From: Eggerthellales bacterium
Lineage (GTDB): Bacteria > Actinomycetota > Coriobacteriia > Coriobacteriales > Eggerthellaceae
Assembly: GCA_029006935.1 (NCBI GenBank)
Contig: JAQXGX010000034.1
Coordinates: forward strand, 1-36,012
Direction of reading: 5' to 3'
Length of the DNA: 36,012 bases
Below, piece after piece: positions 1-36,012 of this stretch. The position numbers and the translations under genes were made by a program. The notes under the pieces were generated by a model that saw only the letters and a list, made by a program, of their open reading frames with translations, was not told where the DNA came from and made no database searches. Positions within the stretch are counted from its first letter, which is position 1, and each line of letters begins with the position of its first letter.

Positions 1-31
1 TGACTTCCTTGTGCATGGTGGTTGCTTCCAT
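1..31 (-). CDS. Possible start of the next gene downstream of the GTPase (partial, runs off the left edge)
   Basis: An ATG at 31..29 on the minus strand follows the GTPase stop codon by 9 bases, with a GGAAG ribosome-binding-like stretch between them. Only ten codons, reading MEATTMHKEV, lie inside the window, so no family can be assigned. The close spacing suggests it is co-transcribed with the GTPase gene. It could equally be a chance open stretch. Confidence 0.3.
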   Translation of the reverse strand, partial: MEATTMHKEV

Positions 32-40
32 GGGGCTTCC

Positions 41-1174
41 CTATTCCAATCCAGATCCTGCATAGCGGCTGGCGCGACCGCCGTTTCGACGGCCCTCATC
101 GGCAAAGCCGAAGCACTCGGTGAAGATGATGTTGCACTTCAGGTCGTACTGGGCCTTGATGGCGTCCAGCGCATCCTCCATGACCTCGCCCATGACCTGG
201 CTTTCGCACACGGCGCGGGCGTTCACCACAATGGACATGGCAGCATAGGGGTTGCGCAATCTGCTTTCGTACTCAACATCGTAGTCCACGCCCACCAGGG
301 AGCACTTCACGAAGTCGTCCCCTTCCCCGGCCGCGAACAGCTTCAGGTGGGGCACGTTGCGCTTGGCTTCGATAAGACCGTAGCGAATGGCCTCCATGAA
401 GTCGTCCACCACCTGGTTGAAGTCTATGTTTTCCTCGTTGCGCTGGCGGGCGAAGAAGCGACGGTTATACCAGCACATCTTCTCCTCCGCGGCGTTGAAC
501 TCGTCGGAGCCGTAGCCGATCTCCTTGTGCTCGGCGGGGCTGCGATGGGACAGCACGTAGTCCACCACCTGCTCCACGCCCTCCCCCGTGCGGGCGCTCA
601 TGGTCATGACGGGCACGTCCGGATAAGCGGTCTTGATGAACTCCAGGTCAGCGGCCAGTTCTTCGGGGCTCAGCAGGTCGATCTTGTTCAGCACGATCAG
701 ATCCGCCTCCGCCAGCTGGGCGTTCAGCAAAAAGCGCATCTCCTCCGGAAGGTTGATGTTGGCCCGCTCGGGCAAAATCATGCGCAAGCGCTCCGGATCC
801 ACCAGGCAGGTGAAGGGCAGCAGGTCGAACCGACCCGGATAGTCCTGCTTCAGCTTCAGGTACACATGGTCCAGACCGCCGATGCCGCAGCCGGGAATGT
901 CGCTCATGACCAGGTCGCAGCCGCCGTTGGCAAGGCGGTGGATGTGATCGACCAGATCCTCGGTTACGTAGCAGATGCAGTCGCCGGTAATCTCGTTAAT
1001 GTCCACGTCGGCGGTGCGGGTGTAGTCGGCGTCCACCAGGTTCTTGGCGCCCAGATCGTTGGCGATGATGCCCGCCTTGCCGTACTTGCGGTTGATGACG
1101 CGAGCCATGGCAATCATGCTAGTGGTCTTGCCGGACCCCAGAAAGCCGCTGACGATCATGTACTTGGTTGCCAC
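41..1174 (-). CDS. G3E-family P-loop GTPase (CobW/HypB/UreG-like), 377 aa
   Basis: The N-terminus carries a P-loop GFLGSGKTT at residues 10-18, a Walker-B-like SDIPGCG at 91-97 and the guanine-specificity motif NKID at 163-166. These mark a SIMIBI GTPase of the G3E group, whose members load metals or cofactors into target enzymes or activate corrinoid proteins. The switch region reads EITGDCICY (61-69). This resembles the metal-binding CxCC motif of CobW-like chaperones but keeps only two cysteines (C66, C68), so it is neither a typical CobW nor HypB. The C-terminal 200 residues are not a recognised CobW_C domain by eye. The gene has its own promoter and a hairpin in its leader. The target protein is unknown. 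A role in nickel or molybdenum delivery to the enzymes in this window would be speculation. Confidence 0.85.
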   Translation of the reverse strand: MATKYMIVSGFLGSGKTTSMIAMARVINRKYGKAGIIANDLGAKNLVDADYTRTADVDINEITGDCICYVTEDLVDHIHRLANGGCDLVMSDIPGCGIGGLDHVYLKLKQDYPGRFDLLPFTCLVDPERLRMILPERANINLPEEMRFLLNAQLAEADLIVLNKIDLLSPEELAADLEFIKTAYPDVPVMTMSARTGEGVEQVVDYVLSHRSPAEHKEIGYGSDEFNAAEEKMCWYNRRFFARQRNEENIDFNQVVDDFMEAIRYGLIEAKRNVPHLKLFAAGEGDDFVKCSLVGVDYDVEYESRLRNPYAAMSIVVNARAVCESQVMGEVMEDALDAIKAQYDLKCNIIFTECFGFADEGRRNGGRASRYAGSGLE

Positions 1175-1214
1175 TGCGAATTCCCTTCTGACGTGCGTGT
1201 TTTTGGCCCCTTAT

Positions 1215-1253
1215 ACAGAGCGAGCCGAATGCAAGGGACGCATCCGGCTCTGT
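1215..1253 (-). promoter_or_regulatory. Leader hairpin upstream of the GTPase gene
   Basis: The arms AGCCGaATGC (1223-1232) and GCATcCGGCT (1240-1249) pair around a 7-base loop, and ACAG (1215-1218) pairs with CTGT (1249-1252) below a small bulge. The structure lies between the predicted transcription start and the ATG, about 40 bases from the start codon. It is not followed by a T-run, so it looks like a leader structure rather than a terminator. Function unknown. Confidence 0.45.
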
Positions 1254-1270
1254 GTTTCAGACCTGACCAT

Positions 1271-1298
1271 ATAATAGACCATATCCACTACTTGTCAA
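1271..1298 (-). promoter_or_regulatory. Sigma-70-type promoter for the GTPase gene
   Basis: On the minus strand a perfect -35 box TTGACA (1298..1293) is followed after 16 bases by TATTAT (1276..1271). It lies about 100 bases upstream of the GTPase start, in a locally AT-rich patch of an otherwise GC-rich window. Confidence 0.7.
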
Positions 1299-1395
1299 CA
1301 GTTATTTAGAGTCTTCAATGTATCAAGAACGCTCAAAACTTCCAGGGTAAAGGCAAAGGGAACGAAAAGGGCGAAAAGGGCGAAAGACAAGGCAG

Positions 1396-1432
1396 CAAAA
1401 TGGAGCGCGCGGACCCGCTGCGCACGGGCTCC
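1396..1432 (-). terminator. Possible terminator after the response regulator gene
   Basis: On the minus strand GGAGC (1432..1428) pairs with GCTCC (1406..1402), and an inner CCCG/CGGG stem shares the structure. The stem is followed by ATTTTG. The T-run is short, so termination may be incomplete. Confidence 0.4.
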
Positions 1433-1488
1433 GCCCCAAAGGCAACGCTGGCCCTGACGAAAAACAGCCGACCCTGAAAGAACCCCGT

Positions 1489-2127
1489 CTAAATGTTCAG
1501 CAGCTTGTTCCTAATGGCAAAATCCACCAGCTCAGCGCGGGATTTCAGATTCAGTTTCGCGTAGATCTTGGCCCTGTGGGCCTCCACCGTCTTGACGGAA
1601 AGGAACACCTTCTCGGAGATTTCGCGATTCGTATAGCCCTTGGCAAGCAGCTGGAGGATCTCCAGCTCACGCGGAAGCAGCGAAAGCAAGCGCTCGTTGC
1701 TGCCCCGCTCGGCTTCGTAGCGCTCCATGATGGGCTTCATCTTGGGGTGGATGTAGCGCCCTCCAGCGAACACGGTGTTCACCGCCTCGATCAGCTCCTC
1801 CTTGCTCGCGTTTTTGATCAAATAGCCGCTTGCCCCGCAGCGCATGGTGTAGTCAAGGTACTCGGGCTCCGCGAACATGGTCAGAATCACGATCTTGGTC
1901 TGAGGCAGATCCCGGGCTATTTCCTCGCAGGCCACCATGCCGCTTTGCCCAGGAGGCATGGAAATGTCCAGAAGCAGCACGTCCGGCTTTTCCCGCGAAA
2001 CCACGGCATACGCCTGGGTCCCCTCGGCCGCTTCCCCCACCACGGTAATGTTGGGATCCGTTTCCAGCAGCATCTTGAACCCGCTGCGGACGATCTCGTG
2101 GTCATCGGCTAGCACAACGCGAATCAT
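1489..2127 (-). CDS. NarL/FixJ-type response regulator, 212 aa
   Basis: The receiver domain (about 1-120) has the acidic pair D8-D9, the phospho-acceptor D54 in LLLDISMPPG, T83 and K105. A LuxR-type helix-turn-helix follows at about 146-205, with LPRELEILQLLAKGYTNREI and VKTVEAHRAKIY typical of NarL/DegU DNA binding. It starts 11 bases after the stop of the histidine kinase gene, so the two are surely cognate and co-transcribed. Lying last in the nitrate-respiration cluster, it is the likely regulator of that cluster. The inducing signal is inferred, not shown. No binding sites could be assigned. Confidence 0.93.
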   Translation of the reverse strand: MIRVVLADDHEIVRSGFKMLLETDPNITVVGEAAEGTQAYAVVSREKPDVLLLDISMPPGQSGMVACEEIARDLPQTKIVILTMFAEPEYLDYTMRCGASGYLIKNASKEELIEAVNTVFAGGRYIHPKMKPIMERYEAERGSNERLLSLLPRELEILQLLAKGYTNREISEKVFLSVKTVEAHRAKIYAKLNLKSRAELVDFAIRNKLLNI

Positions 2128-2138
2128 GACTACTCCTT

Positions 2139-3335
2139 CTACCGGTCAGGGGCCGATCCCATGGGAGCGGTCAGCGTGATCAGCGTTCCCTTCGGGCCAG
2201 ACTCAATGCTCAGCTCCGCATGGATCAGCGACGCTCTCTCCCGCATTCCTGGAAGGCCGCAACCGCTGCCACGCACGACCGGCTTCTCCGTGTCAAAGCC
2301 CGAGCCATGGTCCTGAACCGAAACCATGATCCAGCCGTTGGAGGCGGTCAGGGTCACCTCTATGTGGTCGGATTCGGCGTATTTGCTGGCATTGAGCAGC
2401 GCTTCCTGGCAGATGCGGTACACCTGGGTTTCCAGAGCAGGGTCGAAGCGGGGAATCTGCAGGTCGCCCAGGAACTCAATGCGAGCACCATAGGCACGCT
2501 CGAAGGCCAGGGCCCGGGAGCGCAGGGCGGGAAGAAGCCCGAAGTGATCCAAGGTGGAAGGACGAAGCTCCACCGAAAGGTCGTGAAGCTGCTCAAGGGC
2601 CATGTCGATTCCCGCGCAGACTTCCTGCAGCATCCCTTCCTGATCGGAGTCCTGCGCCAACCCCAAGGCAAGGCGCGCCTTCATAGCCGCCACCGCCAGC
2701 TCCTGGGAAATGCCGTCGTGGATTTCTCGGGAAATGCGCGTCCTTTCCTGCTCCTGGGCATGAATGACCAGGGAAACGCTGGAGTTGCTCATCGCGAACA
2801 AGCTTGCGGAGCCCACCGGCTCCACCGTGGACTTGCTGACCTCCTCAAAGTCCATGAAATCCTGGGCAACGACCTCAAGGTCACAGAACCGTCCGTCCAG
2901 CTCCCGCACGCATGACCGGAATGCAAGGACGTGGGCCTCCTTTGCCGTACGAAAGGCCATGAGCAGCACTCCCACCGTTCGGCTGTCCTTGCCCAGGGGC
3001 AGCGCGCAGAAGCTTCGCAGGTCTTCGGCAAAGACGATGGGATAGGACGAGTATTCCCGAGGATCCATCTCGGTATCTATATCGGTGAAGAGCATGGGCT
3101 TGCCCGCCTTCAGCACAATGCCGCCAATGCCCCGTCCGGGAGCAAGCATGATGCGGCGGAAGCGGTCGCTGGTGCTCCCCTGGCTGTACAACCACTTCAG
3201 CGGAGCACCAGGGAGGGCGGCCAGGCCCACGGCGGTGAAGTCGAACCCGTAATCGGTTCCCAGCCGCTTTACCTCATCGGCGTACTGGGTGCATTCTCCA
3301 TTCAGCGTGGCTTCAGAAAAACTCCAAAGGCCCAT
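2139..3335 (-). CDS. Cytosolic GAF-domain sensor histidine kinase (HisKA_3, NarX/NreB/DegS class), 398 aa
   Basis: Residues 1-150 look like a GAF domain, with PGRGIGGIVLKAGKPM at 66-81 and FCALPLG at 109-115. They are followed by a HisKA_3 dimerisation/phospho-acceptor helix in which SREIHDGISQEL puts the phosphorylated His at 206. The HATPase_c domain has its N-box around N315 (EALLNASKYA) and glycine boxes at DHGSGFD (342-348) and GSGCGLPGMRERA (356-368). There is no membrane segment and no NreB-type four-cysteine cluster, so sensing must be cytosolic through the GAF domain. The GAF domain recalls the stand-alone nitrate sensor NreA of staphylococci, here fused to the kinase; that similarity is judged by eye. 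The partner is the regulator 11 bases downstream. Confidence 0.92.
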   Translation of the reverse strand: MGLWSFSEATLNGECTQYADEVKRLGTDYGFDFTAVGLAALPGAPLKWLYSQGSTSDRFRRIMLAPGRGIGGIVLKAGKPMLFTDIDTEMDPREYSSYPIVFAEDLRSFCALPLGKDSRTVGVLLMAFRTAKEAHVLAFRSCVRELDGRFCDLEVVAQDFMDFEEVSKSTVEPVGSASLFAMSNSSVSLVIHAQEQERTRISREIHDGISQELAVAAMKARLALGLAQDSDQEGMLQEVCAGIDMALEQLHDLSVELRPSTLDHFGLLPALRSRALAFERAYGARIEFLGDLQIPRFDPALETQVYRICQEALLNASKYAESDHIEVTLTASNGWIMVSVQDHGSGFDTEKPVVRGSGCGLPGMRERASLIHAELSIESGPKGTLITLTAPMGSAPDR

Positions 3336-3426
3336 GAAGGAAATCCTTTCCTCTGACCTGCCCGATCAACAAAGGCGCTCCTAAGCCTGCAAGACGAGCG
3401 TGCCAAGAAGCAAAGCCCTGCAGCAG

Positions 3427-4332
3427 CTAGCTGTCCTTGAAGCGTACACCCACGGAAAGGCACTTGGCAGGACACACGTCCACGCACTTACCGCAGAGCA
3501 TGCAATCTCCCGCCCTCACGACAGAAGCAGAGCCCTCCACGACCGCATCCAGAATCTGAGGGTCGCACAGGCAGGCTTCCTTGCACTTGTTGCAGCCGAT
3601 GCACGTATCGGGCTCGGCAGAAACGCTCACCAAGCCCACCTTGCCCAGGACCTGGTAGAACCCGCCCAACGGACAGAGGGAACGGCACCAGACCCTATGG
3701 CCCCAGAACAGCTCGGCAACCACGATGGCCGCAAGGGTCACGCCTCCTACGGTGGAGCCTAGCACCAGACCCTTGTTCAAAAAGCTCACGGGCGAAAGGA
3801 CCTCGAACACCGGCACGCTCACCAGCGCGGAAAGAACCAGCACCGCCGCGGCAACATAGATCTTGGCATGCCTGGGCACGACCCGCTCGGCAAGCTTCTG
3901 ACCAGGGCGAACCCGACGACGCAGCCAATCGACCGCTTCCAGAACCAGGTTCACCGGGCAGACCCAGCCGCAGAACACGCGGCCGCGAATCAAGCCGTAC
4001 ACGATCAGCACCGGCAGCAGCCCTATGATCCAGTCCGGGGAAATGGTCTTGGCCGCGAAGATCGTCTGAAGCACGGCAAAGGGATCCAGCAAGGTCACAG
4101 GACCTACGCTGGAAGACGAAAGCGTGCCGAAGAACGGCAGGCTGGAGGGAGCCAGAACGGCATCGTCCGAAAGCTCGGAGAACGCACCGTTCTGACCGAA
4201 CAGAGACCAGCCCGCGGCCACGACCGGAACGCAGAACAGCAGCAACGCAAGGACCTGCACCACGTGCCTGCACGCACTCAGGCCGAACTTGCCTCGCTTC
4301 CCTTCTTTTTTCCGCTCATCCTTAGCAGCCAC
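3427..4332 (-). CDS. napH: NapH-like membrane ferredoxin, quinol dehydrogenase component, about 301 aa
   Basis: A polytopic membrane protein with about four hydrophobic segments. It carries two CX3CP motifs on loops (CGWVCP and CRSLCP) and two C-terminal 4Fe-4S motifs (CIGCNKCKEAC and CMLCGKCVDVCP). This is the NapH pattern. NapH passes electrons from quinol to NapG and on to the periplasmic nitrate reductase. I place the start at a GTG (4332) because GAGGAG lies 7 bases upstream of it; an in-frame TTG at 4347 has no such site. The gene follows napD by 19 bases and precedes the histidine kinase gene by 91 bases. Confidence 0.88.
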   Translation of the reverse strand: MAAKDERKKEGKRGKFGLSACRHVVQVLALLLFCVPVVAAGWSLFGQNGAFSELSDDAVLAPSSLPFFGTLSSSSVGPVTLLDPFAVLQTIFAAKTISPDWIIGLLPVLIVYGLIRGRVFCGWVCPVNLVLEAVDWLRRRVRPGQKLAERVVPRHAKIYVAAAVLVLSALVSVPVFEVLSPVSFLNKGLVLGSTVGGVTLAAIVVAELFWGHRVWCRSLCPLGGFYQVLGKVGLVSVSAEPDTCIGCNKCKEACLCDPQILDAVVEGSASVVRAGDCMLCGKCVDVCPAKCLSVGVRFKDS

Positions 4333-4351
4333 GGGCTCGCTCCTCAAAACT

Positions 4352-4606
4352 CTAGATACCGTCCGGGTAAAGGGACGGATCGTCCTCGAAATTCACATAC
4401 ACCAGGTTCACGCCCAGAACGCCGGGAATGGCCGCAAGGCTGCTCGCAACATCATGGGAGTCGTCTACCGTGTTAGCCTCGATGGTGATGACGATCTTGA
4501 AGTCGTTGATCTCATGCACCTCCACGCCCGGATGCTTCGGCAGCTCGGCAGCCACTTCCTCCGTCTGGTCCGCAACGGTGCTCACCAGCAAGCTGGAAAT
4601 AACCAT
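4352..4606 (-). CDS. napD: NapD-like chaperone for NapA, 84 aa
   Basis: A short cytosolic protein starting MVISSLLVS, with the beta-alpha-beta pattern of NapD: a HPGVEVHEI segment, then FKIVITIEA, then a helix and IPGVLGVNLVYVNFED. NapD binds the twin-arginine signal of NapA and holds it back until the molybdenum cofactor is inserted. Its ATG overlaps the TAA of the preceding dihaem cytochrome gene (TAATG), so the two are translationally coupled. Position between the nap structural genes supports the call. Confidence 0.87.
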   Translation of the reverse strand: MVISSLLVSTVADQTEEVAAELPKHPGVEVHEINDFKIVITIEANTVDDSHDVASSLAAIPGVLGVNLVYVNFEDDPSLYPDGI

Positions 4607-4977
4607 TACTTGCCCGCCTCGTTCTTGGAGGCCCCGGTACTCACGCCCGGAACATGGCAGGTGATGCACTGGGAGTGATCAGCAGCCAGATCCTTGATAG
4701 ACGTTGGGACCTCCACGGCATAGTGGTCAGCCGGCAGGGCGGTAGCCGATGCCAGCATGGGGTTGGCGTCCTGATTCGCCCCGTGGCATCCGTAGCAACC
4801 GTTGGCTCCCAGGTCCGCATACCTGTTTTCATGACCCGAAGGCATGGTGGGCGCCGCACCCTCGGGCACGTTGGCGTTCACGTCCTGCTTGGCAGGAGCG
4901 CTTCCGCACCCCGCCAGGGCCGTGGCGCCCAGTACCGCAGCCAAAGCCAGGGACAAGACCGTAACCTTGAGCTTCAT
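4606..4977 (-). CDS. Dihaem c-type cytochrome lipoprotein, NapB-like electron-transfer subunit, 123 aa
   Basis: A lipoprotein signal peptide ends in LAGC with Cys24 as the lipidated residue. The mature part has two haem-c motifs, CYGCH (61-65) and CITCH (104-108), and several other histidines (49, 85, 101) that could be distal ligands. It follows napA by two bases and overlaps napD, so it is the probable electron donor to NapA, as NapB is in proteobacteria. The lipid anchor fits a monoderm cell with no closed periplasm. It is only distantly NapB-like by eye, so I give no symbol. Confidence 0.85.
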   Translation of the reverse strand: MKLKVTVLSLALAAVLGATALAGCGSAPAKQDVNANVPEGAAPTMPSGHENRYADLGANGCYGCHGANQDANPMLASATALPADHYAVEVPTSIKDLAADHSQCITCHVPGVSTGASKNEAGK

Positions 4978-4979
4978 GG

Positions 4980-7571
4980 CTAGCCCACCTTCTCTACCTT
5001 CACGCAGGTCTTCTTGAAGTCAGGTTCCTTGGAAAGCGGGCAGTAGGCTTCCTGGACCACCAGGTTGATCAGGGTCTCCTCAGCGAAGAACGGAGCGAAC
5101 AGATACCCCTCGGGCGGCTCGGTGCGGCCGGCAGTGGAAACGGTGATCTCCACTTCGCCCCAACGGCTGGTCAGCTTCACGCGGTCGCCGTCCTTCAGGC
5201 CCAGCTTCTCCACGTCCTTGGGATTCATGTCCAGCAGCGCTTCGGGCAGAGCGCGGTTGAGCTCTTCGACGCGACGGGTCATGGAGCCGGTGTGCCAGTG
5301 CTCCAGCAGACGACCGGTGCAGAACACGAAGGGGTATTCCTTGTCCGGCACCTCTGCCGGAGGCTCCCACGGACGGAACACCACGGAGGGACGACGGTCG
5401 GCGCTCTTGTAGAAGCTGACGCCCTTGCGCAGGCCCGCCTCGCCGTACTGGCTCACGCCGTACTCGTCGAAGCCGTCCTCCTGCTTGCCGTCGCTGAAGC
5501 GCCACTTGGTGGCGTACCACTTGCCATCCACCTCGCGGCAGGGCCAGGTCATGCCATGGTTTTCGATGTACTGGTCGTAGGGGGCCAGCTGCTTGGCCTC
5601 CATCTTCATGACGCCCCAGCCTTCCACCTGGTCCACGTTGTCGTGAATGTCCAGCACCCGCTTGCTGGAGTAGGAGTTCTGGTTGGGATCGGGGTTGCTG
5701 AAGGTGCGGTACTCGTTCCACATCTCGGTCAGGACCTCGCGCTGGGTTTCGAACTTGAAGTCAGCGGCTTCCTTGTCATACCACTTGCCGAACAGGGCGT
5801 CGAAGGCGTCTTCCTTGCCGATCTTTTCGCCCTCAAGAACGCGCTTTGCGATCTCCATGAGCATCCACATGTCCCACTTAGCCTCTCCCGGAGGATCGAT
5901 GGCCTTTTCGAACACGGCGGTGCGACGCTCGCCGTTGCCGAACATGCCTTCGCGCTCAACCCACATGGCAGCAGGCAGGACCACGTCAGCGTACTGGGTG
6001 GAAAGGGTGGGATAGACCTCGCTCACGGTGATGAAGCAGTCGAAGACGCCGTTGTGCTCGCCGTCGCGGCCCAGGAAGCGGGTCAGGTCGGTCATGGATT
6101 GAGCCCAGTTGTTATGGGCGGTCCACAGGAAGTCCAGGTTGCCGTTGGACATTTCCCGGAACATCTTGGTGGTGTGATAGCCGGGAACGGCAATGTCCTC
6201 CAGCCAGCCTTCGGGAAGGTTCCACACGGCCTCGGTGTAACGACGATGCTGCGGGTTGGCCACGACCAGGTCCGCGGGGAGGCGGTGGCAGAAGGTACCT
6301 ACCTCGCGGGCGGTACCGCAGGCGGACGGCTGACCCGTCAGGCTGAAGGGACCGCAGCCCGGCTTGGCGATCTTTCCGGAAAGCAGATGGATGTTGTAGA
6401 TGTTGTGGTTCACCCAGGTGCCGCGGTTGTGCTGGTTTACGCCCATGGTCCAGAAGCTGGTGATCTTGAGCTTGGGATCGGCGAAGGCCTTGTACAGGGT
6501 CTTCAGGTCATCGATGTCCATACCGCTGATCTTGCTGGTGTACTCCCAGGTGTACTTCTTCAGGCGCTCCGCGTACTCTTCGAAGGTGCAGGGCTTGACC
6601 GCGTCGGCGCGCTGGCCGTCTTCGCTCTTGTCGTAGGCGTCCTTGACCTCCCAGTCGGAGTTGCCTATGTTTTCCTCGCCCATCTTGAACTGCAGATGAT
6701 CCTTGACGAAGGCTTCGTCGTAGGTCTTGTTCTGGATCAGATAGTTGGCAATGCAGTTCAGAATGGCCAGGTCGCCGTTGTTGCCGAAGATCATGACCTT
6801 GTCGGCGTTGGCGGAGGTGCGGGTGCGCAGGGTGGTCACGTCATAGTGCTTGCAGTCAGTCTGCTGCATGTGGGCCATGAACCGGGAGTACAGCATAGGA
6901 TGGGCTTCCGCCATGTTGGCGCCCCAGGTAATGATCAGATCGGCGTCGTCAATGTCGGCGTAGCAGCCGGCGGGCTCGTCGGTCTGGAACACGTTCATGA
7001 AGCCAACCACGGCGCTTGCCATGCACAGGCGCGCATTGGGGTCGATGTTGTTGGAGCGCAGGCCCGCCTTCCAGAACTTGGCGGTCGCGTAGCCTTCCAG
7101 GATGGGCTGCTGGCCGGATCCCCAGAAGCCCAGACGAGACTTGTCCTTCTTCCACGTTTCCTTGAGCTTGGAGGAAACCAGGTCCAGTGCCTCTTCCCAG
7201 GTGGCCTCCCTCAGGCCCTCCGCGGTGCCCTTGGTGGACTTGTCGTCACGGATAAGGGGCTTGGTCAGGCGGTCTTCGCCCGTGAGCGCCTTGGCCAGGT
7301 AGTAGCCCTTCACGCAGTTCAAGCCGCGGTTCGAATCGTTGTCCGGGTCGCCCACCACGCTGATGAGCTTGCCGTTCTTGCTCTGCACCAGCACGCCGCA
7401 GCCGCAGCCGCAGAAACGGCACACGGAAAGCTTGGTCTCGGTGTCAGCGCCGTTGGAGGGCGTGTTCTCCTTAGGAGAGCATCCCACCATGGTGGAAAGG
7501 GTGCCCGCTGCCGCTGCGCTGGCGAGCGCAACCGCGGTGCTCTTGATAAACGATCGCCTTGAAACGTCCAT
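4980..7571 (-). CDS. napA: Periplasmic-type nitrate reductase catalytic subunit (molybdopterin oxidoreductase), 863 aa
   Basis: The N-terminus has a twin-arginine signal SRRSFIK (4-10) followed by a hydrophobic stretch ending MVGC at 28-31, a possible lipobox. The 4Fe-4S cluster uses C51, C54, C58 and C86, with the conserved Lys88 in NCVKG. The molybdenum ligand is Cys183 in NARLCMASAV. The C-terminal molybdopterin-dinucleotide-binding region is present (GRLLEHWHTGSMTRR, then VKLTSRWGEVE). Length is slightly above the usual 830 or so residues. The ribosome-binding site GGAGGAA sits 6 bases before the ATG. Neighbours napG-, napD- and napH-like genes and a dihaem cytochrome make nitrate the likely substrate, though related enzymes reduce other substrates. 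Confidence 0.93.
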   Translation of the reverse strand: MDVSRRSFIKSTAVALASAAAAGTLSTMVGCSPKENTPSNGADTETKLSVCRFCGCGCGVLVQSKNGKLISVVGDPDNDSNRGLNCVKGYYLAKALTGEDRLTKPLIRDDKSTKGTAEGLREATWEEALDLVSSKLKETWKKDKSRLGFWGSGQQPILEGYATAKFWKAGLRSNNIDPNARLCMASAVVGFMNVFQTDEPAGCYADIDDADLIITWGANMAEAHPMLYSRFMAHMQQTDCKHYDVTTLRTRTSANADKVMIFGNNGDLAILNCIANYLIQNKTYDEAFVKDHLQFKMGEENIGNSDWEVKDAYDKSEDGQRADAVKPCTFEEYAERLKKYTWEYTSKISGMDIDDLKTLYKAFADPKLKITSFWTMGVNQHNRGTWVNHNIYNIHLLSGKIAKPGCGPFSLTGQPSACGTAREVGTFCHRLPADLVVANPQHRRYTEAVWNLPEGWLEDIAVPGYHTTKMFREMSNGNLDFLWTAHNNWAQSMTDLTRFLGRDGEHNGVFDCFITVSEVYPTLSTQYADVVLPAAMWVEREGMFGNGERRTAVFEKAIDPPGEAKWDMWMLMEIAKRVLEGEKIGKEDAFDALFGKWYDKEAADFKFETQREVLTEMWNEYRTFSNPDPNQNSYSSKRVLDIHDNVDQVEGWGVMKMEAKQLAPYDQYIENHGMTWPCREVDGKWYATKWRFSDGKQEDGFDEYGVSQYGEAGLRKGVSFYKSADRRPSVVFRPWEPPAEVPDKEYPFVFCTGRLLEHWHTGSMTRRVEELNRALPEALLDMNPKDVEKLGLKDGDRVKLTSRWGEVEITVSTAGRTEPPEGYLFAPFFAEETLINLVVQEAYCPLSKEPDFKKTCVKVEKVG

Positions 7572-7616
7572 GATCTTCCTCCCAGTCTTCCTTGCGGCCT
7601 TGCGGCCGGACTCCTT

Positions 7617-8225
7617 CTACTTACTCCCCTTTGCCTCTTGCTCGGCCACGCTCACGATACGAATGGGGACGGCAGGATCGCTAATGACGCAACGCTCCAC
7701 GCACAGCCCGCAACCTGTGCACGTTTCCCGATTGATCGTGGGCGCAAATTGCGCATGGATGGAATCTCCCTCAAGGCTGCCGAACTGCACGGTAATGGCG
7801 CGGTCGATGAGGGGACACACGCGATAGCACACCTCACAGCGCATACCCTTGAAGGCAATACAGGTGTTTTCGTTGATGACGGCATAACCCATGTTCACGT
7901 CGGCGCGGGTGGCAACATCCCGCAGGGCCTGGGTAGGGCATACGTTCACGCAGGGAAAGTCTTCGCACATACGGCAGGCCTGACGTCGAGCGTCGATGAA
8001 GGGGGTTCCGGCGGCAGAGCCTTCCCCCACACCCGCGATCTGAATGGCCTGGTAGGGGCACGCCTGCTGGCACTTGCCGCACTTGATGCAGCGCGCCATG
8101 AAATCGGCTTCGCCCTGGGCTCCTGGAGGGCGCAGAAGACTCGATGGCCCCTTGGCCACCGCATAAGCGCCCTGTGCCGCAATGAGGACAGCGGCTATTC
8201 CTGCTGCTGCTTTTTCAACTCCCAC
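7617..8225 (-). CDS. napG: NapG-like polyferredoxin, about 202 aa
   Basis: Four cysteine clusters for 4Fe-4S centres are visible in order: CIKCGKCQQACP, then CRMCEDFPCVNVCP, then CEVCYRVCP with an upstream cysteine, then CTGCGLCVERC. This is the MauM/NapG arrangement, which transfers electrons between NapH and NapA. The N-terminus is a hydrophobic helix rich in Ala, with no twin-arginine pair, unlike NapG of Escherichia coli. I choose the GTG at 8225 because GGGGGT lies 5 bases upstream; the TTG at 8237 falls inside a hairpin. It is the first of the nap genes proper and follows the ccm block across a 99-base gap. Confidence 0.85.
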   Translation of the reverse strand: MGVEKAAAGIAAVLIAAQGAYAVAKGPSSLLRPPGAQGEADFMARCIKCGKCQQACPYQAIQIAGVGEGSAAGTPFIDARRQACRMCEDFPCVNVCPTQALRDVATRADVNMGYAVINENTCIAFKGMRCEVCYRVCPLIDRAITVQFGSLEGDSIHAQFAPTINRETCTGCGLCVERCVISDPAVPIRIVSVAEQEAKGSK

Positions 8226-8234
8226 AGATACCCC

Positions 8235-8267
8235 CAAAACAGCGTGGAACCTGGTAACGCTGTTTTG
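8235..8267. terminator. Perfect 11-bp inverted repeat between the ccm and nap genes
   Basis: CAAAACAGCGT (8235-8245) is the exact inverse complement of ACGCTGTTTTG (8257-8267), with an 11-base loop. The A-tract and T-tract flanks of a CAGCGT/ACGCTG core resemble a bidirectional intrinsic terminator. On the minus strand the stem ends just before the napG ribosome-binding site. A separate T6 run lies upstream, just after the ccmD-like stop. The structure may attenuate transcription into nap or separate the two transcripts by processing. Confidence 0.5.
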
Positions 8268-8324
8268 AGTATGGCAGATTCCCCGGGCACTTCCTTCAGG
8301 TCGAAAAAAGACGCGGGTTTTCCC

Positions 8325-8531
8325 CTATTCCCCAGGCGTGCGGGCAGCGTCGGCCCTCAGGTCCTCCACCTGCTCCTCCAGAAGCATGAGCTGCTTTTCC
8401 AGCTTGCGCTGCTTGCTGAACTGCACGAAGAGCCATGCCAGAAGAAGGGCCCACAGCAGCGCGTATGCGGCAATCACAAAGGGAGCGCTGGGAATAATGG
8501 TGCTGTAAATCTGCTCAAGAACCGAATTCAT
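8325..8531 (-). CDS. Small single-pass membrane protein, CcmD-like, 68 aa
   Basis: One transmembrane helix (about 17-37) is followed by a charged helix that may form a coiled coil (QRKLEKQLMLLEEQVEDL). CcmD of other bacteria is also a tiny single-helix protein encoded straight after ccmC, where it helps release haem-loaded CcmE. The ATG lies three bases after the ccmC stop codon. Sequence similarity to CcmD is too weak to judge by eye, so the call rests on size, topology and position. Confidence 0.65.
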   Translation of the reverse strand: MNSVLEQIYSTIIPSAPFVIAAYALLWALLLAWLFVQFSKQRKLEKQLMLLEEQVEDLRADAARTPGE

Positions 8532-8534
8532 GGG

Positions 8535-9347
8535 TTAGTCCTCCAAGGCGTTCTTCAGGGCGCTCACCCGCTCCTCAAGACGGGCGTTGCGGAAGCGGAT
8601 GCGATACATGACGAAGGCAAGGCACAAAAAGCCCGCAGAGCAGATGCCCACGCACAAGCCCATTTCCGGCGTCATGCCTCCTTCGCGAAAGACCACAGGG
8701 TGCAGGCTGGTGGGAATGACCCTGGTCACCAGCATGGTAATGGGCACGTCAACGAAGCTGATCAGGGCAAGCACGGAAGCGTACGTGGCGCGACGCTCGG
8801 GCTCGTCGATGGCGTTGCGCAATATGAAGTAGCCCAGCACCAGGATCGTAAGCACCAGGTACGTGGTCAGACGGGGCTCCCAGGTCCACCACACGCCCCA
8901 CTCGAAGCGCGTCCACATTTCCCCGGTGATCATGGTGGCCACCACGAAGACCAGCGCCACTTCCATGGCGGTCTTGGAGCAGGTATCGTAACGCTGCTGG
9001 CGGGTGGTCAGGTAGCGCAAGGCGTAGAAGGCTGCCGCCACCATCACCGCCATGGAGGTAATGGCCACCGGCATGTGGAAGTAGAAGATCTTCTGGGAAA
9101 ACAGCAGCTTGTTGGAAACCATCTGGCCCCCGATGAGCTCCACTCCGTCAACAGACGCCCCGTTTACCGGGGCTATGAAGAAGAACGCCATCAAAAAGCC
9201 CGCCGTGGTGAGCATAAGCGCGGCGGCGGTGGCAACGGGCGCCAGCTTGTCCGGCCATTGTCCCATCTCAGGCAAGCCCAGGGCGAAAGGAGCAGCCTTT
9301 CCCGCCTTCCCCTTGGGGCCCGGGCGGCTCGAGCTAGAACTCACCAT
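8535..9347 (-). CDS. ccmC: CcmC haem-handling membrane protein, about 270 aa
   Basis: Six hydrophobic segments are visible, with the tryptophan-rich WWD-type motif GVWWTWEPRLTTYL and flanking histidines (YFHMPVAI, TSLHPVVF) expected to bind haem. CcmC loads haem onto CcmE during cytochrome c maturation. An in-frame ATG at 9407 would overlap the ccmB coding region; I prefer the ATG at 9347 because GGAGG lies 8 bases before it. It sits between ccmB and a ccmD-like gene. Confidence 0.92.
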   Translation of the reverse strand: MVSSSSSRPGPKGKAGKAAPFALGLPEMGQWPDKLAPVATAAALMLTTAGFLMAFFFIAPVNGASVDGVELIGGQMVSNKLLFSQKIFYFHMPVAITSMAVMVAAAFYALRYLTTRQQRYDTCSKTAMEVALVFVVATMITGEMWTRFEWGVWWTWEPRLTTYLVLTILVLGYFILRNAIDEPERRATYASVLALISFVDVPITMLVTRVIPTSLHPVVFREGGMTPEMGLCVGICSAGFLCLAFVMYRIRFRNARLEERVSALKNALED

Positions 9348-9399
9348 ATGTCCAACCTCCTTTGCGGCGATCCGCTCCGCGCAGGGAGCGCTTTCCGCG

Positions 9400-10119
9400 C
9401 TAAGCACTCACAACAAAATCGTACAAAACCCAACTCAGCAGCACCATGACCACGTCATAGCCTGCGACCAGAGCAACTGCTGGCACGAAGGCGTCCAACG
9501 CCGCCGGCGTTCCCACAATGGCCGCCGTGGTCGCGCTCACGCAGGCATACAGCAGCGGAAAGGTCAGGGGAATGAACAGCACCGCCAGCATCACGTCCTT
9601 GCCCCGGGTGTTGGCGGTAATGGTGGAAAGGAGCGTACCCACGCCGCTCATCCCCACCGTTCCCAGCACCAGCGGGACCAGGGCCAGGGGCAGGCTGGAG
9701 GAAGCCGATACGCCGCCCATGAAGAAGAACCAGAAGACCGGCACCGCCACCACCTCAACCAGCAAGGTGAACAGCAGGTTGCTGACCATCTTGGCAAGAT
9801 AGATGGCACCGCGGTCCAGCGGCGCCAGCAGCAGGCCCTCCAGGCAGCCGTTTTCCTTTTCGTAGGCAAAGGATCGGTTCAGACCCATGAGGCTGGTGAA
9901 CACGAAGAGCGTCCAGAGCAGCCCGCCGCTCATCTGCTGCACGTCCAGGCTGGCAGAAACCTGCGTGAGCGCGGCTCCGAACACGATCAGCACCAGAAGG
10001 GCGTACACGCCCATGGAGGTGATCATTTCCCGAGTGCGGATTTCCCGACGCAGGTCCTTTGCCAGCAGCTGCTTGAACTGAGCCCAGGAGCTGGGCTGCT
10101 CCACCACGGCGGGCTTCAT
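9400..10119 (-). CDS. ccmB: CcmB haem-exporter-type ABC permease subunit, 239 aa
   Basis: A polytopic membrane protein with six hydrophobic segments. The N-terminal FKQLLAKDLRREIRTREM and the segment FAYEKENGCLEGLLLAPLDRGAIYLAK are characteristic of CcmB. With CcmA it forms an ATPase that, in known Ccm systems, releases holo-CcmE from CcmC. It begins directly after the stop of ccmA, so it is translationally coupled to it. Confidence 0.92.
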   Translation of the reverse strand: MKPAVVEQPSSWAQFKQLLAKDLRREIRTREMITSMGVYALLVLIVFGAALTQVSASLDVQQMSGGLLWTLFVFTSLMGLNRSFAYEKENGCLEGLLLAPLDRGAIYLAKMVSNLLFTLLVEVVAVPVFWFFFMGGVSASSSLPLALVPLVLGTVGMSGVGTLLSTITANTRGKDVMLAVLFIPLTFPLLYACVSATTAAIVGTPAALDAFVPAVALVAGYDVVMVLLSWVLYDFVVSA

Positions 10120-10833
10120 CTAGCTCACCCCCCGGCCTACGGTCTGCGCGTACAGGTCGGAAAAGGCGTCAAATGAAAGCTCTTCCTTAGGGGCGAAGCT
10201 TGTCACGCGCCCCTTGGACAGCAGCAGCTCATGAGTGCACATCCCATAGCCCTTCTCCAGGTCATGACTGACCATGACGAAGGTCCGGCCCGCGCGAACC
10301 TGGTCTATGAGCTGGTCGAACACCGCGACCGCATGGGGGTCAAGGCCCGCGTAGGGTTCGTCCAGGAACACCAGCTGCGGATCATGGAGCAGGGCGCGGG
10401 CAATGGCCAGGCGCTGGGTCATGCCCCGGGAAAACCCCCGCACCACGTCCAGGCGCCTGTGCTTCAGCCCCACCGCCTCCAGAAGCTCCATGACACGGCC
10501 TTCGGCGTTGCGCACCCCGTACAGGTTGGCAAAGAGCATCAGGTTCTGGTGGGCGGAAAGGTCCGGGTACAGCATGGGCTCATGGCTGATCAGACCGATG
10601 CGCGAACGAACCTGGTCCGGCTCCTTCTGCAGGTCAAAGCCCAGGACCCGAGCAGATCCGGCGCTGGGCCGCGCCACCGTGGAAAGGATGCGCAGCAGCG
10701 TGGTCTTGCCCGCGCCGTTGGGGCCGAACACAGAAAGAAATGCCCCCTCCGGCAGGGAAAAGCTCACGTTGTCGAGGGCGCGCCGCTCCCCGAACTGCTT
10801 GGTCAGACCTGAAACCCGCAGCACCTCACTCAT
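10120..10833 (-). CDS. ccmA: CcmA ABC ATPase subunit, about 237 aa
   Basis: The protein has a Walker A motif GPNGAGKTTLL, an ABC signature FSRGMTQRLAIARAL, a Walker B with catalytic Glu (LVFLDEPYAGLD) and a switch His (VMVSHDLE). These are all the parts of an active ABC ATPase. The start at 10833 is supported by AAGGAG upstream and overlaps the end of ccmF by 8 bases. Order ccmF-ccmA-ccmB-ccmC identifies it as the ATPase of the cytochrome c maturation complex. Confidence 0.93.
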   Translation of the reverse strand: MSEVLRVSGLTKQFGERRALDNVSFSLPEGAFLSVFGPNGAGKTTLLRILSTVARPSAGSARVLGFDLQKEPDQVRSRIGLISHEPMLYPDLSAHQNLMLFANLYGVRNAEGRVMELLEAVGLKHRRLDVVRGFSRGMTQRLAIARALLHDPQLVFLDEPYAGLDPHAVAVFDQLIDQVRAGRTFVMVSHDLEKGYGMCTHELLLSKGRVTSFAPKEELSFDAFSDLYAQTVGRGVS

Positions 10834-13000
10834 GGTCCTGCTCCTTCGCCACATCCAAAGGCTTTTTCGCCCTGCTGACGGACCTGCGCCCGAAGGCGGC
10901 AACGAGCGCCCCCAGCGTCAGAAGCACCAAGCCCAGCCACACCAGGCCGATGAGGGGATTCACCCGCACGTCCAGGGAAAGCCCGCCGTTTGAAGAGCTC
11001 ACTCCCTTGTAGACCACGAACAGGTCTTCCGTTGGCAGGCTGATGACCGCGGCGTTCTGCTGCTGTTGCTGCGTGCTGGTGACCAGGGTGACCGAGGGGC
11101 TTGCCTGACCCAGCGGCGCTCCGTCCTTGGTCACGTCGAAGTTGACCTGGTACACCACGTTACCGTTATCCTGCGGGGTCACGCTGCTTCCCGTGAAGGT
11201 GAGCTCGTAGTCCTTGATGGTGAACGTTTGGGAGGCGGTGTCGGTCTTGGAATCATAGGCCAGATATCCCGACTGCTCGGTCACATACATGGAAGAGCCG
11301 ATCAGGCCCGCCAAGATCACCGCCATGGCCACGTGGGCCACGCCGCCGCCCAACAGGGACGCGCGCCTGGCCCTGAGGCCCTTCTTGAGCATGAGCAGGG
11401 AATTGCCCAGGAGCAGGCTGGCCACCGCCAGCCCCATCACGGTCAGGCCCTTGTAGTACCACGCCGGCCCCTGCTCCACCAGGTCGGCGGCAATGCTGCC
11501 CCCTGCCGCCAGGGATGCGTCGTAGGAAGGGCTCAGGACCAGCACGAAGTAGGCCATGAGCAGGACGAAGGTCACCGCACAGACCCCGCCTGCAACCTTC
11601 AGGCGCCCCAGCCCCTTGCGTAAGTCGGACCCGCCCCAGGAAAGCAGCGGGCATACTGCTACGAGCAGCAGGTACAGAATGCCCAGGGGACGGGCCAGCA
11701 TGTTGTAGGCGCCGGCAGGAAGGGACTGTCCGCCCAGGGGAAGGAAGCTTGGCAGGGCAGAGCTCACCGTCAGGTAGGTCAGCAGCACCGTAGCAGCGAC
11801 CATGAACACGTTGTTGAAGAAGTAGAAGTCCTCCCGGGTCAGCAGGCTTTCCGCCCGGGCGGGCTCGGCTTCGCCTTCGCCCATAGGAGCACAGGCTTCA
11901 GGCGCGGAAGAGGCCTCGGAAGCCCCGATGCTCTTACGGCGCAGCACCACTCCCGCAATACCCACGCCGAAGGAGATCGCGATCAGAGCTCCGAACAACG
12001 CAAGGGAAACCGGGTCTCCCTCGAAGGCGTGAACCGATTGCACCAGGCCGCTGCGGCTGATGAAGGTGCCCACGATCACGAACCCGTAGGTCAGACACGC
12101 GCACAGAAGCGCCCAGCCCTTGAAGATCCCCCGCTTTCGGCACATGGTCATGCTATGGATAAGGGCAACTCCCATGAGCCATGGCAGCAGGCTGGCGTTT
12201 TCCACCGGGTCCCAGCCCCAGTAGCCGCCCCAGCCCAGCACCACGTAGGCCCAGACGCTGCCCAGCCCAATTCCCACGGTCAGGAACAGCCAGGACGCCA
12301 GGGTGATGCGATTGGAGCGGTCGATCCAATCCTTGGAGTAGTCGTTGCAGACAAGCGCCGAAACCGCATAGGCAAAGGGCACGGTCAGGCCCGCGTATCC
12401 CACGAACAGCAGCGGCGGGTGAATGGCCATGGCCCAGTGCTCCAGCAGCGTGTTCATGCCCATGACCGTTGCCGCCGTGGTCAGGGTGCCGTCGGGGCCG
12501 TAGTACCGAGATTCGGTGGCGGAAAAGGGAGCGTTGGCGTCGCTGAACAGCAGCACCCCCAGAAACGCCGCCAGCACCGACTCCATGACAAGCACCGCGC
12601 AGGTGTCCAGCTTGGCAAGCTGGTCAAGTCGACGCAAGGAAACGATCAGGGAGAACAGGCTGATGAGCCAGCTCCAGAACAGCAGGCTGCCTTCGCGACC
12701 CGCCCAAAGGCCGGCTATGTTGAAGAGGACTCCCATGAGTCCCGTGGATCGGGAATGCTGGTCAAGCACGTACTGCAACGTGTAGTCACCCGTCAGGAAA
12801 CAGAACATCAGCACGCCACAGCACACGGTCAGCGCGGCAAAGCACACGGCAACAACGATGCGCCCCGCCCACACAAGGGACTGGGCCAGGTCGGCTCCCC
12901 TGGACCGGGCCGCCAGGACCTGGCCTACCGCCAGAAGCAGCACGCTTGCAACGCTGGCCACGAACGCCAGCAGCAGGCCCATTGCTCCCAGAAAGCCCAT
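10826..13000 (-). CDS. ccmF: CcmF haem lyase membrane subunit, 724 aa
   Basis: A large membrane protein with more than ten hydrophobic segments and the WWD haem-handling motif GGYWGWDPVENASLLPW. Conserved histidines include those in HWAMAIHPPLLF and FISRSGLVQSVHAF. CcmF attaches haem to the CXXCH motifs of apocytochromes. A soluble loop follows near the C-terminus (about 590-690), with a low-complexity glutamine run in TSTQQQQQN. The gene starts 3 bases after ccmE and has GGAGGG 7 bases before the ATG. No ccmG, ccmH or ccmI gene lies in the window. Confidence 0.94.
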   Translation of the reverse strand: MGFLGAMGLLLAFVASVASVLLLAVGQVLAARSRGADLAQSLVWAGRIVVAVCFAALTVCCGVLMFCFLTGDYTLQYVLDQHSRSTGLMGVLFNIAGLWAGREGSLLFWSWLISLFSLIVSLRRLDQLAKLDTCAVLVMESVLAAFLGVLLFSDANAPFSATESRYYGPDGTLTTAATVMGMNTLLEHWAMAIHPPLLFVGYAGLTVPFAYAVSALVCNDYSKDWIDRSNRITLASWLFLTVGIGLGSVWAYVVLGWGGYWGWDPVENASLLPWLMGVALIHSMTMCRKRGIFKGWALLCACLTYGFVIVGTFISRSGLVQSVHAFEGDPVSLALFGALIAISFGVGIAGVVLRRKSIGASEASSAPEACAPMGEGEAEPARAESLLTREDFYFFNNVFMVAATVLLTYLTVSSALPSFLPLGGQSLPAGAYNMLARPLGILYLLLVAVCPLLSWGGSDLRKGLGRLKVAGGVCAVTFVLLMAYFVLVLSPSYDASLAAGGSIAADLVEQGPAWYYKGLTVMGLAVASLLLGNSLLMLKKGLRARRASLLGGGVAHVAMAVILAGLIGSSMYVTEQSGYLAYDSKTDTASQTFTIKDYELTFTGSSVTPQDNGNVVYQVNFDVTKDGAPLGQASPSVTLVTSTQQQQQNAAVISLPTEDLFVVYKGVSSSNGGLSLDVRVNPLIGLVWLGLVLLTLGALVAAFGRRSVSRAKKPLDVAKEQDHE

Positions 13001-13003
13001 GAG

Positions 13004-13681
13004 CTAACCCTCCAGGCTCACGCTGGTTGCGGTGAACAGGCCGGACGCGTCTACGGAGCCCTGGACCACCACCTGGGTCTGGGCCCTGACGTCATCAGGA
13101 AGCGCCCCGGCAAAGCTCACCGAAACGATCTTGGCATCAGCGCCATCGGCAGCCTGAACGTCGCGCAGCTGGAAGCGGATCTTCTGCGTGGCGTCGGCAG
13201 GATCGGCGCAGAGCAGGCCGGTGACCTTCACGGTCTTGCCCAGCACCTTTTCGCCATACTCAAGGAAGCGCCCCACGCCCAGGGCGGAGCTGGCGTTTTC
13301 GTACTTGGACGGGCACTTGGTAACCAGCTCTGAGCACTCCAGCACGCCGCCGTTCATGCGGCCGGTGCAGATGGCAGATACGCCGTTGCCGAAGGTGGCG
13401 GAAACGCCCTTGTCGTAGACCACGCGCACCGATTGGTCGACGCTGCCTTCGGGGTCGAACACGCTAAAGGTCAGCACGCCGTTTTCGTCAACGCTAAAGG
13501 AGTTGTCCACCACGGTGCAGGTGACCTGGATCTTCTTTCCCTCCAGGGAACCCGATGCGGCATCTGCCACCGAGGTGACCGTTGCCGCCGAGCTGCCGCC
13601 GACCACCGCGAACAGCAGGATCGCCACCACGGCGATCGCCCCCGCCACCACGATGAGACGTCGTTTGGTCTTTGCGTTCAT
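13004..13681 (-). CDS. ccmE: CcmE-type haem chaperone with Cys in place of the haem-binding His, 225 aa
   Basis: One N-terminal membrane helix (about 8-28) anchors an OB-fold domain whose end reads GGVLECSELVTKCPSKY. In proteobacterial CcmE the haem binds covalently to His in HXXXY; here C123 and Y127 form CXXXY, the variant described for archaeal and some deltaproteobacterial Ccm systems. A second OB-like segment follows (about 145-224, from GKTVKVTGLL to FTATSVSLEG) and makes this protein longer than usual CcmE (about 160 residues). The ribosome-binding site is GAAAGGA. It precedes ccmF. Confidence 0.85.
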   Translation of the reverse strand: MNAKTKRRLIVVAGAIAVVAILLFAVVGGSSAATVTSVADAASGSLEGKKIQVTCTVVDNSFSVDENGVLTFSVFDPEGSVDQSVRVVYDKGVSATFGNGVSAICTGRMNGGVLECSELVTKCPSKYENASSALGVGRFLEYGEKVLGKTVKVTGLLCADPADATQKIRFQLRDVQAADGADAKIVSVSFAGALPDDVRAQTQVVVQGSVDASGLFTATSVSLEG

Positions 13682-13729
13682 GCCGGCCGTTCCTTTCGCC
13701 CGCCTACAACACTGCCCCTGCCTACAGAA

Positions 13730-13753
13730 CCGCCCAGGCAGATGCCCGGGCGG
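13730..13753 (-). terminator. Hairpin between the multihaem cytochrome gene and ccmE
   Basis: On the minus strand CCGCCCgGGCA and TGCCtGGGCGG pair around a 2-base loop. It is followed by TTCTGT rather than a clear T-run. It may be a weak terminator or an mRNA-processing or stabilising element that sets different levels for the cytochrome and the ccm genes. Confidence 0.4.
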
Positions 13754-13835
13754 ACGTACGCTTTAGATCGGCTTTCTGCCAAGCACCGGACCCGCGTCGC
13801 ACAAGGACCTTGCTGCGTCCGCGCTGCCCCTTGGG

Positions 13836-14588
13836 CTAATCGGCGTAAACCTGCCCCTCCAAATCGTAGCTGATGTACTGGTTCTGGAGCTGGGTGGATT
13901 CGTCGTAGCTCAGCCAGCCGGTGGGAACCTGGGCATCGTCATGACACTGGGTGCAGACCATCACGGAAGCGCGATGGGACTTGTGGCAGTCGCTGCAGGT
14001 GTACTCGGAGTGATGCCAGGAATGGGGGTTGCGCTCCAGGTTTGCCGTGGCGTCGGTCAGGTCGGACTTTGCCATGTTGTGGCAGGATTCGTTCAGGCAG
14101 AAGGTGGTTCCCTCAACGTTGTGCCAGCGCTGCAGGTTGTCCAGGCTGCGCTCGGAAAGCGGGTTGTAGAAGTTGCCCGTCACCCATTCGATTCCCTCGG
14201 TCATCTGCTCCTGCAAGGTCGGCTCGTGACAGGAAAGGCAGTTGGCATCCGCGTACGCGCGATGCGTGGCGGAAAGCATGCCGGAAGCATCGGCGACCTG
14301 GTTGCCCCACTTGTCCGTGGCGGGCTGACCCGGCTCGGAATAGTAGGTGGGATTGTACGGGTCCTGCGGGTTATGGCACAGGAAGTCACAGAACTCAGGC
14401 GTGTTATGGAAGTTCCAGAAGCCGATTCCCCCGATGGCAACCACCACTACCAGCACGGCGGTAACCACCTGCCACTGGTAGAAGCGACCGACCTTCTTGG
14501 TGAAGCGCTTCTTCTTCCCCTTCTCCGCCTTCTCCGCTGCTTCGGACTCAGCGACGGTTGCCTCGTTCTTCATTTGCTCCTCAGCCAT
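13836..14588 (-). CDS. NapC/NrfH-like membrane multihaem cytochrome c with five haem motifs, 250 aa
   Basis: A charged cytosolic N-terminus, one membrane helix (about 39-58) and an outer domain with five haem-c motifs: C67-H72 (CX3CH, CDFLCH), C117-H121 (CLSCH), C164-H170 (CX4CH, CLNESCH), C198-H202 (CSDCH) and C212-H216 (CTQCH). The NapC/NrfH family takes electrons from menaquinol and feeds periplasmic reductases; members usually have four haems with CX2CH. The gene is first in the cluster, ahead of the ccm and nap genes, so NapA via the dihaem lipoprotein is the likely acceptor. No NrfA gene accompanies it. The ATG has GGAGGGGG upstream. Confidence 0.87.
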   Translation of the reverse strand: MAEEQMKNEATVAESEAAEKAEKGKKKRFTKKVGRFYQWQVVTAVLVVVVAIGGIGFWNFHNTPEFCDFLCHNPQDPYNPTYYSEPGQPATDKWGNQVADASGMLSATHRAYADANCLSCHEPTLQEQMTEGIEWVTGNFYNPLSERSLDNLQRWHNVEGTTFCLNESCHNMAKSDLTDATANLERNPHSWHHSEYTCSDCHKSHRASVMVCTQCHDDAQVPTGWLSYDESTQLQNQYISYDLEGQVYAD

Positions 14589-14796
14589 GAGACCCCCTCC
14601 TTACTGCGTCGGCGCCTCCGCTTCCAAACGCAAAGCGGATGGCAAAGCCCCGTGCACATGCAGGAACTCAGGCTCATATTACAGGCTCGAAGGAACAGGC
14701 GGTCCTGCCAGCAACGCACTTTGTTGCCGCACGATTCAAATATAGGGAAAACCCCGTAGGGCAACCCCGCTGCGCACGAGCTTCGACCCAAGACGG

Positions 14797-14831
14797 CGAA
14801 AGGGGCGAAGCATCCGAAGACGCTTCGCCCC
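14797..14831 (-). terminator. Intrinsic terminator of galU
   Basis: GGGGCGAAGC and GCTTCGCCCC (14802-14811 and 14822-14831) pair perfectly. The 10-base loop can fold further into GUC-UUCG-GAU, a very stable UUCG tetraloop hairpin. On the minus strand the stem is followed by TTTCG. It lies about 50 bases beyond the galU stop. Confidence 0.75.
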
Positions 14832-14880
14832 TGCTCATTGCAGCGTTGTTGGGTTCTGGAAGCCTTTGGGAAGGCAGGGC

Positions 14881-15699
14881 CTACTTGCAGGCCTGGGCAC
14901 GCTCCCACAGAACGTTGTTGGTCTGGAGCCAGCTTTCCACGGTGCCGGTGTCAAAGCCGTCGGCCGGGTCCACCACCAACGCGTACATGGGCTCTTCCTT
15001 CAGCACAGCGTCCAGCGCGTCGGTGAGCTGGATTTCGCCCCCGACCGTGGGCTTTGCATCAGCCAGCAGCTCCATGACCCGAGGACTCAGCAGATAGCGA
15101 CCGAACACGGCAAGGTCCGTGGGGGCTTCGTCCACCGGCGGCTTTTCCACCAGGGAGCTGACCTGCCACACGTTTTCGCCCACCGGCTGACCTGCGATCA
15201 CGCCGAAGCGGTCCACCTTTTCGTGGGGCACGGGCATGACTGCGATGACGCTGGCACCGTCATGGGCATCGGATACGGCCTGCATAGCGGGAAGCATGTT
15301 GTTGTCGGGCACCAGCACGTCCCCCAGCAGCACGTAAAAGGGCTCGCCGGCGGTCTTTTCGTGGGCGCAGTAGATGGCGTGGCCCAGGCCCAGGGGCTCG
15401 TCCTGGTACACGTAGCTCACGTTCAGGCTGCCCGCGTGGGCCACGGCGTCGGCGTACTTGCTCTTGCCCCGCTGGCGCAGCATGGCCTCCAGCTCAGGGT
15501 TGGGGGTGAAGTGCTCCTCGATTACCTTCTTTTCGCGGCTGTTGATGATCACCACCTCGTCAGCGGCAGAAGCCAGGCCCTCCTCGACCACGTACTGGAT
15601 AGCCGGACGGTCCACCACCAGCAGCATTTCCTTGGGCTGCGCCTTGGTGGCGGGCAGAAAGCGGGAACCCAGACCCGCAGCGGGAATAAGAGCCTTCAT
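14881..15699 (-). CDS. galU: UTP-glucose-1-phosphate uridylyltransferase, 272 aa
   Basis: The nucleotidyltransferase signature PAAGLGSRFLPATKAQPKEM lies at the N-terminus, followed by DRPAIQYVVEEGLASAADEVVII, DEPLGLGHAIYCA and the metal-binding region YVLLGDVLV. These identify a bacterial GalU, which makes UDP-glucose for cell-envelope glycans and galactose metabolism. Length is a little below the usual 290-300. AAGGAG lies 8 bases before the ATG. The gene stands alone between its terminator and a long non-coding region. Confidence 0.95.
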   Translation of the reverse strand: MKALIPAAGLGSRFLPATKAQPKEMLLVVDRPAIQYVVEEGLASAADEVVIINSREKKVIEEHFTPNPELEAMLRQRGKSKYADAVAHAGSLNVSYVYQDEPLGLGHAIYCAHEKTAGEPFYVLLGDVLVPDNNMLPAMQAVSDAHDGASVIAVMPVPHEKVDRFGVIAGQPVGENVWQVSSLVEKPPVDEAPTDLAVFGRYLLSPRVMELLADAKPTVGGEIQLTDALDAVLKEEPMYALVVDPADGFDTGTVESWLQTNNVLWERAQACK

Positions 15700-16090
15700 G
15701 AAGCAAACTCCTTACGTGTGTTCGGATACGGGGCAACATCCCTGCTCTCGGCGGGCGTTACCAAACATGCGTTTCCCTATGATACTACGGAGCGGCTTTT
15801 CAGGGGGCAGTAGCCGAAAGGCGTTGATACGCGGCGAGTCTGCGCAGATCAAACCTGGCAGAGCCGTTTGCAGCGGCTGCGCGAGGGACGCGGGCCAAAG
15901 GAGCAGCCCGTCGCTTCCCGCGACAGAGCAAACGCAAAGAGAAGGACAGTCTGCCGTTTCCTGCAGCAACGGGGGGTTTCCGAACGGTATTTGGGACGAT
16001 TTCCGTCCGCTCTCCGGCCGTTTTCATCCAGAGCCGCGCGGAGCCGAGCGAGGCGCTGCGCGGAGCCGGGCAGCGCCGTCGACCCGAGCG

Positions 16091-16110
16091 TCGATCGGGG
16101 GTATTGTACG
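16091..16110 (+). repeat. Intergenic repeat copy 1 (GGGGTATTGTACG core)
   Basis: The sequence TCGATCGGGGGTATTGTACG shares its last 13 bases with two other copies in the same intergenic region. A perfect 7-bp hairpin (GGCGCTG/CAGCGCC) lies just upstream, at about 16051-16076. Confidence 0.6.
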
Positions 16111-16150
16111 CTTTTGGCCCCCAGGGCGGAAAAACGGGCGTTTTCGGGCA

Positions 16151-16170
16151 TGGATCCGGGGTATTGTACG
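16151..16170 (+). repeat. Intergenic repeat copy 2 (GGGGTATTGTACG core)
   Basis: The sequence TGGATCCGGGGTATTGTACG lies exactly 60 bases after copy 1 in the same orientation. It is preceded by the inverted repeat AAAACG-GG-CGTTTT. Confidence 0.6.
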
Positions 16171-16327
16171 ATTCCCCGGGCCCCCTGAGCGCCCCTCCCG
16201 GGCCCTTCGCGCCCCCATCCCGGCGGCGCGGGATCGGCTTGCTCGCAAAGCCCCAGGTCAGGGCCCCGTCCCCGCATCGCGCCGGGGGCGGGGTGGCGGG
16301 AGATCATCCTGCCCTGAGGATCATCGT

Positions 16328-16347
16328 CGTACAATACCCCGATTCGA
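16328..16347 (-). repeat. Intergenic repeat copy 3, inverted (GGGGTATTGTACG core)
   Basis: Read on the minus strand this is TCGAATCGGGGTATTGTACG. A CGCCC-TTTC-GGGCG hairpin lies just upstream in that orientation, so all three copies share a hairpin followed by the core. Confidence 0.6.
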
Positions 16348-16373
16348 CCGCCCGAAAGGGCGAGAAACCTGCC

Positions 16374-16527
16374 CTGGCGCCGGGAACGCGCTGGCGCCGG
16401 GAGCGCTCCGGGTCTGAGAGGCACGGGGGCCGGAAACGCGCCGTGCTTCGGGAGGCAGGCAGGCCATGGGCGCGTTTGCGGCTTGGCACCAGGGCGTGCC
16501 TGCGGCTTGCAGCTGGCGCCGGGAGCG
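16374..16527. repeat. Three short GC-rich direct repeats CTGGCGCCGGGARCG
   Basis: Near-identical units start at 16374, 16391 and 16513. Each contains the palindrome GGCGCC. They lie in the same intergenic stretch as the TATTGTACG repeats. They may be simple GC-rich drift or a degraded repeat element. Confidence 0.4.
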
Positions 16528-16590
16528 GGGCCGGGAACGCACCCGTAGCTTGACTGCACCGCGGGCACGCAACCCAATGCCTCGCACCCA

Positions 16591-16642
16591 AAAGAAAGGG
16601 GGCGAAAGGGAGCTGGCTCTGCGCCAACCCCTTTTCGCCCCC
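16591..16642 (-). terminator. Intrinsic terminator of metK
   Basis: On the minus strand GGGGGCGAAAAGGGG (16642..16628) pairs with CCCTTTCGCCCCC (16610..16598) across a 17-base loop. It is followed by TTTCTTTT. It lies 28 bases beyond the metK stop. Confidence 0.75.
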
Positions 16643-16670
16643 TGGAAAGATTGGGAACGCAACAATCTCC

Positions 16671-17933
16671 CTACAGGCCGCAGGCCTTGCGCAAGGCATC
16701 GGCACGGTCACGACGCTCCCAGGTGAACTCGGGGAGCTCGCGGCCGAAGTGGCCGTAGGCCGCCGTCTTCTTGTAGATGGGACGGCGCAGGTCAAGGTCG
16801 CGGATGATAGCGCCGGGACGCAGGTCAAAGACGGTGTTGACGGCGTTTTCGATCTGCTCCACGGGAACCTTGTTGGTACCGAAGGTCTCTACCAGCACGG
16901 AGATGGGCTTGGCCATGCCGATGGCATAGGCCAGCTGGACCTCGCAGCGGTCGGCCAGCTGCGCAGCCACCACGTTCTTGGCAACCCAGCGCGCCGCGTA
17001 AGCCGCAGAACGATCCACCTTAGTGCAGTCCTTGCCGCTGAAGGCTCCGCCGCCGTGACGGCCCATGCCGCCGTAGGTGTCCACGATGATCTTGCGCCCG
17101 GTCAGACCGCAGTCGCCCTTGGGGCCACCCACCACGAAGCGACCGGTGGGGTTCACGTAGATCTCCACGTCGTCGGCAATCTTCACGCCCTCGGTCTTGA
17201 ACACCGGGTCGATCACGTGCTGAATCAGGTCCTGGCGAATCTGATCGACGCCCACCTCCTCGGCATGCTGGGTGCTGATCAGCACCTTCTCCACCTGCAC
17301 GGGCTTGCCGTCCACGTAGCGCACGGAAACCTGGGTCTTGCCGTCCGGGCGCAGGTACTCCAGGGTGCCGTCCTTGCGCACGGCGGTCAGGCGCTCAGCC
17401 AGACGATGAGCCAGGTAGATGGGCATAGGCATGAGGGTGGAGGTTTCGTTGCAGGCGTAACCGAACATCATGCCCTGGTCGCCGGCGCCCACCTTGTCCA
17501 GCTCGTCGGAGTCCTGGCCGTGCTGGACCTCGTAGGACTGGTCAACGCCCTGGGCAATATCGGCAGACTGCTCGTGCAGGGAGCTGATCACGCCGCAGGT
17601 GTCGCAGTCGAAGCCGAACTTGGCGCGGTCGTAGCCGATCTCACGGATGGTCTCCCTCACAATGGACTGCACGTCCACGTAGGCCTCGGTGCGGATTTCG
17701 CCGGAAACCACCACCAGACCGGTGGAGGTCATGGTCTCGCAGGCGCAACGGAAGTTCTTGGGGTCGGCGGCAACGCCGGTGGGCGAAACGTAGCCGGCCT
17801 CGGCCAGCTCGATTTCCTTGGCCAGGATGGCGTCCAGGATGGCGTCGCTGATCTGGTCGCAGATCTTGTCCGGATGACCTTCGGTCACGGACTCAGAGGT
17901 GAACAGATAGGAATTCTGCGGAGCTTCAGTCAT
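16671..17933 (-). CDS. metK: S-adenosylmethionine synthetase, 420 aa
   Basis: The protein starts [23 protein letters not shown]. It has the ATP-binding hexapeptide region around [10 protein letters not shown], the P-loop-like [16 protein letters not shown], and KTQVSVRY. All are standard for MetK, which makes S-adenosylmethionine from methionine and ATP. The reading frame stays open further upstream, but the conserved N-terminus and the GAAAGGA site fix the start at 17933. Length is slightly above the usual 380-400. A terminator follows it, and a long structured leader precedes it. Confidence 0.96.
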
Positions 17934-18110
17934 GTTTTTCCTTTCGATTGTCTCTGCCTTGAAGCTTGCGCCGAAGACCAGCCCTCTTGCGCCGCGGGAA
18001 CACGGCGGGCGGGACTTCGACCCGGTGACACATCGAAGGCGCATATTGTGGCTATGCGCTTCCCATGGGTACTGTGAGCGCAGGGTGCCCCCTTGCACGC
18101 ACAATGGAAT
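17934..18110 (-). promoter_or_regulatory. Structured 5' leader of metK with alternative hairpins
   Basis: About 170 bases lie between the predicted transcription start and the metK ATG. On the minus strand, stem A pairs TGCGCT (18082..18077) with AGCGCA (18060..18055). Stem B pairs GCGCATA (18059..18053) with TATGCGC (18045..18039) around a 7-base loop. A and B share bases and cannot both form. Stem C pairs CTTCGA (18038..18033) with TCGAAG (18020..18015). This looks like a switching leader. I do not see the consensus of the SAM-I, SAM-II, SMK or SAM-IV families. Confidence 0.45.
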
Positions 18111-18138
18111 ATCATACTTCATTTGCACGGGGCGTCCA
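18111..18138 (-). promoter_or_regulatory. Probable metK promoter
   Basis: On the minus strand TGGACG (18138..18133) and TATGAT (18116..18111) are separated by 16 bases. The -35 box matches consensus at four of six positions and the -10 at five of six. Confidence 0.5.
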
Positions 18139-18228
18139 CGGAAAAACGCGCCTTTGCTCGTCATCGGCCCCAAGCCCCTGGGGTAGACTGGAAGCCAACA
18201 TTGTTAGCACATGACGAAAGGGGCGTTC

Positions 18229-19626
18229 ATGCTCACCAACACCGAGCTGACCCAGGAGTATCTTGACGTGATCGCGTCGCTGGATGGCGATATGGAGGGC
18301 CGTCGGGCGGCCGCCGACTACATGGCTCACTCCACCGCCATCGTCCACGGCGTCCACGTGGCCAACAGCTGCGTCCCCCGCCTGTTCAACGACCGGACCT
18401 ACGAGGCCATGAGGGAGTGCGCCGAAACCGCCCACACCGTGCTGGTGAAGGTCATGCAGCGCTACCTGGACGACCCCGACTACCGGGACGTGTTCGACTA
18501 CGACGAGCGCCTGCGGGACCTGATCTTGATCCCCCGCCGCTATGAGAGCGTGCTGCCCTTTGCCCGGGTGGACACCTTCATGAACGAGGACGACTACACC
18601 TTCAAGTTCTGCGAGTTCAACGGCGACGGCTCCGCGGGTATGAACGAAAACCGTGAGATCACCCTGTCCGTGGTGCGCACCCCCGCTTTCCGCAAGTTCA
18701 CCGAGCGTCACCGCATCGAGTCCTGCGAGATCTTCAACCAGTGGGTGGAGGAGTTCATCGGCATCTACGAAACGTTCGAAAACAGGGTGAACAACCCCCG
18801 CTTTGCCATTGCCGACTACCTGGATCACGGCGTGGTAGACGAGTTCAGGCACTTCTCCCGCCTGTTCAAGTACCGCGGCTACCCCTGCGAGGTGGTGGAC
18901 GTGCGCGAGCTGACCTTTGACGGCAAGGTCCTGCGCAGCAAGGACGGCAACCGCATCGACGCCATCTGGCGCCGCTGCGTCACCAACGACGTGCTGGAGT
19001 TCTGGGACCAGTCCCAGGACCTGATCGAGGCGGTACGGGCAGGAAAGGTAGCCCTGATCGGCAGCTTTGCCGGTCACATCATCCACGACAAGCAGATCTT
19101 CAAGGCCCTGTTCCATCCCAAGACCCGGGCGTTCCTGACCCCGGAGGAAGCCGCCTGGGTGGATGCCACCGTACCGCGCACGGCTTTCCTCAACGACGAC
19201 GAGATAGACATCCAGATGGTCCGGGAAAACAAGGACGACTGGATCATCAAGCCCACCGACAACTACGGCGCGGCAGACGTGTACGCCGGCTGCCAGGTCA
19301 GCCAAGAGGAGTGGGAGGCGGTGGTGGACCGCTTCGCCAACGGGGCCGCGGGGGCGCCGTTCATCGTGCAGACCTACATCACCCCGTACAAGACCTTGAC
19401 CCTTCCCTACGAAACTCCCCAGGACCTGGTGGAGCCCAAGGAGCCGCAGTTCGAGCTCTACAACAACCTGAACGGCCTGTACCTGCTCAACGGCAAGTTC
19501 GGCGGCGTGTTCAGCCGCCTGGGGCCCCTGCCCACCATCTGCAAGCAGATGGGCGGCATCACCAGCGCCTCCATCTGGGTCCATGAGGACCTGGAGGAAG
19601 GCGAAGACGAAGCAGAGCAGGCCTAG
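18229..19626 (+). CDS. ATP-grasp-like protein of unknown substrate, about 465 aa
   Basis: Features recall the glutathionylspermidine-synthase/circularly permuted ATP-grasp fold: FKFCEFNGDGSAGMNE near residues 120-135, then DWIIKPTDNYGAADVYAG (a nucleotide-binding strand and loop around 340), FIVQTYITPYKT, and a C-terminal YNNLNGLYLLNGKFGGVFSR. Such enzymes join a carboxylate to an amine using ATP. The substrate cannot be told from the sequence. AAAGGGG lies 5 bases before the ATG at 18229, which favours it over the in-frame ATG at 18211. It is divergent from metK and is followed 4 bases later by a membrane-protein gene. Confidence 0.75.
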   Translation: MLTNTELTQEYLDVIASLDGDMEGRRAAADYMAHSTAIVHGVHVANSCVPRLFNDRTYEAMRECAETAHTVLVKVMQRYLDDPDYRDVFDYDERLRDLILIPRRYESVLPFARVDTFMNEDDYTFKFCEFNGDGSAGMNENREITLSVVRTPAFRKFTERHRIESCEIFNQWVEEFIGIYETFENRVNNPRFAIADYLDHGVVDEFRHFSRLFKYRGYPCEVVDVRELTFDGKVLRSKDGNRIDAIWRRCVTNDVLEFWDQSQDLIEAVRAGKVALIGSFAGHIIHDKQIFKALFHPKTRAFLTPEEAAWVDATVPRTAFLNDDEIDIQMVRENKDDWIIKPTDNYGAADVYAGCQVSQEEWEAVVDRFANGAAGAPFIVQTYITPYKTLTLPYETPQDLVEPKEPQFELYNNLNGLYLLNGKFGGVFSRLGPLPTICKQMGGITSASIWVHEDLEEGEDEAEQA

Positions 19627-19630
19627 TCTC

Positions 19631-20473
19631 ATGCCCAACGCCTTCGCGCGCCTGATGGGAAGCGAACCCGTGGTGGCCCTGGTCAAAGCCGGGGCCACCC
19701 TGCTGCTGGCACTGACCTTTGCCGCAGCGGGGCTGGGAGCCTGCCTGATTCCTGCCGTCACCACCGCCCTGGCCCGGCAAAACGCCGCCACGGAGCTTTC
19801 CGCCTTCTCGGCCCAGCAGCTGGTGGAGGGTGCCCAGGCAGTGCGGGACTACTCCTTCGGGTCACACGACCGCCACGCCCTGCTGGCTGCCGTGTACCGT
19901 ATGAACCAGGAGCTGGAAGCCCAGTCCGGGGCCGTGGCCCCCGCCAGCCTGCAGGCCCGCCCCACGGTGGACCCGAAGGCGGACCCCGCAGCCCTTTCAA
20001 CCGAGGAGCTGGAGCAGGCCTTCCAAGGCGCAGACCAGCGCTATTGCCTGGACGAAGCGGCCATTAGCCACCTGGACGACGTGAACGCCGTGGCCTCCAC
20101 CGCCCTTCCCCCGCTGGCGCTAGCCGCCCTGCTGGCCGTTGCGGGAGCCGCCCACGTGGCCTTCTACCGGGGCTGGCGCGCCCTGGGACCGATCCTGGCA
20201 GGAGCGGGAGCTTTGGCCCTGGGGTTCTTCGCCCTGGTGGGAGCAGGGGCCGCCCTGAACTTCCAGGGATTCTTCAGCCTGTTCCACTCCCTGTTCTTTC
20301 AGGGACAGAGCTGGGTGTTTCCCTATGACAGCCTGCTCATCTGCATGCTTCCCGAAGGATTTTGGATCGGAATGGGAGCCCTTTGGCTTGTTGTTTCCGC
20401 GACGTTATCTATACTTTCACTCATACTTGGAATCATCCTTATAAAGAAGAGCAAGACCTCTGATCAGAAGTAG
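19631..20473 (+). CDS. DUF1461-type integral membrane protein, about 280 aa
   Basis: One N-terminal membrane helix is followed by a long outer segment (about residues 40-150, containing RYCLDEAAISHLDDV) and then four hydrophobic helices with FFSLFHSLFFQGQSWVF between them. This layout and the HLDDV and FHxLFF motifs fit the DUF1461 (TIGR01906-like) family, which has no known function. It starts four bases after the ATP-grasp gene and ends seven bases before gltX, so the three are likely co-transcribed. The ribosome-binding site is weak, suggesting translational coupling. Confidence 0.75.
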   Translation: MPNAFARLMGSEPVVALVKAGATLLLALTFAAAGLGACLIPAVTTALARQNAATELSAFSAQQLVEGAQAVRDYSFGSHDRHALLAAVYRMNQELEAQSGAVAPASLQARPTVDPKADPAALSTEELEQAFQGADQRYCLDEAAISHLDDVNAVASTALPPLALAALLAVAGAAHVAFYRGWRALGPILAGAGALALGFFALVGAGAALNFQGFFSLFHSLFFQGQSWVFPYDSLLICMLPEGFWIGMGALWLVVSATLSILSLILGIILIKKSKTSDQK

Positions 20474-20479
20474 GAACCA

Positions 20480-22081
20480 ATGACGAACACCACCAACCAG
20501 GTGCGGGTGCGCTTTGCGCCCTCCCCCACGGGCCGGCTGCACATCGGCGGCGCCCGCACCGCCATCGACAACTGGGCCTTTGCCCGCGCAACCGGCGGCA
20601 CCTTCATCCTGCGCATCGAGGATACCGACCCGGAGCGTTCCACCGAGGAAAACAAGCAGGTCATCCTGCGTGCCATGCGCTGGCTAGGCCTGGACTGGGA
20701 CGAAGGCCCGGAAGTAGGCGGCCCCTTCGGCCCCTACACCCAGATGGAACGCACCGAAACCTACGCCGCCGCCCTTGAGCAGCTGAAGGCCAGCGGAAAC
20801 GCCTACCCCTGCTTCTGCACCAAGGAGGAAATCGACGCCAAGCGCGCCAAGGCACAGGACGAAGAGGGCGGCTACTCCGGCTACGACGGCACCTGCCGCA
20901 ACATCGACCCCGAGCAGGCAGCGGCCCGCATCGCCGCCGGCGAGCCCCACGTATGGCGCCTGGCCGTGCCCAAGGACCACGGACCCATCGAGTTCGACGA
21001 CGCCGTGTACGGCCACATGAGCTTCCCGGCGGAGGTTATGGACGACCTGATCCTGGTGCGCTCCGACGGCACTCCCACCTACAACTTTGCCGTGGTCTGC
21101 GACGACGCCAACATGAAGATCACCCACGTGGTCCGCGGCGACGATCACCTGTCCAACACTCCGCGGCAGATCCTGATCTATGAGGCCCTGGGGTACCCGG
21201 TGCCCACCTTCGCCCACCTTTCCATGATCCTGGGCGCCGACGGCAAGAAGCTTTCCAAGCGTCACGGCGCCACCAGCGTGGAGGAGTACCGCGATCGGGG
21301 CTATCTGCCGGAGGCCGTGGTAAACTTCCTGGCCCTGCTGGGATGGTCCCTTGACGGCGAAACCACCATCATTCCCCCGGAGGTGCTGTGCCGGGAGTTC
21401 AGCCTGGACCGCATCACCAAGAAGGACGCCATCTTCGACGAAGCCAAGCTGGACTGGATGAACGGCGTCTACATCCGCGAGCTGGAAGCCCAGCGCTGGT
21501 ACGAGCTGAGCAAGACCTGGCTGGCCAAGGCCGTGGCCCTGGGCCGCTGCGTGCCTGCAGGTGCCAACGTGGTCCCCACCCCCAACCCGGCCGACCCCAA
21601 CGCTCCTGCGCCGGAGCCCATCCAGGTCACCGATGAGGCCCTGGCCGAGGCAGCAGAATTCGTGGAGGCCAATCCGGAGCTGTTCGTGAAGATCTTCCCC
21701 CAGGTCCGGGAGCGCCTGAACCGCCTGGACGACGTGGTGGACAAGATCGCCTTCATGTTCTGGGGCAAGAACTGCCGTCTGGACCAGAAGAGCTTCCAAA
21801 AGCAGCTGCAGAAGGAAGGCTCCCGCGCCGTTGAGGTGCTTGAGGCCGTCCGGAACCTCATGTCCGACGAGTCCCTGGCCTGGGAATGCGACGCCGTCCA
21901 GGACGCCTGCAAGGAGCTGTGCGCCCAGATGGAGATGAAGCCCCGCGTGTTCTTCGGCAACGTGCGCGTGGCCCTGTGCGGCAACACCGTTTCCCCGCCG
22001 CTGTTCGAGCTGCTCGAGCTCATGGACCGCGCCACGGTGGTGGCGCGCATCGACGGCGTGCTGGAGCTGCTTCGCAGCTAA
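20480..22081 (+). CDS. gltX: Glutamyl-tRNA synthetase, 533 aa
   Basis: Class I synthetase motifs are present: APSPTGRLHIGGART (HIGH type, near residue 15) and KKLSKRHG (KMSKS type, about residue 257). GluRS landmarks RIEDTDPERS and VVRGDDHLSNTPRQ lie between them. The anticodon-binding C-terminal domain follows. It is longer than usual (about 470-490) owing in part to a Pro/Ala-rich insertion near 355-380 (VPTPNPADPNAPAPEP). It could charge Glu only, or both Glu and Gln tRNAs; this is not resolvable here. AGGA precedes the ATG. Confidence 0.95.
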   Translation: MTNTTNQVRVRFAPSPTGRLHIGGARTAIDNWAFARATGGTFILRIEDTDPERSTEENKQVILRAMRWLGLDWDEGPEVGGPFGPYTQMERTETYAAALEQLKASGNAYPCFCTKEEIDAKRAKAQDEEGGYSGYDGTCRNIDPEQAAARIAAGEPHVWRLAVPKDHGPIEFDDAVYGHMSFPAEVMDDLILVRSDGTPTYNFAVVCDDANMKITHVVRGDDHLSNTPRQILIYEALGYPVPTFAHLSMILGADGKKLSKRHGATSVEEYRDRGYLPEAVVNFLALLGWSLDGETTIIPPEVLCREFSLDRITKKDAIFDEAKLDWMNGVYIRELEAQRWYELSKTWLAKAVALGRCVPAGANVVPTPNPADPNAPAPEPIQVTDEALAEAAEFVEANPELFVKIFPQVRERLNRLDDVVDKIAFMFWGKNCRLDQKSFQKQLQKEGSRAVEVLEAVRNLMSDESLAWECDAVQDACKELCAQMEMKPRVFFGNVRVALCGNTVSPPLFELLELMDRATVVARIDGVLELLRS

Positions 22082-22101
22082 CTTCCAACACCTGCCAGCG
22101 G

Positions 22102-22137
22102 GGGGCGTGGCCAGCAGGCTGCGCCCCTCATCTTTTT
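22102..22137 (+). terminator. Intrinsic terminator of gltX
   Basis: GGGGCG-TG-GCC pairs with GGC-TG-CGCCCC around AGCA (22102-22127), followed by TCATCTTTTT. It lies between the gltX stop and the thioesterase gene. Confidence 0.75.
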
Positions 22138-22153
22138 GACGAAAGGAAATCCC

Positions 22154-22570
22154 ATGCCCCCTCTGGTAACCTCAGACATGCCCCTGGAGCAGATCCAGGA
22201 GTTCTTCCGCTCCGATAAGTTCGCCACCGGCATCGGCTGCGTGGTGACCGCCGCGTCCAAGGGCCATGCCGTCGCCGAGCTGGACCTGAGGCCTGAGCAT
22301 CGCAACGGCATGGGCGGCGTCATGGGAGGATGCATCTTCACCCTGGCGGACTTCGCCCTGGCGGTGGCCTGCAACATGGACGAGGAGCCCACGGTTTCCG
22401 TGAGCAACACCATCGAGTACCTGAGCGGCGCCAAGGGAAGCCACCTGACGGCAACCTGCAACGTAGACCGATCCGGTCGCAGCCTGGGCTACTACACCGT
22501 GGACGTAACCGACGAGCTGGGCACCCCGGTGGCCCGCATGGTGGCTACCTGCTTCCGCCGCGCCTCGTAG
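22154..22570 (+). CDS. PaaI-type hotdog thioesterase, 138 aa
   Basis: The hotdog-fold signature RNGMGGVMGGCIFTLADFA is present, followed by VSVSNTIEYL and a strand with VDVTDELGTPVA. The PaaI/YdiI-like family hydrolyses acyl- or aryl-CoA thioesters; the substrate is unknown. The active-site region has GGVMGG where many members have a His-Gly-Gly. AAAGGA lies 6 bases before the ATG at 22154. The last 26 bases overlap the 3' end of mfd on the other strand. It sits just after the gltX terminator, so it would need read-through or its own promoter. Confidence 0.82.
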   Translation: MPPLVTSDMPLEQIQEFFRSDKFATGIGCVVTAASKGHAVAELDLRPEHRNGMGGVMGGCIFTLADFALAVACNMDEEPTVSVSNTIEYLSGAKGSHLTATCNVDRSGRSLGYYTVDVTDELGTPVARMVATCFRRAS

Positions 22571-25500
22571 CCCGCACCGTCCGGGTGGTCAGGTTGCGGT
22601 TGCGCCTACGCTCCAGCGCCGCATCCGCCCGCTTGGCCCGAGCAGCCGCCTCCGCCGCCTTGGATCCCGCACCCGTGGCCCCTGCCCTTCCGGCGGGGGC
22701 CTTTTTCTTTTCCGCTGCGGGGGAGCTGACGTCACCGCCCCCTTCCACCAGGCTCTTCAGCAGCTCGGTAACGGGACCGTACAGGGAATCCCCTTCCTCC
22801 AGCTTGAAGTAGCGGCTCACGGGAAGGGTCAGCTTGCGCTTTTCCTCCAGGTAGCGGCCTCCCGCGCGGCGGATGGCGATCATAGTGGCCCGGGGAACCG
22901 TGACCGGCTCCACCACCAGCTTGCCTGCCACCACGCTGACCAGCTTCACGCCGTGCTCGTTGCAGTAGGCCCTCACCCGGGACTTGGACAGCAAGTTGCG
23001 GGCGGCCGCCGGCATGTCGGGACGCTTGGAAAGCAGGTCCTGCTCCAAGGCATCCACCGCCTCCATGGTTCCCGCGCTGGCTATGCGGCGGTACCACAGC
23101 ACCCGCTCGTCAGCATCGGGCACGTACTCTTCCGGCAGATAGGTATGGCCGGGCAGGTTCACCGTGATGTCGGACAGGGCCGGAGGCAGCTGGTCCAGGG
23201 AGCCTTCGTCCCCTTCCCGGGTTGCCGTAACCGCCTGCTGGAGCATCTGGGCGAACAAGTCAAAGCCCACGGCGCTCATGTTTCCCGACTGCTCCGCCCC
23301 CAGCATGCTCCCGGCACCGCGGATTTCCAGGTCGCGCATGGCAATGCGCATGCCGCTGCCCAGGTCCTGATGCTCGTTCAGCGCCGTCAGACGCGCGGCG
23401 GCCTCTTCCGTCAGGTTCACGGACTCGGGAAACATGAAGTAGGCGTAGGCCTGGGTGCTCGAGCGGCCCACGCGACCCTTGAGCTGGTACATCTGGGCAA
23501 GGCCCAGGCGCTGGGAGTCCTCTATGATCAAGGTGTTGGTATGGGGGTTGTCGATGCCGCTTTCGATGATGGTGGTGGCCACCAGCACGTCCAGCTCTCC
23601 GGCGCTGAAGTCCTCCATGACCTTCTCCAGCTCGTCCTTGCTCATCTGGCCATGGGCAACCCCCACCCGGGCTTCCTCCGCGGCATCCTTGACCCGGGCA
23701 ACCGCCCCGTCTATGCCCCGTACCCGGTTGGACACGTAGTAGACCTGACCCTTGCGGGCAAGTTCCCGGCGAATGGCGGCGCTGACCACATCCGGGTCCC
23801 ACTCCCCTACCGTGACCTCCACGGGACGGCGCTTGTCCGGCGGGGTCATGATCAGGCTCATGTCCCGCACTCCCGAAAGGCTCATCTGCATGGTGCGGGG
23901 AATGGGAGTGGCGGAAAGGGTGAGCACGTCAATGGACTCGCGCAGGTTCTTCATCTGCTCCTTATGTCCCACGCCGAAGCGCTGCTCCTCGTCTATGATC
24001 ACCAGACCCAGGTCCCGGGGGTTCACATCCCGGGAAAGCAGGCGGTGGGTGCCCACCAACACCTGTACGCTGCCGTCAGCGAACCCCGCCAGGGCATGGG
24101 CCTGCTGGGCCGGGGTGCGGAAGCGCGAAAGCACCTCCACCCGCACGCCGAAGGGCTCGAAGCGCTCCTTGAAGTTGGTGAAGTGCTGCTGGGCCAAAAT
24201 GGTGGTGGGGCACAGCACCATGACCTGCTTGTTGTCCTGGGTGGCCTTGAAGGCAGCACGCAGGGCCACCTCGGTCTTGCCAAAGCCCACGTCGCCGCAG
24301 ATCAGGCGATCCATGGGCTTGGGGGCCTGCATGTCCGCCTTCACGTCGGCAATGGCTGCCAGCTGGTCGTGTGTCTCCTGGTACGGGAAGGCCTCCTCCA
24401 TCTCCCTTTGCCAGACGGTGTCCGGCCCGAAGGCAAATCCCTGGGTGGCGGCGCGGCGGGCGTACACGTCCACCAGGTCAAAGGCCAGCTTCTTGGTGGC
24501 GCGGCGGGCCTTGCCCAGGGCGCGGGACCAGTCGCTGGTGTTCAGCCTGGTCAAGCGCGGACTGGCTCCCTCCGGCCCCACGTAGCGGGTCACCCGGTCC
24601 AGCTGCTCTACGGGAACGTAGAGCTTGTCTTCGTCGGCATACTCCAGAAGCAGATAATCCCGGGACACCCCGTCCACCTCACGGCGCACCAAGTCCCTGA
24701 AGTAGGCCACGCCGTGGACGGCATGGACCACGTAGTCCCCGGGCTTGTAGGGGAAGGTGATCTCGGTAATGTCCACCGGACGGCGGCTGCGGGATGCGGT
24801 ACGGGACCCCTGCGTGTCGGAAATGCTCACCAAGGCCAGCTTGGCCTTGGGAAAGATCATGCCCAGGGGCACGTCTGCAGCGGTCACGTTCACCACGCCC
24901 CTGCGCAGGCGACGCTTCTTTGCCCCCGGCGTGGTGCTTTCCCGCTTGGACTTGCCGCTGGGACTGGCGGCCAACTGGGTTTCCTCCAGATCATGGATGG
25001 GCAGGGAATGCTCCACGAACAGCAGCTTCATGTTCTCCCGAGCCCGGAAGTTGGGGGCGCTGAACACCACCATGTCCCCTGCGTCCAGAAGGGTGCGCAG
25101 CTTGCCGAAGAGCTTTTCGGTATTGCCCGCCACATCCACCCGCTTCACCGGCAGGTCATCGTCCACGGCCCCTCCCACCCGCATGATGGAAACGTAGGTG
25201 GCACGCTGTCCGCTGCCGAAGTCCAGCTCAGCGGGGGCGGCGAACAGCCCCTGCACAGGAACGCTGCTGCCGGAGCAGCAGGAAAGGACCTGGTCGTAGG
25301 TGCGCTGGGCATCGTCGAAAAGGGACCGGGGCTCCACCAGCACGGTCAGCGCCTCGGACCCGGCGTAGGCTCCCAGGGTCACCGTCGAGTCGTACACGTA
25401 GGGCAGCAGGGCGTCGGAGCCTTCGAAGCGCAGGCCTCCCTGGAGCTTTTCCAGCATATTCCGAAGCACCGGGTTGGTCAGGGCCGGGGTCTTCAGGTCC

Positions 25501-26249
25501 TTGCGCACCTGGGCCAGGACCTTGGGCGTGCCCAGAAACTCCACCACCGGGAAGATCTGCACCTTCTCCAGCATGCCTATGGTCTGGCCGGTGGAGGGAA
25601 CGATGCGGCGGATTTCGTCCAGTTCGTCTCCGAAGAAGTCCAGCCGAACGGGATAGGCCAGGTTGCCGGGAAACACGTCCACGGCGCCTCCCCGCACGGC
25701 AAAGCTGCCCGGACCTTCCAGCTCCCCGGTGTTCTGGTAGCCCCGGGCCTCCAGGGCATGGAGCAGGTCGTCCAGCTCCGCTCCGCAAGAAGCAGGCATG
25801 TCCGCCAGCTCCTTGCCCGCCTCAAGCGTCAGGGGACGGGCGGTCTGGGACTTGACCGGCGCCAGGCAGCGGCACAGGGCCCGGGCGCTGGACACCACCA
25901 CGCACTCGGCACCCGACTGCAAGGCCCATGCGGCCTGAAGCCGCTTTGCAACCTGGGAGGCATCAGGAACCTTGGTGGTAACCGGCACGTCGGTGCGCTC
26001 GGGGAACAGCAGGACGCGGTCTTCGCCCAGAAAAGCCGCCAGGCTGCGGGCAAAGGACACCGCCGACTCCTGGCCCGCCACCACCACCAGGGTGGCCTGG
26101 GGCTTGCGGGCGAACTGCGCGGCCACCATCAGGGGACGGGCAGAGGAAGCCACGCCCAGAGCCGCGTCCTGACCCTGATCCAGCTTGTCCCAAAACCCCT
26201 GGACCGCATGGGTCTGCTCCAGCTGGTAAGCCAAAGAATCAATGAGCAT
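22545..26249 (-). CDS. mfd: Transcription-repair coupling factor, about 1234 aa
   Basis: Domains in order: a UvrB-like N-terminal region that binds UvrA, an RNA-polymerase-interacting CarD-like domain (PGDYVVHAVHGVAYF to LYVPVEQLDRVTRYVG), and a superfamily-2 translocase with Walker A CGDVGFGKTEVALRA and DEEQ box LVIIDEEQRFG. A helicase C-terminal half with TTIIESGIDNPHTNTLI and GRVGRSSTQAYAYF and the C-terminal TRCF domain complete it. Mfd removes stalled polymerase and recruits nucleotide excision repair. The start MLIDSLAYQ at 26249 is preceded by GAAGGGG. The C-terminus has a basic, Ala/Lys-rich tail of about 60 residues. Confidence 0.96.
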   Translation of the reverse strand: MLIDSLAYQLEQTHAVQGFWDKLDQGQDAALGVASSARPLMVAAQFARKPQATLVVVAGQESAVSFARSLAAFLGEDRVLLFPERTDVPVTTKVPDASQVAKRLQAAWALQSGAECVVVSSARALCRCLAPVKSQTARPLTLEAGKELADMPASCGAELDDLLHALEARGYQNTGELEGPGSFAVRGGAVDVFPGNLAYPVRLDFFGDELDEIRRIVPSTGQTIGMLEKVQIFPVVEFLGTPKVLAQVRKDLKTPALTNPVLRNMLEKLQGGLRFEGSDALLPYVYDSTVTLGAYAGSEALTVLVEPRSLFDDAQRTYDQVLSCCSGSSVPVQGLFAAPAELDFGSGQRATYVSIMRVGGAVDDDLPVKRVDVAGNTEKLFGKLRTLLDAGDMVVFSAPNFRARENMKLLFVEHSLPIHDLEETQLAASPSGKSKRESTTPGAKKRRLRRGVVNVTAADVPLGMIFPKAKLALVSISDTQGSRTASRSRRPVDITEITFPYKPGDYVVHAVHGVAYFRDLVRREVDGVSRDYLLLEYADEDKLYVPVEQLDRVTRYVGPEGASPRLTRLNTSDWSRALGKARRATKKLAFDLVDVYARRAATQGFAFGPDTVWQREMEEAFPYQETHDQLAAIADVKADMQAPKPMDRLICGDVGFGKTEVALRAAFKATQDNKQVMVLCPTTILAQQHFTNFKERFEPFGVRVEVLSRFRTPAQQAHALAGFADGSVQVLVGTHRLLSRDVNPRDLGLVIIDEEQRFGVGHKEQMKNLRESIDVLTLSATPIPRTMQMSLSGVRDMSLIMTPPDKRRPVEVTVGEWDPDVVSAAIRRELARKGQVYYVSNRVRGIDGAVARVKDAAEEARVGVAHGQMSKDELEKVMEDFSAGELDVLVATTIIESGIDNPHTNTLIIEDSQRLGLAQMYQLKGRVGRSSTQAYAYFMFPESVNLTEEAAARLTALNEHQDLGSGMRIAMRDLEIRGAGSMLGAEQSGNMSAVGFDLFAQMLQQAVTATREGDEGSLDQLPPALSDITVNLPGHTYLPEEYVPDADERVLWYRRIASAGTMEAVDALEQDLLSKRPDMPAAARNLLSKSRVRAYCNEHGVKLVSVVAGKLVVEPVTVPRATMIAIRRAGGRYLEEKRKLTLPVSRYFKLEEGDSLYGPVTELLKSLVEGGGDVSSPAAEKKKAPAGRAGATGAGSKAAEAAARAKRADAALERRRNRNLTTRTVRATRRGGSR

Positions 26250-26360
26250 AGATACCCCTTCCCTTGATAGAACAACACGAAAAGCCGCGGAAAACCGCGG
26301 CGCGCAGCTAGCACCATACCATATACTCTTTCCCAGCAAGACCGGGGAAAGGAAGCCCTC
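26250..26360. promoter_or_regulatory. Divergent promoter region between mfd and nth
   Basis: The 110-base gap contains an AT-rich patch CCATACCATATACTC with a TATACT -10-like box for nth, and CCGCGG-AAAA-CCGCGG, a perfect hairpin on the mfd side. No convincing -35 boxes are seen. Confidence 0.4.
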
Positions 26361-27026
26361 ATGGCACGAGAGTCATTGGCATCGAAGCAGGCGCGAGCCG
26401 CCGTAATCGAAGAGCGCATGTTCGCCTACTACGGCGAAGGAGAGTGCTCCCTTGACTACCAAACCCCCTTCCAGCTTACGGTGGCGGTGGTTCTTTCGGC
26501 CCAGTGCACCGATGCTGCGGTGAACCGGGTGACCCCGGAGCTCTTCGCCCGATTCGGTACGCCCCCGGACATGGCATCGGCTCGTCTTGACCAGGTGGAG
26601 CAGATCATTCACTCCCTGGGCTTCTTCCGTTCCAAGGCAAAGAACCTGATCGCCCTGGCCCAGAAGCTGCTCACCGACTTCGGCGGGCAGGTCCCCCAAG
26701 ACGTGGATGCGCTGCAGACCCTGCCGGGAGTGGGGCGAAAGACCGCCAACGTGGTCATGTGCGAAGCCTTCAAGGACCCCCAGGGCATAGCGGTCGACAC
26801 CCACGTGTACCGGATCGCCCATCGCCTGAAGCTGGCGGGACCTTCCGCCGACACGCCCCAGAAGACCGAGGACGTGCTGCTGAAGGTGCTCCCTCGCTCC
26901 CAGTGGCTGTACGTGAACCACCAGTGGGTGCATTTCGGACGGGAGTTCTGCTCCGCCCGCAACCCCAAGTGCAGCACCTGCTTCCTGCAGGACGTATGCC
27001 CGAGCTGCGGCAAGGAGGCCCGCTAG
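26361..27026 (+). CDS. nth: Endonuclease III, 221 aa
   Basis: The helix-hairpin-helix motif LPGVGRKTANVV supplies the catalytic Lys, and VDTHVYRIAHRL supplies the catalytic Asp. A C-terminal 4Fe-4S motif C-X6-C-X2-C-X5-C (CSARNPKCSTCFLQDVC) is intact. The enzyme removes oxidised pyrimidines and cuts at abasic sites. AAAGGA lies 7 bases before the ATG. It is transcribed divergently from mfd. Confidence 0.95.
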   Translation: MARESLASKQARAAVIEERMFAYYGEGECSLDYQTPFQLTVAVVLSAQCTDAAVNRVTPELFARFGTPPDMASARLDQVEQIIHSLGFFRSKAKNLIALAQKLLTDFGGQVPQDVDALQTLPGVGRKTANVVMCEAFKDPQGIAVDTHVYRIAHRLKLAGPSADTPQKTEDVLLKVLPRSQWLYVNHQWVHFGREFCSARNPKCSTCFLQDVCPSCGKEAR

Positions 27027-27259
27027 CTGCCTAGGCCCCGGAACCGGCCTTCCACTCCGGACCCCGGCCAATAATCAGGGCAAAACCGATCCCGTGACCT
27101 GCGTCTGAAAGCCGGAAAAAGGGAGCAGGAAATCGACTGGAAACGAAATTTCATAACTATAGCAAAATTTTTCATGCATTAGAATACGACTCAGGCACGT
27201 TTTTCTGAGCTTTAGCAGATCCCGGCGCGCCGCACCTCCCAGGGAATACGGAGACGCCC
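27027..27259. promoter_or_regulatory. Intergenic region with the probable promoter of the CarD-family gene
   Basis: After nth, GGCCCCGG-AA-CCGG-type complementary blocks could end transcription. Further on, an AT-rich tract (about 27143-27187) contains CTATAG and TAGAAT -10-like boxes without a clear -35. CTCAG and CTGAG form a small inverted repeat nearer the gene. Confidence 0.4.
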
Positions 27260-27793
27260 ATGTACTCACCAGGAGAAATCGTCGTATACCGGCACCATGT
27301 GTGCACCGTCGTCTGCGTTCGGGAAAAGTACTTCAACGACCGGGACTACCTTGAGCTGGAGGCGCTGTTCGAAAACGCCCTGAAGCTGTACGTGGTCGCC
27401 TCCGATGCCCGACCGCCCCTGGTCCGTCTCCCCATGGAGGCCTCCCAGGCTGATGAGCTACTCCAAAGCATCCCCGGCATTCCCGCCATAGACGAAGAGG
27501 AGCTCAAGCAACGCTCGGGCACCTCCACGTTGCTGGAACGCAAGATGCGGGAGGCCTACGACGCGCTCATGAAGTCGTCAAGGCCGGCGGACCTGGTGTC
27601 TATCATCAAGACCACTCGCAAGCGCACCGCGCGAAGGGAAAAGGCCGGTCGCTCCATCGCCACGTTGGACCGTCGCTACCAGGACATGGCCATGAGCTTC
27701 CTGTGCAATGAGATGTGCATGAGCCTGGGCATTGACCGCGATCTCATGGAGAGCATGGTCCTGGAGCGCATGGACGCTCCCTGCTCCGACTAG
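27260..27793 (+). CDS. CarD/CdnL-family transcription factor, 177 aa
   Basis: The N-terminus MYSPGEIVVYRHHVCTVVCV matches the start of the RNA-polymerase-interacting (Tudor-like) domain shared by CarD and Mfd. The strands that follow include YLELEAL and LYVVASDARPPLVRLPM. The remainder is helical and basic (residues 85-170, with TTRKRTARREKAGRS), as in the DNA-binding half of CarD. CarD-type proteins stabilise open promoter complexes. GGAG lies 6 bases before the ATG. Its TAG shares the four bases CTAG with the stop of the hydrogenase protease gene on the other strand. Confidence 0.85.
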   Translation: MYSPGEIVVYRHHVCTVVCVREKYFNDRDYLELEALFENALKLYVVASDARPPLVRLPMEASQADELLQSIPGIPAIDEEELKQRSGTSTLLERKMREAYDALMKSSRPADLVSIIKTTRKRTARREKAGRSIATLDRRYQDMAMSFLCNEMCMSLGIDRDLMESMVLERMDAPCSD

Positions 27794-28344
27794 GGCAGCG
27801 TCGATCCGTCCTTGGGACGAACCGCGAACCCGTGATTGTGCAGTGTTGCCGCCACGGTGTCCACCAGAAGAGGCAGAGCTTCGGCACAATGGGGCGTCAG
27901 GCCCTCCACGTACTCCGCAGGCTCTATGTTTTCCGCCTGCATTCCCAGACACACGCCCTCGGCCTCGTACCCCAGCAGAATGGCGGCATCGAACAGATCC
28001 ACCAGTTTCAGATCGTGCAGGGAAGCGTTGGCGCCGCTGTTGCGGGCCATGTCCTCCGGACTGAACTGGAAGACCGTTCCCGGAGGCTCCTGAGTACCCA
28101 CCACGGCATCCACCGTCACGATCAGATCGCACTCCCGCACGAAGGGAATCAGGTCCAGGCTCATGCAGCCCGCCTCTTTCACCAGCACGTTTTCGGGAAG
28201 GTCGTACGACTCCAGCAGCAGATCATAGGCAAAGGGGCCTATGCCGTCGTCCAGCATGATACGGTTTCCCACGAACACTACCAGGGCCTTGGCCCTGCCA
28301 GACTCTTCCGGGCGCAGACCCAAGTCGTTATTGTGCTCTTCCAT
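27790..28344 (-). CDS. hyaD: Hydrogenase maturation endopeptidase (HyaD/HybD-like), 184 aa
   Basis: The family start VVFVGNRIMLDDGIGP is present, followed by LIVTVDAVVGTQEPPGTV and SLHDLKLVDLF. The acidic residues in these motifs and the His in SLHD bind nickel in the precursor large subunit. The enzyme cuts off the C-terminal tail of the [NiFe] large subunit after nickel insertion. The start at 28344 is five bases after the stop of the preceding membrane-protein gene. It is last in the hydrogenase operon. The accessory hyp genes are not in the window. Confidence 0.9.
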   Translation of the reverse strand: MEEHNNDLGLRPEESGRAKALVVFVGNRIMLDDGIGPFAYDLLLESYDLPENVLVKEAGCMSLDLIPFVRECDLIVTVDAVVGTQEPPGTVFQFSPEDMARNSGANASLHDLKLVDLFDAAILLGYEAEGVCLGMQAENIEPAEYVEGLTPHCAEALPLLVDTVAATLHNHGFAVRPKDGSTLP

Positions 28345-28349
28345 GGGCC

Positions 28350-28769
28350 CTACCCTACCGTGGGACGGATGAACAGGTTGTAGTACGTTGCCAGGCTCAC
28401 GAACACCACCGCGATCAGAGCGCAGGCCACCGCCCATTTCCGCTCCGTGGCAATATACTGCTGCCGGGTCTTGCCCGCAGCCTCCGCCCTATGGGCGGCT
28501 CGGGGCTGGCTGATGCGCCCGTAGACCAAGGTAATCGAAACGATCACCGCCAACGCGATCACCGCCAGGGAAATGGAGAGCGCCGAAGGCTCCTGGGTGG
28601 CCGCATAGATCAGGTTGTCCACGAACAGCCACAGAGGATAGAACAGGACCACGGCAATCTCCCCATGACCTGGACCCCAGATGGGGGGCATGAGCAGCGC
28701 GCCCCAGTTGAAGTACGGAAGACCCTCCAGGAACTTCCGCTCCTTTTCAAAATCCTGCTCGGTTGGCAT
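28350..28769 (-). CDS. Small membrane protein of unknown function in the hydrogenase operon, 139 aa
   Basis: Three hydrophobic helices are visible (about 38-55, 64-84 and 110-130). A charged N-terminus is followed by YFNWGALLMPPIWGPGHG (19-36), a Gly/Pro/Trp motif that recalls other small membrane proteins of unknown role. GAAGGGAG lies 7 bases before the ATG at 28769. It lies between the cytochrome b gene and the maturation protease gene in the same operon. It may help assemble or anchor the hydrogenase, or be unrelated; nothing in the sequence decides. Confidence 0.75.
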   Translation of the reverse strand: MPTEQDFEKERKFLEGLPYFNWGALLMPPIWGPGHGEIAVVLFYPLWLFVDNLIYAATQEPSALSISLAVIALAVIVSITLVYGRISQPRAAHRAEAAGKTRQQYIATERKWAVACALIAVVFVSLATYYNLFIRPTVG

Positions 28770-28853
28770 GGACACGCTCCCTTCAAAGAAGGGGGCGACC
28801 CGCCGAAGCAGGCCGCCCCTGAAAGCTTGCAACAAGCAATGCTCCGCTTCGGC

Positions 28854-29543
28854 CTAATGGCCCACGGAGTAGTCTTCGCCGTCGATCAGGTGAGTGTCCG
28901 GATCGTAGGTCAGACCGCCATGCTCCTTACGGAAGAACATGAGCTTGGTAGGTGCCGTGCCCTCGATGTTCGCCAGGTAGATGTGGATGAACATGAACAG
29001 GATGAACACGAACATGATGAAGTAGTGGATGATGCGCATGGACATGGGTCCACCCACAAAAGCCACCAGGGCAGCGCAGAACGGAGTGTTCATGACCGGA
29101 GCCCAGATGCACAGGCCGGTGATGAACTGCAAAATGATCAGCGGGGCAATGGCCAGGTAGCTGATCTTCTGCGGAACGCCCAGCTTGGCTCCCAGAGGAT
29201 GGTCCTTGCGCAGGAACAGGTAGTACTTCACCCACTCCAGCAGCTGATGACGGTTGTCCTTCTGGGGCAGCCACATCCAGATGTCCTTGGTCTTCTTGCG
29301 GGTGCCGCCGGTGGGAGCTGCCTCGATGAAGAATGCCAGCACCACGCGGATCACGCAGTTGATGAAGAGCACGAAGCCGAAGAACACGTGCAGGCCACGA
29401 GCCATGGACTCGAACAGGGGCCAGAACGGGAAGTGAATGCAGAAGCCAGTCACGATCAGAATGATCATGGCAACCAGGTTCACCCAGTGAGTGATGACGA
29501 AGGGCAGCGGATGAGCTTCCTTGTAATGTGCAAGATGAGCCAT
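28854..29543 (-). CDS. hyaC: Hydrogenase cytochrome b subunit, 229 aa
   Basis: Four hydrophobic segments carry histidines placed for two b haems: FVITHWVNL, RGLHVFFG, then IIHYFIMFVF and MFIHIYLANIEG near the C-terminus. This is the HupC/HyaC pattern. The protein anchors the hydrogenase and delivers electrons from H2 to menaquinone. The ATG follows directly after the stop of the large-subunit gene, so it is coupled to it. Confidence 0.92.
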   Translation of the reverse strand: MAHLAHYKEAHPLPFVITHWVNLVAMIILIVTGFCIHFPFWPLFESMARGLHVFFGFVLFINCVIRVVLAFFIEAAPTGGTRKKTKDIWMWLPQKDNRHQLLEWVKYYLFLRKDHPLGAKLGVPQKISYLAIAPLIILQFITGLCIWAPVMNTPFCAALVAFVGGPMSMRIIHYFIMFVFILFMFIHIYLANIEGTAPTKLMFFRKEHGGLTYDPDTHLIDGEDYSVGH

Positions 29544-31232
29544 TTACTTCACCCCCCACGGATTGGTCACGGTCTTGAAGGTCTTGCCGGTCTTAGGCTC
29601 GGTCACGTGCACGGCGCAGGCGGTGCAGGGGTCGAAGCTGTGGACCGTACGCAGGGCGTTGATGGGCTTTTCGATGGTTTCCACCGGCACGCCGACCAGG
29701 GCTTCCTCCAGCGGACCCATCTCGCCGTTGGCTCCGCGGGGAGCCAGGTTCCAGGTGGACGGGATGATGATCTGGTAACCCTTGATCTTGCCGCCCTCCA
29801 CCTTCTCGGAGTGGTAGAGCGCACCACGGGGTGCCTCCCAGAAGCCGGTGCCGGAGCCATCCAGGCGCTTGGGCTCGGAGTAGTAGGGGTTGGCTTCCTT
29901 GGTCAGGGACTCAGCGTCGCCGCCAGCCAGGGCCTCGATCAGCTCGTCGCACCACTGCTCCATCAGGTTGGCAATGTAGACGGTCTCGATCTGGCGCACG
30001 CCGGTGCGGCCCAGGGTGGACGGAACATCGGTCAGCTTCAGGCCGGTCTTCTTCAGGAAGGCGTCGACCTGGGTCTTGATGAAGGGCACGCCGCGGACGT
30101 AAGCCGCCAGGATACGGGACATGGAGCCCGCTTCCATGGACTTGCCGTTATACTCGGGGCGCTTGACCCACGTGTAACGGTCTTCCACGTTGTACTCGGT
30201 GAACTCCGGCTCGGTGACGAAGTACGGGGACTGGTAGGTCTCCGAACCCTTGTACCAGGAGCGGCCCATGTACTCGGTGATCAGGGACTCGTCCGGGTCG
30301 GTCAGGTTCAGGTTCTCATCCAGCACGCCGGAGGGCATGTAGCGGTTGGCCATCTGCTTGACGTAGTCGTCGTCGTAGGGCCAGTCCTTGCCCTCGAACA
30401 CGCCCCAGGCGATGTAGCGACCGCAGCCCTTGCCGAACTTCAGAGCGTCCTTGTAGGGACCCACCAGGGCCAGGGTGTCCTGGATCATGGTGGACTCCAC
30501 CCATTCCTTCAGATCCTTGATGAGCATCTTCAGGTCGTCCAGCTTTTCCTCGGTGGGCACGAAGAAGGTGCCGCCCGGGGTCACGCCGGTGATGTGGGGC
30601 ATCTTGCCGCCCAGCAGACCGGCGATCTCGGAAGCCTTGGACTGCATCTGAAGGGCCTCAAGGTAATGGGCGGTCAGCAGCAGGTCGGCAGCGGGGTCCA
30701 GCTTGTAGGCGGTGCCGCCGTCAGCATCGAACCAGTTGCCGCTGAAGATGGAGAGCTGGCCGTTCTCGGCGAACTTCTTCAGACGCTGCTGCAGGCCCTT
30801 GAAGTCGGTGTTGGTGGAAGAGCCCAGCTCCTGGGCAAGATCCCACGCATCTGCCGGCTTGGCCTTCAGGGCGTTCAGCGGGTTGACGTAGTCAAGGCCG
30901 GCCAGGTTGTACATCCACAGGATGTGGGAGTGCAGGAACTGGGCACCCTCGATCAGGTTGCGGATGATGCGAGCCCTGTTGGGAATGGTGATGCCGTAGG
31001 CCTTGTCGCCGGCGATGGCGGCAGCATGGCCGTGGGAAACCGGGCACACGCCGCAGATGCGCTGCACGATGTGAGCGGCATCCTCGGGAGTGCGGTCCTC
31101 GACCACCATCTCCATACCGCGGAAGCAGCCGCCGGAAACCCAAGCGTCGGAGACCACGCCGTCGGTGACTTCCATTTCCACGCGCAGGTGACCCTCGATG
31201 CGGGTAATCGGGTCAATCACAGAACGTGCCAT
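29544..31232 (-). CDS. hyaB: [NiFe]-hydrogenase large subunit, 562 aa
   Basis: The N-terminal nickel motif RICGVCPVSHGHAA and the C-terminal motif DPCTACAVH supply the four cysteine ligands of the NiFe centre. The tail after the last His (about 20 residues) is the piece removed by the maturation protease encoded downstream. It resembles the membrane-bound uptake (group 1) class and is preceded and followed without gaps by the small-subunit and cytochrome b genes. H2 oxidation is the likely direction. Confidence 0.95.
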   Translation of the reverse strand: MARSVIDPITRIEGHLRVEMEVTDGVVSDAWVSGGCFRGMEMVVEDRTPEDAAHIVQRICGVCPVSHGHAAAIAGDKAYGITIPNRARIIRNLIEGAQFLHSHILWMYNLAGLDYVNPLNALKAKPADAWDLAQELGSSTNTDFKGLQQRLKKFAENGQLSIFSGNWFDADGGTAYKLDPAADLLLTAHYLEALQMQSKASEIAGLLGGKMPHITGVTPGGTFFVPTEEKLDDLKMLIKDLKEWVESTMIQDTLALVGPYKDALKFGKGCGRYIAWGVFEGKDWPYDDDYVKQMANRYMPSGVLDENLNLTDPDESLITEYMGRSWYKGSETYQSPYFVTEPEFTEYNVEDRYTWVKRPEYNGKSMEAGSMSRILAAYVRGVPFIKTQVDAFLKKTGLKLTDVPSTLGRTGVRQIETVYIANLMEQWCDELIEALAGGDAESLTKEANPYYSEPKRLDGSGTGFWEAPRGALYHSEKVEGGKIKGYQIIIPSTWNLAPRGANGEMGPLEEALVGVPVETIEKPINALRTVHSFDPCTACAVHVTEPKTGKTFKTVTNPWGVK

Positions 31233-32651
31233 TTACTCCTGACCCCCTTCCACATCGGCGGATTCCTTTGCCGCAGCAGCCTGCTCGGCGTTGCGCTGGG
31301 CAATGCGTGCCTGGGCGATCTCGTCCAGGGCCTTGGCGTCAGCCTGAGCCTTTGCGCCGGAAACCTTCGCGGCTTCCTTTCGCTCGGCCTGGACTGCCTT
31401 GTTCTTGGCCTCGAGCTCGCGGTCCCTCTGGACCTCGGCGATCACGGCATCGATGTCCTCGTACTTGCCGATTGCCTTGTCCGGGTTCTTTTCGTCCCAA
31501 CGACGAATCTTCTCGAAGGGAGCGCCGCCGTCGGTGCGGCCGGTCTTCTTCATGCCGAAGCTGTGGACCACCAGTGCGGCGCCCAGCAGCGCGGTAATGC
31601 CCAGGGCAACGGTGCCCGGCTGGAAGACCAGCGGACCCACGCGCAGATCGCGATGACGGTTTCGGAAGGGCGTGTTGACCTCGACCCAGTTCTGGCCGGG
31701 GTTGGCAGGGTTGGCCTCGCAGCAGCCGATGCAGGGAGCACCGGACTTGACGCACCAGGACCTGCCATGGTTCCACAGGGTCACGCTGCAGTCAGCGTAG
31801 GTCTGGGGACCGCGGCATCCCAGGGGATACAGGCAGTAGCCCAGCTCCTCTTCCTTGGAGCCGATCTCGTACACGAACTCGCCGTTCTCGAAGTGACCGC
31901 GACGTTCGCAGTTGTCATGGATGGTCTGGCCGAAGATGACGGTGGGACGGTTCATGGAGTCGAGCTCGGGGAGCTTGTTCATCATGACCACGTCCACCAG
32001 CACTGCCACCAGCCACTCGGGGTTGGCCGGGCAGCCCGGAACGTTGATGACCGGGACCTCGATGCCGTTCTTCTGCAGGAACGCCTGGACGCCCAGAGCA
32101 CCTGCAGAGTTGGGATGGGCGCCCATCCAGCCGCCGTTGACGGCGCAGGAGCCCAAGGCCACGACTGCGTTTGCGTGTTCCGCGGCCTCGATCAGGTGCT
32201 CGGTACCGGGCTTGTCGGCAACGCGCAGGGCATGACCGCCCCAGCCTTCCAGCACGGCTCCCTCGTACACCAGAATGTAGTTGCCGGCCTTGATGGTCTG
32301 TTCCTTCGCCTCCTCCATGGACCAGCCCGCTGCCGCGGACAGGGTCTCGGAGTAGTTCAGGGAGATCATCTCCAACACCACGGTCGCCGGATCAGGCGTA
32401 TCCACCTGAGCGAACGACTCGGTGCAGCCGGTGCAGGACGCGCCCTCGATCCAGATGACCGGATAGAGCTTTCCTTCCTTCGCGCCGATGACCGACTTCT
32501 CCAAAGCAAGCGCTACCTGAGGCGCCGCAATCTGCCCCAGGCCAGCTGCTGCTGCCACGGCTCCGCAAAGCTTCATGAAGCTGCGGCGCGAAACACCACG
32601 CGCCTCCAGCATGTCCTGAAGCCTAGCCGCAACAATAGCCTCACTTCCCAT
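31233..32651 (-). CDS. hyaA: [NiFe]-hydrogenase small subunit with long C-terminal tail, 472 aa
   Basis: A twin-arginine signal SRRSFMKLCGAVAAAAG directs export. The proximal cluster begins at GASCTGCTES, with further cluster cysteines at CEANPANPG, CLYPLGCRGP and SWCVKSGAPCIGCC. The proximal pair is the standard CTGC form, not the extra-cysteine form of oxygen-tolerant enzymes. A membrane helix (TVALGITALLGAALVVHSF) is followed by about 107 residues rich in Ala, Lys and Glu that look helical and would be cytosolic. I choose ATG 32651 because AAGGAGG lies 7 bases before it; a GTG at 32657 is too close. Confidence 0.94.
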   Translation of the reverse strand: MGSEAIVAARLQDMLEARGVSRRSFMKLCGAVAAAAGLGQIAAPQVALALEKSVIGAKEGKLYPVIWIEGASCTGCTESFAQVDTPDPATVVLEMISLNYSETLSAAAGWSMEEAKEQTIKAGNYILVYEGAVLEGWGGHALRVADKPGTEHLIEAAEHANAVVALGSCAVNGGWMGAHPNSAGALGVQAFLQKNGIEVPVINVPGCPANPEWLVAVLVDVVMMNKLPELDSMNRPTVIFGQTIHDNCERRGHFENGEFVYEIGSKEEELGYCLYPLGCRGPQTYADCSVTLWNHGRSWCVKSGAPCIGCCEANPANPGQNWVEVNTPFRNRHRDLRVGPLVFQPGTVALGITALLGAALVVHSFGMKKTGRTDGGAPFEKIRRWDEKNPDKAIGKYEDIDAVIAEVQRDRELEAKNKAVQAERKEAAKVSGAKAQADAKALDEIAQARIAQRNAEQAAAAKESADVEGGQE

Positions 32652-32917
32652 GTGCACACCTCCTTCAGTGTGTCTCGTCTACTACTACCCTTCGCATTGT
32701 GAAGCATGGGCACACATCTTGTTCACCACAAATTCATGAAATCGTCCGACGGCGAAAGAATGTTACGCTCACCGACGGATATAACACAATTCCCTGCATT
32801 CACCCCATAGGGGGACCGCTCCAAAAATGGCTACCATTCGCTCAGCTATTCCTGGTATAGTTTGTAAGTTATGCAAATCCGCGCTATTTCCTCATTCAAA
32901 GGACGAAAGGACCGGGG
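32652..32917. promoter_or_regulatory. Divergent regulatory region between the hydrogenase operon and pheA
   Basis: For the hydrogenase (minus strand), TTGTGT (32789..32784) and TAACAT (32765..32760) lie 18 bases apart, a weak promoter. Downstream of it lie two inverted repeats, TTGT-TCACC-ACAA (32719-32731) and TTCATGAA (32733-32740), possible operator sites. For pheA (plus strand) there is an extended -10 at 32853-32861. Confidence 0.35.
32853..32861 (+). promoter_or_regulatory. Extended -10 promoter of pheA
   Basis: TGGTATAGT is an extended -10 (TGnTATAAT type) with no good -35. It lies about 57 bases before the start codon. Confidence 0.5.
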
Positions 32918-33766
32918 ATGAACAGCGACCAGACCATTGCCTTCCTGGGCCCCGAGGGCACCTACTGCAACGAAGCCGCGCAGCGCTTTGCGGAGCGCAT
33001 GAAGCTGGACGATCCCGCCTTCCTTCCCTGCTCCACCTTCGACGAGATCTTCGAGGTGGTGGACCGCGGCAAGGTGGCCTACGGCGTGGTGGCCACGGAA
33101 AACTCCCTGGAAGGCGCCGTCACCTCCACCCTGGACAACTTCGCCTTCCAGAGCATGTGCACCATCCTGGGCGAAGAGGTGGTAGACGTGCACCACTGCC
33201 TGCTGCTCCATCCTGACGCCGATCTGGCCGACGTGACCACGGTGGCATCCCATGCCCAGGGCCTGGCCCAGTGCCGTCGCTTCCTGAACGAGAAGCTTCC
33301 CGGCCGGGAGACCATCACCACCAGCTCCACCGCTGCCAGCGCCCGCATGTGTGTGCAGGACAAGCACGTGGCGGGCATCGCCAACGCCCTGGCGGCAAGG
33401 CTCCACGGAGCCAAGATCGTGGAGCCGGACGTGCAGGACCGCTTCGGCAACCAGACCAAGTTCGCCCTAATCGGGCGCCCGGGCTGTCCCCCGGTGTTCA
33501 CCGGGAACCGCTACAAGACCTCCCTTGCCCTGTTCCTGCAGGCAGACCGGGTAGGAGCCCTGCTCATGATCTTGGAGGAGTTCGCCTACGCCAACGTCAA
33601 CCTGACCATGCTGCAGTCCCGCCCCACCAAGCAGGGGCTGGGAGACTACATGTTCCTGGTGGACATCGAAGGCCACGTGAACGAGCCCGCCCTTCAGACG
33701 GCGCTGAACTGCCTGCGGCTCAAGCTGCGGGAAGTGAAGGTCCTGGGCTGCTACCCCGTGGACTAG
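32918..33766 (+). CDS. pheA: Prephenate dehydratase, 282 aa
   Basis: The catalytic domain begins IAFLGPEGTYCNEAA and has the family motifs VVATENSLEGAVTSTLD and FGNQTKFALIG (TRF-type motif, here TKF). A C-terminal ACT domain follows, with NLTMLQSRPTKQGLGDYMFLVDIEGH where the Phe-binding ESRP is QSRP. The enzyme makes phenylpyruvate for phenylalanine synthesis and is usually inhibited by phenylalanine through the ACT domain. There is no fused chorismate mutase. GAAAGGA lies upstream of the ATG. Confidence 0.95.
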   Translation: MNSDQTIAFLGPEGTYCNEAAQRFAERMKLDDPAFLPCSTFDEIFEVVDRGKVAYGVVATENSLEGAVTSTLDNFAFQSMCTILGEEVVDVHHCLLLHPDADLADVTTVASHAQGLAQCRRFLNEKLPGRETITTSSTAASARMCVQDKHVAGIANALAARLHGAKIVEPDVQDRFGNQTKFALIGRPGCPPVFTGNRYKTSLALFLQADRVGALLMILEEFAYANVNLTMLQSRPTKQGLGDYMFLVDIEGHVNEPALQTALNCLRLKLREVKVLGCYPVD

Positions 33767-33777
33767 ATCCTGGGGCC

Positions 33778-33793
33778 TGCGGCTCCCGCCGCA
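33778..33793. terminator. Short hairpin between convergent pheA and the mutY-like gene
   Basis: TGCGGC and GCCGCA pair around TCCC. There is no T-run on either side, so it is at best a weak or Rho-assisted terminator serving both genes. Confidence 0.3.
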
Positions 33794-33806
33794 ATCCGCT
33801 TGCAAC

Positions 33807-34694
33807 CTACCGGGGAATCAGGCGGTCGCCTTCACGGGCGAAGAAGCCTTCCCCTTCCATCTGGGAAACCAGGTCGCAGAACAGGTCCTTCGGGACCTGT
33901 TCCCGCTTTCGGGCCGCCTCGAAGGCGTTCAGCAGCGCGTGAGCCCGCTCCAGGGAAATCCCCGGTTCGTCCAGCACGATGCGCAGCAGCTCGGAGCGCT
34001 TCTGCCTGCGGGACCCCTCGAAGGTGCTCTGACGGGAGTAGCTGGAGCTGCGCCGATTGGCATTGCCCACCGTAGCCTTCAGATGGGCGCCGAAGTCCAG
34101 CAGCGCGTAGTACCATTCCCGGGGCCGGTCCTTGGGACAGGTCAGGGCCACCAGGGGCTCCAGGACCTTGTCTGACACCTTTTCGCAATCAGGGAAGAGC
34201 ACGTGCAGGAACACGGTGCGCACGTTTGTCTCCACGTAGGCCCCGGGCTGTTGAAGGGCAAAGGCCATGACCCCGGCGGCGGTGGCCGGACCTACGCCCG
34301 GCAGGTCCAGCAGCTCCTGGTAGGTATGGGGCAGGGCACCCCCATGCTGGGCGGAGCACAGGTCGCAGGCCCTCTTCAGCGCAAGGGCGCGGCGGTTGTA
34401 CCCCAGCCCCTGCCACGCCTCCAGCACGTCCGCGGTGCTCGCAGCCGCCAGGGCATCTACCGTGGGGAACTGCGCCATGAACCGCGGCCAGTATCTCAGC
34501 ACCCGCTTCACCTGGGTCTGCTGGAGCATGATCTCGGAGACCATGACGGCATAAGGGTCGTCCACGTAGCGCCAGGGCAGGTCCCTTCCATGGGCACGGC
34601 CCTGCTCCCAGACCAGCTGGGCGAACTCCTTGGGATCCGGGGACCCTTCGGGCACCACGCCTTCAGGCCAGCGCTTGGGCAGCTGCCAGGCCAT
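33807..34694 (-). CDS. MutY-like adenine DNA glycosylase lacking the iron-sulfur cluster, 295 aa
   Basis: The helix-hairpin-helix glycosylase fold is clear: SEIMLQQTQVKRVLRYWPRF (catalytic Glu54) and LPGVGPATAAGVMAF. In MutY the catalytic Asp lies in DGNV; here the segment is YVETNVRTVF, with Glu155 in that place. The 4Fe-4S cysteines expected after about residue 205 are absent and replaced by NANRRSSSYSRQSTFEG. The C-terminal NUDIX-like 8-oxoG-recognition domain is also absent; the last 60 residues are helical. MutY homologues without the cluster are known, so it may still be a glycosylase, but specificity is uncertain. It starts 5 bases after the upstream gene. Confidence 0.85.
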   Translation of the reverse strand: MAWQLPKRWPEGVVPEGSPDPKEFAQLVWEQGRAHGRDLPWRYVDDPYAVMVSEIMLQQTQVKRVLRYWPRFMAQFPTVDALAAASTADVLEAWQGLGYNRRALALKRACDLCSAQHGGALPHTYQELLDLPGVGPATAAGVMAFALQQPGAYVETNVRTVFLHVLFPDCEKVSDKVLEPLVALTCPKDRPREWYYALLDFGAHLKATVGNANRRSSSYSRQSTFEGSRRQKRSELLRIVLDEPGISLERAHALLNAFEAARKREQVPKDLFCDLVSQMEGEGFFAREGDRLIPR

Positions 34695-34699
34695 GGTGG

Positions 34700-36012
34700 C
34701 TACGCCAGGCCCAGCAGGTCGTCCACAGTGCCGTCCAGGGCACCCCGCAGGTCATTCACCACCAGCTCCTCCAAGGCCTGGTACTCCTTGGACTCCAGGG
34801 GGAAGAAGGCGCTCAGCTTGGCGTACAGGCTCTGGGCGGTGACCGGAAGGTAGGTGCGCAGGGCAAGGCTTTCGCGATAGGCCTCCTCTATGGCCTCCCG
34901 GGTTGCAAGGAAGATGTCCTCGCGGGAAAGGCCCGCGGAAAGCTCCACCAGACGGTCCACGGGAATGCCCCGCACCGAAGGATGGTCCTCCATGATGATG
35001 TTCCAGATGTCGGCCCGCTCTTCCTCCGTGGGGTTTTCTATATCCACCACGGTGAAGGGCGTGATGAGCTCGCAGAAGTAGGGGTCGATCTGCCCCAGGG
35101 AGCACGAGGTCGCCAGCACGTAAACGTCGGGGTCCTCCACCGCAGAGCGGATCAGGGCCACGGCATCCCGGGCTCCTCGGGTCATCTGGGACGCCACCAG
35201 GGCGGCGATGCCGTCCTCAGGGGCTTGGTCCACGTTGGGCACCGCCCACAGGTCAAGGTCTTCCACCACCAGCACCGCCGGCGCCTCGAAGGCGGTATGG
35301 GCGTTGTTCATGCGAGGGCGCCGTCCGGCCCGGGTCATGATGCACAGGGTCTGGGTGCCCTGGGGGCCGTCCTCCATGCGCATGCGCAGGGAGGGAAGGT
35401 TGATCTGGCCCACCAGCGCCTCGATGAACCGCAGCGCATCCTCGCGTACCGGCGCGCGGAACAGCAGCGCATCGGCAGGAGGCGCCTGGTCCAGGCCGTG
35501 GCGCTGGTTCAGGAGCTCCACCAGCTGGTCGAACTCGGGGTCGTTGCCCAGGCCCAGCCCCAGGGACTCCACCAGGGCAACGGCCTTCTGGTAGCCGTGG
35601 AGGTCCTTCAGGGTGAAGTCGTTGGCGGCCTTGGCCTTCTTCTTGGTCTGGCGCTTCACCTGCGCGGAAGCCGGTGCGGCAGATGCCTGGATCGGCGAAG
35701 GGGCGGTCATGGTAGCCGCGTTGGTGGGCGTTGCGGGCAGCGCGGGCTTGCCGGGGAACGTCAGCATCCGCTCTTGCTCGTCACGGGCCTGGGAGCCTTC
35801 CTCCGCCGCAGCGTCCATCATGTTGCTCATGGCAGCCAGGATGTCATCGATGACAAAGGACTGGTTAGGCGAAACCTCGGGTGCCGGGGGCTCCTCCGCC
35901 CCGGGGAAGCGGAATCCTACCCCGGGCAGGGCGCCGTCAGCCTGGGATGCGGCGATGGCCTGGTCGATGGCACGGCGCGCCTCCTCCATCTGGGGGTCCA
36001 GCACCTCGTCCG
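34700..36012 (-). CDS. AAA-type ATPase-like protein with degenerate Walker A (partial, runs off the right edge)
   Basis: The frame is open to the window edge, so the true start lies beyond 36012. Visible parts: an acidic, Ala/Pro-rich N-terminal region (to about 120), then an AAA-like core. Where Walker A should be it reads LLFRAPVREDALRFIEALVG, with no GxxxxGK[ST]. A Walker-B-like AVLVVEDLDLWAVPN follows, and then a lid region with LVELSAGLSREDIFLATREAIEEAY, as in AAA proteins. It probably cannot bind ATP in the usual way, or acts as a regulatory subunit. It is co-transcribed with the mutY-like gene. Function unknown. Confidence 0.7.
   Translation of the reverse strand, partial: DEVLDPQMEEARRAIDQAIAASQADGALPGVGFRFPGAEEPPAPEVSPNQSFVIDDILAAMSNMMDAAAEEGSQARDEQERMLTFPGKPALPATPTNAATMTAPSPIQASAAPASAQVKRQTKKKAKAANDFTLKDLHGYQKAVALVESLGLGLGNDPEFDQLVELLNQRHGLDQAPPADALLFRAPVREDALRFIEALVGQINLPSLRMRMEDGPQGTQTLCIMTRAGRRPRMNNAHTAFEAPAVLVVEDLDLWAVPNVDQAPEDGIAALVASQMTRGARDAVALIRSAVEDPDVYVLATSCSLGQIDPYFCELITPFTVVDIENPTEEERADIWNIIMEDHPSVRGIPVDRLVELSAGLSREDIFLATREAIEEAYRESLALRTYLPVTAQSLYAKLSAFFPLESKEYQALEELVVNDLRGALDGTVDDLLGLA

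Follow-up and report, generated by a model that had tools for sequence, protein, structure and literature searches.

A second, probably haem-free CcmE-type domain in the CcmE haem chaperone of Coriobacteriia

The window analysed here, a stretch of 36,012 nucleotides from an Eggerthellales bacterium (family Eggerthellaceae, class Coriobacteriia; contig JAQXGX010000034.1), has a ccmE gene whose product continues well past its haem-binding motif. A first-pass annotation had described the extra part as an unusual OB-like segment of about 80 residues, either a second chaperone domain or a docking surface for CcmF. The locus therefore raises the question of what this segment is, where it occurs and what it may do. 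The gene has the following features.

13004..13681, minus strand: ccmE, two-domain CXXXY haem chaperone of 225 aa (ORF with ATG start, profile matches and structure prediction)
13601..13675, minus strand: N-terminal membrane helix, residues 3-27 (AlphaFold2 secondary structure; membrane role taken from known CcmE)
13319..13585, minus strand: domain 1 (D1), CcmE OB fold, residues 33-121 (Pfam PF03100 and predicted structure)
13301..13318, minus strand: haem-binding motif KCPSKY, residues 122-127, with Cys123 and Tyr127 (sequence)
13007..13288, minus strand: residues 132-225, domain 2 (D2), a further OB fold of CcmE type that lacks the haem arm (sequence and structure comparisons)
13175..13177, minus strand: Arg169 codon (a D2 residue unchanged in 72 of 72 aligned relatives)

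The ccmE ORF is complete; it lies on the minus strand, which the first-pass annotation left unstated, and runs from an ATG at 13681 to 13004, coding for 225 residues. The full-length protein scores 89.2 bits against Pfam CcmE (PF03100, cut-off 24.6), with a match at residues 37-129 (2.4e-25) plus a second matched stretch, and an NCBIfam CcmE model matches best over residues 149-221. AlphaFold2, run with a 72-row alignment, gives a helix (3-27), an OB fold (34-121, the strands of D1 lying at residues 50-121 after the N-terminal helix), the haem motif, a helix (136-146) that opens D2 about 8 residues after the motif, and a further OB fold (151-224). With a mean pLDDT of 93.6 and a pTM of 0.63 for the full-length model, each OB domain is sure and the mutual placing of D1 and D2 is not. 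Comparison of the two halves, which the first-pass annotation had proposed, yields two OB folds, both of high confidence and far above chance, and this anatomy and the assignment to the CcmE family are practically certain. One part of that description which needs changing is the length, as the segment after the motif spans about 94 residues (132-225), slightly more than the 80 estimated. At residue 55 (13517-13519, minus strand) the protein has Cys, whereas Gly occupies this position in 99% of 72 aligned relatives, among which the window protein is divergent.

Residue 123, in TKCPSKYE, is Cys and replaces the haem-binding His, as had already been read from the sequence, so that the motif is CXXXY (C123-P-S-K-Y127). 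This [H/C]XXXY motif follows the last strand of D1, no such motif is present in D2, and all 72 aligned relatives keep Cys, Pro, Ser and Tyr in CPSxY unchanged. The earlier statement that the variant belongs to archaeal and some anaerobic bacterial systems lacking CcmH agrees with the available text of two papers, which describe it in archaea and Desulfovibrio (PMC9084895; PMC3884852). The first of these, in the same available text, also reports that CXXXY CcmE is needed for haem attachment in Methanosarcina acetivorans (PMC9084895), and the analogy with the M. acetivorans and Desulfovibrio proteins suggests that the Eggerthellales CcmE likewise binds haem at Cys123. In the source text available, the Desulfovibrio CXXXY CcmE (2KCT; Goddard 2010 and Aramini 2012, as cited) similarly has Cys for His, an OB fold and no CcmH alongside it. 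However, it has one OB domain where two are present here, and 2KCT matches both D1 and D2. The CcmE of E. coli (1SR3, 8CE8) shares the membrane helix and the CcmE OB fold (Foldseek of the CcmE model against 8ce8_E, E 1.8e-5; structural comparison with 1SR3, VIA Z 12.8, rmsd 2.5, 89 aligned), but it has His instead of Cys, a single domain, and works with CcmG/CcmH.

The second domain is more than OB-like, and profile comparisons identify it as a degenerate CcmE domain. Taken alone, D2 scores 41.6 bits against Pfam CcmE (cut-off 24.6, 1.6e-10), and the same model matches D2 in 72 of 72 relatives. D1 and D2 align with each other in hhalign at a probability of 99 (E 3e-18), and when the D2 profile is compared with the PDB, four CcmE sequences rank first (best E 2.9e-9). 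Modelled alone, D2 gives a pLDDT of 93.2 and a pTM of 0.83. For this model Foldseek ranks two CcmE chains, 8ce8_E and 1lm0, second and third amid general OB folds, and the best 50 rows of a second-look structural list for D2 comprise general OB folds (MCM, AsnRS etc.) with no CcmE row; the corresponding list for the whole CcmE model covered almost only D1. As structural matches of OB folds are general, D2 is assigned to the CcmE family by its sequence and not by fold alone. The domain stops where the haem arm would start. Two D2 residues, Arg169 and Gly208, do not vary across 72 aligned relatives, and mean pairwise identity is 0.425 for D2 against 0.488 for D1. Since no Cys, His, Tyr or Met is found among the D2 positions conserved in at least 80% of the 72 relatives, the suggestion of a second chaperone domain is not favoured, and D2 probably does not act as a second haem chaperone.

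The gene stands first in a minus-strand run in the order ccmE-ccmF-ccmA-ccmB-ccmC, which is followed by a CcmD-like ORF. Downstream of the ccm run are nap genes, and upstream of it lies a gene for an NrfH/Cgr1-like cytochrome with several haems.

13836..14588, minus strand: NrfH/Cgr1-like multihaem cytochrome (NF051471 at 7.4e-83, below its cut-off; five haem motifs)
10826..13000, minus strand: ccmF (haem lyase), directly downstream of ccmE, with no OB insert (Pfam Cytochrom_C_asm and CcmF_C, sequence)
10120..10902, minus strand: ccmA, ABC ATPase (profile matches; gene order conserved)
9400..10119, minus strand: ccmB (Pfam CcmB)
8535..9407, minus strand: ccmC (Pfam Cytochrom_C_asm; TIGR01191)
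8325..8531, minus strand: probable ccmD, coding for 68 aa and immediately following ccmC (PF04995 match under the cut-off, with family evidence)

The cytochrome is a likely client of the Ccm system. The first of its five haem motifs (residue 67) is CX3CH and the third CX4CH, and all 27 homologous ORFs identified at named loci share the CX3CH; the available part of one paper reports CX3CH beside a membrane domain for ImcH and some CymA homologues (PMC6295460). A scan for promoters and terminators gave a result at chance level.

The CcmD-like ORF matches PF04995 at E 0.0046 (17.4 bits, under the cut-off of 25.6), ten of 11 tested members of its family match the same model at E <= 0.1, and a similar small ORF was found after ccmC in 36 of 57 loci by pattern search. 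A CcmD-like gene, not mentioned in the first-pass annotation, is thus probably present after ccmC; the ORF at 8325-8531 is short and easily missed by annotation. The source genome (1.79 Mb, 98.8% complete, 7.1% contaminated) had no match for CcmH, where the control search gave matches in 4 of 14 genomes. Across 197 Coriobacteriia genomes none has CcmH over the cut-off, the single match below it being a weak one in G131. CcmI was likewise not found in the source genome. For CcmG the genome has only a TIGR00385 match below the cut-off (29 against 123 bits), and this candidate was rejected as it is a plain 102-aa thioredoxin beside a thioredoxin reductase. The absence of ccmG, ccmH and ccmI noted from the window alone therefore extends to the whole source genome, in which none was acceptable, and a genome-wide search for CcmH and CcmI, also suggested at that stage, returned neither. 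Neither result that would have contradicted the first-pass reading, a single OB domain or a ccmH gene elsewhere, was thus obtained. Searches of the source genome for DsbD/CcdA and for the System II protein ResB were also negative, the ResB control search having matched 5 of 14 genomes. With CcmH, CcmI, CcmG, DsbD/CcdA and ResB not found, System I here appears to be reduced to CcmA, B, C, E, F and probably D.

This resembles the streamlined Ccm of M. acetivorans, which in the available text of PMC9084895 shares the CXXXY CcmE and the lack of CcmH and CcmI. According to the same text, however, archaeal Ccm has no CcmD, which is probably present here with a PF04995 match below the cut-off, and archaeal genomes hold CcmG and CcdA, neither of which was found here. 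For D. desulfuricans a requirement for CcmD is reported in the literature text available, which matches the probable CcmD of this system.

Coriobacteriia are mostly gut and sediment bacteria. Among 197 genomes of the class sampled, 124 have CcmE, with two CcmE matches in 117 of these, three in two and one in five; the placing of the two matches in the same frame was read at listed places, a part of the 124 genomes. In two of the five single-match genomes (G091, G149) the locus is cut by contig ends, in two others (G103, G131) diverged tails of 92 and 90 residues follow the match, and in G133 the sole CcmE match lies inside CcmF. With all five explained, none of the 124 CcmE-positive genomes is demonstrably single-domain. 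Direct reading of the window and 30 further loci of the class found the second segment in all but one, which is cut by a contig end. Among named genomes, CPS[KR]Y and a following segment are present in 80 of 80 loci, these being the best 80 of 429 relatives and all Coriobacteriia-like; 78 were recognised by pattern and two by eye, and they overlap with the 31 loci read directly, so the two sets are not independent. They include Adlercreutzia, Slackia, Gordonibacter, Raoultibacter, Enteroscipio and Rubneribacter. Many of the 80 loci are short, with CcmF seen in 75, CcmA in 66, CcmB in 58 and CcmC in 57. The order ccmE-F-A-B-C is kept where genes are seen, apart from a CcmC-like match that lies upstream in L098. 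In all 75 loci showing both genes, ccmE precedes ccmF. The two-OB build of CcmE is general in Coriobacteriia.

Some other features of these loci should be mentioned. Long frames in which CcmE appeared to be fused to large N-terminal domains (539-611 aa in family f3, 701 aa in G087) were rejected as fusions, since the upstream part is an Arg/His-rich open frame in which no domain was recognised by eye and the CcmE start is internal. In five loci outside Eggerthellaceae (L063, L066, L074, L077, L084) the ccm run continues downstream of ccmC into apparent haem-synthesis genes. Named by eye, these code for a membrane protein resembling HemX and a dehydrogenase resembling CysG/MET8, and three of the loci also have HemA. 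One record titled Aeromicrobium sp. (L086) carries a Coriobacteriia-type ccmE and is probably a mislabelled bin.

The remaining classes of the phylum present a different picture. In an Actinomycetota sample of 296 genomes, CcmE is found in 134 and CcmH in 88. From 113 of the 115 CcmE-positive genomes outside Coriobacteriia (G209 and G437 being left out), 122 CcmE domains were taken, and none is followed by a second domain, with at most 35 residues after the match and one domain (G411) cut by a contig end. Within the Actinomycetota sample, the second OB domain is thus confined to Coriobacteriia, and the earlier description of it as unusual is apt for the phylum outside this class but not inside it, where it is the usual form. 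The haem motif is HXXXY in 39 of the 122 domains, all with CcmH, and CXXXY in 36, with 26 of these in genomes without CcmH and ten in genomes with it. The other 47 have neither motif and are mostly CPSKF or CPSKM (44 with CcmH, three without). This replacement of the Tyr represents a third kind of haem motif, common in other Actinomycetota classes (for example at L146, L154, L152 and L224) and, unlike CPSKY, nearly always found with CcmH. The single-OB CXXXY proteins share CPSKY and CcmH-less genomes with the Coriobacteriia form, but end 1-15 residues after the match, with no second OB domain. As such systems exist without CcmH, the second OB domain is not simply a substitute for CcmH, and loss of CcmH was rejected as its explanation on account of the 26 single-OB CXXXY domains.

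In a tree of 88 domains (92 columns), D1 forms one group (support 100/99) and D2 forms another together with two CcmF inserts described below (100/99). D1 groups with 16 of 18 single-OB CXXXY domains from CcmH-less genomes of other classes (93/89). The simplest reading of the tree is that D2 arose once, before the Coriobacteriia diversified; an AU test did not reject D1 and D2 as one clade (p 0.434), and D2 may have been copied from D1 or acquired from outside. Four genomes with CcmH (G237, G425, G458, G449; loci L158, L160, L189, L236) have two adjacent ccmE genes. The second has CPSKY, whereas the motif of the first has degenerated to CPDKL, CPDNY or CPENY. An origin of D2 as the remnant of a tandem second gene was rejected, as in these pairs the degeneration affects the first gene instead, and the pairs do not join D2 in the tree.

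A CcmE-type OB domain without haem arm is also found inside CcmF in two genomes of one genus, G109 and G133. In G133 it lies in a CcmF loop before a conserved F-D-L-L-A-R-P stretch, and this loop is predicted to be on the outer side. G109 has the same insert plus a normal two-domain CcmE. In CcmF of three other members of this genus (G087, G111, G125) it is missing, so that the insert is present in two of the five CcmE-bearing genomes. Both inserts are nearer to the D2 profile (46.5 and 44.1 bits) than to that of D1 (33.0 and 21.7 bits), and the tree places them among the D2 domains of their own family (99/98), with D2 without the inserts as one clade not rejected by an AU test (p 0.297). The position of Arg169 is Thr in both.

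The presence of a CcmE domain within the partner protein CcmF suggests that the domain works at that partner. In the proposed mechanism, CcmABC(D) would load haem onto Cys123 of D1 at the outward side of the membrane, as in known CcmE, the haem would be handed from CcmE to CcmF, and CcmF would attach it to cytochromes without CcmG, CcmH and CcmI. D2 would remain haem-free and, as a docking module built into the chaperone, keep haem-loaded CcmE at CcmF, which is the least certain step. The docking surface for CcmF proposed at the outset thereby gains indirect support from the D2-like insert of G109 and G133, which favours docking on CcmF without proving it. The position of ccmE ahead of ccmF in all 75 loci also speaks for docking, and this role of D2 is credible at somewhat below an even chance. 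Partial distance correlations of D2, calculated for the 35 of 71 loci having all four other proteins, are 0.21 with D1, 0.19 with CcmF and 0.16 with CcmC, all weak, and about zero with CcmA and CcmB. These fit a partner on the outer face but do not separate CcmF from CcmC, and the nearly equal value for CcmC counts against docking, as do the restriction of the insert to two of five genomes of one genus and the AU test that leaves D2 without the inserts as a permitted clade. The most conserved residue of D2, Arg169, being Thr in the inserts, is not explained by docking on CcmF, and its role is more likely inside CcmE. Single-OB CXXXY CcmE presumably also works without CcmH in other classes (26 domains), which also counts against docking. 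The full reading, a six-protein Ccm system (A-F) with a haem-less CcmE copy as CcmF docking module, of single origin and later copied into CcmF in one genus, is put forward as tentative and less likely than not.

Other roles of D2 have to be weighed against docking. It may act as a lid or clamp, D1 and D2 closing over the haem at Cys123. In a cell with a single membrane, whose outer face is open, this would shield the haem, and Arg169 would contact either a haem propionate or D1. A contact within CcmE of this kind is what the invariance of Arg169 in the D2 of 72 relatives and its absence from both CcmF inserts would lead one to expect, and both the D2-D1 correlation and the short distance of about 8 residues from the haem motif to the helix opening D2 are in keeping with it. 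However, one OB domain is enough for CcmE in other classes of the phylum and the relative orientation of D1 and D2 is unsure in the model (pTM 0.63), so that a lid is possible but on the whole unlikely. Replacement of CcmH or CcmI, with D2 holding the apocytochrome for ligation, would fit the finding that none of the 197 class genomes has CcmH above the cut-off and that CcmI and CcmG were not found in the source genome. It is nevertheless improbable, as outside the class none of the 26 CXXXY domains whose genomes lack CcmH has a second OB domain, and the homology of D2 is with CcmE and not with CcmH or CcmI.

Two further possibilities were weighed. A neutral leftover of duplication with no role of its own would agree with the somewhat greater divergence of D2, but its retention throughout the class, its invariant positions and a rate near that of D1 make this highly improbable. 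That D2 is a second haem-carrying chaperone domain, holding haem non-covalently, is suggested by its CcmE OB fold; with a domain that stops before the haem arm and has no conserved His, Cys, Met or Tyr, it is the least probable of these explanations. Docking on CcmF is thus retained as the working proposal for D2.

A CXXXY Ccm system without CcmH has been described before. No paper on a CcmE with two OB domains turned up in a literature search that covered few subscription journals, and the available text of PMC9084895 makes no mention of two domains, an OB fold or a duplication. In that text, the transfer of haem from CcmE to cytochrome without CcmG, CcmH and CcmI is considered open for archaea (PMC9084895). 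A change of the chaperone throughout a class, with a related domain inside the ligase in one genus, provides a handle on the contact between CcmE and CcmF. The haem protein Cgr1 of Eggerthella lenta, according to the part of the paper available, could not be produced in other hosts, and unfit cytochrome maturation factors were suspected (PMC5953540). The ccmE-F-A-B-C-D operon of Coriobacteriia would be an obvious co-expression set for gut cytochromes such as Cgr1.

Follow-up and report, generated by a model that had tools for sequence, protein, structure and literature searches.

The window, by which we mean the whole stretch of 36,012 nucleotides analysed here, carries on its minus strand a gene for a predicted multihaem quinol dehydrogenase, followed by a ccm set and a nap set. 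The order is pentahaem gene, ccmEFABC(D), napG, napA, napB, napD, napH, and the features are as follows.

13836–14588, minus strand: predicted pentahaem membrane-anchored quinol dehydrogenase, Cgr1/NrfH-like and a predicted NapC equivalent, 250 residues (open reading frame, NF051471, hhalign, 104 relatives)
14409–14486, minus strand: transmembrane helix, residues ~35–60 (AlphaFold2 helix; hydrophobic segment that aligns with the membrane helix of NapC)
14373–14390, minus strand: haem 1 motif CDFLCH (CX3CH), residues 67–72, predicted quinol side (CX3CH in 104/104 relatives; aligned with NapC CISCH)
14364–14366, minus strand: Gln75, counterpart of NrfH Met49 (Met in 90/104 relatives)
14226–14240, minus strand: haem 2 motif CLSCH, residues 117–121 (104/104)
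14196–14198, minus strand: Glu131, counterpart of the NapC Glu and NrfH Asp89 (Glu in 97/104, Asp in 4/104)
14079–14099, minus strand: haem 3 motif CLNESCH (CX4CH), residues 164–170 (CX4CH in 96/104, CX2CH in 8/104)
13983–13997, minus strand: haem 4 motif CSDCH, residues 198–202 (104/104)
13941–13955, minus strand: haem 5 motif CTQCH, residues 212–216 (104/104; past the end of the NapC alignment)
13004–13681, minus strand: CXXXY-type CcmE (CPSKY motif), in which a second CcmE-like repeat follows at the C-terminal end (PF03100, two stretches)
10826–13000, minus strand: CcmF haem lyase (PF01578 and PF16327)
10120–10902, minus strand: CcmA, ABC ATPase (PF00005; position within the conserved ccm cluster)
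9400–10119, minus strand: CcmB (PF03379)
8535–9407, minus strand: CcmC (PF01578; TIGR01191)
8325–8531, minus strand: CcmD-like small membrane protein, 68 residues, between ccmC and napG (PF04995, 17.4 bits, below cut-off)
7617–8237, minus strand: NapG (NF007012, 214 bits, below the cut-off of 269)
4980–7571, minus strand: NapA catalytic subunit (NF010055, 893 bits, below the cut-off of 904)
4606–4977, minus strand: NapB-type dihaem lipoprotein (PF03892, 27.9 bits, above cut-off)
4352–4669, minus strand: NapD (PF03927)
3427–4347, minus strand: NapH (NF007013, 204 bits, below the cut-off of 234)

The pentahaem gene starts at an ATG at 14588 with a ribosome-binding site, GGAGG, just 5' of it. A first-pass annotation of this DNA had described a CX3CH motif at residues 67–72 and a CX4CH motif at residues 164–170 beside three CX2CH motifs, and these residue numbers are correct for the minus-strand reading frame. 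The resulting spacings of 3, 2, 4, 2 and 2 depart from the four-CX2CH pattern of NapC/NirT/NrfH, and neither odd motif can be read alternatively as CX2CH. An assembly indel is excluded, since the same spacings are present, as CDFLCH and CLNEACH, in a relative of ~80% identity (L002) that comes from a second, independent genome of this genus. dN/dS between these two genes is 0.23, and on this comparison of sequences the window gene is under purifying selection.

How widespread is this arrangement? A scan with patterns from one sequence returned two relatives only, as expected of patterns derived in that way, and a whole-genome search was used instead. Among 398 genomes of the class Coriobacteriia (E ≤ 1e-6), the family is present in 141 genomes and in 59 of 153 genera; in 396 genomes searched across the phylum, members were confined to the order of the window's genome, and no origin outside Coriobacteriia was found. 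We aligned 104 distinct proteins taken from fetched loci, all passing the E ≤ 1e-6 threshold. Every one of them has all five motifs, with a spacing of 3 at haem 1 and of 2 at haems 2, 4 and 5, and at haems 1 and 3 neither the cysteines nor the histidine ever vary. Haem 3 has a spacing of 4 in 96 relatives. The eight relatives with a spacing of 2 are distant members (families f15, f5 and f10), and parsimony on a quick tree places four changes in this spacing; CX4CH is therefore not strictly required. These alignments indicate that the odd spacings are a fixed trait of a large Cgr1-type family, neither chance nor an assembly slip. Thus, the expectation that they would be conserved among Coriobacteriia homologues held, with the cysteines kept in every relative, and the idea that the pair is a peculiarity of one protein did not: it is common to the family, and CX3CH near a membrane helix has already been reported for ImcH and some CymA proteins. 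Outside the motifs, His109, His189 and His205 are conserved in all 104 relatives, His61 in 98 and His193 in 91. These five would suffice as a second ligand for each haem, and any assignment of one to the other is putative.

The closest named family is Cgr1. The window protein matches NF051471 (Cgr1) over its full length (residues 38–234 on model positions 7–204 of 204, E 7.4e-83), with a score of 277.2 bits that lies below the equivalog cut-off of 340. Its PF03264 score, 18.9 bits, is likewise below the cut-off of 24.1. All 85 aligned relatives match NF051471 and Pfam Cytochrom_c3_2; 24 match PF03264 at E ≤ 0.01, and 20 match TIGR03153 (NrfH) at the threshold used. A comparison of profiles with hhalign aligned the family with E. 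coli NapC (probability 95.1%, E 3e-8) across the membrane helix and haems 1–4. In this alignment, NapC CISCH pairs with CDFLCH (one residue longer), CPDCH with CLSCH, CRNCH with CLNESCH (two longer) and CIDCH with CSDCH, and the haem 5 motif is a C-terminal addition outside the aligned part of NapC. The homology bears out the earlier description of a NapC/NrfH-like membrane quinol dehydrogenase with five motifs. The family profile also matches the flavocytochrome c3 tetrahaem domain (PF14537) at haems 3–5 (E 3e-8). An AlphaFold2 model of the window protein (pLDDT 85) has one long helix at residues 35–60. Foldseek returned no significant match to this model in the PDB, the best being flavocytochrome c3 at E 0.8, an unsurprising outcome since the model has no haems.

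These likenesses each have limits. Cgr1 of Eggerthella lenta, described by Koppel et al. as a NapC/NirT (NrfH)-like protein with CXXCH motifs and with a core homologue reported in E. lenta (PMC5953540), shares full-length homology and a single membrane helix with the window protein, and the family members examined have the same five motifs, CX3CH and CX4CH among them. Unlike Cgr1, which is proposed to serve the flavoprotein Cgr2, the window protein has Gln for Met after haem 1, scores 277 against 340 bits and lies beside ccm and nap rather than in a Cgr2-type operon, its likely partner being Nap. With NapC/NrfH (PF03264, TIGR03153) it shares the membrane helix, four haems in the same order and the acid matching NrfH Asp89, but differs in the spacing of 3 at haem 1 and 4 at haem 3, the fifth haem, the missing Met of CXXCHXM and the sub-cut-off Pfam score. 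It resembles the flavocytochrome c3 domain at haems 3–5, without the fused flavin domain and with a membrane helix and an extra haem.

Odd spacings of this kind have precedents elsewhere. CX3CH next to a membrane helix has been reported for ImcH of Geobacter and for R. ferrireducens homologues of CymA (PMC6295460), a likeness in the position of the motif; ImcH carries seven motifs (six typical and one atypical) and spans the membrane with three helices, whereas the window protein has one helix and five motifs. MmcA of Methanosarcina acetivorans has one CX3CH and one CX4CH, both of which carry haem by mass spectrometry, and its host has a Ccm system with a CXXXY-type CcmE and no CcmH (PMC11024163, PMC9084895). 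MmcA is unlike the window protein in having seven haems and no membrane helix and in being OTR-related. Both CX3CH beside a membrane helix and haem-loaded CX3CH and CX4CH sites are therefore already known. For the five-motif CX3CH and CX4CH pattern of the Cgr1 family, we found no description in the literature searched, which mostly excluded subscription journals.

The ccm set next door had been called non-standard, and it is: its CcmE carries CPSKY, and CcmH (PF03918) was not found in the window's genome. That genome is a metagenome-assembled genome (MAG) in 197 contigs with 7% contamination, and all absences from it are provisional. CPSKY is present in 35 of 35 distinct CcmE proteins of the loci examined. 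Variants of cytochrome b562 with CX3CH or CX4CH can also receive haem from the E. coli Ccm system, and a need of these motifs for the variant Ccm type, one of the two options raised by the earlier description, is at most putative; CX4CH itself is not obligatory, given the eight relatives with CX2CH at haem 3. Here, the adjacent variant Ccm system, with its CXXXY-type CcmE and without CcmH, probably attaches all five haems, those on CX3CH and CX4CH included. The second repeat of the window CcmE follows CPSKY and lacks the haem-binding residue; in Coriobacteriia CcmE examples 94–98 residues follow the motif, and the CcmE of locus L120 likewise shows two Pfam stretches.

What does the pentahaem protein serve? 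On a quick tree, the window copy falls within a nine-member clade (SH-aLRT 90), and seven of the other eight members adjoin napG or other nap genes (L003, L005, L006, L008, L009, L012 and L013); the contig of the eighth, L002, ends after ccmF. Context labels come from clustering with Pfam checks of representatives. The order in L012 is ccmEFABC, pentahaem gene, napG, napA, napD, napH, and in L003 the pentahaem gene ends 10 bp before napG. The clade spans several genera. NrfA was not found in the window's genome (provisionally, for a MAG in 197 contigs), nor in genomes G234, G375 and G278 of the same clade, and clade members with NrfA carry nrfA elsewhere. The pentahaem gene is present in a single copy in the window's genome; a search of that genome with the CX2CH pattern was swamped by chance matches.

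We therefore consider it likely that the window gene encodes a pentahaem menaquinol dehydrogenase equivalent to NapC, which supplies periplasmic nitrate reduction through NapB to NapA. The motifs and their conservation, the NapC homology, the gene context and the finding of neither NrfA nor a second copy carry this reading. All five motifs are predicted to bind haem. The quinol-side haem is probably haem 1, which CX3CH would hold beside the membrane helix, and menaquinol would be oxidised near it at the membrane surface. Electrons would then pass through haems 2–5 to NapB and NapA, with haem 3 attached through CX4CH and haem 5 lengthening the NapC-like four-haem chain. The pentahaem protein would thus stand in for NapC in the genome of this gut-type bacterium, with Nap as its probable partner. 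Observations that count against this role are Gln75 where NrfH has a Met reported as essential, the PF03264 score below cut-off and the lack of a significant Foldseek match, and the absences that speak for it are provisional. Moreover, NapGH is also encoded here, and in Wolinella, as cited in PMC12780646, NapGH can carry electrons from menaquinol to Nap with no NapC involved; the pentahaem protein therefore need not be the sole or main Nap donor.

NapB was found in genomes G000 and G234 and not in G366, G325, G278, G136 and G275. In genomes of the latter kind, the pentahaem protein may feed NapA directly. The fifth haem had been proposed as a bridge to the dihaem lipoprotein; however, none of the 104 relatives lacks its motif, even where no NapB was found in the genome, and haem 5 therefore did not arise for that purpose. 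Nap loci beside a pentahaem relative and with no NapB found in locus or genome are L003, L096, L097, L100 and L101. After napH, on the same strand, the window encodes a histidine kinase, part of which resembles NreA, and a response regulator of the LuxR type (1489–3335), and a similar pair follows nap in L101.

Could the gene instead be a relic NrfH? Most ccm-bearing relatives have the order nrfA, pentahaem gene, ccmE, ccmF, ccmA, ccmB, ccmC (NrfA confirmed by PF02335), so nrfA may have been lost from an ancestral nrfA-nrfH-ccm arrangement, leaving a protein that is now a general menaquinol outlet or is decaying while NapGH feeds NapA. The failure to find NrfA in the window's genome fits such a loss, and Wolinella, as cited in PMC12780646, offers a precedent for supply by NapGH only. 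However, decay is at odds with the purifying selection on the gene, and the nap linkage of the clade over several genera, even in genomes that have nrfA at another place, together with the close spacing to napG in L003, argues for an association with Nap. We regard a relic as unlikely.

Service to an exported flavoprotein reductase encoded elsewhere in the genome, as proposed for Cgr1 and Cgr2, is more doubtful again. Besides the kinship with Cgr1, many relatives adjoin FAD_binding_2 proteins, and the window's genome has one strong FAD_binding_2 match plus a 560-residue FAD_binding_2 frame. Yet no such gene lies within the nap-ccm directon, full-length FAD_binding_2 proteins are few in this genome, and the clade is linked to nap, all of which makes this partner quite improbable. 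Finally, a trihaem cytochrome in which the CX3CH and CX4CH sites lack haem and their cysteines have another role is hardly credible: haem c uptake by heterologous Cgr1 could not be shown (PMC5953540), but the two cysteines and the histidine of each motif are invariant, both motifs align with true NapC haem sites, and the corresponding MmcA sites are loaded (PMC11024163, PMC9084895).

If the protein is a NapC-equivalent menaquinol dehydrogenase, the ligand of haem 1 deserves attention. The quinol-side haem of D. vulgaris NrfH has the Met of CXXCHXM as its ligand and an aspartate opposite, and Met49 and Asp89 are described as essential for menaquinol oxidation. The NapC Glu falls on NrfH Asp89 in an alignment of the two, the family alignment puts Glu131 there, and this position is acidic in 101 of 104 relatives. 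Judged by this alignment, the window protein retains the acid and not the NrfH-type methionine. In most of the 90 relatives that keep Met, it lies at +3 from the haem 1 His; in some relatives, with CHNM, it is at +2, the NrfH position. Gln75 is shared with L002, L005 and L006 and with a second group (L032, L045, L047 and L049), and the quick tree has five changes in the methionine state. We do not claim that Gln75 is tied to nap linkage, since nap-linked relatives with Met exist. Tentatively, and with rather more doubt than belief, we suggest that the members of the nap-linked clade form a type of quinol dehydrogenase of their own, which replaces NapC. The CX3CH quinol-side haem of the window copy and its closest kin would have lost the NrfH Met and use another ligand, for example His72 or the conserved His61, and the site of menaquinol oxidation would be a haem with changed, possibly bis-histidine, ligation. 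The change from Met to Gln offers a natural test of the need for methionine at haem 1 in menaquinol oxidation.

Cgr1 belongs to a well-known case, the inactivation of the drug digoxin by a gut bacterium. Koppel et al. failed to obtain haem-bearing Cgr1 and suspected that foreign maturation factors did not suit it (PMC5953540). A testable reason for that failure is offered by the CX3CH that never varies and the CX4CH that rarely does, together with the CXXXY-type CcmE encoded in all ccm clusters we examined. Additionally, the family pairs one quinol-oxidising module with nitrite reductase, nitrate reductase, flavoproteins and aldehyde oxidoreductase-like enzymes across Coriobacteriia. The last of these partners was unexpected: members of family f3 (L076, L078, L080, L081, L083, L087 and L088) immediately follow an aldehyde ferredoxin oxidoreductase-like gene (PF01314). 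Three extended relatives of 432–553 residues (L082, L084 and L085) have nine haem motifs, the first still CX3CH, and one locus (L114, positions 7535–9280, genome G211) carries a tandem pair of family members near an acyl-CoA synthetase-like gene.
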